DNA of 64,000 nucleotides. Origin: Chloroflexi bacterium OLB13 (GTDB lineage: Bacteria; Chloroflexota; Anaerolineae; Aggregatilineales; Phototrophicaceae). The notes below the pieces were generated by a model, which was given only the letters and a program-made list of their open reading frames with translations, had not been told where the DNA came from and did no database searches. The stretch spans positions 62,001 to 126,000 of the forward strand of contig JZRA01000009.1 of the NCBI GenBank assembly GCA_001567485.1, read 5' to 3'. Every line of letters starts with the position of its first letter. The first letter of the stretch is position 1. The position numbers were made by a program, and so were the translations under genes. This document shows, in pieces, positions 1-64,000 of this stretch.

Positions 1-2
1 AA

Positions 3-959
3 ACGACCACGCTGCTGATGCTGGCGGGCATCTACAAGCCCACCGATGGCACGATCACCTTCGGCGAGCGGATCGTTAACCTTGTGCCGCCGCGCGAACG
101 CAATATCGGCATGGTGTTTCAGAGCTATGCGCTGTACCCGCACATGACGGTGTTCGGTAATATCGCGTACCCACTTAAGCTCAAGAACGTGTCGCGCGCC
201 GACCAGCAGGAGCGTGTCAAGCGCGTTGCCGACGTGATGGGGATTGGTGAGCTGCTCGACCGCAAGCCGGCACAGCTTTCCGGCGGTCAGCAGCAGCGCG
301 TCGCGCTGGGCCGCGCACTGGTCAAAGAGCCGGACATCCTGCTGTTTGACGAACCGTTGTCCAACCTCGATGCGCGCCTGCGCTTGACGATGCGCGCGGA
401 GATCAAGGCGCTGCAAAAACGACTTGGCATCACGTCGGTGTACGTCACGCACGATCAGGTTGAGGCGCTGACGATGGCCGACCGTATCGCGGTGATGAAC
501 AAGGGGCGGCTTGAGGCGTATGCCACGCCGGAGGATCTGTACGATCATCCGCGCACGACGTTCATCGCCAACTTCGTCGGGAATCCGCCGATCAATATGG
601 TCGATGTCGAACTGGCGCAGGAGAACGGGCAGGTCGTGGCGCGCTGCGCGGCATTCACGGTGCCGCTAGACAGCGAGCGTGTTCGCAAGGCGGTGGCGCA
701 TGGGCGTAAACTAACGATGGGAATCCGCGCTGAAGACATCACGCTCGGCGACGATGCTGCGCTGACCGGCGAGGTATACGCGGTCGAGCCGTTGGGACGA
801 GAGGATATGCTGGATGTGCGTATCGGGGCAGAGAGCTTTTTCGCGCTGGCGACGCCCCAACAGCGGATGCGCGCCGGCGACCGGATCGGCCTTCATATCG
901 ACGCGGAACGCCTCCAATTTTTTGACCCTGCGACCGGCAAATCCGTCCTCTGGGAGTAA
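3..959 (+). CDS. Sugar/glycerol-3-phosphate ABC importer ATPase (UgpC/MalK type), 5' truncated
   Basis: Cytoplasmic ATPase subunit of a CUT1-type ABC importer. The window opens just inside Walker A (TTTLLMLAG), so the first ~40 residues lie outside. Visible in order: Q-loop (FQSYALYPHM), ABC signature LSGGQQQR, Walker B ILLFDEP with the D-loop SNLDAR, switch histidine in YVTHDQ, then a C-terminal TOBE-like region of about 100 residues that is typical of UgpC/MalK. It ends 6 bp before a glycerophosphodiesterase-like gene on the same strand. That pairing resembles ugpC-ugpQ, so glycerol-3-phosphate or glycerophosphodiesters are possible substrates (inference). Permeases and binding protein would be upstream, outside the window. 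The family is certain; the substrate is not. Confidence 0.93.
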   Translation, partial: TTTLLMLAGIYKPTDGTITFGERIVNLVPPRERNIGMVFQSYALYPHMTVFGNIAYPLKLKNVSRADQQERVKRVADVMGIGELLDRKPAQLSGGQQQRVALGRALVKEPDILLFDEPLSNLDARLRLTMRAEIKALQKRLGITSVYVTHDQVEALTMADRIAVMNKGRLEAYATPEDLYDHPRTTFIANFVGNPPINMVDVELAQENGQVVARCAAFTVPLDSERVRKAVAHGRKLTMGIRAEDITLGDDAALTGEVYAVEPLGREDMLDVRIGAESFFALATPQQRMRAGDRIGLHIDAERLQFFDPATGKSVLWE

Positions 960-965
960 CACGCA

Positions 966-2384
966 GTGACATCTTTGACCGATCAGGTTGCGCATCTGCG
1001 TTTCGTGTCGACCGATACGCCCGACCGAGCGTTGGCGCTCGCTCATGCGCCGGTCATCCGCTTTGACGTGCGTGAGCCGTTCCAGCCGCTGGCGGTTGGC
1101 TATACAGTGTTTCGGGCCAACGGAACGTCGCCGTCGTTCCCGCGTGACATCGTGCTAGACGGCCGCGGCGCGGTGTGCATCGAGTACGCGATCTGGTGGG
1201 ACTGGGACATTCAACATCTGTACGAGCTTGAGCATATCTGGGTGTTTCTCGACGCCGACGGACGGCTTGCCGACGCCGATGCGAGCTGGCATGGCGGCTA
1301 CAGCCGCATGATCGACGAGCACGGCGCGCTGCCCGCCGAAGATGGCCGGTTGGTCGTCTGTTCCGAACCGGGTAAGCACGCGTTCGCGCCGTCGCCGGCG
1401 TGGTTGATCGAACGCAAGCCGCACACCGTCCGGAGCTGTACGTCGCGCAGCGGGGCGGGAGGGGTGTGGGTGACTCCGCTGTTCGAGGGTGTGATCCACG
1501 ACCGCAATCCGAACACTAATCAGCTGGTTCGGACGTATCTTGAGCGCCACGCGTTCGAGCCGACACATCAGTTCGACCTTCGATTCGCGCTGGAGAAGGC
1601 GATATGCGTGCCGTGGGACACACTCAACGCGTGGATTCCCCCGCGTGTGACGGCGTGGCTCGATGAACTCGAACGCACGATTCCCCCACACGAACGGCGT
1701 GTGCTGCGCATCGCCCACCGTGGCGCGAGCGCGCATGCGCAGGAGAACTCCGCCGACGCCATTCGTATCGCCGCAGAGCTTGGATCGGATTTGGTCGAGG
1801 TCGATGTGCGCGTGACCGCCGACGGCGTGCCGGTGATCTCTCACGACGACAGCCTGAATCGAGTCTACGGCGTGCCGGGGCGTATCCCCGAGCTGACACT
1901 GGAGCAGCTTCAGGCCGCGGCGCCGGTGATGACGTTCGATCAACTGCTTGAGCAATCGCGCGAGGTGGGTATCGGCCTGTACCTCGACATCAAGGCGCTG
2001 ACGCCGACGGCCGCTGCGCGCATGTTTTCGGCGGTGGATCGCACCGGGATGAAGTCGGCGGTCATCTTCGCGTCGTTCAGCGTCGACACGGTGACGGAGA
2101 TCAAGGCCAACCGGCCCGATGTCGTGACGTCGATTCTGTTCGGCTCAACCCACGTCGATCCGGTCGCGCTGGCACAGGCGACAGGGGCTGATGTCGTGCA
2201 TCCGTGCTGGGAGCGCGTGTCCGATGATCCGAGCACGCTGCTCACGCCGGAGTGGCTCGCACGGGTGCGCGCGGCGAAGTTGGGCGTCGTGACATGGCAC
2301 GAGGAACGCCCGCCGGTTATCGCGTCACTCAAGCGGCTGGGTGTGACCGGGATCTGTTCGGACAATCCCGAACTGCTGGTATAG
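966..2384 (+). CDS. Glycerophosphodiester phosphodiesterase-domain protein with an unassigned N-terminal domain
   Basis: 472 aa, GTG start preceded by GGGAG. The C-terminal half (about residue 245 onward) is a GDPD TIM barrel: AHRGAS with the catalytic His, a nearby ENS, EVDVR metal ligands, SHDDSLNR, and the closing GICSDNPELL. Such enzymes hydrolyse glycerophosphodiesters to glycerol-3-phosphate and an alcohol. The first ~240 residues match no domain I recognise; they are rich in Trp and His (YAIWWDWDIQHLYELEH, SWHGGYSRM) and have no signal peptide, so the enzyme is probably cytoplasmic. The preceding ABC ATPase gene is 6 bp away and probably cotranscribed. It converges on a LacI gene 35 bp downstream. 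The GDPD assignment is secure; the role of the front half is unknown. Confidence 0.88.
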   Translation: MTSLTDQVAHLRFVSTDTPDRALALAHAPVIRFDVREPFQPLAVGYTVFRANGTSPSFPRDIVLDGRGAVCIEYAIWWDWDIQHLYELEHIWVFLDADGRLADADASWHGGYSRMIDEHGALPAEDGRLVVCSEPGKHAFAPSPAWLIERKPHTVRSCTSRSGAGGVWVTPLFEGVIHDRNPNTNQLVRTYLERHAFEPTHQFDLRFALEKAICVPWDTLNAWIPPRVTAWLDELERTIPPHERRVLRIAHRGASAHAQENSADAIRIAAELGSDLVEVDVRVTADGVPVISHDDSLNRVYGVPGRIPELTLEQLQAAAPVMTFDQLLEQSREVGIGLYLDIKALTPTAAARMFSAVDRTGMKSAVIFASFSVDTVTEIKANRPDVVTSILFGSTHVDPVALAQATGADVVHPCWERVSDDPSTLLTPEWLARVRAAKLGVVTWHEERPPVIASLKRLGVTGICSDNPELLV

Positions 2385-2419
2385 ATCGGCCTGCTGCGGA
2401 CGCCGTGCGGAAGATGGGG

Positions 2420-3436
2420 TCATCTCGCCGGTGCGGTGCTGCCCCGAACGATCAGATCGGGATAGAGTACGCGCTGGTGGATCGGCATCTCAGGATTGCG
2501 AATCAACGAGATCAGCAGCTCGATCGACTGCTCGCCGAGCAGCTTAAAGTCCTGATGGACGGTCGTCAGCGCGGGCAGGAAATACGCCGATTCGGGGATG
2601 TCGTCAAAGCCGACAACCGACACGTCGTCCGGGACGTTGAGGCCGTGTTCGTGGAGCGCCGCGATTGCGCCCAGCGCCATTTGATCGTTGCCAGCGACCA
2701 ATGCGGTGAACTCAGCGCCATCGTTGAGCAGTGACAGCACCCCGTTGTAGCCGCTTTCAGCCGTCCAATTCCCCTCAACCGTCATGTCGTGGCGCAGTGT
2801 GTGCCGATCCATCGTCGACACCCAACTGCGATGCCGCATGATCGCGTCGTACCAGTTCAACGGCCCGCTGATCTCGGCGATACGGCGGTGTCCGAGGTCG
2901 ATCAGGTGGTTGACCGCCAGCTGCGTGCCGTACACCTGCTCGATTCCGATAGATGCGACCCCCGGCCGAGGCGCGGTGTCGATCTGGATGTACGGGATGC
3001 GCCCGGCCAGCTCATTCACCTCGCTCATGACGTCCGAGACGACCGGAGCGATCAGGATCACGCCGTCGATGAGGTGTTCGTGCAGATCATCCAGCGCCGC
3101 GCGGACGTCGTCATGCGTCAGCTGCTCGATGGCAGTGGGCGATACCCGATACCCCTTGCTGCGCGCGTACTGCGTGATGTTCGCCAACATTTGCGCCGGG
3201 CCGTAGAAGGTCGAGCCGAAGCTCATGATGGCGAGGGTGTCGGAACGATTGGTGACGAGGCTGCGGGCAGCACGGTTCGGGCGATACTTCAGCGCTTCGA
3301 TGGATCGCAGGACGCGATTTCGCGTGGCTTCGGCGACGCTGGGGTGATTGTTGACAACACGCGACACGGTTTGATAGGAGACGCCGGAGTGCGTGGCAAC
3401 GTCATGCAGTGTCGCTGCCTTTTGAGGGGGCTTCAT
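2420..3436 (-). CDS. LacI-family transcriptional regulator
   Basis: 338 aa. Residues 8-55 form the LacI helix-turn-helix and hinge (TLHDVATHSGVSYQTVSRVV, then YRPNRAARSL). The rest is a periplasmic-binding-protein-like ligand domain, including the closing VVGFDDIPESAYFLPALTTV block typical of sugar-responsive members. It would bind DNA as a dimer and release it on binding a sugar or derivative. The neighbouring genes are the GDPD gene (convergent) and the SDR-ended operon (same strand, 330 bp upstream), so its target cannot be assigned by position. ATG start with only a weak Shine-Dalgarno. A possible -10 element TACAAT lies about 22 bp upstream. Confidence 0.94.
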   Translation of the reverse strand: MKPPQKAATLHDVATHSGVSYQTVSRVVNNHPSVAEATRNRVLRSIEALKYRPNRAARSLVTNRSDTLAIMSFGSTFYGPAQMLANITQYARSKGYRVSPTAIEQLTHDDVRAALDDLHEHLIDGVILIAPVVSDVMSEVNELAGRIPYIQIDTAPRPGVASIGIEQVYGTQLAVNHLIDLGHRRIAEISGPLNWYDAIMRHRSWVSTMDRHTLRHDMTVEGNWTAESGYNGVLSLLNDGAEFTALVAGNDQMALGAIAALHEHGLNVPDDVSVVGFDDIPESAYFLPALTTVHQDFKLLGEQSIELLISLIRNPEMPIHQRVLYPDLIVRGSTAPAR

Positions 3437-3768
3437 GCTTTGATCCGATACTTCTCGATTGTATCCGCCGTGCTGGCGCCGCCCGTCCTTGTTTCGAGCC
3501 GCAGCGCTGACTCACGCCTTAAGGCACGGGATTACGGTTGACGCTCGCTTGAGCGCGTAGGGTTGTCGAACGCGCCGCGCGTAATTTCGGGCTGTGGGGG
3601 ACGCCGCCCCGGCCCATCGCGTGTTTGGGGCCGCCTGCCGACCCTTGTAATCGTACAAAGGCAAGCGGCAAAACGCCAACCGTAATCTGGATTCGGCGCG
3701 GCGTCACCGGATTTTCGAGAGGATGTCGCGTCTGATCTCTGCTGATGTGCGGTCTGTGCCGCGGCGCG
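3437..3768. other. Intergenic region between the SDR stop and the LacI start
   Basis: 332 bp with no supportable gene; the open frames here lack a ribosome-binding site and resemble nothing known. It should hold the LacI promoter near 3458 and the transcript end of the upstream operon. A weak GC-rich inverted repeat (CGGCCC...GGGCCG, near 3612-3636) has no T-tract. Confidence 0.5.
3458..3463 (-). promoter_or_regulatory. Possible -10 element for the LacI gene
   Basis: TACAAT on the minus strand, 22 bp upstream of the LacI ATG. The same hexamer recurs at 32184-32189. No convincing -35 is visible at 16-18 bp, so this is tentative. Confidence 0.3.
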
Positions 3769-4539
3769 CTATGTGCGTAAGTAGGCCGCACCGAACAGGT
3801 CGATGATGCCGCCGGTCAGGTATTCAACGCCGGGCGATGCGAGGAACACGGCGGTTCGGGCCACCTCCTCCGGCTGACACACCCGGCCCAGCGGGCTTTG
3901 CTGCTCGATCGCGGCCCACGCCGGGGAGTCCTTGTCATTGGCGGCCATGTCGGTATCCACGACCCCCGGCGCGATCACGAACACGTAGATTCCATGCGGG
4001 GCGAGCGCGACCGACAGCGATTGACTCATCGCGTTGAGCGCGGCCTTGCTCGCGGCGTAACCGGGGGCTTCCGGCTTGCCGCGAAACGCGGTTCGTGACG
4101 AGATCGTGATGATACGCCCGCCGCCTTGCGCGATCATGTGCTGCGCCGCGCAGTATGTCGCGTTCGCCGCGCCGATCAGGTTGGTCGAGAGGATCCGCGA
4201 CCATGCAGCCTGCCACCCGTCATAGTCCATCTGAGGCAGCGGATGCTCCTCGAAGATACCGGCGTTGTTGACCAGCACGTCGATCCGCCCGAACCCGGCC
4301 GCGACGTCCTCGACCAGCGCGTGTACGGCGGACGCGTCGGTGATGTCGGCTTGAACGGCGATGTGACCTTTGCCCGCCAGCAGGCCGAGCGTGTGTTCGG
4401 CGGCGGCGCGGTTCGAGCCGTAATGCACGGCCACGCGCGCCCCGCGCTCTGCAAAAGCGATAGCGCACGCGCGGCCAATCCCGCGTGACGCGCCGGTAAT
4501 CAGGACACACGTTCCGGTTAGCCCGGCTTGATCGTTCAT
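3769..4539 (-). CDS. SDR-family NAD(P)-dependent oxidoreductase
   Basis: 256 aa from ATG at 4539, chosen because it forms an ATGA overlap with the upstream DapA-family stop; a longer frame upstream lies within that gene. A classical short-chain dehydrogenase: cofactor loop TGASRGIGRA, NNAGIF, catalytic Ser in TISSRTAF, YAASK dyad, and the C-terminal PEEVARTAVFLAS and YLTGGIIDLFGA. It oxidises or reduces a hydroxyl/keto group with NAD(P). It is the last gene of the IclR-sialidase-aldolase-ABC operon and is translationally coupled to the gene before it, so it probably acts on a sugar-acid or keto-sugar intermediate of that pathway (inference). Close relatives are often called FabG or glucose dehydrogenase; the substrate is unknown. 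Confidence 0.92.
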   Translation of the reverse strand: MNDQAGLTGTCVLITGASRGIGRACAIAFAERGARVAVHYGSNRAAAEHTLGLLAGKGHIAVQADITDASAVHALVEDVAAGFGRIDVLVNNAGIFEEHPLPQMDYDGWQAAWSRILSTNLIGAANATYCAAQHMIAQGGGRIITISSRTAFRGKPEAPGYAASKAALNAMSQSLSVALAPHGIYVFVIAPGVVDTDMAANDKDSPAWAAIEQQSPLGRVCQPEEVARTAVFLASPGVEYLTGGIIDLFGAAYLRT

Positions 4540-5432
4540 GGCGTCAGCTCGTTCACAAGGTCGATGAGTTCGTCGGCGATTTGCATGTGGATCGTATCGA
4601 ACGGCAGTGTTGGCGGCCTGACACGGGCGGTCGGATAGATGCCCTGCCGCCACAACAGCCGCTTGAAGAAATGGATTGAGATGTCGAGGTGCTGGTTGGA
4701 GAACGCCAGCACCGGCAGCAGATGTTCAAACAAGGCTCTTGCGGCCGTCCGGTTGCCCGCGGCGCAGCGGCGGTAGATCTCGGTGTAGATCGCGTGCATT
4801 CCGGTCGGCATCACCGCGTGTACGCCGCGGTCGAACGCCTCGATCATCTGCATCACGGCCCACCCGCCAGAGACGTGGATTTCACCGCCGGTCGCCGCGA
4901 GGACTTCCGAGTATTTCACCCCTGCGGGAACCACCTCGATCTTGATCGCCGCGAACGCTTCGATCGACTCAAACAGCCGCACGATCAGCGGGACGGGCAG
5001 GCCGTAGCCGGCGAAGTCCCAATCTTGCAGCATGAGAAAGCCCGGCCGTAGATCGGCCAGCGCGCGGACGTGGCGTTCGTAGCTGGCGTCGTCAGTGTAC
5101 GGGATGCTGGCGAGGATGCCGGGGCAGCCTGCGTCGATCAGCGCGCGCGCCGCGCGTTCACGGGACTCGGCGTCGGCGGCGGATGCGCCCCCGATGACCG
5201 GCACGCGCCCGTTCACCGCGTCAATTGTCGTGCGCACCATCGCGAGCCGTTCAGCCTCGCTGAGCTTGTCGACCTCGGCAGCCATCGCCGGCACGAGGAA
5301 ACCGGCTACGCCCGCCTCCAGCGCGATCTCGATGTTACGCCGCAGCGCATCGAGATCAACTGTGTCGGCCTCGGTGAATGGCGTATTGAGCACCGTGACG
5401 ATCCCGCGCATGGCGGCGACCGGGTTTCGCAT
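4536..5432 (-). CDS. Divergent DapA/NanA-family (dihydrodipicolinate synthase-like) protein
   Basis: 298 aa from ATG at 5432, 5 bp after the upstream permease stop; a longer open frame overlaps the permease and is rejected. The fold is recognisable (RGIVTVLNTPF at the start, a TIM-barrel pattern, a Lys in AAIKIEVVP where the Schiff-base Lys would sit). The usual GTTGE loop reads VPAMAAEVDKLS and the usual catalytic Tyr motif (YNxP) reads LQDWDFAG, with no Tyr. It may be a non-canonical lyase, a dehydratase, or have lost aldolase activity. It shares an operon with a second, canonical DapA-family protein (8684-9580), so the two probably do different steps. Overlaps the SDR by 4 bp. Confidence 0.82.
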   Translation of the reverse strand: MRNPVAAMRGIVTVLNTPFTEADTVDLDALRRNIEIALEAGVAGFLVPAMAAEVDKLSEAERLAMVRTTIDAVNGRVPVIGGASAADAESRERAARALIDAGCPGILASIPYTDDASYERHVRALADLRPGFLMLQDWDFAGYGLPVPLIVRLFESIEAFAAIKIEVVPAGVKYSEVLAATGGEIHVSGGWAVMQMIEAFDRGVHAVMPTGMHAIYTEIYRRCAAGNRTAARALFEHLLPVLAFSNQHLDISIHFFKRLLWRQGIYPTARVRPPTLPFDTIHMQIADELIDLVNELTP

Positions 5433-5437
5433 TGTCG

Positions 5438-6277
5438 TTAGCCTTTCAAGCCCGTGCGTGAAATGCCTTCGATGAAATACCGCTGCAAGATGACGAACAC
5501 CACGATCGGAGGCAGGGCCGCGACGACCGCGCCGGCCATCGACTGGCCGATGCTCATTTGGCCCTGCACCAATCCGGGCCGCAAGCTGAGGAACTGCGCG
5601 ATCCCGACCGGCAGCGTCCGGACGCTGTCGCTGCGCGTGACGATCAGCGGCCACAGGAAGCTGTTCCATGTCGACAGGAACGTAATGATGGCGACGGCGG
5701 TCAGCGCAGGGCGGGCCAGCGGAAGCACGATGGAGATGAGGATGCGAAACGTCGATGCGCCGTCGACGCGCGCGGCTTCTTCAAGTTCCGCCGGGATGCT
5801 CAGGAAGAACTGGCGCATCAGGAACACGCCGGTCACGTTCGCGCCCACCGGCAGGATCAGCGCCCAATACGTATCGGTCAGGCCCATCCGCGAGAACAAG
5901 ATGAACAGCGGGATGATCGTGATTTGAATCGGGACGAACAGCATTGACAGCACGATCAGGAAGATGATGCCACGGCCGCGAAAGCGCAGGCGCGCGAAGG
6001 CGTAGCCCGCCAGCGAGTCGAGCACGAGCACAAGCACGGTCGCCGCTGTCGCCGTGAACAAACTGTTGAACAGCCACTGCGTCATCGGATGCGCTTGGAA
6101 GATCGCGCCGAAGTGTTCAAACGTCGCGTTCTGCGGCAGCCAGCGGATTTCGGTCGTGACGATCTCGGTCTCAGGCTTGAGAGACGTGGCGACCATCCAC
6201 ACCACCGGGCCGAGCGCCACCACGAGGATGACGGCCAACACGACATACCACACCACGCGCGACAAGGTCTTGTTCAT
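5438..6277 (-). CDS. Carbohydrate ABC importer permease (MalG type)
   Basis: 279 aa, six predicted membrane segments (first at about residues 8-28), and the CUT1 EAA loop [16 protein letters not shown] that docks to the ATPase. It forms the membrane channel with the MalF-type partner whose gene lies 2 bp upstream. Ends in the usual [14 protein letters not shown]. No ATPase gene lies in this operon, so a shared ATPase, perhaps the one at 1-959 or 23746-24828, must energise it. Substrate probably a sugar acid or amino sugar, judging by the neighbouring aldolases and sialidase-like protein. Confidence 0.95.
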
Positions 6278-6279
6278 CG

Positions 6280-7212
6280 TTATTCGACTCCCTCAATGCC
6301 GCGCCGGTGCGCCCGGATTTGGAAGAACGCGACCAGCACCAACAGGCCGAACAGGATCAGCGCGATGGCCGATCCATAGCCAAACTTCTGAAACTGGAAC
6401 GACGTCGTATAGATGTACTGCACCAGCGTCAGCGTCGAGGTGCCGGGGCCGCCGCCGGTCATCACGTAAGTTTGGTCGAACACCTGAAACGAGTTGATCA
6501 CCGTGAGCATGAGGACGAGGAAGGTGGTCGGCGCGAGCATCGGCAGCGTGACGAACCGGAACACGCCCCACGACCGCGCGCCGTCGATGCGCGCCGCCTC
6601 GTACAACTCGGTCGGGATGTCCTGTAGGCCGGCGAGGAAAAGCACCATGTTGTAGCCGACCGTCCACCACACCGTTGTCAGGATGACGCCGTACATAGCC
6701 GTGCCTTCGCTCACGAGCCACGGCACGTCCTGAATGCCGAATACGTTGAGGTAAGCGTTCATCAGGCCGAAGTCTTTGTCGAGGATCCACGTCCACAGCA
6801 CGCCGACGACAGTCGACATGATGACGAACGGCATAAAGACCGCAACCCGACCAAGCGTCCGGCCGCGCCGCGACTGGTTCAAGAAGAGCGCGAGGGCAAG
6901 GCTGAGGATGATCAGCGCGGGAACCGTGATGACCACGAAGAACACCGTATTGCTGAACGCGGCGCTGAACAGGGGATCGCGGCCCATCGCCGAAAAATTG
7001 GCGAACGCGATGTACTGCGGCGGGCGGACGGCTTGCCAGTTGGTGAACGAGATCCCCAGCCCTGCGAGCGATGGCCCGAGCCGGAACAGCACGAAGAAAA
7101 CCAAGTACGGCAGGATGAACAGATAAGGTGTAAAAGAGGCGCGCGACCGCATTTTGGTCGCCAATGCGACGGCCGGATCCCCCCGGTGTGCTGCGTTGGG
7201 CGTGATTCGCAT
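6280..7212 (-). CDS. Carbohydrate ABC importer permease (MalF type)
   Basis: 310 aa from ATG at 7212, with GAGGGA upstream; the in-frame extension to 7284 runs into the stem-loop between this gene and the binding-protein gene, so it is rejected. Six membrane segments (first [17 protein letters not shown]) and the EAA loop [16 protein letters not shown]. It is the inner-membrane partner of the MalG-type permease 2 bp downstream. The stem-loop at 7248-7278 separates it from the binding protein. Confidence 0.94.
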
Positions 7213-7247
7213 GGCGGCTTCCCTCAACTTTCGATGTGGCTGCGTGA

Positions 7248-7278
7248 CCCGGCGCGGCGGTGTCTCTGTCGCGCCGGG
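7248..7278 (-). promoter_or_regulatory. Stem-loop between binding-protein and permease genes (1 of 5)
   Basis: Perfect 9-bp GC arms (CCCGGCGCG at 7248-7256, CGCGCCGGG at 7270-7278) around a 13-nt loop, 21 bp after the binding-protein stop. No U-tract follows. It probably stabilises the upstream transcript or attenuates read-through, giving more binding protein than permease. Confidence 0.6.
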
Positions 7279-7298
7279 CCACATGGCGGGTTAGATCG

Positions 7299-8585
7299 TT
7301 ACGGAACCGAGAGGATCGCCGTGATGAGGTTACAGGCGTTCTCGACCTCGGTTGCGACATCGGCGTTCTCAAGGATGATGCGCTGGCCCATGACCATCAT
7401 CGGGGTCGGGGCGTTGGACGCGAAGATCTCAGAGAACTTGGGGATGTTCGGCAGCAGAACCTGATTGGGCAGCATATCCACGAACGACTGGCGGCCCTTG
7501 AGTTCGGCGAACTCCTCAGACTCGATGATGTCGTTGCGGATCGGAAGCTGGCCCGATTCTAGCCAGTCGAACGAGTTGGCGCCCAGCCACTCGATAAACG
7601 CGATCGCTTCGTCGCGCTTCTCAGGGTCGGCGTAGGTCGGGAAGGTGAAGTCGTGGCCGCTGCCCCACACCGCGGGCTGATCGAAGATGGTGGGATAGGG
7701 GGCGGTGGCCCAGTTCAGGCCGTCGGCTTCCGCCGCGATCATCGCCGGAATCTGCCACGGGCCGTCGATCAGCATGGCCGTGCGACCGGAGATGAAGTCG
7801 CGGGCGTAGTCGGTCTGGCCCTGCGGTGCGGCATAGTGCACGTACACCAAGTCTTGCAGCCACTTCCACGCCTGAGCCGCCTTGTCGAGATCCATCGCGC
7901 AGGACATGCCATCCTCGCTGAAGAGCTGGCCGCCAAGCTGGTTGTACAGCGCATACCACTGATAGAACGCGTGGTGGTTGGTGTGCATGTTGATGGCATA
8001 GCGCACGATGTTGGCGGGGTCGAAACCCTCGTCACCCGGGTGCAGGCCGTTGGCGTCGACCGTCAGCAGACGCGCCGCTTCGAGGAACTCCTCGGCGTTG
8101 GTCGGCGCGGCTTCGATACCGGCTTCTTCGAACATATCGACGTTGTAGAACAGGCCGTGAACGCCGAGGTCAAACGGAAGCGCGTACATCGTGCCGTCGT
8201 AGAACTGCAAGTCCCACGCCTTCTGCACGTAAGCGTCCTTTTGGAAGACCTCGGACGCGGCAACGATGTCCTCGACCGGATCAATCAGGCCGAGGTTGAT
8301 GAACATGGCGGTTTCCTGCGGGTGCATCGCCATGATGTCAGGCGACGTGCCGGCGCTGGCTGCGGCGATGAACGCGTCGAACAGCGGCGACCACTGCTGA
8401 ACGGTCAGGTTGACGTGTACACCCGGATTTTCCGCGTTGTACTGGTCGACCAGCTTCTGCATGATCGCGCCGTCCGGCCCCGTCCAGCCACCCCAGAATT
8501 CCAACGTTACGACATCCTGCGCCGAGGCGACACCAAACAGGGCGAGCAGGACAATCAGAAGGAGCGATACGGTGAGTTTACGCAT
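7299..8585 (-). CDS. Extracellular sugar-binding protein of an ABC importer (family 1)
   Basis: 428 aa. The signal peptide has a hydrophobic core at residues 5-20 and ends GVASAQD, a signal-peptidase-I-like AxA site with no lipobox Cys. The mature domain has the family-1 pattern: [12 protein letters not shown], then [36 protein letters not shown], and aromatic residues in the predicted pocket. It would capture the carbohydrate outside the membrane and deliver it to the MalF/MalG pair downstream. GGAGG precedes the ATG. It lies between a DapA-family gene (98-bp gap) and the permeases, inside the IclR-controlled operon. Substrate inferred only from neighbours: sialic-acid-like or other acidic sugar. 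Confidence 0.95.
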
Positions 8586-8683
8586 GATGGTTCCTCCAGA
8601 ACTTGGCTATTGTCATCTTGGTGCTGCGCGTTCGTGTCGAGTTTTGACCTGTGCCACCTCCTCTGCATTTCCTTCGTCAAAGG

Positions 8684-9580
8684 CTAGATGGGGAGCGCCA
8701 GAATATCGCTCAACTGCTCCCAACACGCGTCGATCCGCTCGGACACAGCCTTCCGAAGCGGGGCGCGTACATCTCCAATCGGGACGCCGCGTTTGGCGCA
8801 CATCGCCTTGTAACGCGACAGGTCGGCGCCATCCGCGAGGATCACCCGCACCTGATCCAACCGTGCTTGCAGGGCGCGGCCCGTGGCGAGATCGCCGGCC
8901 TTGGCGGCCTTCATAATGCCGACCACCAGCTCAGGGACGACGTTGGCGTTGCCGGAGACACAGGCATCCACGCCGATCGCCTGCGCCGCGAGGATTAAGC
9001 CGTCGGGGCCGCTGGCGGTGTTGAACGCGCCGTCGTGCAAGTCACGGCTTGCGAACAGCGTCGCCAACCCGCCGCTGCTGTCTTTGAGGCCGATGATGTT
9101 CGCGAATGCGCCGGCCAGCTCGACGACCAGCCGGGTCGACAGCGCGTTCGGCGTCACGCCGGGGTTGTTGTAGAGGTAGATCGGGAAGTCCGGCACGGCT
9201 TTGGCGACCGCCGCGAAGTGGTCGAACAGCGCGTCTTCGGTGAGCGTATAGAAGTACGGCGGGACGACGGCGGCGGCGTCCGCGCCGGCATCGCGCGCAT
9301 GACGGGTGAGGGCGATGGTCTCGGCTGTGGTAATCATGCCGGTGTGGATAATCACCGGAACCCGCCCGGCCGTGTGCTTCACCGTCCATTCGGCCACCCG
9401 TTTACGCTCATCCGCCGTGAACAGCGGGCCTTCGCCGGTCGTTCCAAGCGGGAACAGCCCGGTGACGCCGTGTTCGATCACGAAGTCGATCAGGCGCGCC
9501 AGCCCCTCTTGGTCGACGGTGTCGTTTGCGATCGGGGTGAGCAGCGGAACAATGACGCCCTGAATCTTGAGCGGTTTCAT
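8684..9580 (-). CDS. DapA/NanA-family aldolase (dihydrodipicolinate synthase / N-acetylneuraminate lyase family)
   Basis: 298 aa from ATG at 9580, overlapping the upstream stop as ATGA and with AAGGA upstream. Canonical family residues are present: GTTGEG phosphate/carboxylate loop, the catalytic Tyr in YLYNNPG, and the Schiff-base Lys in IGLKDSSG. Class I aldolases of this family split or form 2-keto acids such as N-acetylneuraminate or 2-keto-3-deoxy sugar acids. The gene directly follows a sialidase-like gene and precedes an ABC importer, which suggests a catabolic lyase, not lysine biosynthesis. The exact substrate cannot be read from sequence. Confidence 0.9.
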   Translation of the reverse strand: MKPLKIQGVIVPLLTPIANDTVDQEGLARLIDFVIEHGVTGLFPLGTTGEGPLFTADERKRVAEWTVKHTAGRVPVIIHTGMITTAETIALTRHARDAGADAAAVVPPYFYTLTEDALFDHFAAVAKAVPDFPIYLYNNPGVTPNALSTRLVVELAGAFANIIGLKDSSGGLATLFASRDLHDGAFNTASGPDGLILAAQAIGVDACVSGNANVVPELVVGIMKAAKAGDLATGRALQARLDQVRVILADGADLSRYKAMCAKRGVPIGDVRAPLRKAVSERIDACWEQLSDILALPI

Positions 9581-10530
9581 AACAGAGATCCTTGCGTGAG
9601 CCAATCCAAATCGAACCGAGCGTAGTGAATGGTCTGCCGGCGGTAGGTGTACAGCAGATGGATGACGCCGTCGTCCGTTTGCGCCAGTGATGGGTAAGAC
9701 AACTCCGCGAATTCGTCATCCACGGCTTGCAGCCAATGCCAATCTTCGGTGGCGCTGTTGGTCATGGCGACACACAACGGCGTGCGGTGCGTGGCGCTGT
9801 TGTTGAACGCCAAGAGATATTGGCCGCTTGCGAGCTGCAGCAGGTCGATGCCGGAGTTAGGGTTCGGGAAGCGCGTCGGCGTGAGCGGAGACCACGTCTC
9901 GCCGTTGTCCGCCGACTCCGAGCGCCAGATCACGCCCTGCCCGCCCGTCCGTAAATAGCACAGCAGCCTGCCGTCGGGGAGTTGGACGACGTTGGGATGG
10001 ATGTTGCCTTGCGGGGATTCCATCGGCGCGGTGAGCCGCCACGTCTCGCCCTCGTCGTCGCTCAACATCATGCACGAACGCCACGTGTTCTCGTCGTATG
10101 CGGGGACGATGATCCGCCCTTCGATGACGTGTGCGCGGCTGCGCAGCATCAGGCCCGGCGTGTCGAACAGCAGGCGCGGGGCACTCCACGTCTCGCCGCC
10201 GTCGCTGGAAATCGTCAGGTAAGGGACGGCGTTTTCCCAGTGGTCGTGCAGGATGACGTTGTAGAACAGCCACAGCGTGCCGTCAGCGCGGGGGAGCAGC
10301 ACCGGTTGGCCCATCGAGTGCCCTTCGACCTCGAGCAAGATCGCCGGACGCGTCCACTGGTCGGCGCCGCGCGGCAGTCGCGAGGCCATCAGGCACACGT
10401 TCGGCGCGGTCTCGTATTCGCCGCCCATCCAGATCGCCATCAGGCCGGCCTCGCCAAGATCGGTGAGCGTGGAACAATGCGCGAACGGGCGGTCGCTCAT
10501 GCGCGCAAATACGGGAATCTTGAACGGCAT
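9577..10530 (-). CDS. Sialidase-like (BNR/Asp-box) six-bladed propeller protein
   Basis: 317 aa. Three Asp-boxes are clear: SSDGGETWSAP, SDDEGETWRLT and SADNGETWSPL, with further blades implied by the length. This matches the BNR_2 sialidase family, which contains exo-alpha-sialidases and other glycosidases or lyases. Candidate catalytic-site arginines are present, but the arginine triad cannot be verified by eye. No signal peptide, so it would act on imported glycans in the cytoplasm. Its ATG overlaps the IclR stop by one base (TAATG) and its stop overlaps the aldolase start, so the three are coupled. Sialidase specificity is an inference. Confidence 0.85.
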   Translation of the reverse strand: MPFKIPVFARMSDRPFAHCSTLTDLGEAGLMAIWMGGEYETAPNVCLMASRLPRGADQWTRPAILLEVEGHSMGQPVLLPRADGTLWLFYNVILHDHWENAVPYLTISSDGGETWSAPRLLFDTPGLMLRSRAHVIEGRIIVPAYDENTWRSCMMLSDDEGETWRLTAPMESPQGNIHPNVVQLPDGRLLCYLRTGGQGVIWRSESADNGETWSPLTPTRFPNPNSGIDLLQLASGQYLLAFNNSATHRTPLCVAMTNSATEDWHWLQAVDDEFAELSYPSLAQTDDGVIHLLYTYRRQTIHYARFDLDWLTQGSLL

Positions 10531-11327
10531 TACGTTCTCCCTATCGAAGTGTGCCGGACTCTTGACATGCGATCGGGCACGTACCCCATGCGCCGCGAAA
10601 TCTCTTGCGCCGTGTCAACCACCCCGCGCGATACGGTGTCCAGACGCGACCCGACGATGCGCGGGTCGATCCCGGAGATGCTGCACGCCCCGATCACAGC
10701 GCGCGCAGAGTCGAAGATCGGCGCCCCGATGCAGAATGTCTGAAGCTCGTGTTCCTGATTGTCGATCGAGTAGCCGCGCGCGCGGGTGGCCGCGAGGTCA
10801 TCGCACAGGGCGGCATACGTGGTGATCGTGTGCGACGTAAAAGACGTGAGCGCGTCGCTGTCGTCGCCGTACATGGCGAGCGTCTCGGCCTCCGGTAAAT
10901 ACGCGAGGATCGCCTTGCCGACCGAGGTACAGTGCAGCGGCGCGCGGTCGCCAACCGCCGTGCGCGCAAGCAGACGCGTCGAGGACTCGATTGCGTAGAT
11001 GTAGAGGACTTGTGATCCGTCGCGCACGGTGAGGTAGGTCGACTCGCTGCATGTATCGGCGAGCTGTCGCAGCAGCGGCGCGGCGCGGTCACGCAGCTCG
11101 ACGTTGACGACGGCGCTCTGCGTGAGGCCGATGATCGTCCGCCCGACTCCATACGAGTCATCGTCCAGCTTCTCGATGAAGCCGTACCTCACAAGCGTCT
11201 TGATGAGGTGATGCGTGGTGCTCTTCGGACTGCCCAAGCGCTGACTGATAGCCGTGAGCGTGAGCCGCGGCTCGGCAGGGCTGAAGAGGAGCAGGATATC
11301 CAGCGCTTTGGCTACGGAAGCGATCAC
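10530..11327 (-). CDS. IclR-family transcriptional regulator
   Basis: 265 aa from GTG at 11327. I prefer this start to the in-frame TTG at 11339 because GAGG lies 6 bp before the GTG and nothing precedes the TTG. Residues 1-65 form the winged helix ([12 protein letters not shown], then [20 protein letters not shown]). The rest is the GAF-like IclR effector domain ([33 protein letters not shown]). It is the first gene of the operon, directly ahead of the sialidase-like gene. A TTGACA/TACCAT promoter and a strong dyad at 11353-11385 lie just upstream, so autoregulation and control of the operon are likely. The effector is probably a pathway keto-acid. Confidence 0.94.
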
Positions 11328-11352
11328 GTCGCGCCTCAAAACGAGTACCGGC

Positions 11353-11385
11353 GTTTCATATCGTGAAACGGTGTATCACGATATG
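11353..11385. promoter_or_regulatory. Probable IclR operator (nested inverted repeats)
   Basis: Arms GTTTCA (11353-11358) and TGAAAC (11364-11369) form a perfect 17-bp dyad. A second inverted repeat pairs CATATCGTGA (11357-11366) with TCACGATATG (11376-11385). Both sit at about +1 to +30 of the promoter below, where a repressor would block initiation. Confidence 0.7.
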
Positions 11386-11388
11386 GAA

Positions 11389-11417
11389 ATGGTAGACGGT
11401 ATCTGACCGCTTGTCAA
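11389..11417 (-). promoter_or_regulatory. Promoter of the IclR-sialidase-ABC operon
   Basis: Minus-strand -35 TTGACA (11412-11417), 17-bp spacer, -10 TACCAT (11389-11394). The predicted start is near 11382, inside the operator, giving a leader of about 55 nt. Confidence 0.72.
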
Positions 11418-11486
11418 AAATTGGATGGGCCGTGGTTTGCCGCGCCGTGAACGACTCTCTTGTGCCGTGGGCGGGGTGAGATGGAT

Positions 11487-11526
11487 TGAAGCAAACGATC
11501 AGCCCGCGAGCGGATCGTTTGCTTCA
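11487..11526 (-). terminator. Long perfect stem-loop downstream of the alpha-mannosidase gene
   Basis: 14-bp perfect arms (TGAAGCAAACGATC at 11487-11500, its complement at 11513-11526) around a 12-nt loop, 35 bp after the GH38 stop. No U-run, so it is either a factor-assisted terminator or a 3'-end stabiliser. Confidence 0.6.
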
Positions 11527-11560
11527 GATAGGGGATGCGTTTGGCGCGTGCCGGTTATCC

Positions 11561-14500
11561 TCAGGCCGGGATCAGCCGCAGGGTGACGATCTGATACGGC
11601 GTGATTGTGAACTGCACGTCGTGGCCGTCGGGCGTGAGACGGGACTGCTCTTCTTCGAGCAAGTTGCAGATGAGCGCCTCGGCGATGGGGAACCCGGTTG
11701 TGAGCGTGACCACGCCGCGATTGCGCTGGTTCTCGTACAGCCGCACGATCAGCCCACGCCCGTCCTCGGCCAGCTTGACGGTTTCGATCACGACGTGCCC
11801 GGCATCGACCGATACAAGGGGCGCTGACGGAAGCGGCTCCGCGCTGGCTGACTCGACGCGGCGCACCAGCACCGGCATATTGAGGTCATAGGCCTGCGGA
11901 ACGACCTCGGCGCGCCAATCGCCGGCGTGCGGCAGCAGGCTGTAGGTCATGCGGTGCTCGCCCTGATCGGCGGCCGGGTCAGGCGATGTCGCGCTCTTGA
12001 GCAGGGTCAGCCGCATGACGTTGTGCAGCACGTCGTGCCCGTATTTGCAGTCGTTGAGCAGCGCCGCGCCATAATTGCCTTCGCTCAGGTCGATCCACTT
12101 GTGGGCGCAGCTTTCGAAGCGCGCGATATCCCACGGCGTGTTGCGATGAGTCGGGCGCTGCACGTTGCCCCATTGGACGTCGAACGTGGCGACCGGGCTG
12201 AGTACATCGACCGGGAACGCGACCTTGAGCAGCGTGTGATGTTCGTGCCAGTCGATCCACGTGTCGAAGTCGATGCGGCGGCTGTCGGCATATAAATACA
12301 CGCTCTGCACGATAACACTGCTGTGGTAGCGGCGCTTGATCTGCACGGCGGCGCGCAGTGGGCCGGTCTCGGTGATCGCGATACTCTCCAACCCGCCGAC
12401 GGCCTCGGTGCGATCTTCGTAGAAGATATCGACATCCCACGCGTCGAAGTTGAGGGGGCGATCCTCGAATGCCAGCAGCGCGTTAGCCTTCGCGCCGCTG
12501 GGGAGCACCTCGCGGCTGTGCTGCTTGTCGAACACCCGGCTGATCTCGCCGGCCGGGTCGATCTCGACGCGCAGCACGGCGTTCTCCAGCACGAGTTGGT
12601 TGTGATCCCGAACAGCCGTGGCGGCACGACTCCCGACTCCGTCAGCCTGTGTGGTGACTTCGGTCAGCGGCATGATGCTGTACGGCGCCATGTCGGGGAT
12701 TTCGATCAACGTGCCGCCTGTGACCGCTTGCGTGACGAGCGCCGCGTTGTCCGGCCCGGCAAGCCCGACGCCAGCCGTAAGTGAGCCATCCAGCAGGCCG
12801 ATCCGCCGACCACCGAAGGACGTCGTGTTGGCGGCCAGCACCGCCGTCCCGGCAGGGAGCGCACGCGCCAAGGCAGCCAACGCCGACTCGCGCACGGACT
12901 CGCCCAAGTCGAACAGCTTCGCGTAGTCGGCTTCGCTGTCGACGTACACCGCATGGATCGACGAGCCGGGCAGGATGTCGTGGAACTGGTTCAGGCACAG
13001 CAGTTCCCACGCCTGTTGTAGGGTCTCGCGGGGATATGCGGCGCCCGTGGCGAGGGCGGCGAAGGCCGCTAGAAATTCGGCGTCATGGAGCAGAACTTCG
13101 CCCTTGCGGTTATTACGCTTGTTGCGGCTTTGGCTGGTGAGCGTGCCGCGGTGATATTCGAGGTACAGCTCGCCGTTCCAAACCGGCAGGCTGTCGTCGA
13201 CGGTTTGGCTCAACCCGTCGAGGAATCCGCCGACTGTCCCGTGACGCACGCGCGGCGCGCCGGCTAATTCGCCTAGAAAACCAATGTTCTCGATCATATC
13301 GCGGGCCGGGCCGCCGCCGCCGTCGCCGAGGCCGAACGGCATCAGCAGTTCGTTGGTGAGTTCCTTCTGGCGGAACACGTCCCACGTCCCGAACACCTCG
13401 GCCGCCGTGACGACACCGTTGTAGGTCGTGGCGTGCGGCAGATCGCGCGATGACCCCGGCGTCGTCAGGAAATAGGTCAAGACCCGTGTGCCATCCAACC
13501 CCTGCCACCAGAATATCTGATGCGGCATGTGGTTATACTGGTTCCAGCTCATCTTATGCGTGACGAAGTATTCGAGGCCGGCCTGCTTGATGAGCTGCGG
13601 CAGCGCCCAACTGTAGCCGAACGTGTCTGGCAGCCACAACACCGGCGCGTCGACATCCCCGAAGTGCTTGCGGAAGTATGACCGGCCCAGCACGAACTGC
13701 CGCGCCAGCGACTCGGCGCCGATTGCGTTGCAGTCCGGCTCGACCCATGTGCCGCCCATGACCTCCCAGCGCCCCTCCGCCACGCGCGCCTTGATCCGTT
13801 CGAACAGCTCAGGGTAGTGCTGCTCGGCATAGCGGTAAAGCTGCGGCTGGCTTTGCGAGACCGTGTAGTTAGGGTACTGATCCATCAGGTGCAGCGCGGT
13901 GCTGAACGTGCGTCCGGTCTTGCGCACCGTCTGACCGAGTGTCCACAGCCACGCGACGTCGATATGGGCGTGGCCGGTCGCCACCAGATCGACGTTCATC
14001 GGGCTGCCGGCCGCGGCGATGCCTTTACGCAGCACATCGAGGGCCGCCGGCGCGCTGGCGTAGAATGCGTCCGTGCCGAGCGGGTCGCGGGTGTCGAGCG
14101 TCACGAAGGCATCGTCCAGCGCGTTGAGCAGCAGATCGTGGACGGGGTTGTTCTCGTCAAGCTGACGCACGACCTCAAGCGTGAGGTAGGCGAGGGTATG
14201 CAGTTCGCGCGTCGGCAGATCGACTTGAACGAGCGCGCATTCGCCCATAAAGAGGCGCGTATACGGCTCATGGTCTTCAATCGGGCCGATGCCCGTCCAG
14301 CCGTGCAGCGCGACCCGATGCGATCCACCGTCGCGCAGTGAGTCGGGAAGACGCACTTCTTCGTGACCGCGGTCGCGCGCCGCCAGCGGTTTGCCGTCGA
14401 TGTACACCAACGCCTCAGGATGTTCGAACTCGTGGGCGTTGCCGATGGGCAGATGCAGCGCAATCGGGGAATCGGGATCCCAGTCACCCGGAACGCGGAA

Positions 14501-14725
14501 CGACGACTGCATAAGGAAGTCGGTACAGCGGGTGCCCCAATGCGTGTTCGGCGCGATCACCTCCCATGCCGAATCGTCGGCGCCGATGGGCGGCGGCGCA
14601 AGCGGGCCGTCGAGGGGCTTATACCGGAACGGCGACAGCGGCTCACGTTTGCGATAGACCAGCGGTGCGATCAACTCGATCCGCCGCGCGATTTTCTGCG
14701 TCGTCCATTGCAATTTGTGGGTCAT
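11561..14725 (-). CDS. Alpha-mannosidase, glycoside hydrolase family 38
   Basis: 1054 aa from ATG at 14725, with GAGGAG 8 bp upstream; a 25-residue upstream extension has no such site. The catalytic domain begins near residue 245: GHAHIDVAWLWT supplies zinc ligands His254 and Asp256, and WLPDTFGYSW carries the predicted nucleophile Asp367. The middle three-helix and C-terminal beta domains (FDKQHSREVLP, PTHRNTPWDIARFESCAHKW) match bacterial GH38. About 240 residues precede the catalytic domain, as in Ams1/MAN2C1-type enzymes. No signal peptide, so it probably trims imported alpha-mannosides in the cytoplasm. It appears monocistronic, between the IclR promoter region and the iron-transport operon. 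Confidence 0.96.
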   Translation of the reverse strand: MTHKLQWTTQKIARRIELIAPLVYRKREPLSPFRYKPLDGPLAPPPIGADDSAWEVIAPNTHWGTRCTDFLMQSSFRVPGDWDPDSPIALHLPIGNAHEFEHPEALVYIDGKPLAARDRGHEEVRLPDSLRDGGSHRVALHGWTGIGPIEDHEPYTRLFMGECALVQVDLPTRELHTLAYLTLEVVRQLDENNPVHDLLLNALDDAFVTLDTRDPLGTDAFYASAPAALDVLRKGIAAAGSPMNVDLVATGHAHIDVAWLWTLGQTVRKTGRTFSTALHLMDQYPNYTVSQSQPQLYRYAEQHYPELFERIKARVAEGRWEVMGGTWVEPDCNAIGAESLARQFVLGRSYFRKHFGDVDAPVLWLPDTFGYSWALPQLIKQAGLEYFVTHKMSWNQYNHMPHQIFWWQGLDGTRVLTYFLTTPGSSRDLPHATTYNGVVTAAEVFGTWDVFRQKELTNELLMPFGLGDGGGGPARDMIENIGFLGELAGAPRVRHGTVGGFLDGLSQTVDDSLPVWNGELYLEYHRGTLTSQSRNKRNNRKGEVLLHDAEFLAAFAALATGAAYPRETLQQAWELLCLNQFHDILPGSSIHAVYVDSEADYAKLFDLGESVRESALAALARALPAGTAVLAANTTSFGGRRIGLLDGSLTAGVGLAGPDNAALVTQAVTGGTLIEIPDMAPYSIMPLTEVTTQADGVGSRAATAVRDHNQLVLENAVLRVEIDPAGEISRVFDKQHSREVLPSGAKANALLAFEDRPLNFDAWDVDIFYEDRTEAVGGLESIAITETGPLRAAVQIKRRYHSSVIVQSVYLYADSRRIDFDTWIDWHEHHTLLKVAFPVDVLSPVATFDVQWGNVQRPTHRNTPWDIARFESCAHKWIDLSEGNYGAALLNDCKYGHDVLHNVMRLTLLKSATSPDPAADQGEHRMTYSLLPHAGDWRAEVVPQAYDLNMPVLVRRVESASAEPLPSAPLVSVDAGHVVIETVKLAEDGRGLIVRLYENQRNRGVVTLTTGFPIAEALICNLLEEEQSRLTPDGHDVQFTITPYQIVTLRLIPA

Positions 14726-14882
14726 GAATTTCGCTCCTCGCGTGACTGTAAGCGGGCATCCGTTGAACTCGCTGAGAAATGATACCGTCACGGGAACCAA
14801 TAGGCGACGGCTAGTTGCGCGCGTTTACACGGCGATCTGGCCGGCTGATGCCTCTCTGTAGGTTGTGCGAAGCACGCGAGGA

Positions 14883-15689
14883 TCAATTGACGGCGGCTTG
14901 GCGCACGCGCGCGGCACGGCGGCCGATGGGGACACACATCGGCGTGCCAGCCACCGGATCGACGATGACCTGCGCATCCAGCCCGAACACTTGGCGGATG
15001 ATGTCGCACGTAATCACGTTTTGCGGCGCACCCTGCGCGACGATCTGCCCGCCGCGCAGCGCCACGATCATGTCAGCATAGCGCGCGGCCTGATTGAGGT
15101 CGTGCAGCACCATGATGATCGTGCGGCCCTGATCGTTCAGCTCTGTGAGCAAGTCCAACACGTCGATCTGATGCGCGAGGTCAAGGTAGGTCGTCGGTTC
15201 GTCCAACAGCAGCACATCGGTCTGCTGCGCGAGCGCCATCGCGATCCACGCCCGCTGGCGCTGTCCGCCGCTCAACGTATCGACCGGCCGGTCGGCGAGC
15301 AGCGAGAGGTTGGTCTGGATGAGCGCCTGCGCGACGATTTGTTCGTCGTGCGCGCTCCACTGCTGGAACCAGCTCTGATGCGGGTAGCGGCCCTGCGCAA
15401 CCAGTTCGTGCACCGTAAGCCCTTCCGGCGCGGTCGGCCCTTGCGGCAGGATTCCAAGCCGGCGCGCCAAGTCCTTCGCCCCCATCGCGTGGATATCTCT
15501 GCCATCGAGACAGACGACGCCGCGCGCGGGCTTCAACAGGCGCGAAAGCCCGCGCAGCAGTGTACTCTTGCCACACCCGTTGGGGCCGACCAACGCCGTG
15601 ATCTGCCCCGCGATGACGGTCAAGGTCAACTCGTGAACGACGTCCGTGCTGCCGTCATAGTTAAGCGAGAGATTGTGTGTTTCGATCAC
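14883..15689 (-). CDS. Iron-siderophore/cobalamin ABC importer ATPase (FecE/FepC type)
   Basis: 268 aa from GTG at 15689, 5 bp after the upstream permease stop; a longer frame overlaps the permease. Walker [12 protein letters not shown], signature [10 protein letters not shown], Walker [14 protein letters not shown] and switch [11 protein letters not shown] are all FepC/FecE-like. Residues about 120-130 carry the [13 protein letters not shown] segment typical of the family. It energises import by the two FecCD permeases of this operon. Last gene of the operon. Confidence 0.96.
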
Positions 15690-15694
15690 GGGAT

Positions 15695-16750
15695 TCAGCG
15701 TCCTTGCGCCCGCGTGCGGACGAGTAGATACAGAAAATACGGCGCGCCGATCAACGCCGTGACGATGCCAATGGGCAGCTCCGACGGCGCGATGATCCAA
15801 CGGCCGATCAGGTCGGCGAATACCAGCAGCGCGCCGCCGAACAGCGCGCTCACCACCAGCAGTCCCTCGTGGGCAGGGCCGACGAATCGACGCGTGATGT
15901 GCGGCGCGATCAGCCCGACGAAACCGATTGTGCCTGAGACGGCGACCGCGCCGGCCGTCAGCGCCACGCTGATCAGCAGCAAGACGGCGCGCTGAGTCTC
16001 GACCTTCAGCCCCATGCCGCGCGCGACCTCCTCGCCGAGGTTAAGCGCGTTGAGCGACCGCGCGCCAAACAACGCCAGCGGCAGCAAGACCACCAGCCAC
16101 GCGGCGAGCGTTCGCACGTGATCCCAGCTGCGGCCGTATACGCTGCCGGTCAGCCACACGTAAGCCTGCTGCACGTCGTTAATCTCGCCGAAGACGAGGA
16201 TGAACGTGGTCAGCGATCCAAGCACCGAGGCGAATGCCACACCGATCAGAATCAAGCGCACGGGTGCTGTGCTCCCACGCTTCCACGACAGCGCGTAGAC
16301 GGCCAGCGCGGTGATCGCGCCGCCGGCGAACGCCGCCCACGGCAGTACGCTGAGCGGCACATCCTTAAGCGTGACGATGAGCGTGACAGCGGCGAGGCCC
16401 GCGCCAGCCGTTACGCCGAGGATACCCGGCTCGGCCAGCGGATTGCGCGTGATGCCTTGCATGATCGTGCCGGCGGTCGCTAGTGCCGCGCCGATGAGGA
16501 ATGCGACGAGGATGCGCGGCATTCTGAACGTATGCACTACCAAGTTGAAGTTGTGCGCGTCCGGATGGTCGGCGGGAAGCGTTCCGGTGAGCGTGCGGAT
16601 CACGTCCCACACCGTCATATTGTACGCCCCGTAGTTGACGCTGAGTACGAGGACGATCAGCGTGAACGCCACGACTGCCAGCGCCACCAGCGGCACGCGC
16701 GGTCGATCTTGAGCGAGACCGGCGGCATGCGTAAGCGCACGGAAATCCAC
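15695..16750 (-). CDS. FecCD-family iron/siderophore ABC permease (second of pair)
   Basis: 351 aa with about ten membrane segments. Family motifs: [27 protein letters not shown] near the start of the core (read with gaps), [20 protein letters not shown], and the closing [20 protein letters not shown]. It makes a heterodimeric channel with the permease gene 22 bp upstream. Substrate probably an Fe3+-siderophore, heme or a corrinoid; sequence alone cannot separate these. Confidence 0.95.
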
Positions 16751-16772
16751 GGTGGGCGGGTGGGCTGCGTGA

Positions 16773-17813
16773 TCATCGTCTCACCTTCCAGCGCGCCAAG
16801 TAGATGAAGAAGGGCGCGCCCACCAGCGCCATCATAATGCCGACCGGCAGAACCTGTGGGCGCATGATGATGCGCGCGCCGATGTCCGCGAGGATCACGA
16901 GGATGGCGCCGAAAACTGCCGAGTACGGGATCACCCACCGGTAATCTACGCCGACGACAAACCGCGCGATGTGCGGGATGACGAGGCCGACGAACCCGAT
17001 CGGGCCAGCCAGCGCCACCGCGCCACCCGCCAGCAGCACCACCATCAGCGCCGCAGCGATCTTGATGGCGACGGTGTTCTGACCCAAGCCCTTCGCCACG
17101 TCATCGCCGAGGCTGATAGTCGTGATCTGCCGGCTGATGAGCAGCGCGCCGATCAGACCGATGACGATCAACGGGGCGGTCTGCGCGATGATGCTGAAGT
17201 CGCGCCCGACAAGCGATCCAGCCGTCCAGAAGCGAATCTGCTCCAGCGTTTCCTGATCCTGAATCAAAATCGCGGTCGTCAGCGCCGACATGAACGCCGT
17301 CAGGATGACACCGGCCAGCGTCAGCCGCAGAGGGGTCGCGCCACCGCCCAACATGCCGATGACGTACACGAATACAGCGCCCGCAGCTGCGCCAATCAGG
17401 GCGGCAATCGAGTACACGGTCAGCGATGCCGCGCCTACCAGATAGACGGTCAGCACGACGGCGAACGCCGCCCCTGCGTTGATTCCGAGCAGGCCGCTGT
17501 CCGCCAACGGGTTGCGGGTGAGTCCCTGCATGATGGCCCCGGCGACCGCAAGCGCCGCCCCGACGATCATGCCGGCAAGCACCTGCGGCAGCCGAACGGT
17601 CTGGATAATCAGGTGGTTGAACACCGTTTCGTCATAGTGAAACAGTGCATCGAAGACGACAGCCGGCTCGATGTCCGCTGCGCCCACCATCATGCCGAGT
17701 ATCAGCATCACGCCCAACAGCGCGATACTGACGGCTAACCCCGGCAGCAGCAGCGAACGCCGGCCGAGGAGTCTCGTAGGGTTTCTAGCGATCTGATTGG
17801 CCTGAACGCTCAT
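16773..17813 (-). CDS. FecCD-family iron/siderophore ABC permease (first of pair)
   Basis: 346 aa, about ten membrane segments. Motifs: GAALAVAGAIMQGLTRNPLA, LGINAGAAFAV, GPIGFVGLVIPHIARFVVG, and the closing LPVGIMMALVGAPFFIYLAR. It pairs with the next permease. It starts 128 bp after the DUF2218 stop, and the gap contains the 14-bp stem-loop at 17886-17931, so expression of the membrane genes may be stepped down from the binding-protein gene. Confidence 0.95.
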   Translation of the reverse strand: MSVQANQIARNPTRLLGRRSLLLPGLAVSIALLGVMLILGMMVGAADIEPAVVFDALFHYDETVFNHLIIQTVRLPQVLAGMIVGAALAVAGAIMQGLTRNPLADSGLLGINAGAAFAVVLTVYLVGAASLTVYSIAALIGAAAGAVFVYVIGMLGGGATPLRLTLAGVILTAFMSALTTAILIQDQETLEQIRFWTAGSLVGRDFSIIAQTAPLIVIGLIGALLISRQITTISLGDDVAKGLGQNTVAIKIAAALMVVLLAGGAVALAGPIGFVGLVIPHIARFVVGVDYRWVIPYSAVFGAILVILADIGARIIMRPQVLPVGIMMALVGAPFFIYLARWKVRR

Positions 17814-17885
17814 CGTTAAGTGGGTGTCGTCGACCTTTCTCTCGATTGCCTATCGTCGGCCCGGCCCGGACTCTATGCAAGGTGT

Positions 17886-17931
17886 AGTTTGAGGCAGCCC
17901 GGCACATGCCGCGCTCAGGCTGCCTCAAACT
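17886..17931 (-). promoter_or_regulatory. Stem-loop between binding-protein/DUF2218 and permease genes (2 of 5)
   Basis: Perfect 14-bp arms (AGTTTGAGGCAGCC at 17886-17899, its complement at 17918-17931) with an 18-nt loop. It starts 11 bp after the DUF2218 stop and has no U-tract. Confidence 0.65.
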
Positions 17932-17941
17932 GGCTGATACG

Positions 17942-18232
17942 CTAGCTTTGCACCGCCCACGCGACCTTCAGCGCATCGGCGCCGGTGAACCGTTCGACAT
18001 GATCGGCGACGACGTGTTGAACCCGCGCGAGGTTTTCTTCCGTCTCAGCGTCGATATGGAAGGTCAGCGAGGTGTCGTCCGCGAACATCTCGCACGTCCC
18101 GAAGCCGAACTGAACCGTCCCGTGGTTGTCGTCATAGGCCGCCGGCACTTTATGGCTGAAGTGATTGCACAGCGCTTTGAGATAGCGCACGGCCTTGTCG
18201 GTCGCTACCGATCCGGTTGCCGCGAACGCCAT
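17942..18232 (-). CDS. DUF2218 domain protein
   Basis: 96 aa from ATG at 18232, 2 bp after the binding-protein stop codon; an in-frame extension lies inside that gene. The whole protein matches the DUF2218 pattern: YLKALCNHFSHKVP, then FGFGTCEMFADDTSLTFHI and a C-terminal helix with HVERFTGAD. Small, soluble, His- and Cys-containing. DUF2218 genes are often found beside iron-uptake genes and their function is unknown. Its place between the binding protein and the permeases suggests a role in handling imported iron or its carrier (inference). Confidence 0.88.
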   Translation of the reverse strand: MAFAATGSVATDKAVRYLKALCNHFSHKVPAAYDDNHGTVQFGFGTCEMFADDTSLTFHIDAETEENLARVQHVVADHVERFTGADALKVAWAVQS

Positions 18233-18234
18233 CT

Positions 18235-20073
18235 CTAGTTCGCCCCCGTCAACGCCGCTTCGACATCGTCCAGCACCTTCATCACAGCAACCGGGCCGCC
18301 GCTGCTCGTCCACAGCGAGCCATCCACGACGATCAGATGCCCGTTCTTGACCACCTCCAGCGCTTGGAAAAGCGGATTCTTGAGCGCCTCATCGAGCGCC
18401 GTTACCGCGTCTCCTTCGGCTTGCAGCGTCCCGACGAACGCCCAGTCGACGTCGATCACGCCGAGCGATTCAAGGCTGAGCGGCGCCGAGTGCGGATGGC
18501 CGGCTTGCAGGTCGGGGATGTGTTCCGGCGAGGTCAAGCCGAGGTCGAAGATCACCGCGCTGACGAACGTCATCGGCGCCATGACCTGCGGGCCTTCAGC
18601 TGCCCAGCGTGCGACGATGAACTGATCGTCCAAGTGGTCGGCCAGCGTGGTCTGAAGCTCCGCGATACGCGCCTCGTACTCGGCAAGGAAGGCATCTGCG
18701 GCGTCGGTCTGGTTGACCGCATCCGCGACGGTCAGGAAGTGCGCCTTCCAGTCGCGTCCGTTGACGTACGTATCGACCGTCGGCGCGATCGCGTTGAGCT
18801 GTTCCAACACCGCAGGGTCAGACAAACCGGCGGCGAGGATGACATCGGGATCGAGCTGCAAGACCAGTTCAAGGTTCGGCGTAAAGAAGTTGCCGACAAC
18901 CGCCATGTCGTCGGTGATGAGATCGGCCAGATAGCGCGGCGGCTCCTGCTGCCCGCGGCCGTTCGTGATCCCCACCGGCGTGATGCCGAGCGCGAGCAGC
19001 GCGTCCAGGTCGGAGTCGGTGACGGTCACGATACGCTGTGGATCCTCAGGCACGCATACGTTGGCGATCGGGCGCAGGCCTGCTTCACAGGCGGCGGCAC
19101 TGGCAGCGCCGGCGAGCGCTTCAAGCTGCGGCAGCACGTTCTCAAGCGCATACGGCAGGCTGAGTACCGAGCTAAACCCGAGCGCGTCCTCCACCGCCGG
19201 CTCGAAGTACAGCACACGGCCGTCCTTCACCGCCTCCAGTTGGCTGAACAACGGCTGCGACTCCAACCCTTCGCGTCCGCCCTCGACGAACTGCATATTG
19301 ACCACGGCGACCACGTCCTGATCGATCAAGTCGATGCGCTCGGCGCTGAGGTTAGCGAAGAACTGATCGCCGGCGGCGGCTAGCAGCTCCTCCGGCATTA
19401 CGAGGCCGAGGTCGGTGAAGAACCGTCCGCGCACGTCTTGCGCCGTGTAGAAACCGAACGTGCCGTTGTAGTAGTAGACCGAAGCGACCGTCTTTCCGGC
19501 CAGTCCAGCGATTCGTGCGCGTGCGTCGGCGAACTGCGCCTCAACATCGGCGACGAGCGCTGCGGCCTCGGCCGATTTGCCGACCGCATCTCCGATGAGT
19601 TGAGTCGCTTCCTGCCACGGCATGCCGAAGTCGATATAGTCGCCCGACTGAGCGATGGTGGGCGCGATCTGTGACAGCAGGTCGTACTCGTCCTGCGTGA
19701 TGCCTGCGCTCACCGCGATGATGAGATCCGGCGACAGCGCGAGGATCGCCTCGTAATTGAGCGCGCCGAAGTCCATGGTCAACACGTCCGGCGTGGCGTC
19801 GCCAGCGGCCTCGACGGCCCACGGGAAGATCGCGTATGGAGTGTCGCTGTACCAGTAGCGAACGGCGACCGGGGTGATGCCCAACGCGAACAAGGGGTCT
19901 TGGTCAGTGTATCCGAGCGAGAGTACCCGCTCTGGCGCTTGCGTAATCGTCGTGCTGCCAAATTTGTGCTCAACCGTGACGGGGAACGTCCCGTCGGATG
20001 TTTCCTGCGCAGCGGCCGGGATGAGGCCGAGCAGGAGCGCGAGCACGACAATCAGGAGATTCCGGTAAGACAT
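18235..20073 (-). CDS. Tandem-fused iron/siderophore ABC substrate-binding protein (two BtuF/FecB-like domains)
   Basis: 612 aa from ATG at 20073 with GGAGGATTG upstream. The signal peptide (residues 1-22, ending PAAAQE) has no lipobox Cys. Two complete class III binding domains follow: residues ~30-315 ([46 protein letters not shown]) and ~335-605 ([41 protein letters not shown]). A cysteine pair lies in the linker ([18 protein letters not shown]). Usual family length is 300-380 aa, so this is a head-to-tail duplication. First gene of the operon. The fusion could bind two ligands or raise local ligand concentration. Confidence 0.92.
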
Positions 20074-20344
20074 GGTGGTGCAATCCTCCGTCGGGGTGTG
20101 GCCCCGCGTACGCAGAGACAAAGTGCGCGCCCATGCTAAACGAGACCCGCGTCCGGTTTCCACGCCTTGCGTTAACCGGCGGGTTGGCCCGGCGCAAGTC
20201 TAAAGATGAGGGAGGGTGTAACCTGTGTGGCCGGACGTGGAAGAAAATGCGCAACGCCGGTTAAATACTGGCTTCGGCACGGCTAAACCCGCGGCCCGCA
20301 TGGACTTAGCCCGATGTTGATCTTCGTCCAGCGTCCGCGTGGGA
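20074..20344. other. Intergenic region upstream of the iron-transport operon
   Basis: 271 bp with no gene. It must carry the operon promoter, but no good -35/-10 pair is visible. CTTGCG (20165-20170) and CGCAAG (20193-20198) flank a GTTAACCGGCGGGTTGGC core, a possible iron-regulator site but not a clear Fur or DtxR box. Confidence 0.35.
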
Positions 20345-22342
20345 TCAGCGGGATGGGCCGGCGCGCAGCACGAACCGGAAGCGGGCGTCGTCCTCGAACC
20401 ACATCGGGAAGTTCGTGCCCCACACGTTGTTGTAGAGGTTGAAGTGTACGCCGCCGCTCATGTCAGGCAGTCGATTGTGAAAGTCGAGCAGGGAAGGCCG
20501 CCCCGGCGCGACCAGCACCGCGTCAAGCGAGCTGATCCGCGTGGTGGCTTTCGGGCCGTGATGGGTGACAGCCCCGTTGAATCCATGCAGGGTACGCGCG
20601 CCGCCGCTGATAACCTGCATCGGGTCGATCTCTCCGCCGAGCTTATGAATCGTCCACGCGCCTTCGCCGGAGTCGACCGGCAGTACCGTGAGCCAGAATG
20701 CTTCCGGCAGGCGGCACGCTGGCTTGCCAAACCACTGCACGTCGAGCGTGATGCCGCCGTCCGCGTCAACCACGTACTCGAGGGTGAGTACGGATGGCGC
20801 GCCGATCTGGCGGCAGTCGTCGGCGAACGACGTCTCAACGAGGATGTGCGTCGTGTCGCTGTCCTCACGCGTCCAAATTCCCTCGACGCGCGGATGCCAC
20901 GACCCGTGCGCATCGACCCGCAGGCCGGGCTTGGTGTTGTCCGGGTGCGCCCATACGCGCACGCTGCCATGTTCGCGGTCTCGAATATACTGATGCCAGT
21001 ATCGATCATAGTCCGCGCTGGAGAACGTCTCGTACGTCACGAGGCCGATGGGGTGAGTCGAGTCGGCCAACGTGTGCTGCGCCGGTTTCAAAATCAGCGT
21101 GTTGAGCGCGCCGGTTTTTTCGTCAACGCCAACACTCCACTGATCGGTCTCGAACGTGCTGCTCGGTGCGGCGCGATAACCGAACAAGTCAGGGCGTCTC
21201 GGCTTGATCGCCTCAAGCTCGGCCTCGGCGGCGGCTTGAAGCGCCGTACCGTCCAGCGTCTTGAGCGCATCGGTAATGTACGAACGCTGTTCCGTCCATG
21301 ACGCCTCAAAATGCTGGAACATCGGATCGGCGCGTTTCTCGGCAAGCACGGCCGTGGCGTAGTTCTCGTAGTCCGGCAAGAACGTCTTGAGATCCATGCC
21401 CCACGTGTGTTCAGGGATCATCAGCAGCGCGCGCTCGAACGCGCCGACCTGCGCATCGCTGGCGGCTCCCTCCGTGATCCACCGGTCACGCAGGCGCAGA
21501 AGTGCCTTGTACTGGCTGATCTTGGTCGGATCGGTGCCGACGCCGTGAATCCACGTATCGCCGATCTCGTCGGTGATCACCGGTAGATCGGGGTTTGCGC
21601 GTAGAAGGCATTCCGCGACCGCGTCGAGCGTCGAGCCGACAAACGTCGCGTTCGGAAACTGCTGGCGCAGTTTGGCATACGTCATGCGCACGCTGTCCGG
21701 CGACGGTGGGCCGTGGTTGTCGCCGGTGAACACGATGGCGACCGCCTCAGTCGTTCCGGGCAAGACCATGACATCACCGTAGACCTGCTGGTACATCATC
21801 AGCACGTCGGTCGACGTCGCTTCATCGCGCCATGTGAACACGGGCGGGACGGCGGGAACGGTCGCCGCCGGGTTGACGCCCACGTGGAACAGGCGCACAC
21901 CGGCCTCAGCCAGCAGGGGGATCATGGCGCGGGTATGTCCCGGCACGTCGGTCATCTTGGCGGCGATGGTGCGCTTGCCGAAGCGTGCGTCAAGCGTCTG
22001 CGACAGGCGGAGTCCACGGCGGAAAAGCCGTTCGTCCATCAGCTCGGTATGAGTCGTGAACGGCACGGCGTGCCACGCGACGAGGTCATCGCGTACCGCG
22101 TTCTCCATGCGCGTCCGTTGATCACTCGTGGCCCGTTCGAGGTACTCGTAAATCAGCCACGACCCGACCGTCCACCGGAACGGTTCCTCCGGGTGGCGTT
22201 CGCGCATGGTCTCCGCCAGCGTAATCGCGTTGGGGATGAACGTGTTCATGTACCGGTCGATCACCGAGCGCGCATAGTCGGTGAATCCGACGTCGAGATG
22301 CGTCTTGAAGATGACGTGCACAAGGTCGATGTCAGTGCGCAT
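20345..22342 (-). CDS. DUF5054 protein with a GH38-like catalytic domain
   Basis: 665 aa. The start reads HVIFKTHLDVGFTDYA, in which His15 and Asp17 align with the zinc ligands of GH38 enzymes. MTDVPGHTRAMIPLLAEAG places Asp132 where the GH38 nucleophile sits. The C-terminal ~270 residues are beta-rich (FETDQWSVGVDEKTGALNTL, YNNVWGTNFPMWFEDD). It matches DUF5054 by pattern; activity is unproven but a retaining glycosidase acting on an alpha-linked sugar is a reasonable guess. No signal peptide. Last gene of the GntR-LacI-controlled ABC operon, 12 bp after the PHP hydrolase, so it probably cleaves the imported glycoside. Confidence 0.85.
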   Translation of the reverse strand: MRTDIDLVHVIFKTHLDVGFTDYARSVIDRYMNTFIPNAITLAETMRERHPEEPFRWTVGSWLIYEYLERATSDQRTRMENAVRDDLVAWHAVPFTTHTELMDERLFRRGLRLSQTLDARFGKRTIAAKMTDVPGHTRAMIPLLAEAGVRLFHVGVNPAATVPAVPPVFTWRDEATSTDVLMMYQQVYGDVMVLPGTTEAVAIVFTGDNHGPPSPDSVRMTYAKLRQQFPNATFVGSTLDAVAECLLRANPDLPVITDEIGDTWIHGVGTDPTKISQYKALLRLRDRWITEGAASDAQVGAFERALLMIPEHTWGMDLKTFLPDYENYATAVLAEKRADPMFQHFEASWTEQRSYITDALKTLDGTALQAAAEAELEAIKPRRPDLFGYRAAPSSTFETDQWSVGVDEKTGALNTLILKPAQHTLADSTHPIGLVTYETFSSADYDRYWHQYIRDREHGSVRVWAHPDNTKPGLRVDAHGSWHPRVEGIWTREDSDTTHILVETSFADDCRQIGAPSVLTLEYVVDADGGITLDVQWFGKPACRLPEAFWLTVLPVDSGEGAWTIHKLGGEIDPMQVISGGARTLHGFNGAVTHHGPKATTRISSLDAVLVAPGRPSLLDFHNRLPDMSGGVHFNLYNNVWGTNFPMWFEDDARFRFVLRAGPSR

Positions 22343-22354
22343 GAGTCACGAGTT

Positions 22355-23749
22355 CTAGCGAGGTTGTCGCTCGATATAGATCGGGTTGGTGAGCGCGTGA
22401 ACGTGAGGCGCGTTCGGATCGCCTGAGATGATCTGAGCGCGCACATACGGCGTGTCGTGCACGTCGACGTCCACCTGCGCCTCCCATTCTAACTGGTCGA
22501 CCGCGAACTGTTGAGTGACGCCTTTTCCGGTGACGATCTGAAGCTGCAATCCTTGCGCACGGCGGGCGGATACGGCGACCAACAGGGAATCACCGCCGAT
22601 ACGCAGCGTATCGCCCATCATCGCGGCCCCGGACGACAGCAGGATTTCAGGCCCGTCCGGCGACTCGGTGACGTAGGCATGACCGACTTTCAGCGCATCC
22701 AGCAGCGCCGACGGTGACGGATCGCCGGGACAGTAGATGACGAGAGTCGGGTTGGCGAGCTTAGCGTGGTGCTCATGGTGGTGGAAATGGCAGTCACTGC
22801 CCCCGACGGCGACATATCGCGCGCCAGTTTTGAGCTTGGTTTCCCAATACGCCAGCGCGATCCTGTTCGTCGGCGGCCACGGCCCGTTCCATACCTCGAT
22901 GCAGTGGAACCCCGTGACCTCGGGATACGACCACTCCGGCCCGAACGGACGTGGATGGTTGCAGGAGATCAGGTAGCCAGCGGCGAGCGCGGCGTCTACC
23001 GCTGTTTGCATGTCGTCCTGCGAAAGCACGCGGAAGTCGATCCACGGCCCCGCCCCCCAGATGTTCCAATGTCCTTTGTAGGTCGTGACCTCCATGCCGG
23101 GGATGAGCATGAGGCGGGTCTCGGCGGATGCCAGCGCCACCTGCTGCGAAAGCACGTTGTGGTCGGTGATCGCCAGAAAGTCGAGGCCGAGCGTCTCTGC
23201 CTTGCGGATCACGGTCATCACGTCGCTGTCGCCGTCGCTGTGGTGCGTGTGACAGTGCAGCTCGCCTTTGTACCATCCGCTGGCGCGGCGCACGTCAGGG
23301 CGTGATACCGTGCTCAAGGGCAGACGGGCCGGAAACGACACAGGGGTCTCACCCTCCCCGATGGTCAGTTGAATCGTGACGCGGTAAGCACAGCCGCCCT
23401 CCGCGACCTTATAGGCGCCGAGGCAGATGTGCCATGTGCCGGGCTGGATGGGGCCAGATGAATAGCCGGGCGTTGCCGTATCCGTCGCGATGAAGAAAGC
23501 GCTTCGGGCACTGCCGCTCCAGCCCCGGAAACCCTCGCCCATGAACGCGTGTCCGCGCGGGTCGAAGATCCCGATATCGATGGTGTTGCCGCCGGTTAGG
23601 TGCGGGTCGCTGTCGATCGCGGCGGAGTAGGTGTACTCGACGTCGATCCGTTCGGTGTGCGGGGGCGCATCGAACGGCAGCATGGGATAGGTCAACGTTT
23701 GGCTGGGCGTCAGCGTGCCTTCTAAGACAAGCGTCTCGCTCCGGCTCAT
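22355..23749 (-). CDS. PHP-domain metallohydrolase (CehA/McbA type)
   Basis: 464 aa. Residues ~1-140 form a beta-rich domain of unknown role. The PHP domain follows: GELHCHTHHSDGD (metal-binding HCH and HxxD), LDFLAITDHNV, and a later SDCHFHHHEHH. PHP proteins hydrolyse phosphoesters or other bonds with two or three metal ions; CehA is a carbaryl hydrolase and most relatives are uncharacterised. The ATG overlaps the stop of the ABC ATPase (ATGA) and DUF5054 follows, so it is translationally coupled to the importer. No signal peptide. Substrate unknown. Confidence 0.9.
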   Translation of the reverse strand: MSRSETLVLEGTLTPSQTLTYPMLPFDAPPHTERIDVEYTYSAAIDSDPHLTGGNTIDIGIFDPRGHAFMGEGFRGWSGSARSAFFIATDTATPGYSSGPIQPGTWHICLGAYKVAEGGCAYRVTIQLTIGEGETPVSFPARLPLSTVSRPDVRRASGWYKGELHCHTHHSDGDSDVMTVIRKAETLGLDFLAITDHNVLSQQVALASAETRLMLIPGMEVTTYKGHWNIWGAGPWIDFRVLSQDDMQTAVDAALAAGYLISCNHPRPFGPEWSYPEVTGFHCIEVWNGPWPPTNRIALAYWETKLKTGARYVAVGGSDCHFHHHEHHAKLANPTLVIYCPGDPSPSALLDALKVGHAYVTESPDGPEILLSSGAAMMGDTLRIGGDSLLVAVSARRAQGLQLQIVTGKGVTQQFAVDQLEWEAQVDVDVHDTPYVRAQIISGDPNAPHVHALTNPIYIERQPR

Positions 23750-24828
23750 CGCAGCACTTGACCGTCTGGCCCAAAGAAGAAGAGATGATCCGCGTCAAAC
23801 GAGAGGTAGACCTCGTTGGGAAGCGGCGGCGCCTCATCCTCAAACAACCGGATTGTGATGAGCTGTTCGCCGACCCGGACGATGACCAGCGCCTCGCCGC
23901 CGAGCGTCTGCGTGACGTACAGCGTGCCCTTGATGGAATCGGCGGCCGGCTCGGTGAGAACCCGGATGTGTTCGGGGCGGACGCCCAGCGTGAATTGACT
24001 GCCTTTCGCTAACGCCGCGGGCAGGCGCAGCCCGGCGGCTGACATGGCCTGCGGCGAATCGCCGGTCTGGACGTATATGCTGCCGCCGTTGATTTCACAG
24101 GGAAGCAGGTTCATCGGTGGGTTGCCGATGAACGACGCAACGAACGTATTGACCGGGTGGCGGTAGATTTCCAGCGGCGTGCCGGCCTGCATAATACTGC
24201 CGTCCTTCATCACGACGATCTTGTCGGCCAACGCCATCGCCTCGGCCTGATCGTGGGTGACGTACACGGCGGTGATCCCGACCTCGCGCTGCAAGTGTTT
24301 GAGGAACGCGCGCGCTTCGAGGCGCAGCTTAGCGTCCAAGTTGCTCAGTGGTTCGTCAAACAGGAAGACCTGCGCATGGTGGACGACCGCGCGCGCGACG
24401 GCGACACGCTGCTGCTGCCCACCGGAAAGCTGGCCCGGACGCCGCGCAAGCAGCCCGCCGATCTGCAAGTTATTCGCTACTGACGTGACTTGTTCTTTAA
24501 GCTCGTTATGCGGCGCCCCGCGCACCTTGAGCGGATAGCCGATGTTGTCGAGAATCGTCATGTGCGGGTAAAGCGCGTAGTCCTGAAACACCATGGCGAC
24601 ATCGCGCGAACGCGGCGGCAGGCTCGTTACGTCCTTGCCATTGATGTGAATGCTGCCGCTGTCTGGCATCTCAAGGCCACTAATCATACGCAGCGTCGTG
24701 GTCTTGCCGCAGCCCGACGGCCCAAGCAGGGCGACGAATTCGCCGTCCGTCATCGACAAGCTGACCTCATTGACGGCGACCACTTTGCCGAACGTCTTGC
24801 GTAGGTTGCGTATTTCGATCGAAGCCAT
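23746..24828 (-). CDS. Sugar ABC importer ATPase (UgpC/MalK type)
   Basis: 360 aa, full length. Walker A GPSGCGKTTT, Q-loop FQDYALYPHMTI, signature LSGGQQQRVA, Walker B VFLFDEPLSNLDAK, switch YVTHDQAEAM, and a TOBE-containing C-terminal regulatory domain. ATPase of the CUT1 importer encoded just upstream. It could also serve the importers at 5438-8585 and 39711-43050, which have no ATPase gene of their own here; UgpC/MsmK-type ATPases are known to be shared. Confidence 0.97.
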   Translation of the reverse strand: MASIEIRNLRKTFGKVVAVNEVSLSMTDGEFVALLGPSGCGKTTTLRMISGLEMPDSGSIHINGKDVTSLPPRSRDVAMVFQDYALYPHMTILDNIGYPLKVRGAPHNELKEQVTSVANNLQIGGLLARRPGQLSGGQQQRVAVARAVVHHAQVFLFDEPLSNLDAKLRLEARAFLKHLQREVGITAVYVTHDQAEAMALADKIVVMKDGSIMQAGTPLEIYRHPVNTFVASFIGNPPMNLLPCEINGGSIYVQTGDSPQAMSAAGLRLPAALAKGSQFTLGVRPEHIRVLTEPAADSIKGTLYVTQTLGGEALVIVRVGEQLITIRLFEDEAPPLPNEVYLSFDADHLFFFGPDGQVLR

Positions 24829-24840
24829 CGATTCGCTCTC

Positions 24841-25665
24841 TTACTGTTTGATTCCGCCGAAGAAGCGGAAGCCATAGCGCCAATTGATCAACAGGTACAG
24901 AAGCAAGACCGGTATCGTGTACAGCACGGCATAGGCCGAGATGAGCCGGATTTGCGGCATGCCGCTTTCGAGATCGTAGAACAGGAAGAACGTCACCGAA
25001 GCGGGCATCAGCTTGATGTTGCGCAGCAGGATGAACGGCGTCAGAAACGACCCCCATGCGCCTACCAGCACCCAGATTCCGACGACCAGCACGCCGGGCC
25101 GCATGACCGGAAAGGTGACGTCTCGGAAGATTTGCAGCGGGGACGCGCCGGCCACCATCGCCGCTTCTTCGTACGAGCGCGGCACACTTTCGACGAAGTC
25201 CTGCATGATAAAGATCGCCGACGGGATCGAACCACCGATCATCACGAGGATGACGCCGATGTGCGTGTCGATCAGCCCGAGGTCATAGATCAGCTTGAAG
25301 ATCGGCACCATGCTGGCCGTGCCAGACACGACCGACGAGAACAGGATCAGCACGTAGGTCAGGATTTTGCGGCCGGGGAGGGTTCCGCGTGAAATGCCAT
25401 AGGCCGCCAGCGCTGCGATGAGGCTTGTGCCGACCATCGTGCCGATGCCGATGATTACGGAGTTTTGAAGCAGGCCGCGCATCGCCATCTCGTTGCTCAA
25501 GACTTCCTCAAAATTCGCCAGCGATGGGCTTTGAGGGATGGTGACTGACAGTGACGCCTGCGGGTTGAACGGCGCAAACACAAACCACAGCAGCGGCGTT
25601 ACGAAGAACACCGCGAGTATGACCGTAAAGCCGGTGAGTAGGATGCGCTGCATCGGCGATTTCAT
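24841..25665 (-). CDS. Carbohydrate ABC importer permease (MalG type)
   Basis: 274 aa from ATG at 25665, in an ATGA overlap with the MalF-type permease and with AGGGGAAG upstream; the long frame above it is antiparallel noise within that gene. Six membrane segments (first at residues ~8-28) and an EAA-like loop SYEEAAMVAGASPLQIFRD in which the usual DGA is AGA. Ends RYGFRFFGGIKQ. Energised by the ATPase 12 bp downstream. Confidence 0.94.
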   Translation of the reverse strand: MKSPMQRILLTGFTVILAVFFVTPLLWFVFAPFNPQASLSVTIPQSPSLANFEEVLSNEMAMRGLLQNSVIIGIGTMVGTSLIAALAAYGISRGTLPGRKILTYVLILFSSVVSGTASMVPIFKLIYDLGLIDTHIGVILVMIGGSIPSAIFIMQDFVESVPRSYEEAAMVAGASPLQIFRDVTFPVMRPGVLVVGIWVLVGAWGSFLTPFILLRNIKLMPASVTFFLFYDLESGMPQIRLISAYAVLYTIPVLLLYLLINWRYGFRFFGGIKQ

Positions 25666-26564
25666 GCGGTCTTCCCCTGTTGATTGCGTGAAACAAAGAG
25701 GTAGATACTCGCCAGAACGAGGTTGATGAGCATGACGACGACTGCGATCGCGCTGGCCTTGCCGAACTCGAAGAAGCGCAGGCCGACGCTGTAGGTGTAG
25801 ATGGAGATCACGTTGGTTCGGTTGATCGGGCCGCCGCCGGTGAGCAGGAACGGCGTGAACGTGTTGAACGTCCACAGCGTGATAAGGATCAGGTCGGTGG
25901 CGATATAGCGGCGCAGCAGCGGCAGCAGGATGTCGCGGAACTTCTGCCACGGGCTTGCGCCGATGACATCCGCCGTTTCCATGTAAGACGGCGGGATCGA
26001 CGCCAGCGCCGACGAGAACAGCAGCATCGAGAAAGCTGTCCCGCGCCATGTGTTGAACAAGATGATGCTGAACATCGGATAATCGAATAACCAGTCGAGC
26101 GGTTGTATCCCGATGGCCTGAAGCATCATATTGAGCGTGCCTTCAGGATCGAGATAGGCGAACCACGCGAACGCCACGACGACATCGGGGATGATCCACG
26201 CCGCGATGGCGAGCGTGAAGACGATCTCGCGCAGCAGGCCCTTGCGATTGTTGAAGGCTGTGGCGATACCGAGGCCGAGCATCGCCTGTCCTATCAGCGC
26301 CGAACCGATGACGAACTGCACCGTCAGCCAAAGGCTGTGGCCCATCTCGCCTTGGCGCATCCAGTCCTTCGTATTGAACAGTTCGACATAGTTTTGGAAA
26401 CCGACGTTCTGCGGGTTGATCGCGTTCGCCCCGACAAGCGTCTGGTTGGTGAAACTCATTTGAATGATCGAAAAGAACGGATACAGCAAGAACAGCGCAA
26501 TGAACACGAGCGCAGGGGCGAGGAACAGCAGGCTCAGTTCGCGCGAGAGGATCGCTTTCTGCAT
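25662..26564 (-). CDS. Carbohydrate ABC importer permease (MalF type)
   Basis: 300 aa, six membrane segments (first LLFLAPALVFIALFLLYPFF). Its EAA-like loop is degenerate (SYMETADVIGASPWQKFRD). It pairs with the MalG-type permease that overlaps its stop. It lies 108 bp downstream of the binding-protein gene, with a stem-loop in the gap. Confidence 0.94.
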   Translation of the reverse strand: MQKAILSRELSLLFLAPALVFIALFLLYPFFSIIQMSFTNQTLVGANAINPQNVGFQNYVELFNTKDWMRQGEMGHSLWLTVQFVIGSALIGQAMLGLGIATAFNNRKGLLREIVFTLAIAAWIIPDVVVAFAWFAYLDPEGTLNMMLQAIGIQPLDWLFDYPMFSIILFNTWRGTAFSMLLFSSALASIPPSYMETADVIGASPWQKFRDILLPLLRRYIATDLILITLWTFNTFTPFLLTGGGPINRTNVISIYTYSVGLRFFEFGKASAIAVVVMLINLVLASIYLFVSRNQQGKTA

Positions 26565-26615
26565 CAGTCAGTTCCGTTTCAGGTCGGGCAGATAAGGACG
26601 ACGGCGGGAAGTGGC

Positions 26616-26673
26616 GCAGCAAACCGGTGAGGCATCACAGCGGATGCCCCACCGGAAGACTTGCGTTTGCTGC
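26616..26673 (-). promoter_or_regulatory. Stem-loop between binding-protein and permease genes (3 of 5)
   Basis: Compound hairpin. Outer arms GCAGCAAAC (26616-26624) and GTTTGCTGC (26665-26673); inner arms CGGTGAGGCATC (26625-26636) and GATGCCCCACCG (26643-26654) with one mismatch and a 10-nt bulge. It touches the binding-protein stop codon and has no U-tract. Confidence 0.55.
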
Positions 26674-28030
26674 TAGTCCAGCGGAATGCGGATGACGTTG
26701 TCCTCGCCGACGATCTCGGTGACGGCCGCATCATACGCTTCCATCGCTTCCATCGGGGTCATTTCGCCCGAAACGATGCGCTCGGTCATCAGCTGGATCT
26801 GTGCGGAGACCTGATTGTATTCCGGCAGCTGCGGGCGGATGGTCGACAGCGGCAGCACCTCGCTGGCGATGCGCGTCATGACCTCGTCATTGGGAACCGA
26901 GACGTCGGTGCGGGCGCGGATACGCGGCTGCAGCACTTGCAGCGCATCGACCGAGTCCTTGCTGAACATATAGGTCAGCAGCTGCCACGCCAGATCAGGA
27001 TGGGCGGTGTTGGGGTTCAGCACGTAGCCCGTGCCGCCCGACGCCGACACGAAGTCCTGACCGCGATAGCCTGAACCGGGTTCCTTCGCCGGCATCATGG
27101 CAAAGTTCACGACCTCGTTGCGGTTCGCCATCGCGTAGTTGCCCGTCTCAGGAGCAATCGGGCCGCGCCAGAAGTAGTCACCCTCGACCAACATCGCAAC
27201 TTCGCCCTTCGAGAACGCCTCGAACGACAGGTCGCGGCCGTTCTGAACAAGCTGCCAGCGTACTTCGCCCAGCCCCTCGTCGATGTAGATGGTCTTGAAC
27301 AGTTCGAGCGTTTCAAGAATGGCCGGGCTGCTCACGATCCACTTGGCTTCGTCGAAGTCGTAGACGTGATGACCCGCGCCGAGCAGCGCCATGATGTATC
27401 CCTGTAGGTTGATGCTTCGCCCATGGCGGTGCCGGCGTTGAGCTGCAGCGGCGTGACACCCGGCAGGGCGGCCTTGATCGTGCGAGCCGCGTCAAGCAGT
27501 TCGGCCCAGCTCGTCGGCTGCCACTGTGCGGGCAGGCCCGCCTGCTGGAACAGATCCATGTTGTACCAGATCACGCGGCCATCCGTGCCGCGCGGGATGC
27601 CGAACACTTGGCCGTCAAAGCTCATGATAGCCTGAATGCCTTCCGGGATCACACTCCAGCCATCCCAGTCGAGCGCGCTGTCGCCGACGATCTCGGTCAG
27701 CGGCTTGAGCAGGCCGCCTTCGACAAATTCTGGCAGCCAGAAGCCGTCGAACGCGAGGATGTCCGAGCCGCCGCCAACGCCGAGATCGAGCACGAACTGC
27801 TGGCGCAGATCTTCACCGGCGCCGCTGAACTCAAGGACGTTGACGGTGACAGGCGTGCCAGCCTCGGCCATCATCGCCTCGAAGGCAGGCTTAACGGACT
27901 CTTGGAGCCATTGGAATTCGACACCGCTGGAGCCGGCGATGCTGATCTCGACCGGATCCTGTGCATGCACGACGCCGAAGAGCGCGACGACCACTACGAA
28001 TACGAGGAGCAATCTCAAGTATTTGGACAT
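26673..28030 (-). pseudogene. Extracellular sugar-binding protein, interrupted by one frameshift
   Basis: Two frames together make one family-1 binding protein of about 452 aa. The first (from ATG 28030) has a signal peptide ending GVVHAQD and runs to LNAGTAMGEAS; the second resumes with INLQGYIMALLGAGHHV and ends at 26673. Adding one base between 27413 and 27416 joins them (GEA-INLQGY). The break is in the conserved middle of the domain, so as written the protein is cut at about 205 real residues. Both halves look well conserved and all other genes of the operon are intact, which suggests a sequencing/assembly error or a very recent mutation. Role: ligand capture for the importer downstream. 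Confidence 0.85.
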
Positions 28031-28077
28031 GACTTTCCCTCCATCAATGGGATACGGCTGTCGCCGACGGTGAACTC

Positions 28078-29202
28078 TTACGCTGGGGGTGGCGCAGTAG
28101 AACTGCGTTCGACAAATGTAGTGGGTAACAGGGTCAGGATCTCACCATTGGCCTCTCCTTCCATGAGCGTGATTAAACGCCGGGCGGCTTCAGAACCCAT
28201 CAGGTGCCCGTTTTGGGCCACGGTCGTCAGCGGTGGGTTCTGATACTGCGCGATGTCTAGATCGTCGAAACCCACGACGGAGACATCCTGCGGGCTTCGC
28301 AGATCGGCGGCAGTAATGGCCCGCTGAACGCGGACGGCCATCCAATCATTGACGGCGAAGATCGCCGTGGGCCGCGTGGGCGACTTGAGTCGTTCGACCA
28401 GCGGCTCGATCTCCGCGCGATCAGAGATGGCGTACGCTTCATACGAACTCATCTCGGCGTCCCCGCCGATGAGAAGTGGTGGCTCGACGTCGAGACCTTG
28501 CAGATGCAGCGCGTCCTGATAGGCGCGGTAGCGTTCGGAGACCGACCATAAATCGAGGTGAGGCCGCGCGACGAACAGGATGCGCTGGTGTCCGAGGGCG
28601 ATCAGGTGGTTCATGGCTTGTAAGCCGCCGGCGTAGTTGTTGCTGCTGACGCACGGCAGGATGACGCCGTTCAGCGGCCGATCCATCAGGACGACCGGCG
28701 TCTTGAGGTCGCCCGATGTGAGCATGCGGTTTTGCAGGCCGCCGCGCACCGGTACGAGGATGATTCCCTGTACGCCCTGCCCGCTGAAGTCGGCCAGCAG
28801 GCGGTTCTCTTCGTCAAGGTCGCGGTCGGTGCTGGCGAACAAGACATTACACCCCGTCTTACGCAAGACCTGTTCGGCCCCGGCGAGCAGGTTCATCGCG
28901 AACGTCCCCCGGTATTCCGGGATGATGAAGGCGACGGCACTGCGCCCGTTCTGCGGCTTCACTGGCTCGGCGACAAACGTGCCTTTGCCAGCAACACGGT
29001 AGATCAGGCCCTCGTCCTGTGCCGACTGCCACGCGCGCTGTAGGGTCGCCCGGCTGATGTTGAGCGCCTCGACAAACTCCCATTCTCCGGGCAGCATGTC
29101 GTGCGGTTTGAGCAGGCCGGTGACAATCTTATGCCGAAGCTCGTCAAGGAGCTGGACGTGAAGCGGCAATGAACTGTCTTTTGAGACCCTAAAATCAACC
29201 AT
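28078..29202 (-). CDS. GntR-LacI hybrid transcriptional regulator (AraR-like)
   Basis: 374 aa. Residues ~8-75 are a GntR winged helix (LPLHVQLLDELRHKIVTGLL, LNISRATLQRAWQSAQDEG, GKGTFVAEP). The rest is a LacI-type sugar-binding domain (FIIPEYRGTFAMNLLAGAEQ, VVGFDDLDIAQYQNPPLTTV). This architecture is known from AraR-type repressors. It is the first gene of the operon, 47 bp ahead of the binding-protein gene. A TTGGCA/TAGACT promoter lies just upstream and is overlapped by two dyads, so it probably represses its own operon until the imported sugar binds. Confidence 0.95.
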   Translation of the reverse strand: MVDFRVSKDSSLPLHVQLLDELRHKIVTGLLKPHDMLPGEWEFVEALNISRATLQRAWQSAQDEGLIYRVAGKGTFVAEPVKPQNGRSAVAFIIPEYRGTFAMNLLAGAEQVLRKTGCNVLFASTDRDLDEENRLLADFSGQGVQGIILVPVRGGLQNRMLTSGDLKTPVVLMDRPLNGVILPCVSSNNYAGGLQAMNHLIALGHQRILFVARPHLDLWSVSERYRAYQDALHLQGLDVEPPLLIGGDAEMSSYEAYAISDRAEIEPLVERLKSPTRPTAIFAVNDWMAVRVQRAITAADLRSPQDVSVVGFDDLDIAQYQNPPLTTVAQNGHLMGSEAARRLITLMEGEANGEILTLLPTTFVERSSTAPPPA

Positions 29203-29210
29203 GTCTTAAC

Positions 29211-29228
29211 CTGTCCGAACATGTACAG
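29211..29228. promoter_or_regulatory. Candidate GntR-LacI operator at the transcription start
   Basis: Imperfect 18-bp dyad CTGTCCGAACATGTACAG with CTGT/ACAG ends, overlapping the last two bases of the -10 and the predicted start site. Confidence 0.5.
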
Positions 29229-29255
29229 TCTAGCGCGTCCACATGAAATTGCCAA
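29227..29255 (-). promoter_or_regulatory. Promoter of the GntR-LacI/ABC/PHP/DUF5054 operon
   Basis: Minus-strand -35 TTGGCA (29250-29255), 17-bp spacer, -10 TAGACT (29227-29232). Leader of about 20 nt before the regulator ATG. Confidence 0.68.
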
Positions 29256-29265
29256 CACATTGGCA
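29250..29265. promoter_or_regulatory. Perfect palindrome over the -35 element
   Basis: TGCCAA-CACA-TTGGCA: 6-bp perfect arms with a 4-bp centre, one arm being the -35 hexamer itself. A second regulator site or second operator is likely. Confidence 0.45.
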
Positions 29266-29335
29266 CTAAGGATGCTTCAACGCGGGATCAAGCGGGTGTG
29301 AAATCGGTGTGAAGACGGTTCGGCGCCACCTGCGT

Positions 29336-30454
29336 TCATGGGACGGCGCGCAGGATGTCCTCGATGAACTGTGCATGGCGCAGCGCGTCATCGACCGTTC
29401 CGGGGGCGCGCTGGCCGGTGCGGATGGCGCGCGCAAACGCGAGCAGTTCATTATGGAACGCCTCACGATAAGACACCGTGACACGTTTCTCCCACGACAG
29501 CTCGCCTGCACCGCCTTGCAGCACGACCGGCGTGGGCAGATTGCGATAGTACGGGCCGGGGAACTCCAACCGCAGGCGCTGACGATTGCCCGCCAGCGAA
29601 TACGTCTCGCGGTAGTCGTTGAGGTACGGCAGATTGTGCCAGTTGAGCGTGCAGTGCACCTGACCGGGGAACTCGATCAGCGCGCTGATCGACATGCCTT
29701 GCCGCCAGACTTCGGTATGCAAGACGCGCACCGGATCGCCAAGCAGGCCGAACAGCATGTAGATCTGGTGGATAACGCTGACGGTCAACAGTCCGAATGC
29801 GACCTGAAGCGAGACGTTACCGGCGTGATCGCCCAGTCCTTCGTCACTGAGCGCGGCGATTGGCCCGCTGGAGAAGCCCCGCGCGGTGCCGGATTGGATC
29901 GCGTCCCATTCCGGCAGATCGTAGTTGAACTGCGACGTTTGGCCGCTGCCCACAATGACCGCATAGGGCGCGCGGTTGAATTCGTCGGCGGCGTGCAGCA
30001 CCGTGCAGTCGACATACGCGAGATCGTCGAAAGCAGCGAGTTCACGCTTGGCGTAGGTGAAGGCGGGATCGTGCAGTTTGTGATACCCGACCTGCACCAC
30101 ACGGTCGGAGCGCGCGGCGGCGGTGGCGACTTCGCGCGTTTCGCGGACGTTCCACGCCAGCGGCTTCTCGACCAGCACGTGCTTGCCCGCGTCGAGCGCG
30201 TCAATAACGCTGTCGCGGTGCGATCCACCGTGGCAGATCACAACGGCCTCAAGCGCATCGTCAGCCAGCATTTCGCGCCATGTGGCATGGCGAGCCGTGA
30301 CACCGTAACGGTCGCCGACCGCGTTGAGCACGGTGGGATTCGTGTCGGCGAGGCTGTGCAGCGTGAGGCCGGGCGTCTCGACAAGGTGCGGCAGGTGCAT
30401 GATCTGGGCGATCCCGCCGCAGCCGATCACGCCAATACGCAGAGAGTCCGTCAT
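29336..30454 (-). CDS. Gfo/Idh/MocA-family NAD(P)-dependent oxidoreductase
   Basis: 372 aa from ATG at 30454, with GGAGG 7 bp upstream; the in-frame ATG at 30490 has no such site. N-terminal Rossmann fold with IGVIGCGGIAQIMHLP, then the family EKP motif in VLVEKPLAWN and a GYHKLHDPAF segment. These enzymes oxidise or reduce cyclic sugars, inositols or amino sugars. Divergent from the creatininase-like gene with a 187-bp shared regulatory region. The substrate is not evident; the gene may serve either flanking operon. Confidence 0.93.
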   Translation of the reverse strand: MTDSLRIGVIGCGGIAQIMHLPHLVETPGLTLHSLADTNPTVLNAVGDRYGVTARHATWREMLADDALEAVVICHGGSHRDSVIDALDAGKHVLVEKPLAWNVRETREVATAAARSDRVVQVGYHKLHDPAFTYAKRELAAFDDLAYVDCTVLHAADEFNRAPYAVIVGSGQTSQFNYDLPEWDAIQSGTARGFSSGPIAALSDEGLGDHAGNVSLQVAFGLLTVSVIHQIYMLFGLLGDPVRVLHTEVWRQGMSISALIEFPGQVHCTLNWHNLPYLNDYRETYSLAGNRQRLRLEFPGPYYRNLPTPVVLQGGAGELSWEKRVTVSYREAFHNELLAFARAIRTGQRAPGTVDDALRHAQFIEDILRAVP

Positions 30455-30512
30455 GGTGCGCCTCCGTGGCAGCCAAAAAGTCTGTGTCAATCGGTCTCAG
30501 CCCCGGCGTTTC

Positions 30513-30540
30513 AGTATAGCATGCAGCGACGGGCGTCCAA
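30513..30540 (-). promoter_or_regulatory. Promoter of the Gfo/Idh/MocA gene
   Basis: Minus-strand -35 TTGGAC (30535-30540), 16-bp spacer, -10 TATACT (30513-30518), 59 bp upstream of the ATG. Confidence 0.58.
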
Positions 30541-30579
30541 CTGCCGCGGCGCATTCGTGCGGATGGGCTGAAACGGTTG

Positions 30580-30608
30580 TTGCGGCAGCAGGCGACCTTG
30601 CGTATGCT
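30580..30608 (+). promoter_or_regulatory. Promoter of the creatininase-like operon
   Basis: Plus-strand -35 TTGCGG (30580-30585), 17-bp spacer, -10 TATGCT (30603-30608), about 33 bp before the ATG. Confidence 0.5.
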
Positions 30609-30641
30609 TTGCCGGGATGACTGAGACGTGGAAGACATGCG

Positions 30642-31340
30642 ATGCAAATCCGCGATCTGAACTGGATGCAGCTTGCCGAATACCTCAAGACCGACGACCG
30701 CTGTGTACTGCCGCTGGGCAGCACCGAACAGCACGCCTACTTGAGCCTGTGCGTCGATGACATCCTCGCCGAGCGTATCGCGGTTGAATCGGCCGAGCCG
30801 TTGGGCATCCCGGTGTTTCCGGTGCTGAACTACGGGATCACGCCGTACTTCCGCGCCTATCCGGGTTCGATCAGCCTGCGGGTCGATACCTATCTCCGCG
30901 TGATCCGCGACCTTCTCGACGGATTGGCGGAGCAGGGGTTCCGGCGTATCCTCATCGTCAACGGCCACGGCGGCAACAGCCCGGCCTCCGGGTACGTCGC
31001 CGAGTGGCTGGCCGACCATACCGGCTGCCGGGTCAAGTTCCACAACTGGTGGAGCGCGCCCAAGACCTACGCCAAAGTCCTTGAGATCGACCCGGTGGCC
31101 TCGCACGCGTCATGGATGGAGAACTTTCCGTGGACGCGCCTTCCCGGTGTGACGATGCCCGACGCGCAGAAGCCGGCGGTCGATATGGATCAGCTGCGGA
31201 TGCTTCCGCCGTCCGGTGTGCGCGACCTGTTGGGCGATGGCAATTTCGCCGGCCTGTATCAACGCTCCGACTCCGACATGCTGGCGATCTGGCGCGTTGC
31301 CCTTGACGAGACACGCGCGCTGCTCGCTGAGGGGTGGTAG
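30642..31340 (+). CDS. Creatininase-family amidohydrolase
   Basis: 232 aa. Metal-site motifs of the family: PLGSTEQHAYLSLCVDD (Glu, His and Asp ligands) and ILIVNGHGGNSP. The family includes creatinine amidohydrolase, the MftE peptidase and ArfB-type formamide hydrolases, so it probably opens an amide or lactam bond, but creatinine itself is unlikely in this context. Slightly shorter than typical (240-260 aa). First gene of a plus-strand run; the broken SDR gene starts 4 bp downstream and the ribose-type importer follows. No signal peptide. Confidence 0.92.
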   Translation: MQIRDLNWMQLAEYLKTDDRCVLPLGSTEQHAYLSLCVDDILAERIAVESAEPLGIPVFPVLNYGITPYFRAYPGSISLRVDTYLRVIRDLLDGLAEQGFRRILIVNGHGGNSPASGYVAEWLADHTGCRVKFHNWWSAPKTYAKVLEIDPVASHASWMENFPWTRLPGVTMPDAQKPAVDMDQLRMLPPSGVRDLLGDGNFAGLYQRSDSDMLAIWRVALDETRALLAEGW

Positions 31341-31343
31341 GCG

Positions 31344-32099
31344 GTGAACATCGAGTTTCACGGGAAAGTCGTGGTGGTGACAGGCGCGGCGCACGGCTTC
31401 GGCCGGGCGATGGCCGCGGCGTTCGCCGCCCGCGGCGCGGTGATCTGGGCTTGTGACCTGCTTGAGGACGAGCTGCGGGAGACATAGGACATCTGCCGCA
31501 CCGCCGGGGCCGAGTGCAGTGTCAGGGCGTTCGATGCGCGCGACCAAGCCGCGATTCGCCAGTTCACCGGCGAGGTTGGACATGCCGATATCCTGATCAA
31601 CAATGCGGGCGGCGTGTTGGGACACGTCGGGAAGCCGATCGAGCAGGTCACGTTCGCTGAGTGGCACGACATTCTCGCCGTGAATCTAAACGCAGCTTTC
31701 TGGTTCGCACAGAGCCTTGTGTCCGGGATGAAGGCGCAGGGCTTTGGCCGGATCATCAACATCTCCAGCGGCGCCGGCTTGAGCATCAGCTTGACCGGTA
31801 TTCAAGCCTATGCCAGCGCGAAAGCCGGAGTGATCCAACTGTCGCGCCAGCTTGCGCACGAACTCGGCCCGTTCGGGATTACGGTCAACAGCATCGCGCC
31901 GGGCTTTGTGCGCTCAAATCCGAACACCGAACGGCAGTGGCAGTCCTACGGAGAGGATGGACAGAAGCGGCTGATCGAAGCGATTGCCATGCGCCGGCTC
32001 GGCACGCCGGACGACATCGCCCACGGCGCGCTGTTTTTCGCCTCGGACTACGCCGGGTGGATCACCGGGCAGGTGCTGGCGATCGACGGCGGCAAATGA
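31344..32099 (+). pseudogene. SDR-family oxidoreductase interrupted by an in-frame amber codon
   Basis: A 252-codon frame from GTG at 31344. Before the break it has the cofactor loop VTGAAHGFGRAMA. TAG at 31485-31487 (codon 48) interrupts it, and the same frame then continues with ILINNAGG, NISSGAGL, the YASAKAGV catalytic pair and GWITGQVLAIDGGK. A CAG-to-TAG change would explain the break. TAG is also the normal stop of other genes here (for example at 2384), so codon reassignment is not supported. A protein restarting downstream would lack the NAD-binding loop. Follows the creatininase-like gene by 3 bp. If repaired it would be a sugar or polyol dehydrogenase (inference). Confidence 0.85.
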
Positions 32100-32158
32100 C
32101 CCCATAGGAACCGGGGACGCCGGTCGCGCGGATAGGGCGAATCCATTCGCAGCGCAAC

Positions 32159-32189
32159 TTGATGCGCGTTCCCGTAAATGCGCTACAAT
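32159..32189 (+). promoter_or_regulatory. Promoter of the ribose-type ABC operon
   Basis: Plus-strand -35 TTGATG (32159-32164), 19-bp spacer, -10 TACAAT (32184-32189), 36 bp upstream of the binding-protein ATG. The spacer is slightly long. Confidence 0.45.
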
Positions 32190-32224
32190 CCCGCCCGATC
32201 CCAAGTTGTTTGAAGGAGACTCCC

Positions 32225-33154
32225 ATGCTTAGGCGCTCACTCATTATTGCTGTCTTGCTGTTCGCCGTCGTGTTCGGCGGCGCGGCGGCGCAGGACGCGC
32301 CCACCATCGCCGTCGTGACGCCGTATCTCGCCCAACCGGGTACGCAGTTCATGGTCGAAGCCTTCCAAGCGGCCGCCGCGGAGAAGGGGTGGAATGTCTC
32401 GGTCATCGACACTGCTGGCGACGTGCCCGCCGTCAACGCACGCATTCAGGACGTTGTGACGCAGGGCGTCGATGCGATTGTCATCAACGTTGATCCGTCG
32501 CAGGCGCCGGCGCTGGCGGAGGCGGTCGAAGCGGGAATCCCCGTGTTTGGCATGGACGCCGGAAGCGCGCCGGAAGTGCTTGTCAACGTGACCAGCAACG
32601 GTTACGAGATGGCGGCCGTCACGGCGACCTATGTCGTCGATCGCCTGAACGGCGCGGGCCGCGTCGTGATGTTCGGCTTTAACCCGTACCCGCCGGTGCA
32701 GAAGCGCGGCGTGATCGCGGAAGCAATCTTCGGCAACACCCCGGACATCGAGGTGATCGAGTTCATCGAGCCGGACGTGACCGACGGCGGTATCGCCGAC
32801 TCGCGGGCGCGGATGGAGGCGATCCTCGCGGCGAACCCCGAGCCGGGCAGCATCTCGGCGGTGTGGGCGGCGTGGGATCAGCCGGCGCTCGGCGCGCTGC
32901 AAGCCATCGAGGCCGCCGGCCGCGAGGGTGAGGGTATCGTCATCACCGGTATCGACGCCAACCCGCAGGCGCTTGAGGCGATCTGCGCGGGCGGCAATTT
33001 CGAGGCCAGCATCGCGCAGGACTTCACCGGAATCGGCGGTCTTGTCGCCGAACAGATCGAGCGTTATCTTGCGGGCGAGACGCTCACGCAGGCGGTTGTG
33101 TATGCGCCGACGACGCTCATCACCGCGGCTAACGCGGCCTGCCCGGCTCAATAG
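32225..33154 (+). CDS. Ribose-type (PBP1 fold) ABC sugar-binding protein
   Basis: 309 aa from ATG at 32225, with AAGGAG 7 bp upstream. Signal peptide of about 21 residues ending GGAAAQD, no lipobox Cys. The mature part is a RbsB/XylF-like periplasmic-binding fold (IAVVTPYLAQPGTQFMVEAF, GVDAIVINVDPSQAPALAEA, VFGMDAG, ITGIDANPQALEAI). It delivers a monosaccharide or polyol to the CUT2 importer downstream. A stem-loop at 33171-33202 separates it from the ATPase gene. Substrate unknown. Confidence 0.95.
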   Translation: MLRRSLIIAVLLFAVVFGGAAAQDAPTIAVVTPYLAQPGTQFMVEAFQAAAAEKGWNVSVIDTAGDVPAVNARIQDVVTQGVDAIVINVDPSQAPALAEAVEAGIPVFGMDAGSAPEVLVNVTSNGYEMAAVTATYVVDRLNGAGRVVMFGFNPYPPVQKRGVIAEAIFGNTPDIEVIEFIEPDVTDGGIADSRARMEAILAANPEPGSISAVWAAWDQPALGALQAIEAAGREGEGIVITGIDANPQALEAICAGGNFEASIAQDFTGIGGLVAEQIERYLAGETLTQAVVYAPTTLITAANAACPAQ

Positions 33155-33170
33155 CACGACGATATCTCCA

Positions 33171-33202
33171 TGTCCGGGCAGGCGGTCAGTTCTGCCCGGA
33201 CA
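33171..33202 (+). promoter_or_regulatory. Stem-loop between binding-protein and ATPase genes (4 of 5)
   Basis: Perfect 11-bp arms (TGTCCGGGCAG at 33171-33181, its complement at 33192-33202) with a 10-nt loop, 16 bp after the stop. No U-tract; the ATPase GTG is 16 bp downstream. Confidence 0.62.
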
Positions 33203-33218
33203 GGCCAATTAACGTATC

Positions 33219-34757
33219 GTGCAATCCGAAAATCTGCTCCACATTCAGCGTGCCAGCAAGACCTACAGCGGTGTGCCGGCCTTGCTTGATGTCGACCTCG
33301 AACTGCGTGCCGGAGAAGTTCACGCGCTGATGGGCGAGAACGGCGCCGGCAAGTCAACGCTCATCAAGATTCTGGCAGGCGTGACACCGCCCGACTCCGC
33401 CGAGATCCACGTCCGCGGCGAGCGTGTGCATATCGCCAGCCCGCAGGCGGCCTTCGACCACGGCCTGCGCTTCATTCATCAGGAGCTGCATGCCGTCCCA
33501 CAGCTCAGCGCCGCCGAGAACATCTTCCTCGGCCATGATTACCCGACGGCGCTCGGCGTCAAAGTGCGCTGGCGGCGGCTGTACGACATGGCGCGCGAAA
33601 CGCTCGGCCGTTTGGGGATCACGCATATCGACCCGCGCACGACGATGGCCCACCTCAGCCCCGGCGACCAGATGCTCGTCAACATCGCGCACGCATTCGT
33701 CGGCGATGATTTCACGCGTGCCGGCGAACGCGCGCTGATCTACGTGATGGACGAGCCGACCGCGGCATTGACCGGGGCTGAAAGCGCCCAGTTGTTCGAC
33801 GTGATCGGGCGGCTGCGCGCGCGGGGCAGCGCGGTGCTGTACGTCTCGCACCGCATGGACGAAATCTTTCAGATCGCCGACCGTGTGACGGTGCTGCGTG
33901 ACGGTCAATTGGCCGGCACGCGTGACCGCGCCTCCGTTACCCCAGCCGAGATCATCCTGCTGATGACCGGGCGCGAGCTGACGCAGCTCTTTCCGCCGCG
34001 CATGGGGCAGATCGGCGCGGAAGTCGTGCTCGACGTGCAGGGCGTGACCACCGCGGCCGTGAACGGCATCTCGTTCACTGTGAAAGCGGGCGAAATCGTG
34101 GGTGTGACCGGGCTGGCGGGATCGGGCATGGGGGCGCTGCTGCGCGCGCTGATCGGCGCGGATCGCCGCGCTGCCGGTAGGGTGATGCTCGACGGCGTGC
34201 CGTTGAAACGCGGCTCGCCCGCGCACGCTTGGGATCGACAGGTCGCGTATGTGCCGGAGGAACGCCGTTCGCAGGGGCTTGTGCTCTCGCACAGCGTTTC
34301 GAACAACATCACGCTGCCGCAGCTGAAACGCCTCAGCCGTGCGGGCGCGCTGCTTGCGCACGGGCGCGAACGCGCGACAACACGCGAGCTGAGTGAGTCG
34401 GTGCGCCTCAAAGCGCGTGGGCCGCGCCAGATCGTGCGCGACCTCAGCGGCGGCAATCAGCAGAAAGTCGTGTTTGCGCGCGCGCTGGCACGGCCACCCA
34501 AGCTGCTGCTGCTCGGTGAGCCGACACGCGGTGTCGATATCGGCGCGAAGCTCGACATCTACCGCCTGATTCGCCAGATCAGCGCGCAGGGGACGGCGAT
34601 CGTGCTGGCCTCGACCGACCTGCCGGAGCTGATCGGCATGACCGACCGCATCCTGATCCTGCGCGCCGGACGGCTTGCCGATGTCGTGCCGTCCGCCGGC
34701 GAGACGCCCGAACGCCTCTTATCCCGCTGCTATGGAGATGCCGCGTATGCTGGCTGA
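33219..34757 (+). CDS. CUT2 sugar ABC importer ATPase with two nucleotide-binding domains (RbsA/MglA type)
   Basis: 512 aa, GTG start. The first nucleotide-binding domain has Walker A MGENGAGKST, a non-standard signature LSPGDQ and Walker B VMDEPTAAL. The second (from about residue 260) has a degenerate Walker A region typical of RbsA (GLAGSGMGALLRAL), signature LSGGNQQK, and LLLLGEPTRGVD in which Gly replaces the usual Walker B Asp. Fuels the permease encoded immediately downstream; the stop overlaps the permease start region. The second site may therefore be regulatory instead of catalytic. Confidence 0.95.
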   Translation: MQSENLLHIQRASKTYSGVPALLDVDLELRAGEVHALMGENGAGKSTLIKILAGVTPPDSAEIHVRGERVHIASPQAAFDHGLRFIHQELHAVPQLSAAENIFLGHDYPTALGVKVRWRRLYDMARETLGRLGITHIDPRTTMAHLSPGDQMLVNIAHAFVGDDFTRAGERALIYVMDEPTAALTGAESAQLFDVIGRLRARGSAVLYVSHRMDEIFQIADRVTVLRDGQLAGTRDRASVTPAEIILLMTGRELTQLFPPRMGQIGAEVVLDVQGVTTAAVNGISFTVKAGEIVGVTGLAGSGMGALLRALIGADRRAAGRVMLDGVPLKRGSPAHAWDRQVAYVPEERRSQGLVLSHSVSNNITLPQLKRLSRAGALLAHGRERATTRELSESVRLKARGPRQIVRDLSGGNQQKVVFARALARPPKLLLLGEPTRGVDIGAKLDIYRLIRQISAQGTAIVLASTDLPELIGMTDRILILRAGRLADVVPSAGETPERLLSRCYGDAAYAG

Positions 34758-35751
34758 CCGTGCTCAACGATCCCGGCCGGCTGTGAACTGGGGGCGTTTT
34801 CTGCGCTCGTTCGGCACGCTGATCGGGTTCCTGCTGATCGTCGTCTTCTTCTGGTCACAGCGGCCGGCGACGTTTATGAGCGTGCGCAATCTGCTCAACA
34901 TCACCCAACAGGTCAGCATTCTTGGCATCGTCGCCTTCACGATGACGGTCGTGATGGTCGTCGGCGACTTCGACCTCAGCGTCGGGACGATGGCGAGCCT
35001 GTCGGGGATTATCGTCGGGCTGATGCTGCAGAACGATCACGCGCTGGGCACGGCGATTCTGGTTGCCTTGCTGGCCGGCGCGGCGGGCGGGATTCTTAAC
35101 GGCGTGCTGATCGCCTACGTCGGCATCCTGCCGTTCGTGGCGACGCTGGCGACGCTGACAGTCTTTAGCGGCGCGGCGTCCTCGCTCAGCGGCGGGCGCA
35201 CCATCTTCGGGCAGGTGTTCCCCGACGGACTGGTCGACTTCGCCAATGGCGGCATTCCCCTGCTGACGCTGAACGAGCAGGTCGTCCGGATTCCCCACCT
35301 GACCCTCATCGCGCTGATCGTGCTGGCGGTCGTGTGGTTCGTGCTGGAACAGACCGTGTTCGGGCGCAGGTTGTATGCCATCGGCGGCAACATGGAGGCG
35401 TCACGGCTGGCCGGCGTGCGCGTGCGTTTTCTGCGCCTGCTGACGTTCGTCATTACGGGGCTGGGCGCGTCGTTGGCCGGCGTCGTGCTGACAAGTCAGC
35501 TGGCGACCGCCAACCCGACGTTGGGTGACGGGTTGATGCTCAACGCAATCGCCGCCGTCTTTCTCGGCATGACGATGAGTCAGGAAGGCGAGCCGCGCGT
35601 GTTGGGGACGCTTGTCGGCGTGCTGCTGATCGGCGTGCTTGCCAACGGCTTTACGCAGGTCGGCGTCGATACCTACGTGCAGCGCATTCTGACCGGTGTC
35701 ATCATTATCGCGTCGGTCACGCTCAGCAGCATTTCACGACGGCGAAGCTAG
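34747..35751 (+). CDS. CUT2 sugar ABC permease (RbsC type)
   Basis: 334 aa from ATG at 34747, with GGAG 9 bp upstream, overlapping the ATPase 3' end. About ten membrane segments. Family motifs: MVVGDFDLSVGTMASLSG, GILNGVLIAYVGILPFVATL, GGNMEASRLAGVRV. Forms the membrane channel of the ribose-type importer. The kinase gene follows 18 bp downstream. Confidence 0.95.
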   Translation: MLADRAQRSRPAVNWGRFLRSFGTLIGFLLIVVFFWSQRPATFMSVRNLLNITQQVSILGIVAFTMTVVMVVGDFDLSVGTMASLSGIIVGLMLQNDHALGTAILVALLAGAAGGILNGVLIAYVGILPFVATLATLTVFSGAASSLSGGRTIFGQVFPDGLVDFANGGIPLLTLNEQVVRIPHLTLIALIVLAVVWFVLEQTVFGRRLYAIGGNMEASRLAGVRVRFLRLLTFVITGLGASLAGVVLTSQLATANPTLGDGLMLNAIAAVFLGMTMSQEGEPRVLGTLVGVLLIGVLANGFTQVGVDTYVQRILTGVIIIASVTLSSISRRRS

Positions 35752-35769
35752 ACGGCAAAGGGGCTTTTG

Positions 35770-37233
35770 ATGAACGACACGTTGTGGCTGGTGCTGGATG
35801 TCGGAAGCAGTGGGGTCAAAGCCGCGCTGATGGATGACGGCGGCGGCATCGTCATCACTGCCGACGCGCCGTATTCGACATTCAGCGCGGAGGGCGGCGT
35901 GGTCGAACAGGATGCGGATGCGTGGTGGAAGGCCGTGATCGACGCCTGCCATCACCTCGGCCATGACCGCGCGAAGGTCGGCGCGGTCAACGTGACCGGT
36001 CAGATGCAAGACCTCGTGATGCTCGATGCGGCGGGCGCGCCGGTACATCCAGTCATCCTCTACAGCGACACGCGGGCGAAGCACGAAGCGGCGGAGATCC
36101 ACGCGCGGTTCGGCCCGCACCGCCTGCGCGCTTTGACCGCCAATTCACAGGGAGCCGATGCGCTGTATGCCAAGCTGCTGTGGGTACAGCGACATGAGCC
36201 GGACGTGATGATGCGCACGCAGATCGTGTTGTTCGGCGGCGCGGACGCCGTGTGCTATCGCCTGACCGGCGCGGCGACCTGTGACACGACGACGGCCTCG
36301 ACGACGGGGATCTTCGACATCCGCGCGCGCCGCTGGTTCGACTCCCCTCTGCTGGCAGCGGTTGGGATCGAAGCGTGGGCCTCGCGGCTGCCAACGGTCG
36401 TTGCGGGCGGGGCGGTGGTTGGCACGGTGAGCGCAGACGCCGCCGCTGCGCTCGGCATCCCGGCCGGCATCCCCGTTCACCACGCGCCGGGTGACGCCGG
36501 GGCGACGACGTTGGGCGCGGGCAGCGGCGAGATCGGCCGGGCCTACGTCTACGCCGGAACCAGCGGCTGGGTCGGCTTCAGCGCGGAGACGCCCGGCTCG
36601 CCCGATCATGGGGTGTTCACGCTGGCGCATCCACGCGCCGGCCGTTACATGCACGCGGCGCCGCTGCTCACGGCCGGCGGCAACTTGGACTGGGCGATGA
36701 GCGTGTTCGACGCGCACGATTACGCCGCGTCTATCGATGCGGCGCTGAACGGGCCAATTACCGGTGTGACGTTTCTGCCGTATCTGAACGGCGAGCGCGC
36801 GCCGTTCGTCGACCCGCTGGCGCGCGCGGCATTTATCGGGATCAGCCCCAGCGTTGGCCGGGCCGACCTGATCCGCGCCGTGCTGGAAGGCGTCGTGTTC
36901 GGCTACCGGCACGTGCTCGACGCGCTGATGGCCGAACCGTTGGAACGCCTGATCCTGACCGGCGGCGCGACACGCTCCGGGGCGTGGTGTCAGCTCTTCG
37001 CGGATATTCTCGGCGTGCCCATCGTGCTGATCGACGGCGCCGAACACGCTTCACTTCGCGGGGCCATGCTGTCGTCTCAGGTCGCGCGTGGATCGCGTGC
37101 GGATTACACGCTGAGTCTGCCTGAACGCAGCGTCTATGCCCCCGATCGTCAGCATGCCGCGCAGTACGACCGCAAGTATACGGTGTACCGCGCGGCGTAT
37201 CCGGCGCTCAAGCCGCTGTTCGGGATGGGTTAA
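35770..37233 (+). CDS. FGGY-family carbohydrate kinase (xylulokinase-like)
   Basis: 487 aa from ATG at 35770 with AAGGGG upstream (an in-frame TTG three bases earlier is less likely). N-terminal phosphate loop LDVGSSGVKAALMD, substrate region EQDADAWW and VTGQMQDLVMLD, and C-terminal ATP-binding YAGTSGWVGF and LTGGATRSGAWCQLFADILG. Phosphorylates a pentulose, hexulose or polyol after import by the ribose-type system, trapping it in the cell. Closest by pattern to xylulokinase; the exact sugar is unknown. Converges on the MFS gene. Confidence 0.94.
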   Translation: MNDTLWLVLDVGSSGVKAALMDDGGGIVITADAPYSTFSAEGGVVEQDADAWWKAVIDACHHLGHDRAKVGAVNVTGQMQDLVMLDAAGAPVHPVILYSDTRAKHEAAEIHARFGPHRLRALTANSQGADALYAKLLWVQRHEPDVMMRTQIVLFGGADAVCYRLTGAATCDTTTASTTGIFDIRARRWFDSPLLAAVGIEAWASRLPTVVAGGAVVGTVSADAAAALGIPAGIPVHHAPGDAGATTLGAGSGEIGRAYVYAGTSGWVGFSAETPGSPDHGVFTLAHPRAGRYMHAAPLLTAGGNLDWAMSVFDAHDYAASIDAALNGPITGVTFLPYLNGERAPFVDPLARAAFIGISPSVGRADLIRAVLEGVVFGYRHVLDALMAEPLERLILTGGATRSGAWCQLFADILGVPIVLIDGAEHASLRGAMLSSQVARGSRADYTLSLPERSVYAPDRQHAAQYDRKYTVYRAAYPALKPLFGMG

Positions 37234-37261
37234 GGTACGCTACCTCGCGGATGTTTTACGA

Positions 37262-38521
37262 TCACGCGCTTTCGAACGCGAGGGGACGACGGCGATGAAA
37301 GACAGCGACGACGCTTGCGCCGGTGGCGAAGATACTAACCGCGACGATCGTATACACCATGCCGAAGCCGTGGTTTTGCTGGAGGTATCCGCTGATGAGC
37401 GTCGCCACATACCAACCGATGTTCCACATCACCATGCTCATACTGCTGAGGTTGTTGTGCAGCTCCGACGGCAGATGATCCAGCGTCAGCGGCTGGAACA
37501 ACGGCTGCATGCAGTTACGGAACGAGATGGCGAAGATGAAGGCCATTACGCACAGCGCCAGCGTGGACGACACTGCCATGATCTGAAACGATACGGCGGC
37601 GATAGAGAGCAGGATGCCCAGTGACCACGCGCGGCCGTAGCGCCGTTCCCACCACGGGTTGAGCATGGGAATAAGCGCCATGCCGAACCAGCCGATGCTG
37701 AGGATCGTGCCGACTCCATCATCCGGCACGCCGAACTGTGTGCGGAAGAACAGGTTGTAGAACGGGAACGTCAGGCCGCCGGTGAAGCCGAAGCCGAGCA
37801 TGGGTAGAGTCATCACCGTGAGCTTGCGCCACGGCACGGCTGTGCGTGACGGTTCGGCCGTACGCGCGACCGCACGCGGTTTGCGGCCTGACCGCACGAA
37901 CCGGAATGGAATCAAGCCGGTCAGGATAAGGAAAGCCCCGATTGCGATGGTCGAACCATAGGCGAAGGGCGTCTGCGCGCTGGCCGGGCCGGCCGCCGGA
38001 ACCCCGTGGCCGGCCGCGCTGACGACAAGTGCTGGCAGATAACCGCCAATGAAACTGCCTGCCGCCATCATCGCCATGGCGATGACGTTGTGCAGCGCGA
38101 AAAAGTGCGTTCGTCGTTCCGCCGGCACCAGCGTCATCATCATCGGTGCGACGGCGATCTGCTGGCCGCCGTAGAATAAGCCGACCATGAACTGCGCGAC
38201 GATCAGCATTACCAGCGACGGAAAGGCGATCTCAAGCAGCATCATTGCGGCGATGCCGGCCGTCGAAATCGCGAGCATCCGGTGGACGCCGGTGCGGTTG
38301 GCGAGGATACCGATGGGGATGCTGGTCAGCAAGCCGGCCAAGCGCGGCTGAGATTGCAGCACGCCAATTGTCGCGGGATCATGACCGAGGCTGACGAAAT
38401 AGAAGTTGAGCACGACATCCGCGACGCCAAAATAGCCGATGTGCAGCGCCGCGCTGTAGAGCAGAAACAACCAGACTTCACGATCTCGCGGTAAGAGGCC
38501 GCGAACCCGGCTGTTGATCAT
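37262..38521 (-). CDS. MFS transporter
   Basis: 419 aa, about twelve membrane segments. An MFS loop resembling GxLADRxGRR follows helix 2 (GILANRTGVHRML). Long arginine-rich cytoplasmic linker between helices 6 and 7 (RSGRKPRAVARTAEPSR). Could export or import sugars or small drugs; nothing in the sequence decides. Convergent with the kinase gene (28 bp), so not part of that operon. Confidence 0.9.
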   Translation of the reverse strand: MINSRVRGLLPRDREVWLFLLYSAALHIGYFGVADVVLNFYFVSLGHDPATIGVLQSQPRLAGLLTSIPIGILANRTGVHRMLAISTAGIAAMMLLEIAFPSLVMLIVAQFMVGLFYGGQQIAVAPMMMTLVPAERRTHFFALHNVIAMAMMAAGSFIGGYLPALVVSAAGHGVPAAGPASAQTPFAYGSTIAIGAFLILTGLIPFRFVRSGRKPRAVARTAEPSRTAVPWRKLTVMTLPMLGFGFTGGLTFPFYNLFFRTQFGVPDDGVGTILSIGWFGMALIPMLNPWWERRYGRAWSLGILLSIAAVSFQIMAVSSTLALCVMAFIFAISFRNCMQPLFQPLTLDHLPSELHNNLSSMSMVMWNIGWYVATLISGYLQQNHGFGMVYTIVAVSIFATGASVVAVFHRRRPLAFESA

Positions 38522-38809
38522 AGGGTTCTGTTTTGACTATCCGTTTGCTGCCGATAAAGTCGTATCGATGTGGTTTAGCACATCGGGATTTGCTATTGAT
38601 CGCGACCGTCCGTTTCGCGCCGATCACTCCATCTGCGCCGCGACAGCTCACATTTTCGATGACGGTTGAAGCCTTGTATAGGTCCGCGCCAAGTGGTTCT
38701 CAAACTGGTGACCAGATGCAGCGGTTTTAAGGTGATTTGTCGAGGTCGTATTTGGGCTGGCGCTTACAATCGGGTGTGAGGGGCGTCTCTTATGTTTCTG
38801 GTGATGCGC
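38522..38809. other. Intergenic region upstream of the MFS gene
   Basis: 288 bp, no gene. It contains a small perfect dyad CGATGTG (38566-38572)/CACATCG (38579-38585), 45 bp upstream of the MFS ATG and possibly an operator. It also receives the 3' end of the SMP-30 operon. Confidence 0.4.
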
Positions 38810-39673
38810 CTACCCCGCGAACTCCGGCTCCGGCTGGCCGGGCACGTCGACTTGAAGCCGGAACAGGTTGCCAGCGTAGGGCTGAGGCATCGAGTCGTTT
38901 TCGGCCGGCGCGGCCGATGTGATGTACAGCTCGGTCAGGTTCGGCCCGCCGAAGATGCAGCTCGTCACACGCGCCACCGGCAGCGGCACGACGCGGTCGA
39001 TCGAACCGTCCGGCGCGTAGCGTGTCAGCCGCCACCCGTCCCAATGCGCGCTCCACACATATCCGGCGCTGTCAATCGTGAGGCCGTCCGGCACGCCGAG
39101 CGATGTCGGCACGTCCGCGAATACACGGCGGCCGCTGATCGCCCCACTGGCGAGGTCGTACTGATACGCGTAGATCTTGCGGGGCGGCGAATCGGTGAAC
39201 AGCATCGTCTTGCGGTCGGGCGACCACGCGATGCCGTTCGACACGCTGAAGCCGCTGTCCATCTCGTGCACGGAGTGGTCGGCATCGAACCGGAGCAGCG
39301 GCGCGGCGTATTCGTTGGCCGTGACGCCGCCGATCCAGAACCGTCCGGCTGGATCGACGGCGCCGTCGTTGAAACGCATCTCTGGCTTGTCGGCGGGGAA
39401 CGGCTCCGCGAGGGTTTCGACACCCGCCGACGATCCGTCCCAGTAGGCCAGTTTGCGGCGCATCGCCAGCACGAACCCGCCCGACTTGCGAATTGCGATG
39501 CACGTCACCCAATCATCAAATACCGTGCTCTGGTGCGCGCCGCTTGCAGGGTGATAGCTGTGGACAATGCCGGCGAACGCGTCGACCCAATACAGCTGTT
39601 GATCGCGCGCGCTCCACAGCGGCCCCTCGCCCAAGCGGCATTTGACCGGTAGGACGTGCTCAACCGCCGTCAT
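38810..39673 (-). CDS. SMP-30/gluconolactonase-family lactonase
   Basis: 287 aa, single SMP-30 beta-propeller. Metal ligands expected in the family are visible: Glu in CRLGEGPLW, Asn in VSNGIAWSPD and Asp in GVPDGLTID. Hydrolyses an aldonolactone to the sugar acid using a divalent metal. No signal peptide. Last gene of the binding-protein/permease operon, 37 bp after the MalG-type permease, so it probably processes an oxidised form of the imported sugar. Confidence 0.93.
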   Translation of the reverse strand: MTAVEHVLPVKCRLGEGPLWSARDQQLYWVDAFAGIVHSYHPASGAHQSTVFDDWVTCIAIRKSGGFVLAMRRKLAYWDGSSAGVETLAEPFPADKPEMRFNDGAVDPAGRFWIGGVTANEYAAPLLRFDADHSVHEMDSGFSVSNGIAWSPDRKTMLFTDSPPRKIYAYQYDLASGAISGRRVFADVPTSLGVPDGLTIDSAGYVWSAHWDGWRLTRYAPDGSIDRVVPLPVARVTSCIFGGPNLTELYITSAAPAENDSMPQPYAGNLFRLQVDVPGQPEPEFAG

Positions 39674-39710
39674 GTGTTTTTCAGACTCCTGCCGGTCATG
39701 GCGCGCTGAA

Positions 39711-40559
39711 CTATCCCTTCACGCTGCCCGCCAGCAGGCCGCGGATGAAATACCGTCCCAGCAGGATGTACACAACCAGCGTCGGAAGGGCGGCCAGCAG
39801 CGCGGCGGCCATCTGCACGTTCCACTGGACGATCTGGCTGCCGCTCAAGTTCTGCAGCGCGACCGTGACCGTCGGCGTGCCCTGCGCGACCGTGACGCCG
39901 AATAGGAACTCGTTCCAAATCTGCGTGAACTGCCAGATGATCACGACCACAAACCCCGGCAGCGACAGCGGCAGCACGACGTGCCAGTACAGCCCGAAGA
40001 ATCCGCATCCGTCGATTGCACCCGCTTCGAGCATCTCGTTGGGGACTTCGGCGTAGTAGTTGCGGAACACCAGCGTCGTGATCGGCAGCCCGTAGACGAC
40101 ATGCACGAGAATCAGCCCCGGCAGGCTGTCGTACAGGCCGATGGAGCTGAGGAACTGCACCAGCGGGATCAGGATCGCTTGATACGGGATGAACATGCCG
40201 AACAGCATGAGCGGGAACAGGATGTTTGCGCCGGGGAAGCGCCACTTGCTCAAGACGTAGCCGTTGAGCGACCCGAGCACCGACGAGAGGATCGTCGCCG
40301 GGATGACGAGCAGGAAGCTGTTGGTCAGGCCGGGGGCCAACACTTGCAGCGCCTGCCCGTAACTTTCGAGCGAAAAGCTGCTTGGGAACTGCCACATGGT
40401 CGAGATGCTGACCTCGGCGGGGTTCTTGAAGCCGGTCATCAGCACCATATAGACCGGGATGAGGAAGATCGCGGCGAATAGGATCAGCAGGCCGTAGATC
40501 ACGAAGCGGCTGAGGGACATGCTGCGCTGTTGGAGGGCAGGACGGGATGCGGTGGTCAT
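39711..40559 (-). CDS. Carbohydrate ABC importer permease (MalG type)
   Basis: 282 aa from ATG at 40559, ATGA overlap with the upstream permease; a longer frame lies inside that gene. Six membrane segments and an EAA loop [20 protein letters not shown]. Ends [14 protein letters not shown]. No ATPase gene in this operon. Confidence 0.94.
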
Positions 40560-41674
40560 GCGTTCTTCTCCTGTGAGCGTAAGCTGCTGACGAGATACGG
40601 GATAATCACGACGGCGACCATGATCAGCATGACCATCGCGATCGCCGCGCCGCGCCCGAACTGCTGACCGCGGAACGTCTCGAAGAACATGTTGAGGCCG
40701 GGCATGTCGATGTACAGGTTGTCGCCGCCGCCCATCACATACACCAGATCGAAGATTTTGAGCGAGATATGGCCGAGGATAATCATCGCGCTCAGCGTGA
40801 TCGGGGCCAGCAGCGGAAATACGACATAGCGGTAAACCCCGAACTCGGTGCAGCCGTCGACACGAGCCGCCTCGCGCAGTTCCTCGCTGATACCGCGCAA
40901 ACCTGCCAGATACATCGCCATGGTGTAGCCGACCATCTGCCACCCCGCGGCGACGACGATGGCGATCAATGCGACGTTGAACCCCTTGACCTCATAGTTC
41001 GGGAAGCGCAGCGCGCTGGCATTACCCAACGTCAGGTACAGCGAGACGAGGATCGTCCCTGCCGCGACCAACGCCGGCGCCGTGCCGCGTGTGCGCGACC
41101 AGCGCAGCAGCGCCCAGATCAGCACGATCGCCAGCACGACGTAGACGACGATGACCGGCAAATCCTGCCAGTTGAACTGAAGCCATTGGTCTTCGCTGAT
41201 GAACCAGCGGAACGTCCCTTTCGGCAGGCCCACGACGGTCGGCAGCACGTTGATACCGGCGTCCGGGTTGAACAGCCACTTCCATACGACGCCGGTCACG
41301 ACGAACGAGAGCGCCATCGGGAACAGGAAGATCGTGCGGAACACAGCTTCGCCGCGAATCTTCTGGTCGAGCAGGATCGCCAGCAGCATGCCGATCGCCA
41401 GACAAACGCCGATGAACATCGCCGTGAAGAACACGGTATTGACGACGTCTGTCCGGAAGCGCGAGTCGAGCAGGCCGGTGAACAAATCATTGTAATTCTT
41501 CAACCCGACGTTGTTGGCCGGTGTACCCACCAGCCGCTGCATCGCGCTTGAGTCGGTGAGCGATGTCGCAAGGGTCGACCCGATAAATCCGTAAACAAAG
41601 ATGCCGAGCAGTATCAACGAGGGCAGCAGCATAAAGAATGCGATGAGGCGGTCACGCCGACTTTGACCGATCAC
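40556..41674 (-). CDS. Carbohydrate ABC importer permease (MalF type) with an extra membrane insertion
   Basis: 372 aa, against the usual 290-320. The N-terminal half is ordinary and the EAA loop [16 protein letters not shown] is near the end. Between them, about residues 165-235, is an insertion with two additional hydrophobic stretches ([17 protein letters not shown] and [18 protein letters not shown]) separated by a basic loop, then a short extracytoplasmic segment. Could alter interaction with the binding protein. First permease after the stem-loop at 41707-41743. Confidence 0.92.
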
Positions 41675-41706
41675 GTCAAGCTCCTTCCAGTCGCAGTGAG
41701 AATAGA

Positions 41707-41743
41707 CAGCGTCCTGCGAGCCAAGCAGACTCGCAGGACGCTG
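41707..41743 (-). promoter_or_regulatory. Stem-loop between binding-protein and permease genes (5 of 5)
   Basis: Perfect 14-bp arms (CAGCGTCCTGCGAG at 41707-41720, its complement at 41730-41743) with a 9-nt loop, 32 bp after the binding-protein stop. No U-tract follows. Confidence 0.68.
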
Positions 41744-41775
41744 CGACTTACATCATCAGGCCAGCAGGGCGTGTG

Positions 41776-43050
41776 TTACTGAACCATGCCAGTCTGCAGC
41801 GCGAGGACTGCCGTGTTGGCAGACGCCGTCGCCGAGTCGTGATCGCCTTGGAAGCCTGCGATGATGGCTGCGAAGCCGTTGCTGAACGCCGGCGGCGCGA
41901 CCAGACCGTGCGCCTGCGAACCCACGATGGCGTTCGATGTCCAGTCCGAGTACGCGTCTTGGAAGTACGCGTTGTACAGCTCGGAGTTATCGATCTGCGC
42001 GGTCGTGTTGGCGGGCAGCGATCCCTTGAGCGGGTTGAAGATGTCCTGCGCCTCAGCGGTGCCGAGGAAGCTCAGCCATGCGCGCACGGCGCCGGGGTTC
42101 GCGACGCCCTTCGGCAAGCCGAAGGTGTCCGACAGCATCATGAAGGCGCCGTCCGTGCCGGGGGAAGCAGCCCACGCGAAGCCGGTGCCGGGTTCGAGCG
42201 CGAGGTCGACAAGGAAGTAGCCGGCGGCCCAGTCACCCATGATGTTGAAGGCGGCTTCGCCATCCGCAACACGGCGGGACGCATCCTGCCAGCTCAGCGC
42301 GTTCATGTCGTCGTTGGCGCAGTCCAGCACCTTGCCGTAGGTATCCCATACCGCAACCGCTTCGGGGCTGGTCCAGCTCGTCGAACCGTTCCACAGGCCG
42401 TTGTAGCCGTCAACGCCCAACACGCCGAGCGCGACGCTTTCCCACAGGTGCGCCTGAGTCCAGTTCTCGCCGACGGACAGCGGAGTCACGTCCTTCGCCT
42501 GCAGGGCCGGGCAGGTCACGTTGACAAACTCGTCCCACGTCGCCGGCACGGTGACGCCCCACTCTTCGAGCTTGGCGGGGACGTACCACATCACGTTCGA
42601 ACGGTGGATGTTGACCGGCACGACGTAGATGTTGCCCTCATCGTCGGTGATCAGGTCAAGCAGACCTTCGGGGAACTGGTCGAGCCAGCCGTTCGCTTCG
42701 TAGATGTCGTTCAGCGGCTCCATCAGGCCCGCGGCGACCCACAGCGCGTTCAGTTCTTCACCGGCGTGCACTTGGAACGTGTCAGGCGGGTTGCCACCCA
42801 ACATGCGCGAGGTGAGGACGGCGCGGGCGTTCACACCCGAACCTCCGGCGACCGCGGCGTTGATGACGTTGACCTCTGGATACAGTTCCTTGAAACGTGC
42901 GATCAGCGCGTTGAGGCCGGCCTCTTCACCGCCGCCCGTCCACCACGAGAAAATCTCAAGATCGCCGCTCGGCGCATCTTGTGCCGAGGCGAAGCCAAAA
43001 GAGGCCATCACCACGGCAATTACAAGCAACAACGATACTCTGGCCTTCAT
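41776..43050 (-). CDS. Extracellular sugar-binding protein of an ABC importer (family 1)
   Basis: 424 aa. Signal peptide residues 1-23 ending GFASAQD, with no lipobox Cys. The mature N-terminus (LEIFSWWTGGGEEAGLNAL) and ARAVLTSRMLGGNPPDTFQV match the CUT1 family-1 fold; IMGDWAAGYF and the Trp-rich region are probable ligand contacts. It feeds the MalF/MalG pair downstream. It starts a new transcript: a TTGACA/TACATT promoter lies 64-93 bp upstream and a stem-loop ends the beta-mannosidase transcript before that. Substrate possibly a mannoside, given the GH2 gene next door (inference). Confidence 0.95.
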   Translation of the reverse strand: MKARVSLLLVIAVVMASFGFASAQDAPSGDLEIFSWWTGGGEEAGLNALIARFKELYPEVNVINAAVAGGSGVNARAVLTSRMLGGNPPDTFQVHAGEELNALWVAAGLMEPLNDIYEANGWLDQFPEGLLDLITDDEGNIYVVPVNIHRSNVMWYVPAKLEEWGVTVPATWDEFVNVTCPALQAKDVTPLSVGENWTQAHLWESVALGVLGVDGYNGLWNGSTSWTSPEAVAVWDTYGKVLDCANDDMNALSWQDASRRVADGEAAFNIMGDWAAGYFLVDLALEPGTGFAWAASPGTDGAFMMLSDTFGLPKGVANPGAVRAWLSFLGTAEAQDIFNPLKGSLPANTTAQIDNSELYNAYFQDAYSDWTSNAIVGSQAHGLVAPPAFSNGFAAIIAGFQGDHDSATASANTAVLALQTGMVQ

Positions 43051-43113
43051 CAGAGAATTCTCCTCTCATCGAACGACTGAACCGGGGCAATGTTTTGCCA
43101 CCCCGTCTCCCCT

Positions 43114-43143
43114 AATGTAACGCCGCGGATGAATCAGTGTCAA
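43114..43143 (-). promoter_or_regulatory. Promoter of the binding-protein/permease/SMP-30 operon
   Basis: Minus-strand consensus -35 TTGACA (43138-43143), 18-bp spacer, -10 TACATT (43114-43119). Leader of about 57 nt to the binding-protein ATG. Confidence 0.7.
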
Positions 43144-43170
43144 GCGCTGGTAACACCTATGAAAACTTGA

Positions 43171-43215
43171 AGGGGCGATACCCGTCGACCTGTGATCTTT
43201 GACGGTATCGCCCCT
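43171..43215 (-). terminator. Stem-loop terminating the beta-mannosidase transcript
   Basis: Arms AGGGGCGATA-C-CCGTC (43171-43186) and GACGG-TATCGCCCCT (43201-43215), 15 bp with one bulged base, followed on the minus strand by TCAAGTTTTC. Lies 55 bp after the GH2 stop and before the next promoter. Confidence 0.62.
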
Positions 43216-43269
43216 ATGACATTCAAACCGATGCACGCTGATTCCGACGCATCGGCCGCGCCGGAACGA

Positions 43270-45738
43270 TCATGAGCGGTACGTGTCGACCAGCGACCGC
43301 ACGCTGAGCCGCTGGCCCGCCTCGGCGACCGACATCCCCTCCGGCAGTTGGAGTTCGATGAGCGCGGGCCGGCCTGCGCGCAGGTGCATGAAGTTGTCGG
43401 AGAACTTGGCCCCGGGCAGTTCGAGCCATACGAACAGCGCCGGCACGTCAACGCTGATCGAGACGGCGGCGCGGCCGTTGTCCAGCGGCGAGATGTCGAC
43501 TTGATACGCCGGGCTGGGCAGCGCGAGATGCTTGGGCCGGCTCATGGTCAGCAGGTTGGTTGAAACGACGGCATCATCCAAGTGCAGCTCCAGCCATACG
43601 ATGACCTCGCGCGTGGGCTGAATGCCGCCGACTGTCTGAACCAGTGCGCTGCTGCGCGGCGCAATCTGAACCGGATAAAAGTTCTCGGCAAGGACACGTC
43701 CGTTCAGGTCGGTGACCGTGCAGACCACCGTGCCGTTCACCGGTTCGCCGAGGTCGCTGGTGACGTAAACTTCGACCGTCGACTGCGCCGTGTCTTCGAC
43801 GCCGGAGACCAGCAGCGGCGCGTAGAAGCGACGCGCGACGTAATGCAGCGCCTTCCAATTGCCCTTCCAGTCCAGTGACGACCAGCTTGGCGCCGGCCAC
43901 ATATCGTTGTGCTGCCAATAGAGCGTCCCCATCGTCACCGGCATGTTGCGCCGCCAATGCTCGACGGCATATTTCATCGCCAGCGCCTGTAGAATTTGGC
44001 TGAGCCATAACGTCGCGTCGAACGACGTAGGCAGCCGGAACCAGTCGAGCATGTAGTGGATGATCGTGCTGTTGCCGATGCCGCTGCGCTGATGGTGCTC
44101 CATCACGTAGCTGGTGATGTTGCGGTCGCCGGGCAGCGTGAACTCGGCCACGGTAGTGGGTTCTGGAAATGACTGGAAGCCGAACTCGCTGACGAACCGG
44201 TCAAAGCGGGTGCGGTACCACTCATACGGCCTCTTGCCATGCCACACGCCCCACAAATGCGTATCGCCGCAGGTCGGATTGCTGTGGTCGGCGCGGTCGC
44301 CGAGCGGCGTGTGCGGGCTGCCGGGCCAGTAGGCGCGCTGCGGATCCAGCTCGCGCACCAGCGACGGAAGCAGTTCGTCGAACAGCCGGCTGTAGTCTTC
44401 CCAGCTCATCGATTCCTGCCATCCGGGGCTGTCGGGCATGCCTTGCTCGATCTCGTTATTGCCGCACCACAGCGCCAGACAGGCGTGATGCCGGAGCCGC
44501 CGGATGTTGTCCTTCGCCTCCGCTGTGACGTTCGCCATGAACTCGGCGTCGAAACTGGGATACGTGCCGCACGAGAAGATGAAGTCCTGCCATACTGTGA
44601 TGCCGTGCCGGTCGCAAGCATCGAAGAACGGATCATGTTCGTAGATTCCGCCGCCCCATGCCCGCAGCATGTTCATATTGGCGTCGGCCGCGGCCTGAAT
44701 GAGCCGGTCGTAGTCGCGGGGTTGAGGCTCCCACGGATACGGGCTGGCGGGAATCCAGTTCGCGCCTTTAGCGAAGAACGGCACGCCGTTGCATGCGAAA
44801 TAGAACGACTCGCCGATCTCGTCGGGGTGGCGTTCGAGCGTGAGCGTGCGCAGGCCGATTGCGCGTGTCCACGTGTCGAGTGTACTGCTCCCGCTGTGAA
44901 GCTCGACGGTAACATCGTAGAGTGGATGCCGTCCCATGCCGTTGGGCCACCAGAGATGGGGATTCTCGACGGTTAGCGTGGCGGTCGCCGTTCCGTCAGC
45001 GCGGAGGCCTACCGCAGCTTGAGCGACGGCGCTTCCATCGAGCGAGACGCGAACGCTGGCGTTGAGCGCAGGCGAGCCGATGCGCTCTGCGCCGATGTTC
45101 ACCGTGAGCGTCACCTTGCCGTCGTGGTGGTCTTGCAGCAGCCGTACATCGCTCAACCGGGCGGTGCTGAACGCGACCAGCTCGATATCGCGCCAGATGC
45201 CAGCGGTGACCAACTTGGGGCCCCAGTCCCAGCCGAAGTTGCACGGCTCCTTGCGAATCCAAGCGCCGCTGTTGATGCGCATTGGCTCGACCCAGCCCGC
45301 CATTTCGCCCTTCTCAGCGTCCATCTTGCGGACAAACGACATCGCCGCGTCAAAGTCGACGCGGATCGTGTTCTCACCTGCGGCGAGTACGTGCTTCACG
45401 TCGAACTCCCACCGCCGGAACATATTGTCGGCGCGGCCGATCAAGACGCCGTTCATGGTTACGGTCGCTAGTGTGTCCAGTCCGTGACAGCGCAGAAGCA
45501 CGCGCTCGTGTTCGAGTAGGGCCGGTTCGACGACGAACGAGCTGGCGTACGTCCAATCGGTCTCGCCGATCCACATCAGGCGTTTCTCATTGTCGCGGAA
45601 GAACGGGTCTTCCACCGCTCCAGCGGCGATGAGGTCGGTATGCACACAACCCGGTACGGTAGCGGGGTAGGTGTGAGCCTCGCCCCGCTTAGAGAGCGTC
45701 CATCCGCCGTTCAAGCTTTGCACGATCACGTCAAACAT
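43270..45738 (-). CDS. Beta-mannosidase, glycoside hydrolase family 2
   Basis: 822 aa with the whole GH2 architecture: N-terminal sugar-binding domain (GGWTLSKRGEAHTYPATVPG), immunoglobulin-like domain, TIM barrel and C-terminal domains. Acid/base Glu429 in WCGNNEIEQG and predicted nucleophile Glu518 in FVSEFGFQSFPEP; LRAWGGGIYEHDPFFDACD is typical of beta-mannosidases, distinct from beta-galactosidases. No signal peptide, so it acts on imported beta-mannosides. The ATG at 45738 is directly abutted by AAAGG; a GTG at 45729 has better spacing (8 bp) and may be the real start. Own promoter and terminator. Confidence 0.95.
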   Translation of the reverse strand: MFDVIVQSLNGGWTLSKRGEAHTYPATVPGCVHTDLIAAGAVEDPFFRDNEKRLMWIGETDWTYASSFVVEPALLEHERVLLRCHGLDTLATVTMNGVLIGRADNMFRRWEFDVKHVLAAGENTIRVDFDAAMSFVRKMDAEKGEMAGWVEPMRINSGAWIRKEPCNFGWDWGPKLVTAGIWRDIELVAFSTARLSDVRLLQDHHDGKVTLTVNIGAERIGSPALNASVRVSLDGSAVAQAAVGLRADGTATATLTVENPHLWWPNGMGRHPLYDVTVELHSGSSTLDTWTRAIGLRTLTLERHPDEIGESFYFACNGVPFFAKGANWIPASPYPWEPQPRDYDRLIQAAADANMNMLRAWGGGIYEHDPFFDACDRHGITVWQDFIFSCGTYPSFDAEFMANVTAEAKDNIRRLRHHACLALWCGNNEIEQGMPDSPGWQESMSWEDYSRLFDELLPSLVRELDPQRAYWPGSPHTPLGDRADHSNPTCGDTHLWGVWHGKRPYEWYRTRFDRFVSEFGFQSFPEPTTVAEFTLPGDRNITSYVMEHHQRSGIGNSTIIHYMLDWFRLPTSFDATLWLSQILQALAMKYAVEHWRRNMPVTMGTLYWQHNDMWPAPSWSSLDWKGNWKALHYVARRFYAPLLVSGVEDTAQSTVEVYVTSDLGEPVNGTVVCTVTDLNGRVLAENFYPVQIAPRSSALVQTVGGIQPTREVIVWLELHLDDAVVSTNLLTMSRPKHLALPSPAYQVDISPLDNGRAAVSISVDVPALFVWLELPGAKFSDNFMHLRAGRPALIELQLPEGMSVAEAGQRLSVRSLVDTYRS

Positions 45739-45753
45739 CCTTTGGTTGCTGCG

Positions 45754-45781
45754 CGTATACGGGACAACGCGCCCCTATCAA
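45754..45781 (-). promoter_or_regulatory. Promoter of the beta-mannosidase gene
   Basis: Minus-strand -35 TTGATA (45776-45781), 16-bp spacer, -10 TATACG (45754-45759). Predicted start near 45747, giving a 9-nt leader to the ATG or 18 nt to the GTG. Confidence 0.58.
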
Positions 45782-45808
45782 GGGTACATCGCGGCGCGTG
45801 TTCCGGCA

Positions 45809-46423
45809 TCAGCCGTTAGACGTATTGTCCAACATCTCTGCTGAGACGATCCAGCCGGGGCCTTTGACACGATAGAGCGCATACGGCCGATCGGCCTCCA
45901 GCTCCCACAGCCGGTGATCGTCTTCGGTGGCAAGCCCGCTGATCGCATGATCGCCGAGCATCAAGTACTCGCGTTCGCCGTCGGATTGGCGAGTCAGCAC
46001 ACCCTCGATTCGCTCGACCTGCGCGTTCGGGAGCGACAGCCCCGCGCCTGAGACGGCGTTGCGCATCCGCTGGCGTAGGCTGGAGGCAAACTCGCGCCGG
46101 CGCATCCGCCGGTGCAGCAAGCCACGCGCTACCGTGAAGACGACCTGCGTGAGGATGAGGGTGAGCGTGACCCACGCCGTAATGATCAGGCACGTCGCGG
46201 CGGCGGCTGTGATGTGCAGCCCCGGTACGACGAGGAAGTAAAGAATCAGGCTGGTGAACAGGAAGCCGAGGCCAATCGCTGCGGCGGCGGCCCCTGACAC
46301 GGCCCAATCCTGTTCGGCGGAAAGGCGGTGAATCTGCCGCCGCGACAGCCGACCCTCACGGTTGATGAGCAGATCATCCGGCGTGAAGCCGAATACGCCC
46401 TCCAGTTCGGATTGGTCGACCAT
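45809..46423 (-). CDS. Hypothetical membrane protein with two transmembrane segments
   Basis: 204 aa from ATG at 46423, with AGGGGG 6 bp upstream; a longer frame has no such site. Soluble N-terminus of about 45 residues (FGFTPDDLLINREGRLSRRQ), two adjacent hydrophobic stretches at about 45-70 and 75-100, then a basic segment (LLHRRMRRREFASSLRQRMR) and a soluble domain of about 95 residues. No family recognised. Both tails probably face the cytoplasm. It is not close to any operon. Confidence 0.75.
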   Translation of the reverse strand: MVDQSELEGVFGFTPDDLLINREGRLSRRQIHRLSAEQDWAVSGAAAAAIGLGFLFTSLILYFLVVPGLHITAAAATCLIITAWVTLTLILTQVVFTVARGLLHRRMRRREFASSLRQRMRNAVSGAGLSLPNAQVERIEGVLTRQSDGEREYLMLGDHAISGLATEDDHRLWELEADRPYALYRVKGPGWIVSAEMLDNTSNG

Positions 46424-46459
46424 ACCTGCCCCCTGAACGCGGCGATGATCTTTGCGGTG

Positions 46460-46468
46460 AGTGTAACA
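46460..46468 (-). promoter_or_regulatory. Extended -10 promoter of the two-TM protein gene
   Basis: Minus-strand TG-T-TACACT, an extended -10, about 36 bp upstream of the ATG; no good -35 seen. Confidence 0.4.
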
Positions 46469-46615
46469 CACAGCAGGGCCGGAGTCTCGACGGCACGCCT
46501 AAGCACGACGTTGAAAGCGATGTGTGATGAGTGGCTACCAGCCTTCACCGCTCGTGGAACCCTCTGAGGCGGAAGATTGGGTTTGCTGACTTTCGATAAC
46601 CTACTTTTAGAATCA

Positions 46616-46650
46616 CAACGCCCCTCACCGGCTGCCGATGAGGGGCGTTG
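46616..46650 (-). terminator. Stem-loop downstream of the giant gene
   Basis: 12-bp perfect arms (CAACGCCCCTCA at 46616-46627, its complement at 46639-46650) with an 11-nt loop, 23 bp after the stop. No U-run. Confidence 0.6.
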
Positions 46651-46658
46651 GCGCGATC

Positions 46659-46680
46659 AGCGCATTAGCGCATTAGCGCG
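46659..46680. repeat. Tandem octamer overlapping the giant gene's stop codon
   Basis: AGCGCATT repeated twice, then AGCGCG. The TAA stop (46673-46675) lies within it, so slippage by one unit would change the C-terminus. Confidence 0.7.
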
Positions 46681-49600
46681 TGCTGGCGAGTTGATCGCCG
46701 GGGCAGACGTTCAGGTTCAGCCCACGGTTGACCCGCGCCGTCGTCGCGACGTTCGACGCGAGGATTTCCGGCCGTTCCTGCAGGAAGCTCGTCTGCAGGC
46801 CAAGGTCGATGTTCACCGCGTAACCTTCGCGGCTGGCGTTCTCTTCGCTCGGCGTCGACAGCGGATAGATATCGCTGCTGACCTCGAACGTCATCTGCAC
46901 GGCGTCGTTCTCGACCAACACCGGGCCGTCATCGATGGGCGACGCCTTGACCTCGAACAGGTTCGGGTCGCCGTCCACGTCGGAGGTGAAGATGATCGTG
47001 TCGTCGTCGCACAGCCAGTTGGGCGCGTAGTCGGCGATGGCGTTATCCGTGAGGTGGCGCGTCTTGCCAGTGGCGACTTCGTACACGTAGATGTCGAGGT
47101 CACCATCCGCGTCGGACTGGTACGCGATGTACCGGTCGCTCGGCGACCACACGGCGTTGGTGGCGTCACCCTCGGTGAACGCGACCCGGCCGGATCCGTT
47201 GAGGTTCATGATCTCGTACTGGCCGTCCGAGTCGGTCGTGGTGTAGCTGCGGAACGTGATCTTGTCCGAGTTGTTGGCGAACTGCGGCTCGACATCGTTG
47301 GTCTTGCCATCGCTCAGCTTGGTGATGACGCCGCTTTCGAGGTTCAGCATGTAGACCTGCCACATCCGCACGCCGTCTTCGTTGGGGGCGTCGCTCTGGA
47401 ACACGATGCGCGACCCATCCGGTGACCAGTGTGCGTTGATGTCATGGCCGATGCTGTCGGTCAGCTGGAACTCGTCGCCGTTGCGCATGTCGATGGCGTA
47501 CAGATCCCAGTTGCCGTTGCGGGTCGACTCGAACACCACGAAGTTGTTGGGGCCCCACACCGGATCGACCTCGTTGGAGAGCGCGCTGAAGGTGACGCGC
47601 ATGACGCTCTCTGGGCCGCCGCCGCTGGTGGGCGCAACATACAGCTCCCAGTTGCCGTCACGGTTGCTCTGGAAGACGACCCACTTGTTGTCCGGCGACA
47701 GGCTCGGCGACGAACTCTTGACGCTCTCGCTCAGGCCGTACGACAGGTTCTCCCGCACGGTCGTGCGCGTCACCTGATCGGCGCTGTCGAGGCGGAAGAT
47801 TTCCCAGCCTTCCAGTTCGTCGGTGTGATACACCTTGAACTCGGGGCAGCCGCGGCCGCAAGCCGGGCCGGCGGTCAACTGGCCGATGGCGGAGGTCTCG
47901 ACATCGAGGTTCGGGAAGTCGACGGCCACGCCGCAGATCAGATCGGTCGTCGCCAGCGTCCCCAGATCGTCGGACACGAACGTGATCCCGGTGCCGGTAT
48001 CGGCATCGGCCGGCGCGTTCAGCGCAACCGATTCATCGGCGTCCAGTTCGAACGAGCCGCTGGTCAGCACGGATTGATCGGCGCTGGAGACGATGCTGTA
48101 GTTGATCGGGCCGGATGACGTCGATCCCGTGTTGGTCACGACGAAGCCGGCAGGCATGCCGCAGACGCCCTCGATGGTGAGGTCGGACGGCAGACCGATC
48201 TCGGTGTCCTCGCACGTGCCGGATGACAGCAGCGTGGCGAGGAACCCGCCGCTGGACGACAGCGAGTAGGTGCCGAGCGGGTTCTGGCCGTCAAGCGTGA
48301 TACCGAGCGACTCGCCCGCGCTGAGCTGGATGTCCTGCGTCAGCACGGTCTGGCCGTCGGCATCGACCACCGTCACGGTCTGCGGGAGCAGCATGTCGGT
48401 GCCGGTGTTGACGATCTGGAACGACGGCGTGGCAGCGCACACGTAGCTAGCGCTGAGGTTCGGGCTGGCGCACTGCGTGAGCGAGTCGATCGCCGTGCCG
48501 TAGCCAAGCATGTCGAACGTGTAGCTGTCGTACGGATTGAGTCCGGTCAGGTCGACGTTGATCGAGCCGCCCGCCGCCAGTGAGACGGAACCGCTGGCGA
48601 CCGTGACGCTGCTGCTGTCGAGCACGTTCCACGGCTCGCTCTGCAGCGCGTCGCCTCCGGTGTTGGTTACGGTGATCGCTACCGGGTATCCGCAGACGTT
48701 GGTCGCCGTGTATTCCGGATACTCGCAGGTGTAGTCGATGGTCAGCGAGTCAGCGAAGCCGTTAGACACCAGCGTGTACGTGCCGTACGGGTCGTCGCCC
48801 GCAGGCTGCGTGAAGGTGAACGACTCACCGGTGTTGAGCAGGAGCGAACCGGAGTACACCACCTGACCGTCACGCAGGATGTCGAACGCCTGCGGCGACA
48901 GCATCGGCGAGCCGTTGTTGGTGATCGTGAAGTAGCGCGGCGCCGTGCATGCCGAACCCGGCTCGAAGTCCGGCTGGCCGCAGTCGTGCGCTACGTTCAG
49001 GGTAGCGGCGAACCCGTTGGTGACGAAGGTGTATTCGCCGTATGGGTTCAGGCCGTTTGGCGCGGTCACATCGACGCTCGCGCCGCCCGCCACGGTGAAC
49101 GTCGCGGTGCGCACGACCGTCGTGCCTTGCAGGATTTGATAGGACTGGTTGGTCAGCATGTCGCCGCCGGTGTTCGAGATCGTGAACCGGCGCGGTTCGC
49201 TGCACACGCCCGACACGGACAGGGCCGGGTTGGCGCAGTCGTGCGGCTGATTGATCGTCGAAGCGAAGCCACTGGTGATGAACGTGTACTGGGCATACGG
49301 GTCAATCGACGTGGGCAGCGAGACGGTCAGCGGGAAGCTGGTCGCGCTTGAGAACGTGCCGGAGACGACCACGGCGCCACTGCCGTCCTGCACCTCGTAA
49401 GGCTGCGACTCGAGGATCGGGCCGCCGGTGTTGGAGACCGTGAACGCACGCGGCCACGAGCAGACACCCGCCGCTGTCAGCACGGGCTGCTGGCACGAGT
49501 CCGAGACGTTGAGGGTCGAGGCGAAGCCTGTCGTCGAGAACGTGTACGTGTCGTACGGGTTCAGGCCATTAGGCACGTTGATAACCGTGCTGCCACCGGA

Positions 49601-52600
49601 CGCGAGCGTGATCGAACCGCTGGCGACGACGCTGCTGCTGCCGTCGAGGATGGTGTACGCCTGCGCCTCAAGCATGGCGCCGCCGCTGTTGGAGACGGTG
49701 AACGAACGCGGTGACGCGCATGTGTACGTCGCGCTCAGCGCCGGACGCTGGCACGTATGGCTCTCGCTGAACGTGCCGACAACGCTGGTGCTGTTGAACG
49801 TATAGGTCGCGTACGGGTCTTCCGAGTCGGGCACGACAAGCTCGATGGAGCTGTTAGCCGGGATTTGGAACGTGCCGCTGTCCGAATACGTCCCGCCGGT
49901 GATCGTGTACGGCTCAGGCTGAACCATCGGATTGGCGCTGGTGTTGTTGATACGGAACACACTCTCCGCCACGCCGTTGGTCGTACGGCAGAACGTATCG
50001 AACGTCAGCGTCGGCAGTTGCGCGCACTGCTGTGACACGTCGAACGTCCCGGTGTAACCGCTGCTGGCGAAGGTGTACGTGTCGTATGGATTGCTGCCGA
50101 CCGGCAGGGTGACGGTGACCGACGGCACACCGAGGCTCAACTGGAACGTGCTGTTGACGACAACGCCAGAGGCAGCGCCCGTGATGGTGAAGCTCTGCGG
50201 GAACGGCATCGGGCCGTCGCTGGGGCGCGCATTGGTGATTGTGAACACAGGCAGGTTGCCCGTGCAGACCGCCGATACGCTGATCTCCGGCGGGTAGTAG
50301 CAGGTCGTCGTCGCGGTGACCGACGGGCGATCCGTCAGGCTGCCGGTGACGTTGCCGGAGGCGTTGCTCACGGTGAAGTTGGCCGATTCGCCCGCGCCGA
50401 GCAGCACCGGGGCGATCAGCAGCACGTTGTTGAGCGAATCGCGGACGACGATCTGGTCGGGGATGCTCATCGCGCTGCCGGTGTTGGTGACCGTGAAGGT
50501 CGCGATGCGGTCGGCCGAGCACGACGCCGACATGCTGAGGTTTGGCGTGCCACCAACAGGCGGAACGTAAGGCACTTCACGGCAGTAGGTGCCGGTGGGC
50601 GTGCCGCCCGGGCCGCTGAAGTCCATGCAGACCTGATACTCGCCCGGCTGGCTGAACGCCGTGTACTGATGGCAGATCTGATTGTTATTGGTGACCGGGA
50701 CGCTGACACCGTCGCCGAAGTCCCACTCGGTGACGTCGACGCCGGGGTCGACCTGCGGGGTGAAGCAGAAGTAGCCGCCGCCCATATCCTGCACCGTGAA
50801 CGACGCGTTGGCCTCGAAGATGCTGTAGGTGCGCACGGTGTTCTGCGCCGACCGATCGAACTGGCTGTTATGGACGATCAGGCGTGGGCGATAGGTCGTA
50901 TCCGGTGAGCCATAAGTGTAGCAGATCGGGTTCGGCGCGCCGCCGGGGCCGTACGACAGATCGATCGTCCCGTCGTCATCGAAGTCCCACTCCCACAATG
51001 TGATATCCGTGCCAACGCTGAGGTCGGTGAAGCACGAGGTCATCGGCGCGACACCGATATACGGGTTCACGCGGAACGCGGCGCGCAGGTCATTGGCCCC
51101 CAGCAGTTCGAAGTCGAGCTGCGCGACGGTGACGCCGAGCGGGCCGGTGCCGCGTACCTCCGCCGTGTATAGGCCGGCGGGCAGCGTGTAACTCCGCGGG
51201 TTGCCGGTGTTGGGGCCGGCGACGAGGGCGCTGGTGTTCCGATCGTAGATGCGCCACGTGTAGCCACTGGAGATGTTGACACCCGTGGCGGTGAACGTTT
51301 GGAGCGTGCCGCCGAAGTCCGAGCCGCTGCGGTTGATCAGGATGCTCTGACGGCCGTAGACGTTGAACGTGCGGGTGAAGTTGTCTTCAAGATCGAAGCC
51401 ACCGTCACCGAAGTTCGGCGTGTGACCGTCGAGGCGGATGGTGTAGGTTCCCGGCGTGTTGAAGCTGATGCAGGCCGCCAAGTCCTGCGTGGTCGCCGAC
51501 GTGATGCCGAGGCTGTTCTGGCCGGCCGTGCCGCTGATCGTCCACAGGTATTCGAGGGCTGCCGGGTTCGGCGCGCCGGCGCTGCCGTTGGTGTCGTACG
51601 ACGTGTTGGTGATGCAGATCGGTTCGTTGACGGGCAGGGCAGCGCGCGTCCAACCGCCGCCGATCACGTCGTTGTACTGTACTTCGATCTGGCCGACGAC
51701 GATGTTGCGCTGCAAGCCGCAGGTGTGCGTCGAATCGGCCGGATTGACCGCCGCGACGTCAATGCGCATAGTGTAATTGCCGAGGCCGTAGTCCGCCGTC
51801 AACTGCGCCCACGTGAAGTTCAGCGATGCGGGCGGCGTGACAACGCCGTTTGCCGCGCTGTCGAACGATCCCATGGGGATAGTCGCGCCGTTCGGCCCGA
51901 TCAGGGTGTAGGTATACCGCAGATTGATGCCGTTACCGTTGTCCATGTTGAGGCGGTAAGGATACACCTCGGACGTGCTGAACACGGTCGGATCGTTGTA
52001 GATTCCGCTTTCACCGGGGAACGAGTCGCAGTCGAAGTTGGTGTCCGGCATGGTCACGGTCAGATTGCGAGCGTTCGTGCACGAGTCGTTCGGCACGCCG
52101 TCGACCGAGACCGTCTGAATGACGCGATACTGCTGGCCGGGGATCAGGAATTGATAGCTGATCGAGTTGCCACTGACAATACCCGGCGGGTTGACGAGCG
52201 TGAGGCCCGGCAGCAGGTACAGCGCCATCGTCTGGGTCACATTACGCCCAAACACGTTGCCGGGGGCGGCTGCGGTGTAGATTTCCGTCTCGCCCACAAC
52301 CGGTGTCGTATCGCCGCTGATTGCGCCGCACGACAAGCGCGGCACGGTCGGCGTCACGTTCAAGTTACAGCTCACCGGGAGCTGCGTGCCGTCTGGATTG
52401 GTGACGGTCGCGGTCAGGCTCACCGAGGAGTTGTACGTATATGCCGGGGTGGATGCCCACAAGACATTGGTGTCGTTGAGCGTCGGGTTGACGATCGTGC
52501 CGTTGACGCCTGCCGACCAAATCGCGTTGCTGACCGGCCGGCCGGTGGTCGTGTAGGTCACGGTGTAGGTCGCAAGACCGCTCGACGTGCCGACGTTGGG

Positions 52601-55006
52601 CAGCGGCGCTGCGGGGCCGCTGATCACGCAGACCGGATCGGGGAACGGCACGGTCTGGAACGAGATTTCTTCGTAACACTCGCTCGTCTCGCCGCCACCG
52701 TTATCGACGACCGCGTCGTAGCGCACGACCCAGCTCGTCGGGCTTGCGATCGTCGCGATCTCGTTGGTGAAGACGTACGGAATCGCGCCGCTGCCGCTTG
52801 CATAAGGCGCACCGTTACGGGTGATCGTCCACGTGCGCGCGATGATCGGACGGCCTGCCGGATCGGTCAGCGAGCCGGTGAACGTGTACTGATCGGAGCT
52901 GGGATACAGCGGGCTTGGGATGGCCGGGCTGACGTTGGCCTCGCAGTTGATCGGCGGGAAGGTCACGTTGACGGTCGTCGCTGTGTTGCAGATGCTGCCG
53001 TCGTCAAGCGTGACTTCGAGCGAGATCAGATAGCTGCCAGCGCCGTAGCTCGCCCAGTTGACGTTCAACGCCGGGTCGGTGACCGTGAGCGGAAGCCCCG
53101 CCGCCGGGCCTGCGAGAATCCAGCGCTGACCTGTCACAGTCCGGCCCTGAAGCTGGCTGGTCGAGTAGGTGTAGCTGGTCGGCCCCGTGCTGGGAACCAC
53201 CTCCAACGGGCCGTTGATCGTGCATCCCGCCTCAAGATAGCTGACGACGAGGATCGCCTCGACGAACGAACTGCCGCCGGGGCCGGTCACGGTCAAGCGG
53301 ATCGGGTTCGGCCCAAGCTGGGTGAACGAGATGCCGGTCGGGTTCTGTACGCTGCTGTCCTCGACGCCGTCGCCGTCGAAATCCCACGACCACGTATCGA
53401 TGACGCCGGTGCTGGCGTCGACAAGGTCAACCAGCGTGCCGAGCGTGATCTCGTTGCCGGGCACGATGCTGAAGACGGCTACTGGCGCGCGCGTCACGGT
53501 GACGAACTGCGCGTCCTCTGCGAAGCCGAAGCTGTTCTCAACGTGCAGCAGGACTTCGACAACGCCTTCGGCTGTGTATTCCCAACACACAACCGAATCA
53601 AGGCTGGTGCTGTCCACGGTGCCGTCGGCGTCAAAGTCCCATTCCACGATGGTGTATGGGCCGACACTTTCGTTGTTGAAGCAGACTTCGATGTTGCCGC
53701 CGGGGATGACGCGCCCGGTAAAGTAGTACGAGAAAACGGCGGTCAGCGGCGCGATATCCGGCTCGACGACCACCTGCTTGAATACTGTGCCGCCACCGCC
53801 CGGCCCGCTGTAATCCATGCGGATCGTGAAGATCGCCTCGGATGTGTACGAATGAGTGTGCGGGCCTTGCCCGGTCGCATCGATATCGAAGGTTGGGGCG
53901 GTGTATTCAAAGTCCCACTCCCACGTCGTGATTGGGCCAGTGCCGAGGTCGACACCTTCAAATTCGACGTCAAGCTGGCCTGCGGTCAACGGGCCAGTCT
54001 GCGGAGACAGGACAAAGTCAGCGGTCGGCGCAGGAGCGTTGACAGTGACCGTCTTTCCCGCGATAGCCGTGCTGGATCCTACTGTTACCGAAAGCCGGAA
54101 TTCGTACGAACCGTACGCTGCGGCGTTGTAGCTGAAATCGCGATTCGTGTTCGTGGCGACTGGCGTCACGTTATCCGGAAGCTGGAAGACTTCCCACAGA
54201 TAGGTTGTGGTCGGCGCGTCCGGCTGGCTCTGGTTAAGGGTCGTGATCGTCAGCGGGCCGTCCGCTTCGATGTAATGCTCGACCACGTAGCCGGGGAGCA
54301 GCTCGAACTGCGCGCTGGCCTGCGGGAGCACCGTGATGCTGCCGGTCAGAACGATGTTCGGGCCGGGGACGCTCGGCGTGCAGGTCAGTGTTACCGGGAA
54401 CGAGCCGGTAGTGGCGTAGGTATGCGCGACATCAGCCGAAGACGACGTGCCTCCATCGCCGAACGTCCACGCCACCGAAGCGATGTTGTGCTGCTCGGCT
54501 GCCCGGAAACGGAAGGAGAACGGGTTGTCGTCGCCGTCGTCCGTGATCTCCATGAGGCAGAACGTCTGATAAAGCTGCGGGCTTGCGCCGCCGTCATCCA
54601 CAGGCCCGCTTGGTTCCGGCGTGACAACCAGTACCGGCGCGTCGGTCGGCTGTTCCGTCGGAACGTCAGTCGGGGCCTCGGTTGGCACGTCAGTGGGTTG
54701 TTCCGGCTCGCTGGTGGGCTGTTCCGGAACGTTAGTGGGCTGTTCAGGGACGTTGGTGGGCTGCTGCGGAACCTCAGTTGGTTCGTCTGGCACGGCCGTT
54801 GGCGGAACCGGCGTCGGCGCGACAGCCGTCGGCTGCGCTGTGGCGATGACCGTCGGCTGGGGCAGGTCGCCCGGGCCTTGCGGTGTTGGCTTGATCCGGC
54901 CATGACCCGCTTGGGAATACGCCGGGTTGGAGAATGCGAATACAGCCAGCACGACCAAGATCGGCGCCAGCCGCAACCACCACTGTCTGTGAGTACCAAT
55001 ACGCAT
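46673..55006 (-). CDS. Giant secreted protein: Pro/Thr-rich stalk, PKD domains, ten-unit beta repeat array and TolB-like propeller
   Basis: 2777 aa from ATG at 55006, with AAGGA about 10 bp upstream; the frame is open 47 codons further but without a site. Signal peptide at residues ~1-30 (NPAYSQA). Residues ~45-140 are a degenerate PT-rich linker (VPEQPTNVPEQPT). Several PKD-type domains follow to ~600 (VAWTFGDGG, WEWDF, EWDFDADG, WSWDFDGDG), then beta-rich segments, two more PKDs (~1300-1480), a ten-unit repeat array (~1485-2360), and a six-bladed PD40/TolB-like propeller (~2400-2690; WSPDGSRIVFQS, WSPSDRYIAYQS). No C-terminal anchor seen. Probably a cell-surface or matrix adhesin, or a glycan-binding protein; no catalytic motif is recognised. 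Own promoter at 55119. Confidence 0.88.
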   Translation of the reverse strand: MRIGTHRQWWLRLAPILVVLAVFAFSNPAYSQAGHGRIKPTPQGPGDLPQPTVIATAQPTAVAPTPVPPTAVPDEPTEVPQQPTNVPEQPTNVPEQPTSEPEQPTDVPTEAPTDVPTEQPTDAPVLVVTPEPSGPVDDGGASPQLYQTFCLMEITDDGDDNPFSFRFRAAEQHNIASVAWTFGDGGTSSSADVAHTYATTGSFPVTLTCTPSVPGPNIVLTGSITVLPQASAQFELLPGYVVEHYIEADGPLTITTLNQSQPDAPTTTYLWEVFQLPDNVTPVATNTNRDFSYNAAAYGSYEFRLSVTVGSSTAIAGKTVTVNAPAPTADFVLSPQTGPLTAGQLDVEFEGVDLGTGPITTWEWDFEYTAPTFDIDATGQGPHTHSYTSEAIFTIRMDYSGPGGGGTVFKQVVVEPDIAPLTAVFSYYFTGRVIPGGNIEVCFNNESVGPYTIVEWDFDADGTVDSTSLDSVVCWEYTAEGVVEVLLHVENSFGFAEDAQFVTVTRAPVAVFSIVPGNEITLGTLVDLVDASTGVIDTWSWDFDGDGVEDSSVQNPTGISFTQLGPNPIRLTVTGPGGSSFVEAILVVSYLEAGCTINGPLEVVPSTGPTSYTYSTSQLQGRTVTGQRWILAGPAAGLPLTVTDPALNVNWASYGAGSYLISLEVTLDDGSICNTATTVNVTFPPINCEANVSPAIPSPLYPSSDQYTFTGSLTDPAGRPIIARTWTITRNGAPYASGSGAIPYVFTNEIATIASPTSWVVRYDAVVDNGGGETSECYEEISFQTVPFPDPVCVISGPAAPLPNVGTSSGLATYTVTYTTTGRPVSNAIWSAGVNGTIVNPTLNDTNVLWASTPAYTYNSSVSLTATVTNPDGTQLPVSCNLNVTPTVPRLSCGAISGDTTPVVGETEIYTAAAPGNVFGRNVTQTMALYLLPGLTLVNPPGIVSGNSISYQFLIPGQQYRVIQTVSVDGVPNDSCTNARNLTVTMPDTNFDCDSFPGESGIYNDPTVFSTSEVYPYRLNMDNGNGINLRYTYTLIGPNGATIPMGSFDSAANGVVTPPASLNFTWAQLTADYGLGNYTMRIDVAAVNPADSTHTCGLQRNIVVGQIEVQYNDVIGGGWTRAALPVNEPICITNTSYDTNGSAGAPNPAALEYLWTISGTAGQNSLGITSATTQDLAACISFNTPGTYTIRLDGHTPNFGDGGFDLEDNFTRTFNVYGRQSILINRSGSDFGGTLQTFTATGVNISSGYTWRIYDRNTSALVAGPNTGNPRSYTLPAGLYTAEVRGTGPLGVTVAQLDFELLGANDLRAAFRVNPYIGVAPMTSCFTDLSVGTDITLWEWDFDDDGTIDLSYGPGGAPNPICYTYGSPDTTYRPRLIVHNSQFDRSAQNTVRTYSIFEANASFTVQDMGGGYFCFTPQVDPGVDVTEWDFGDGVSVPVTNNNQICHQYTAFSQPGEYQVCMDFSGPGGTPTGTYCREVPYVPPVGGTPNLSMSASCSADRIATFTVTNTGSAMSIPDQIVVRDSLNNVLLIAPVLLGAGESANFTVSNASGNVTGSLTDRPSVTATTTCYYPPEISVSAVCTGNLPVFTITNARPSDGPMPFPQSFTITGAASGVVVNSTFQLSLGVPSVTVTLPVGSNPYDTYTFASSGYTGTFDVSQQCAQLPTLTFDTFCRTTNGVAESVFRINNTSANPMVQPEPYTITGGTYSDSGTFQIPANSSIELVVPDSEDPYATYTFNSTSVVGTFSESHTCQRPALSATYTCASPRSFTVSNSGGAMLEAQAYTILDGSSSVVASGSITLASGGSTVINVPNGLNPYDTYTFSTTGFASTLNVSDSCQQPVLTAAGVCSWPRAFTVSNTGGPILESQPYEVQDGSGAVVVSGTFSSATSFPLTVSLPTSIDPYAQYTFITSGFASTINQPHDCANPALSVSGVCSEPRRFTISNTGGDMLTNQSYQILQGTTVVRTATFTVAGGASVDVTAPNGLNPYGEYTFVTNGFAATLNVAHDCGQPDFEPGSACTAPRYFTITNNGSPMLSPQAFDILRDGQVVYSGSLLLNTGESFTFTQPAGDDPYGTYTLVSNGFADSLTIDYTCEYPEYTATNVCGYPVAITVTNTGGDALQSEPWNVLDSSSVTVASGSVSLAAGGSINVDLTGLNPYDSYTFDMLGYGTAIDSLTQCASPNLSASYVCAATPSFQIVNTGTDMLLPQTVTVVDADGQTVLTQDIQLSAGESLGITLDGQNPLGTYSLSSSGGFLATLLSSGTCEDTEIGLPSDLTIEGVCGMPAGFVVTNTGSTSSGPINYSIVSSADQSVLTSGSFELDADESVALNAPADADTGTGITFVSDDLGTLATTDLICGVAVDFPNLDVETSAIGQLTAGPACGRGCPEFKVYHTDELEGWEIFRLDSADQVTRTTVRENLSYGLSESVKSSSPSLSPDNKWVVFQSNRDGNWELYVAPTSGGGPESVMRVTFSALSNEVDPVWGPNNFVVFESTRNGNWDLYAIDMRNGDEFQLTDSIGHDINAHWSPDGSRIVFQSDAPNEDGVRMWQVYMLNLESGVITKLSDGKTNDVEPQFANNSDKITFRSYTTTDSDGQYEIMNLNGSGRVAFTEGDATNAVWSPSDRYIAYQSDADGDLDIYVYEVATGKTRHLTDNAIADYAPNWLCDDDTIIFTSDVDGDPNLFEVKASPIDDGPVLVENDAVQMTFEVSSDIYPLSTPSEENASREGYAVNIDLGLQTSFLQERPEILASNVATTARVNRGLNLNVCPGDQLASTR
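47930..50550 (-). repeat. Ten tandem ~85-aa repeats inside the giant protein
   Basis: Units of about 260 bp with a pattern (P-x-L-x-a-x-x-v-C, FTVSNTGG, PYDTYTF, GFASTL). Each begins with a Cys, and another Cys follows near the join to the next unit, as if each domain were disulphide-linked. Sequence identity between units is moderate and best in the middle ones. Confidence 0.82.
54630..54865 (-). repeat. Degenerate Pro/Thr/Glu-rich stalk repeats
   Basis: Encodes about 80 residues of short PT-rich repeats such as EQPTNVP and DVPTEQPT. Typical of an extended, possibly glycosylated spacer between the membrane and the first PKD domain. Confidence 0.75.
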
Positions 55007-55118
55007 GTGTTGAGTTCCTTTGGCTCGCAGTGCCATTCGATCTTCACGTGCCCGGCATTCATACTGCCTCCGCACGTTGCGATAATCCACGAGCGGCGCA
55101 TAAGTCACCGCCAAGTAC

Positions 55119-55147
55119 AGCATAGTACTTAAGTCATGGTTTATCAA
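55119..55147 (-). promoter_or_regulatory. Promoter of the giant secreted-protein gene
   Basis: Minus-strand -35 TTGATA (55142-55147), 17-bp spacer, -10 TATGCT (55119-55124). Predicted 5' leader of about 105 nt. Confidence 0.62.
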
Positions 55148-55370
55148 TAATGACGTTGTAAGGCATGTGAGGATTGAATAGGGATGATTTTCCCTCAGAT
55201 TCGCGATTTGATCGAGTTTTGCTATCTTGAGATTTGTACGAATATTGTAAAGTAGGGAACTGTCGACCTCCGCGAGGGCCGATTTTCGATGATTCGATGA
55301 AAATCGTACTCACGACAGATCGGCTTCCAACGGCCAAAACGGCATGGTGATCATTCGTGGTAAACAACAT

Positions 55371-55396
55371 GGGGGATGCGTGAAAACACATCCCCC
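55371..55396 (-). terminator. Terminator after the hydrogenase/NifJ operon
   Basis: GGGGGATG (55371-55378) pairs with CATCCCCC (55389-55396) around a 10-nt loop, followed on the minus strand by ATGTTGTTTACC, which is U-rich. Lies 33 bp after the dihydroorotate-dehydrogenase-like stop. Confidence 0.6.
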
Positions 55397-55428
55397 TACG
55401 AGGCGCTGATAACTCTGTCGAACGAGGG

Positions 55429-56430
55429 TTACGAAATGCCAACCGGGTAGTTCAAGATCGCGCGCATATACTGCGCACGTTCGTATGCCGCCGGGTTCTC
55501 GGTGTGCATCTGGCTGAGCGCCCCGCGCAGTTGGCTGACTGACTCATATTCGTGCTGGGCCATGAACTCGCATAGGCCCTGTTCAACCGTTCTGAGGAAG
55601 TCGATCCCGTTGCGCAGCAAGGCAGCGGCCATCATTGTGACTTTAGCGCCGGCCAGCAGTAGTTTGGCTGCATCGTCCCCGCTGTGCACGCCGCTGCTGC
55701 CGGCGAAATCCACTTCGATACGTCCGTACATAATCGCGATCCAGCGCAGCGGCAAGCGCAGCGCTTCCGGCGTGCTGAGCGTCACGCCCGGCTTGACCTC
55801 CAGCAGTTCGAGGTCGATGTCGGGCTGGTAGAAGCGGTTAAACAGGACGAGACCCTTAGCGCCCGCTTCCGCGAACCGCGCGGCCATGTTGACGGGGCTG
55901 CTGAAGAACGGGCTGAGCTTCACCGCCACCGGGATCGACAGGGCGCGCGCCACGCTGCTCACGACTTCGAGATCGGCCCGTTCGACCTCGTCGCCAGTGA
56001 TCTGCGGCGAAGTCGGGATGCTGTACAGATTCAATTCGAGCGCATCGGCGCCCGCCTGTTCGATGAGCGCGGCAGTACGCGTCCAGCGGCCCGGTGTCGT
56101 CCCGTTCAAACTGGCGATGATCGGGATATCCACCGCTTCCTTTGCGCGGCGAATCAGGTTGAGATACCCGCGCGAGTCGGTGTGATATTCGCCGACTTCC
56201 GGGAAATACGAGAGCGCTTCGGCGTGGCTGTCGCTGTGATAGGTCGTGTGATGGAACAGCGCGAGCTGCTCCTGCCGGATTTGTTCCTCGAACAGCGAAT
56301 ACAACACCACCGCACCGGCGCCCGCGTCTTCCATCCGTTTGATGTTGTCAAGCGACTCGGACAGCGGCGAAGCCGATACGACCAGCGGAGATTTCAGCGG
56401 AAGCCCGAGGTAACTGGTTTCAAGGTTCAT
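55429..56430 (-). CDS. Dihydroorotate dehydrogenase-like flavoprotein
   Basis: 333 aa from ATG at 56430 in an ATGA overlap with nifJ. FMN-type TIM barrel opening LETSYLGLPLKSPLVVSASP, with VAVKLSPFFSSP and SGVHSGDDAAKLLLAGA near the FMN phosphate. The canonical NxSCPN active-site motif is replaced by NLYSIPTSP, so it lacks the catalytic Cys/Ser of PyrD in its usual place and may not act on dihydroorotate. Translational coupling to nifJ suggests an electron-transfer or redox role (inference). Last gene of the operon. Confidence 0.9.
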   Translation of the reverse strand: MNLETSYLGLPLKSPLVVSASPLSESLDNIKRMEDAGAGAVVLYSLFEEQIRQEQLALFHHTTYHSDSHAEALSYFPEVGEYHTDSRGYLNLIRRAKEAVDIPIIASLNGTTPGRWTRTAALIEQAGADALELNLYSIPTSPQITGDEVERADLEVVSSVARALSIPVAVKLSPFFSSPVNMAARFAEAGAKGLVLFNRFYQPDIDLELLEVKPGVTLSTPEALRLPLRWIAIMYGRIEVDFAGSSGVHSGDDAAKLLLAGAKVTMMAAALLRNGIDFLRTVEQGLCEFMAQHEYESVSQLRGALSQMHTENPAAYERAQYMRAILNYPVGIS

Positions 56431-59400
56431 CGTTCCTGACCTCCGTTGTTCGATTCGGCGCCGTACGGACGATTTGCGAGGTACTCGTACATCGCCCACC
56501 GGGTATTGACGTCATCCTGCGCGAGTTTGAACAGATCTGCCGCGCTTTCCGGGTTGCTCAGTTCAAGCATCTTGAAGCGGTTTTCCATGCGCAAATAGTC
56601 CTTCAGCCCGATCTTCGGCGGCCGGCTGTCAAGAGTCAGCGGGTTGAGGCCCTGCGCAGCGCGGTCGGGATGGTAGCGGTACAGCAGCCATTGTCCACTG
56701 TCGACCGCCGCTTTCTGGTTCTTCAGGGCGGTGCTCATGTTGATGCCGTGGGCGATACAGTGGCTGTAGGCGATGATAAGCGACGGGCCGTCGTAGGCTT
56801 CGGCCTCCATGATGGCGCGCAGAGTCTGGTCGTCTTTCGCGCCGAAGGCGATACGCGCGACGTACACATTGCCGTAGCTCATGGCGATCATGCCGAGATC
56901 TTTCTTGGCCGCGGGCTTTCCACCTGCTGCGAACTTAGCGACCGCGGCGCGCGGCGTCGATTTGCTCATCTGACCGCCGGTGTTGCTGTATACCTCGGTG
57001 TCGAGGACGAGGACGTTGACGTTGCGGCCGCTGGCGAGCACGTGATCAAGGCCGCCGAAGCCAATGTCGTACGCCCATCCATCGCCGCCGACGATCCATA
57101 CGTCGCGCTTGACGAGCGTATCCGCCAGTGTGAGCAGACGCGCGGCTTGTGGATGGTCGATTGCGTTCAGGCGTTCCTTGAGCGCCGCGACGCGTTCGCG
57201 CTGTTCGTAGATTCCGGCCTCGTCGCGCTGGTCGGCGCCGAGCAGCGCGTTCGCCAGCGTTGTGCCGATGTCCTCGGCCAGCAGTGTGACCAGTTCGCGC
57301 GCTTCCTCGGCCTGCTTATCGATCGCGACGCGGATCCCCAAGCCAAACTCCGCGTTATCCTCGAACAGCGAGTTTGACCACGCTGGGCCGCGCCCGTTGT
57401 GATCGGTGGTGTACGGGGTGGTGGGCAGGTTGCCTCCGTAGATCGACGAGCAGCCCGTCGCGTTGGCGATCACCGCCCGGTCGCCATAGAGCTGTGTGAT
57501 GAGCTTGATGTACGGCGTCTCGCCGCAGCCTGAGCACGCGCCGCTAAACTCGAACAGCGGACGCTGCACCTGCTGTTGGCGGATGCTGCTGGTCTTAATC
57601 ATGCGCCGGTCGAGGTCGGGGATCTCCATGAAGAAGTCCCAGTTCTTGGCCTCGCGCTCGCGCAGCGGAGGCTGTGCTTCCATATTGAGCGCCTTCTTGT
57701 TAAGCGCCGACTTGTTGCGCGCGGGGCAGACATCGACGCAGATCGCACAGCCCGTGCAGTCCTCTGGCGCGACCTGAATGGAGTAGGCCATGCCCTTCCA
57801 CTCGGTGTCGCGTGCTTCCATCGACTTGAACGTCTCGGGCGCATCGGCCAAGACCTCCGGGTCGTACACCTTGATGCGGATCACGGAATGCGGACAGACC
57901 ATCGCGCATTTGCCGCACTGGATGCAGATGTCCGGCTCCCATACCGGGATTTCGGCAGCGAGGTTGCGCTTCTCGTACTGCGCCGTGCCGCTGGGATATG
58001 TGCCGTCGACCGGGAGCGCGCTGACCGGCAGCAGATCGCCCTGCCGCATGATGATCTTACCCAGCACGTCCTTGACGAACGCCGGGGCTGTCGCTGGCAC
58101 CGGGCTGGCGAACCCGCTCACGGCGGTGACTTCCGCAGGGACGTCCACTTCGTAGAGGTGTTCAAGCGTGTTGTCGACCGCCTTGATGTTCATGGCGACG
58201 ACTTCTTCGCCTTTGCGCGCGTAGGTCTTCTCGATCGAGTGCTTGATCGCCTCAATCGCCTCGTCCTTCGGCAGCACGCCGCTGATGGCGAAGAAGCAGA
58301 CCTGCATGACCGTGTTGATGCGTCCGGTCATGCCGCTGGATTTCGCCACGTCATAGGCGTCGATCACGTAGAACTTGAGGTTCTTCTCGATGATCGCGCG
58401 CTGGACGGGTTCAGGTAGATTGTCCCAGACCACGTCCTTGCCCCAGAACGTATTGAGCAGGAACACGCCGCCCGGCGCTGCGTCCGCGAGCATGTCGTAT
58501 CGCTCGAGGAACGTCTGCTGATGACAGGCGACGAAGTTGGCTTGGGTGATGAGATACGGCGATCGGATCGGCTGTGGGCCGAAGCGCAGATGCGACACCG
58601 TCATCGAGCCGGACTTCTTCGAGTCGTACACGAAGTAGCCCTGTGCGTGGTTGTCGGTCTCCTCACCGATGATCTTGATCGAGTTCTTATTGGCGCCGAC
58701 CGTGCCGTCTGAGCCGAGGCCGTAGAAGATCGCCCGGACGACGTTCGCCGGTTCGATCGAGTAGGCCGGGTCGTAGTCGAGGCTGGTGTGTGACACGTCG
58801 TCAATGATGCCAACCGTGAAGTGATTCTTGGGGCGCTCGGCGGCGAGATTGTCGAACACCGCCTTGACCATCGCCGGGGTGAACTCCTTCGACGACAGGC
58901 CGTAGCGCCCGCCAACGATCCGGGGCGGGACAGCAAAGTGGTCGGTCTCCACCGTCGCGGTCACGACGTCGACATACAGCGGCTCACCCGCGGCGCCCGG
59001 CTCCTTGGTGCGATCCAGCACGGCGATACGCTTGACGGTCTGTGGCAGCGCGGCCATCAGGCGGGCGGCGTCGAACGGCCGGAACAAGCGCACTTTCAGC
59101 ACGCCGACCTTTTCGCCGGCGGCGTTGAGCGCATCGACGGTCTCGTGCAGCGTCTCGCACCCTGAACCCATCGCCACGATAACGCGCTCGGCGTCCGGCG
59201 CGCCGTGGTATTCATAGGGCTTGTATGCGCGGCCGGTCAGTTCGGCGAACTGCGCCATCACGTCCTCGACGATGTCGAGCGCGGCGGCGTAGTAAGGGTT
59301 GACCGTCTCGCGGGCTTGGAAGTACACGTCGGGGTTCTGAGCGGTGCCGCGTACCACCGGATTCTCCGGCGTGAGCGCGCGGCGGCGGTGTTCCGCGATC

Positions 59401-59993
59401 AGCTTGTCGTCGATCAGCGCGCGTAAGACATCGTCGGTCAACGGCCGAATCTTGGCGACTTCGTGCGAGGTGCGGAAGCCGTCGAAGAAGTGCACGAACG
59501 GCACACGCGCGCGCAGTGTCGCGGCCATCGCGATCAGCGCGAAGTCATGCGCCTCCTGCACCGAGGCTGACGCCAGCAGCGCCCATCCCGTCATGCGCGC
59601 GGCCATGACGTCGCTGTGATCGCCGAAGATGGAAAGCGCCTGCGCGGCCAGCGACCGCGCCGCCACATGAAAGACCGCCGGCGTCAGCTCACCCGCGATC
59701 TTGTACATATTCGGCAGCATGAGCATCAAGCCTTGCGAGGCCGTGAACGTAGTGGTTAACGAGCCTGCTTGCAGCGCTCCATGAACCGCGCCTGCGGCCC
59801 CCGCCTCGCTCTGCATCTCGATGACGCGCGGAACGGTTCCCCATAGGTTCGGTTTGCCTTGCGCTGACCACTCGTCCGACCACTCACCCATCGCCGATGA
59901 CGGTGTGATCGGATAGATCGCGATCACTTCGCTCAGCTTATAGGCGATGCGTGCGACGGCTTCATTGCCGTCAAGGGTGATGAAGTCTGCCAT
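56427..59993 (-). CDS. nifJ: Pyruvate:ferredoxin (flavodoxin) oxidoreductase
   Basis: 1188 aa, single-chain enzyme that oxidises pyruvate with CoA to acetyl-CoA, CO2 and reduced ferredoxin. In order: N-terminal pyruvate-site domain with YPITPSSAMGEWSDEWSAQG, the transketolase-C-like and gamma domains (FYGLGSDGTVGANKNS), two 4Fe-4S clusters (CIQCGKCAMVCP and CTGCAICVDVCP), a further CSGCGETP with the distant TGCSSIYGG, and the thiamine-binding site GGDGWAYDIGFGG with DTEVYSNTGGQ. Ribosome site GAGGAG precedes the ATG. It follows hypF by 103 bp and overlaps the dihydroorotate dehydrogenase-like gene. Confidence 0.98.
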   Translation of the reverse strand: MADFITLDGNEAVARIAYKLSEVIAIYPITPSSAMGEWSDEWSAQGKPNLWGTVPRVIEMQSEAGAAGAVHGALQAGSLTTTFTASQGLMLMLPNMYKIAGELTPAVFHVAARSLAAQALSIFGDHSDVMAARMTGWALLASASVQEAHDFALIAMAATLRARVPFVHFFDGFRTSHEVAKIRPLTDDVLRALIDDKLIAEHRRRALTPENPVVRGTAQNPDVYFQARETVNPYYAAALDIVEDVMAQFAELTGRAYKPYEYHGAPDAERVIVAMGSGCETLHETVDALNAAGEKVGVLKVRLFRPFDAARLMAALPQTVKRIAVLDRTKEPGAAGEPLYVDVVTATVETDHFAVPPRIVGGRYGLSSKEFTPAMVKAVFDNLAAERPKNHFTVGIIDDVSHTSLDYDPAYSIEPANVVRAIFYGLGSDGTVGANKNSIKIIGEETDNHAQGYFVYDSKKSGSMTVSHLRFGPQPIRSPYLITQANFVACHQQTFLERYDMLADAAPGGVFLLNTFWGKDVVWDNLPEPVQRAIIEKNLKFYVIDAYDVAKSSGMTGRINTVMQVCFFAISGVLPKDEAIEAIKHSIEKTYARKGEEVVAMNIKAVDNTLEHLYEVDVPAEVTAVSGFASPVPATAPAFVKDVLGKIIMRQGDLLPVSALPVDGTYPSGTAQYEKRNLAAEIPVWEPDICIQCGKCAMVCPHSVIRIKVYDPEVLADAPETFKSMEARDTEWKGMAYSIQVAPEDCTGCAICVDVCPARNKSALNKKALNMEAQPPLREREAKNWDFFMEIPDLDRRMIKTSSIRQQQVQRPLFEFSGACSGCGETPYIKLITQLYGDRAVIANATGCSSIYGGNLPTTPYTTDHNGRGPAWSNSLFEDNAEFGLGIRVAIDKQAEEARELVTLLAEDIGTTLANALLGADQRDEAGIYEQRERVAALKERLNAIDHPQAARLLTLADTLVKRDVWIVGGDGWAYDIGFGGLDHVLASGRNVNVLVLDTEVYSNTGGQMSKSTPRAAVAKFAAGGKPAAKKDLGMIAMSYGNVYVARIAFGAKDDQTLRAIMEAEAYDGPSLIIAYSHCIAHGINMSTALKNQKAAVDSGQWLLYRYHPDRAAQGLNPLTLDSRPPKIGLKDYLRMENRFKMLELSNPESAADLFKLAQDDVNTRWAMYEYLANRPYGAESNNGGQER

Positions 59994-60096
59994 GAGAAAT
60001 CTCCTCTAATTCACCCGTATCCTCAACGTTTCCCTTGTGCTCGCCGCGCGTTATGGTGTTCCTCGGTGCTGGCGTATTGCCGGCGAGCTGCTCTCC

Positions 60097-62367
60097 TTAC
60101 CTATAAACGTCGCCGCATGCGGATGCGGCAAGCTGTCCAATCGCGATCGCGCCGTCGTTCGGCGGCAGGTCGTGCGGCCAAAGCACCTCAAAGCCGGATG
60201 CTTTTAGCCGCGCCGTTGTCCGCCCTAACAGCAGTCTGTTCTGGAAACACCCTCCGCTCAGGATGACCGTTGGCTCGTCGGCCGCGCGCGCCACCGCCAG
60301 CGCCATTTCGGCCAGCGTGTTGTGGAACTTGGCGGCGGCTTCGCCGGCGGAACGGGTCTGCGAGTCGGACATCATCCCTCGAATAATCGGCCTCCACTCC
60401 ATGATCCATCGCACGGGGGCTTTATCGACAGTGAAGGACGTCACTTGGAACGGGTAATATTCGTCCGTGCTGACGGTTCGCGCGGCGGCCTCGAGCAGCA
60501 TCGCCGCCTGCCCCTCAAACGAACATGTCTGCGCCAAGCCGAGCAGCGCGGCGGCGGCATCGAATAAGCGCCCCATGCTGGCGCAGCGCGGGCTGTTTAC
60601 GCCGCGCTCAACGGCACGCAGCAGCACACGTAGCTCGCTGGCGGTGAAGTGCAGCAAATCAATGGGCGGTGCGCCGTCGAACGCCGCCCACAGCGCACCG
60701 AGCGCGCTCCGGCGTGGTTCGCGCGCGGCAGCATCTCCGCCCGGCAGCGGAAACGGCGCAAGCTGTGCGACATGTTCTAGCGGCTGGCCCGGCACGACCC
60801 GAAACCGCCTCGCTGCCCCAGATCGTGCCGTCGGGCCGTACCCCGTGCCATCCCATGCCAATCCGAGCGCGCGGCCTGTAAAACCTGTCTCGGCGAGGAC
60901 AGCGTAGACGTGCGCGGCATGATGCTGCACGCGTTGGATGGGCTGGCGATAGTCGCGTGCCATGTGCGACGTGGCGTAATCAGGGTGAAGATCACAGACG
61001 ACGACCGCCGGCCTTGTGCGGTGAAAGGCGGTGAGGTGGTCAACAGCTTGTGCGATTGACTGCTGCGTGCGGATGTCGTCGGCGTCGCCCAAGTGCGGAC
61101 TGAGGCTGATCACGCCGTCGTGGCTGAGGGCAACCGTGACTTTTTGATTCGGCCCGACGGCGAGCGTGCCGCTGGGCGGGACGGCTGCTTGCAGCGCCAC
61201 CGCCTGTGCATAGCCACGCGCGCGGCGCAGCATGAGCGTCTCGCCGCCAACGACGGTCACGACGCTGTCGTCCACCGCTGCGGCAATGGGCCGGTCGTGC
61301 ATCAGCACCGCATCCGCGATGGTGGCGAATTCGTCCAGCGCCTCAGCGTCGTCAATAATCATCGGCGCGCCCGACACGTTGCCGCTGGTGCAGACCACCG
61401 GAAAGCCGAGGTCGGCCATCAGTAGGTGATGCAGCGGCGTGTAGGGGAGTATCGCGCCAACGGTGTCCAGCCCCGGCGCGATTTCATCCGGCAGCGAGCC
61501 GCGCGAGTCGAGCAGCACAATCGGGGCTTGGCGCGACGTGAGCAAAGCGCGCGCTTCCGGCGGTACGGCGCACGTAGAATCGACATCTGCGAGGGTTGGG
61601 AACATCACCGCCAGCGGTTTGTGCGGACGGTTCTTGCGATCACGCAGGCGTTGAATCGCGTGGCCGTCGCGGGCGTCGCACAGCAGTTGATAGCCGCCGA
61701 TCCCCTTTAGCGCGATGATTCCGCCGGCTCGTATGATGTCCCCGGCCTGTCGTAGTGCGTCGTCGCGGTGTGCTGCCGCCTTGCGGTCGATCATCAGCGT
61801 GAGCTGTGGGCCGCAGCGTGGGCAGGCGATCGGCTGGGCGTGAAAGCGGCGATCTGACGGGTCGTGATATTCCGCGCTGCACTCCGGACACAGCGCAAAC
61901 GCGCGCATCGTTGTGTTGGCGCGGTCATAAGGCAAGCCGGTGACGATTGTCACGCGTGGCCCGCAGTGTGTGCAGTTGAGGAATGGATAACGGTAGCGCC
62001 GGTCATCCGGATTGAACAGCTCGCGCAGGCAGTCGTCGCAGGTGGCGAGGTCGGGCAGCACTTCCGCCGTCAGCGCGCCTTCGACATGGCTGTCGATGAT
62101 GACGAATTCGACCGCGCCGGTAGCGGGAAGATCGACCCGGCTCATCGTATCGACGCGGCCGGGCGCAGGCAGCTCTGCTGCGAGCCGCCGTTCGAACTGA
62201 CCGAGCGCATCCGCAGCGCCTTCGATTTCGACCGCTGCGCCCTGCGGCGTGTTAGCGACCGTCCCGGTCAGCCCCAGCGACCGGGCGAGGGTATACACGA
62301 ACGGCCGAAAGCCGACCCCCTGCACGGCCCCGGTGACGATCAGGCGGCGGCGGCTGATCGTAGTCAC
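60097..62367 (-). CDS. hypF: Carbamoyltransferase HypF for NiFe-hydrogenase maturation
   Basis: 756 aa, GTG start at 62367 in a GTGA overlap with the protease. Makes the CN ligand precursor from carbamoyl phosphate. Domains: acylphosphatase-like (TGAVQGVGFRPFVYTLARSL), two zinc-finger CxxC pairs (CDDC with CTHC, CPEC with CPRC), a YrdC-like domain (GIIALKGIGGYQLLCDA, RKNRPHKPLAVM), and a Kae1-like domain with HHAAHVYAVLAETG and LSGGCFQNRLL. Complete. Coupled to the hydrogenase subunit and protease. Confidence 0.97.
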   Translation of the reverse strand: MTTISRRRLIVTGAVQGVGFRPFVYTLARSLGLTGTVANTPQGAAVEIEGAADALGQFERRLAAELPAPGRVDTMSRVDLPATGAVEFVIIDSHVEGALTAEVLPDLATCDDCLRELFNPDDRRYRYPFLNCTHCGPRVTIVTGLPYDRANTTMRAFALCPECSAEYHDPSDRRFHAQPIACPRCGPQLTLMIDRKAAAHRDDALRQAGDIIRAGGIIALKGIGGYQLLCDARDGHAIQRLRDRKNRPHKPLAVMFPTLADVDSTCAVPPEARALLTSRQAPIVLLDSRGSLPDEIAPGLDTVGAILPYTPLHHLLMADLGFPVVCTSGNVSGAPMIIDDAEALDEFATIADAVLMHDRPIAAAVDDSVVTVVGGETLMLRRARGYAQAVALQAAVPPSGTLAVGPNQKVTVALSHDGVISLSPHLGDADDIRTQQSIAQAVDHLTAFHRTRPAVVVCDLHPDYATSHMARDYRQPIQRVQHHAAHVYAVLAETGFTGRALGLAWDGTGYGPTARSGAARRFRVVPGQPLEHVAQLAPFPLPGGDAAAREPRRSALGALWAAFDGAPPIDLLHFTASELRVLLRAVERGVNSPRCASMGRLFDAAAALLGLAQTCSFEGQAAMLLEAAARTVSTDEYYPFQVTSFTVDKAPVRWIMEWRPIIRGMMSDSQTRSAGEAAAKFHNTLAEMALAVARAADEPTVILSGGCFQNRLLLGRTTARLKASGFEVLWPHDLPPNDGAIAIGQLAASACGDVYR

Positions 62368-62831
62368 ACGGCCGCCGTACCGCCCGGCGCATGCAGGACG
62401 GCATCCACGACGGCGTCGGCGCGTGCCACGATCTCCGGCACTTGTGCGCGCAGCGTCGGCGACAACGACAGCCCGAATGCAAACGATTCGGCCCCGATCG
62501 AGATGATCTGCGCGGAGGGCCGGCGCCCATACAGCAGACCCGCGGAACGCAGCAGCGACTCCGGCGCAGCGTGATGTGTCAGCGCGGCCCGCGAGTCGGC
62601 TGCTGCGACCGGCGCGATACGCACCTGTCCTACCGGCAGTTCCGCGTTCGCGTCGATGAAGATCACGTGATCGGCGCGGCTAATCGGCGCGGCGTGTTCT
62701 GGCATCAACTGTGCTGCCGTGATGATCTGTACGTCCGACGCGCTGTATCGCTCGTCTAAGGCGTGCGCGACGACATGCCCGATGGCGTCATCTGTGCGCA
62801 GCGTGCTGCCGTAGCCGATCACGAGAATCAT
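62364..62831 (-). CDS. NiFe-hydrogenase maturation protease (HyaD/HoxW type)
   Basis: 155 aa from ATG at 62831, an ATGA overlap with the hydrogenase gene; the longer frame lies inside it. Family motifs: GYGSTLRTDDAIG near the start, FIDANAELPVG with an Asp nickel ligand, and HHAAPESLL with a His ligand. Cleaves the C-terminal tail of the large subunit after nickel insertion, and the neighbouring subunit has such a tail. The usual Glu in the first motif is not in its common position (GSTLRTDD), but the Asp is kept. Confidence 0.93.
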   Translation of the reverse strand: MILVIGYGSTLRTDDAIGHVVAHALDERYSASDVQIITAAQLMPEHAAPISRADHVIFIDANAELPVGQVRIAPVAAADSRAALTHHAAPESLLRSAGLLYGRRPSAQIISIGAESFAFGLSLSPTLRAQVPEIVARADAVVDAVLHAPGGTAAV

Positions 62832-64000
62832 CGCTTGAGCACCTCGACGACTTCGCCGTTTGGCGTGAGAAGTTCGACCTGCATGGGCATCTGGCCGACC
62901 GCGTGGGTTGAACAGCTCAGGCAGGGATCGAACGCGCGAATGATCGACTCGACGCGATTGAGCATACCGTCGTTGAGGCTTCCGCCGCGAACGTAACGCT
63001 TGGCGACCTCGTACACCCCGCGATCCATCGCGTAGTTGTTGTTGCCGGTCGCGATGATCAGGTTGGCGCGGGTGATTAGTCCGTTGTCGTCGATCTCGTA
63101 GTGGTGCAGCAGCGTCCCGCGCGGCGCTTCGCTGATGCCAACGCCCCACGACCGGTTCGGCTCTGCCACGGCGCGGGTTCGCTTGCTCAAGATGTCCGGT
63201 TCGCGCAGCAGCATCCCGACCTTTTCCAGCCCGTACATGATCTCGATCAGGCGGGCCGTGTGGTAGTGGAATGAACTCTGTGTATCCTGTTCGCGGAATA
63301 GGCCGAGGTATTCGTCAGCGCGCGGCGTGCCGCACCGGCCAACAATGTTGAGGCGTGCCAGCGGGCCGACACGATACACGCCGTCCGGATAACCCATCGG
63401 CCGATAGAACGGCGTCTTGAGAAACGACCACGGCTCGACCGCTTCTTGCAGAAACTCGGTGTAGTGGTCGGCGCTCAGCTGATCGGCGATCACCTCACCA
63501 GTGCCGTTGATGATGCGCACTGGGCCGTCGTAGAACTCCAGCGTATTCTCGGCGTTCGTCAGGCCCATAAACAGCGTCTTGACGTTTGCGAACGTCGCGA
63601 TCTCGTCCTCGAAGTATGGGAGAACCGTGCGGTACCACTCTAGGGTGCGCCGCGCGATGTCCAGCCCTTCGGGGATCATTGCGAGCATCGCATCCCGCGC
63701 ATCCTCGCTCAACGGCGCATTCACGCCGCCCGGCACGACCCAGCCCGGATGAATACGCTTGCCGCCCAGCAGTTCGATGATCGTCTGGCCGATCTGCCGC
63801 AGGCGCACGCCGTCTCGCGCCAGTACCGGGTCGGCCTCCGCCACGCCGAACAAACTGCGCTTTTCCGGGACTTCGTCCATGCCCAGCAGCAGATCAGGCG
63901 ACGACAGGTAGAAGAAGCTGAGCGCGTGGCTCTGGATCATCTGCGCGAGGTTGAGGATTTGCCGCAGTTTGGTCGCGGTCTCCGGGATCTCGACCGCCAG
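62828..64000 (-). CDS. NiFe-hydrogenase large subunit (group 3 type), N-terminus outside window
   Basis: The last 391 codons are visible and the frame is open to position 64000 (reading LAVEIPETATKLRQIL). It carries the C-terminal nickel motif DPCLSCSTHAVGQMP; the first CxxC motif would be outside. The tail after the last ligand His is AVGQMPMQVELLTPNGEVVE and four more residues, matching a substrate of the protease encoded next. Shape and motif suit bidirectional, cofactor-linked (HoxH-like) enzymes, but group assignment needs the rest. Confidence 0.92.
   Translation of the reverse strand: MAVEIPETATKLRQILNLAQMIQSHALSFFYLSSPDLLLGMDEVPEKRSLFGVAEADPVLARDGVRLRQIGQTIIELLGGKRIHPGWVVPGGVNAPLSEDARDAMLAMIPEGLDIARRTLEWYRTVLPYFEDEIATFANVKTLFMGLTNAENTLEFYDGPVRIINGTGEVIADQLSADHYTEFLQEAVEPWSFLKTPFYRPMGYPDGVYRVGPLARLNIVGRCGTPRADEYLGLFREQDTQSSFHYHTARLIEIMYGLEKVGMLLREPDILSKRTRAVAEPNRSWGVGISEAPRGTLLHHYEIDDNGLITRANLIIATGNNNYAMDRGVYEVAKRYVRGGSLNDGMLNRVESIIRAFDPCLSCSTHAVGQMPMQVELLTPNGEVVEVLKR

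Follow-up and report, generated by a model that had tools for sequence, protein, structure and literature searches.

A 2777-residue PKD, repeat and propeller protein of Anaerolineae as a candidate variable-length surface stalk

What might an exported protein of 2777 residues do for a bacterium when most of its length is built from small repeated domains and it ends in a propeller? This question is raised by the gene at 46673-55006 of the window, which is the whole stretch of 64,000 nucleotides of Chloroflexi bacterium OLB13 DNA analysed here.

The gene and the parts of its product

The gene named in the initial annotation, which gave no strand, is a stop-free frame of 2777 codons on the minus strand, and the plus strand of the same stretch contains several stops. 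A 1277-aa plus-strand ORF (51299-55132) was set aside as a mechanical ORF. The features of the gene and its product are listed below.

46673..55006, minus strand: whole gene, 2777 aa (ATG at 55006, stop ending at 46673; homologues)
55371..55396, minus strand: terminator-like hairpin located between the giant gene and its upstream neighbor (2 found in the region vs 5.6 expected by chance)
55119..55147, minus strand: promoter-like TTGATA-17-TATGCT (consensus match only; the region holds 5 such sites vs 2.1 expected)
55016..55021, minus strand: AAAGGA, Shine-Dalgarno-like, 9 nt ahead of the ATG
54908..55006, minus strand: export signal, aa 1-33, apparently cleavable as judged from its sequence
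54602..54907, minus strand: P/T-rich spacer, aa 34-135 (composition, 27% Pro and 16% Thr)
53234..54568, minus strand: PKD domains 1-4 and one degenerate domain, aa 147-591 (Pfam and our own PKD profile)
51107..53233, minus strand: domains bounded by Cys, PKD/Ig-like but not firmly typed, aa 592-1300 (Cys spacing)
50567..51106, minus strand: PKD domains 5-6, aa 1301-1480 (our own PKD profile)
47933..50545, minus strand: ten Cys-bounded repeats, predicted to be Fn3/Ig-like, aa 1488-2358 (Cys pairs, profiles, structure prediction)
46778..47866, minus strand: beta-propeller module, aa 2381-2743 (Pfam, profiles, PDB, structure prediction)
46823..46873, minus strand: conserved DIYPxxxPxEENASREG motif, aa 2712-2728, near the module end (alignment)

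The promoter-like match and the hairpin, both mere consensus matches, suggest that the giant gene stands on its own. The neighbors in the window are metabolic (a GH2-type mannosidase, a sugar ABC transporter, pyruvate:ferredoxin oxidoreductase, HypF, and a hydrogenase), and a 219-aa neighboring ORF has no Pfam match. No neighbor family was common to more than six loci when 29 loci and the window were compared, and an operon partner or dedicated secretion gene was rejected on this basis.

The signal has an AxA-like site and a hydrophobic core some 13 residues long, and no Cys precedes residue 150, indicating that the window protein is not a lipoprotein. The spacer behind the signal corresponds to the P/T-rich stalk described initially. 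The estimate of at least six PKD-like domains agrees with six clear copies, supported by Pfam PKD_4 (5.1e-25, four stretches) and PKD (5.5e-9, three stretches), both above cut-off. A profile built on these copies gives each of the six 87-109 bits, as it must by construction, and yields weaker partial matches elsewhere. In the region of uncertain type, the Cys residues at 595-673, 688-777, 793-880, 893-976, and 993-1096 would form pairs. At the C-terminus, neither the sequence nor Pfam gave an LPxTG-type motif, an SLH match, or a hydrophobic segment.

A repeat array of variable length

Ten Cys pairs span residues 1496-2358, so that the count of ten Cys-bounded repeats was exact. In leave-one-out profile searches the repeats score 33.9-102.4 bits, compared with best scores of 5.3-14.2 bits for 100 shuffles of each, and they are therefore not a product of chance. 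Structure prediction by segment, proposed as a check in the initial annotation, gave a model of three repeats (residues 1755-2009, 27-row alignment; pLDDT 96.0, pTM 0.84). This model matches tandem fibronectin III domains with a Z of 9.7 over 242 residues and an rmsd of 11.9, a large value for the whole array that would be expected if the angles between the domains differ; a single repeat domain matches fibronectin III with a Z of 9.6 and an rmsd of 2.3 over 82 residues. Further fold matches are Ig-type domains and parts of large adhesins from bacteria (6xi3 and SiiE, 2yn5), and the repeat is thus predicted to be an Fn3/Ig-type sandwich. Within the Pfam and PDB profiles searched, assignment to a known family was rejected, since neither the best Pfam score (CARDB, E 0.0064, in one of 17 members) nor the best PDB profile score (S-layer protein Sap, E 0.013) is significant and the fold matches are generic for Fn3/Ig domains.

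The array was compared among 17 long homologues including the window protein, each covering at least 1284 of the 1334 residues of the PKD block, and the order of parts is the same in all 17. The distance from the start of the PKD block to the first repeat is 1170-1445 aa (one homologue, L072, starts at a contig edge), and the array extends over 165-1249 aa and holds 2 to 13 copies, a 7.6-fold range in length that is found between species, not strains. A near-constant PKD block followed by a varying array would resemble a variable-length stalk. The first two repeats of the window protein align position by position with the first two of L047 and L049 (52-58%), with no such positional pairing among the inner repeats of these three proteins, a picture that points to growth and shrinkage inside the array. 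The array of L054 grows by pairs, with repeats 3, 5, and 7 at 76-79% and repeats 4, 6, and 8 at 61-72%.

Near-identical inner repeats occur in two of the seven arrays compared (L058 and L064), and this pair was picked for dN/dS analysis after that had been seen. Within each of these arrays, the protein identity of inner repeats 2-6 is 96-100%, and they differ at 25-46% of synonymous sites (dS 0.31-0.72, dN 0-0.034). Between L058 and L064 the values are dN 0.011-0.028 and dS 0.465-0.713 for repeats 1-6, dN 0.068 and dS 0.668 for the PKD block, and dN 0.020 and dS 0.309 for the propeller region. Because repeats that arose recently by copying or gene conversion would be alike in DNA too, selection seems to hold the protein sequence of these inner repeats. 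The array in the window differs from this kind, its repeats having diverged to 25-54% identity to each other.

The C-terminal propeller and its distribution

The TolB-like propeller named in the initial annotation was recovered with PD40 (2.3e-26) and with TolB in the PDB (1.1e-11). Its fold and PD40 repeats are those of the TolB and PD40 superfamily; in contrast to TolB itself, the score of 146 bits lies below the NCBIfam TolB equivalog cut-off of 343.15 and the N-terminal part of TolB is unmatched, and the module is distinguished from the wider superfamily by conserved ends of its own, a Cys at the start and ENASREG at the end. The predicted structure of the propeller and tail (43 rows) has a pLDDT of 88.6 and a pTM of 0.89, with low confidence past model residue 340. 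The model matches the propeller part of S9 peptidases with a Z of 30.1 and an rmsd of 2.5 over 303 residues, oligogalacturonate lyase (PL22) with a Z of 24.3, and TolB with a Z of about 22, a predicted community of fold that would be no evidence of function. The only enzyme family at the Pfam cut-off is DPPIV_N (24.5 vs 22), and this match is itself the propeller region, so that the description of the protein as lacking a catalytic domain stands. Characterised enzyme homologues were also looked for, and none that is close was found.

The propeller module is the last domain in all 61 ORFs compared, with upstream parts that range from less than 100 to more than 3300 aa. Sixty of these ORFs end at most 57 aa past the module and one at 110; in the window protein 34 residues follow. 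The count excludes L107-L123 (17 of the 78 loci, 24-30% identity), among which L107 has tails of 216 and 3 aa. As a control, 16 further ORFs with propellers from the same genome were compared; eight of them end at most 45 aa past their match, and the C-terminal position was consequently dropped as proof of a sorting role.

The complete module (profile A1, 1e-85) is present in 61 of the 154 genomes of the order to which the window belongs, and at this strength in none outside the order among the genomes sampled. At 1e-60 the same profile finds 25 of 346 genomes of the class, 11 inside the order and 14 outside, and 12 of 301 genomes of the phylum, namely that of the window and 11 of its class. 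The 14 matches outside the order reach 1.5e-80 at best, and 11 stop at profile position 302-321 of 359, indicating that the ENASREG end is missing in those 11 genomes. The repeat profile (A4) finds six of the 301 phylum genomes, that of the window and five from a single genus of a different family within the class. All matches of both profiles in the phylum set lie in the class, the range to which the initial annotation would have limited a search for homologues, and the complete propeller module was seen in the order only. Titles of Chloroflexota lineages are carried by 56 of the 61 best named loci (L046-L106); the other five are titled Rhodococcus, Bacteroidetes, or Pleurocapsa and are probably mislabelled bins. 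With the whole protein as query, a match at 1e-20 was found in 75 of 101 relatives, own genome included; many of these matches cover PKD or propeller parts only. Nothing on the family was found in the literature on PKD, propeller, or giant extracellular proteins of Chloroflexota or Anaerolineae, on Aggregatilineales, or on anammox metaproteomes, for which subscription papers mostly lay outside the coverage.

The cell-proximal end and the role of the protein

In the five relatives of the other family, the repeats stand directly before the propeller in one ORF and PKD domains are absent. All five begin with a motif ending in Cys that, from the N-terminal sequences, we read as lipobox-like, and a P/T-rich spacer follows. 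Within the order, L106 also has a lipobox, and in L074-L078 and L093 the sequence opens with some 20 hydrophobic residues and then GGDDD, resembling a membrane anchor that stays uncleaved. These starts place the N-terminus probably at the cell-proximal end in the relatives and the propeller at the distal tip. The claim that the protein has no C-terminal anchor holds for the C-terminus itself, whereas lipobox or anchor-like features are seen at the opposite end of relatives whose parts stand in the same order. In the window protein and its close homologues the signal has an AxA-like site, and with a signal that looks cleavable the window protein may be either tethered or released.

We lean, if only modestly, toward an exported, probably cell-tethered, periscope-like stalk that displays the propeller. 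A Sec signal would export the protein, and the N-terminal end with its P/T-rich spacer would stay close to the cell. Some 20 small beta-sandwich domains would then form an extended rod, made up of the PKD block of near-constant length and a variable number of Fn3/Ig-like repeats, each presumably locked by a disulphide between its bounding Cys residues. The C-terminal propeller at the far tip would be the head that meets a ligand, a change in repeat number would change the reach, and the role would be adhesive contact with other cells or surfaces. Tethering of the window protein by its own N-terminus would follow by analogy with the relatives; against it, the signal may be cleaved and the protein released. 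The contact-making role proposed initially fits the anatomy, the repeat variation, the restriction to one class, and the lack of an enzyme domain, and for the window protein contact with cells or polysaccharide is what we infer from these.

Release is the core of the alternative that survives best, in which the signal is cleaved and many copies of the unanchored chain cross-link the extracellular polymer of flocs or biofilm. We regard it as possible but doubtful. AxA-like sites are present in 35 of the 41 rows scanned, window included, although the pattern is loose enough to mark the anchor-like group as well and a few of the rows are ORFs that do not belong to the family, and the window protein has neither a lipobox nor a C-terminal anchor. 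The lipoboxes in relatives with the same part order (five of five in the other family, and L106) argue against release, and a long P/T-rich spacer right behind the signal would fit best beside an anchor.

It is also conceivable, though on the unlikely side, that the protein is an N-anchored, reversed periscope particular to Anaerolineae in which each repeat is a working unit, not a passive spacer; equally speculatively, the unit might act as a homotypic zipper between cells or as a site for glycans. If the repeats were working units, selection would keep the inner ones identical in protein while the DNA drifts, and copy number would alter both reach and avidity. In that case the proteins might contribute to the cohesion of flocs and granules. 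Anaerolineae are frequent in the flocs, granules, and mats of sludge and similar settings, where their means of holding on are poorly known. Type IV pili of Anaerolinales are credited with cell aggregation in the available part of one source (PMC4877987). The present family offers a concrete set of candidates: its repeat domain is undescribed, its head module is specific to the lineage, and its length varies naturally.

A component of an S-layer-like envelope lattice is improbable. Jing et al. 2002 reportedly described PKD and propeller domains in archaeal surface-layer proteins, and the title of that work names the same domain kinds; the likeness lies in these domains and the difference in the lineage. 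The weak profile match of the repeat to Sap is a further point for a lattice. However, a lattice protein would be expected to be near universal and stable in size, and at 1e-85 the module is found in no more than 61 of the order's 154 genomes, with an array that varies 7.6-fold. Still less probable is a propeller that sits close to the cell as a sorting or docking module, fixing varied passengers to the envelope. The constant last position behind upstream parts of very different length would suit such a module, but half of the control ORFs end alike, the lipoboxes of the relatives put the opposite end at the membrane, and there is no conserved partner gene among the loci compared. PL22 lyases need several His residues. 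An enzyme, with the propeller as a PL22-type lyase or the remnant of an S9-type peptidase, is hardly credible despite the fold matches, given that the alpha/beta hydrolase domain that follows the propeller in S9 peptidases has no match here, where 34 residues follow, that the Pectate_lyase22 score is 26.5 against a cut-off of 30 with a best stretch of 34 residues, and that only one His is invariant in a 16-row alignment.

A probably tethered stalk with a propeller at its tip invites comparison with the Periscope Proteins (SasG, Rib, and Sgo_0707), which the available part of their description presents as tandem folded domains whose varying number sets the reach of a functional domain, with an N-terminal head and near-identical repeats tied to DNA identity (PMC8201768). 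Variable-number stalk domains and signs of internal array expansion are common to both. In contrast to the Periscope Proteins as described there, the head of our protein is probably C-terminal and the anchor-like features, seen in relatives, are N-terminal; the DNA of L058 and L064 differs at many synonymous sites despite protein identity; and the window repeats are diverged (25-54%), with variation known between species. The window protein is thus a variant and not a member of this group, having the variable copy number and lacking two defining features, the highly identical repeats and the N-terminal head. Fibrillar adhesins, in the accessible text of PMC9210967, are large, exported, and built on a stalk in which Ig-like or PKD domains recur. 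Size, export, and such a stalk are shared, with PKD_4 and PKD above cut-off and the Fn3/Ig-like repeats predicted; the difference is that Pfam gives no known adhesive domain in the window protein. A cell-surface anchor was looked for as well, with none seen in the window protein and a lipobox-like motif in five of five distant relatives. Propellers and Chloroflexi are not mentioned in the accessible text of that paper. The window protein is also acidic, with a net charge of -194 and Lys at 11 of its 2777 residues.

The propeller module within and beyond the OLB13 genome

Besides the copy that forms the C-terminal part (residues 2381-2743) of the 2777-residue exported protein, the same genome encodes a second complete propeller module (L002/L045, G000:C96:47065-48075). 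The ORF of 563 residues that carries it has, apart from this propeller, only an export signal and a P/T-rich spacer. Among other genomes, the module is also present in records titled Rhodococcus, Bacteroidetes or Pleurocapsa (loci L084, L090, L100, L102, and L103), which are probably mislabelled bins.

Composition and neighborhood of the 2777-residue protein

The protein encoded at window positions 46673-55006 contains only 11 lysines and has a net charge of -194. The adjoining stretch of the window carries the following genes.

55429-63940, minus strand: anaerobic metabolism gene row (DHO_dh-like protein, pyruvate:ferredoxin oxidoreductase, HypF, and nickel hydrogenase)

Other propeller-type and PKD proteins of the genome

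Propeller-type proteins are also encoded at L132 (G000:C19:1-9967) and L130 (G000:C125:10000-15500), and these share a C-terminal motif of a different type from that of the studied gene; the shared motif reads DPFGGCTQSQTPPEE in L132, where it is present twice, and GECTQSHIPPEG in L130. At L139 (G000:C16:1-6000, minus strand) a PKD-repeat protein with a lipobox is cut off by the end of contig C16, and at L140 (G000:C37:1-5000) a PKD ORF enters from the start of contig C37; repeats may have interrupted the assembly at these places.
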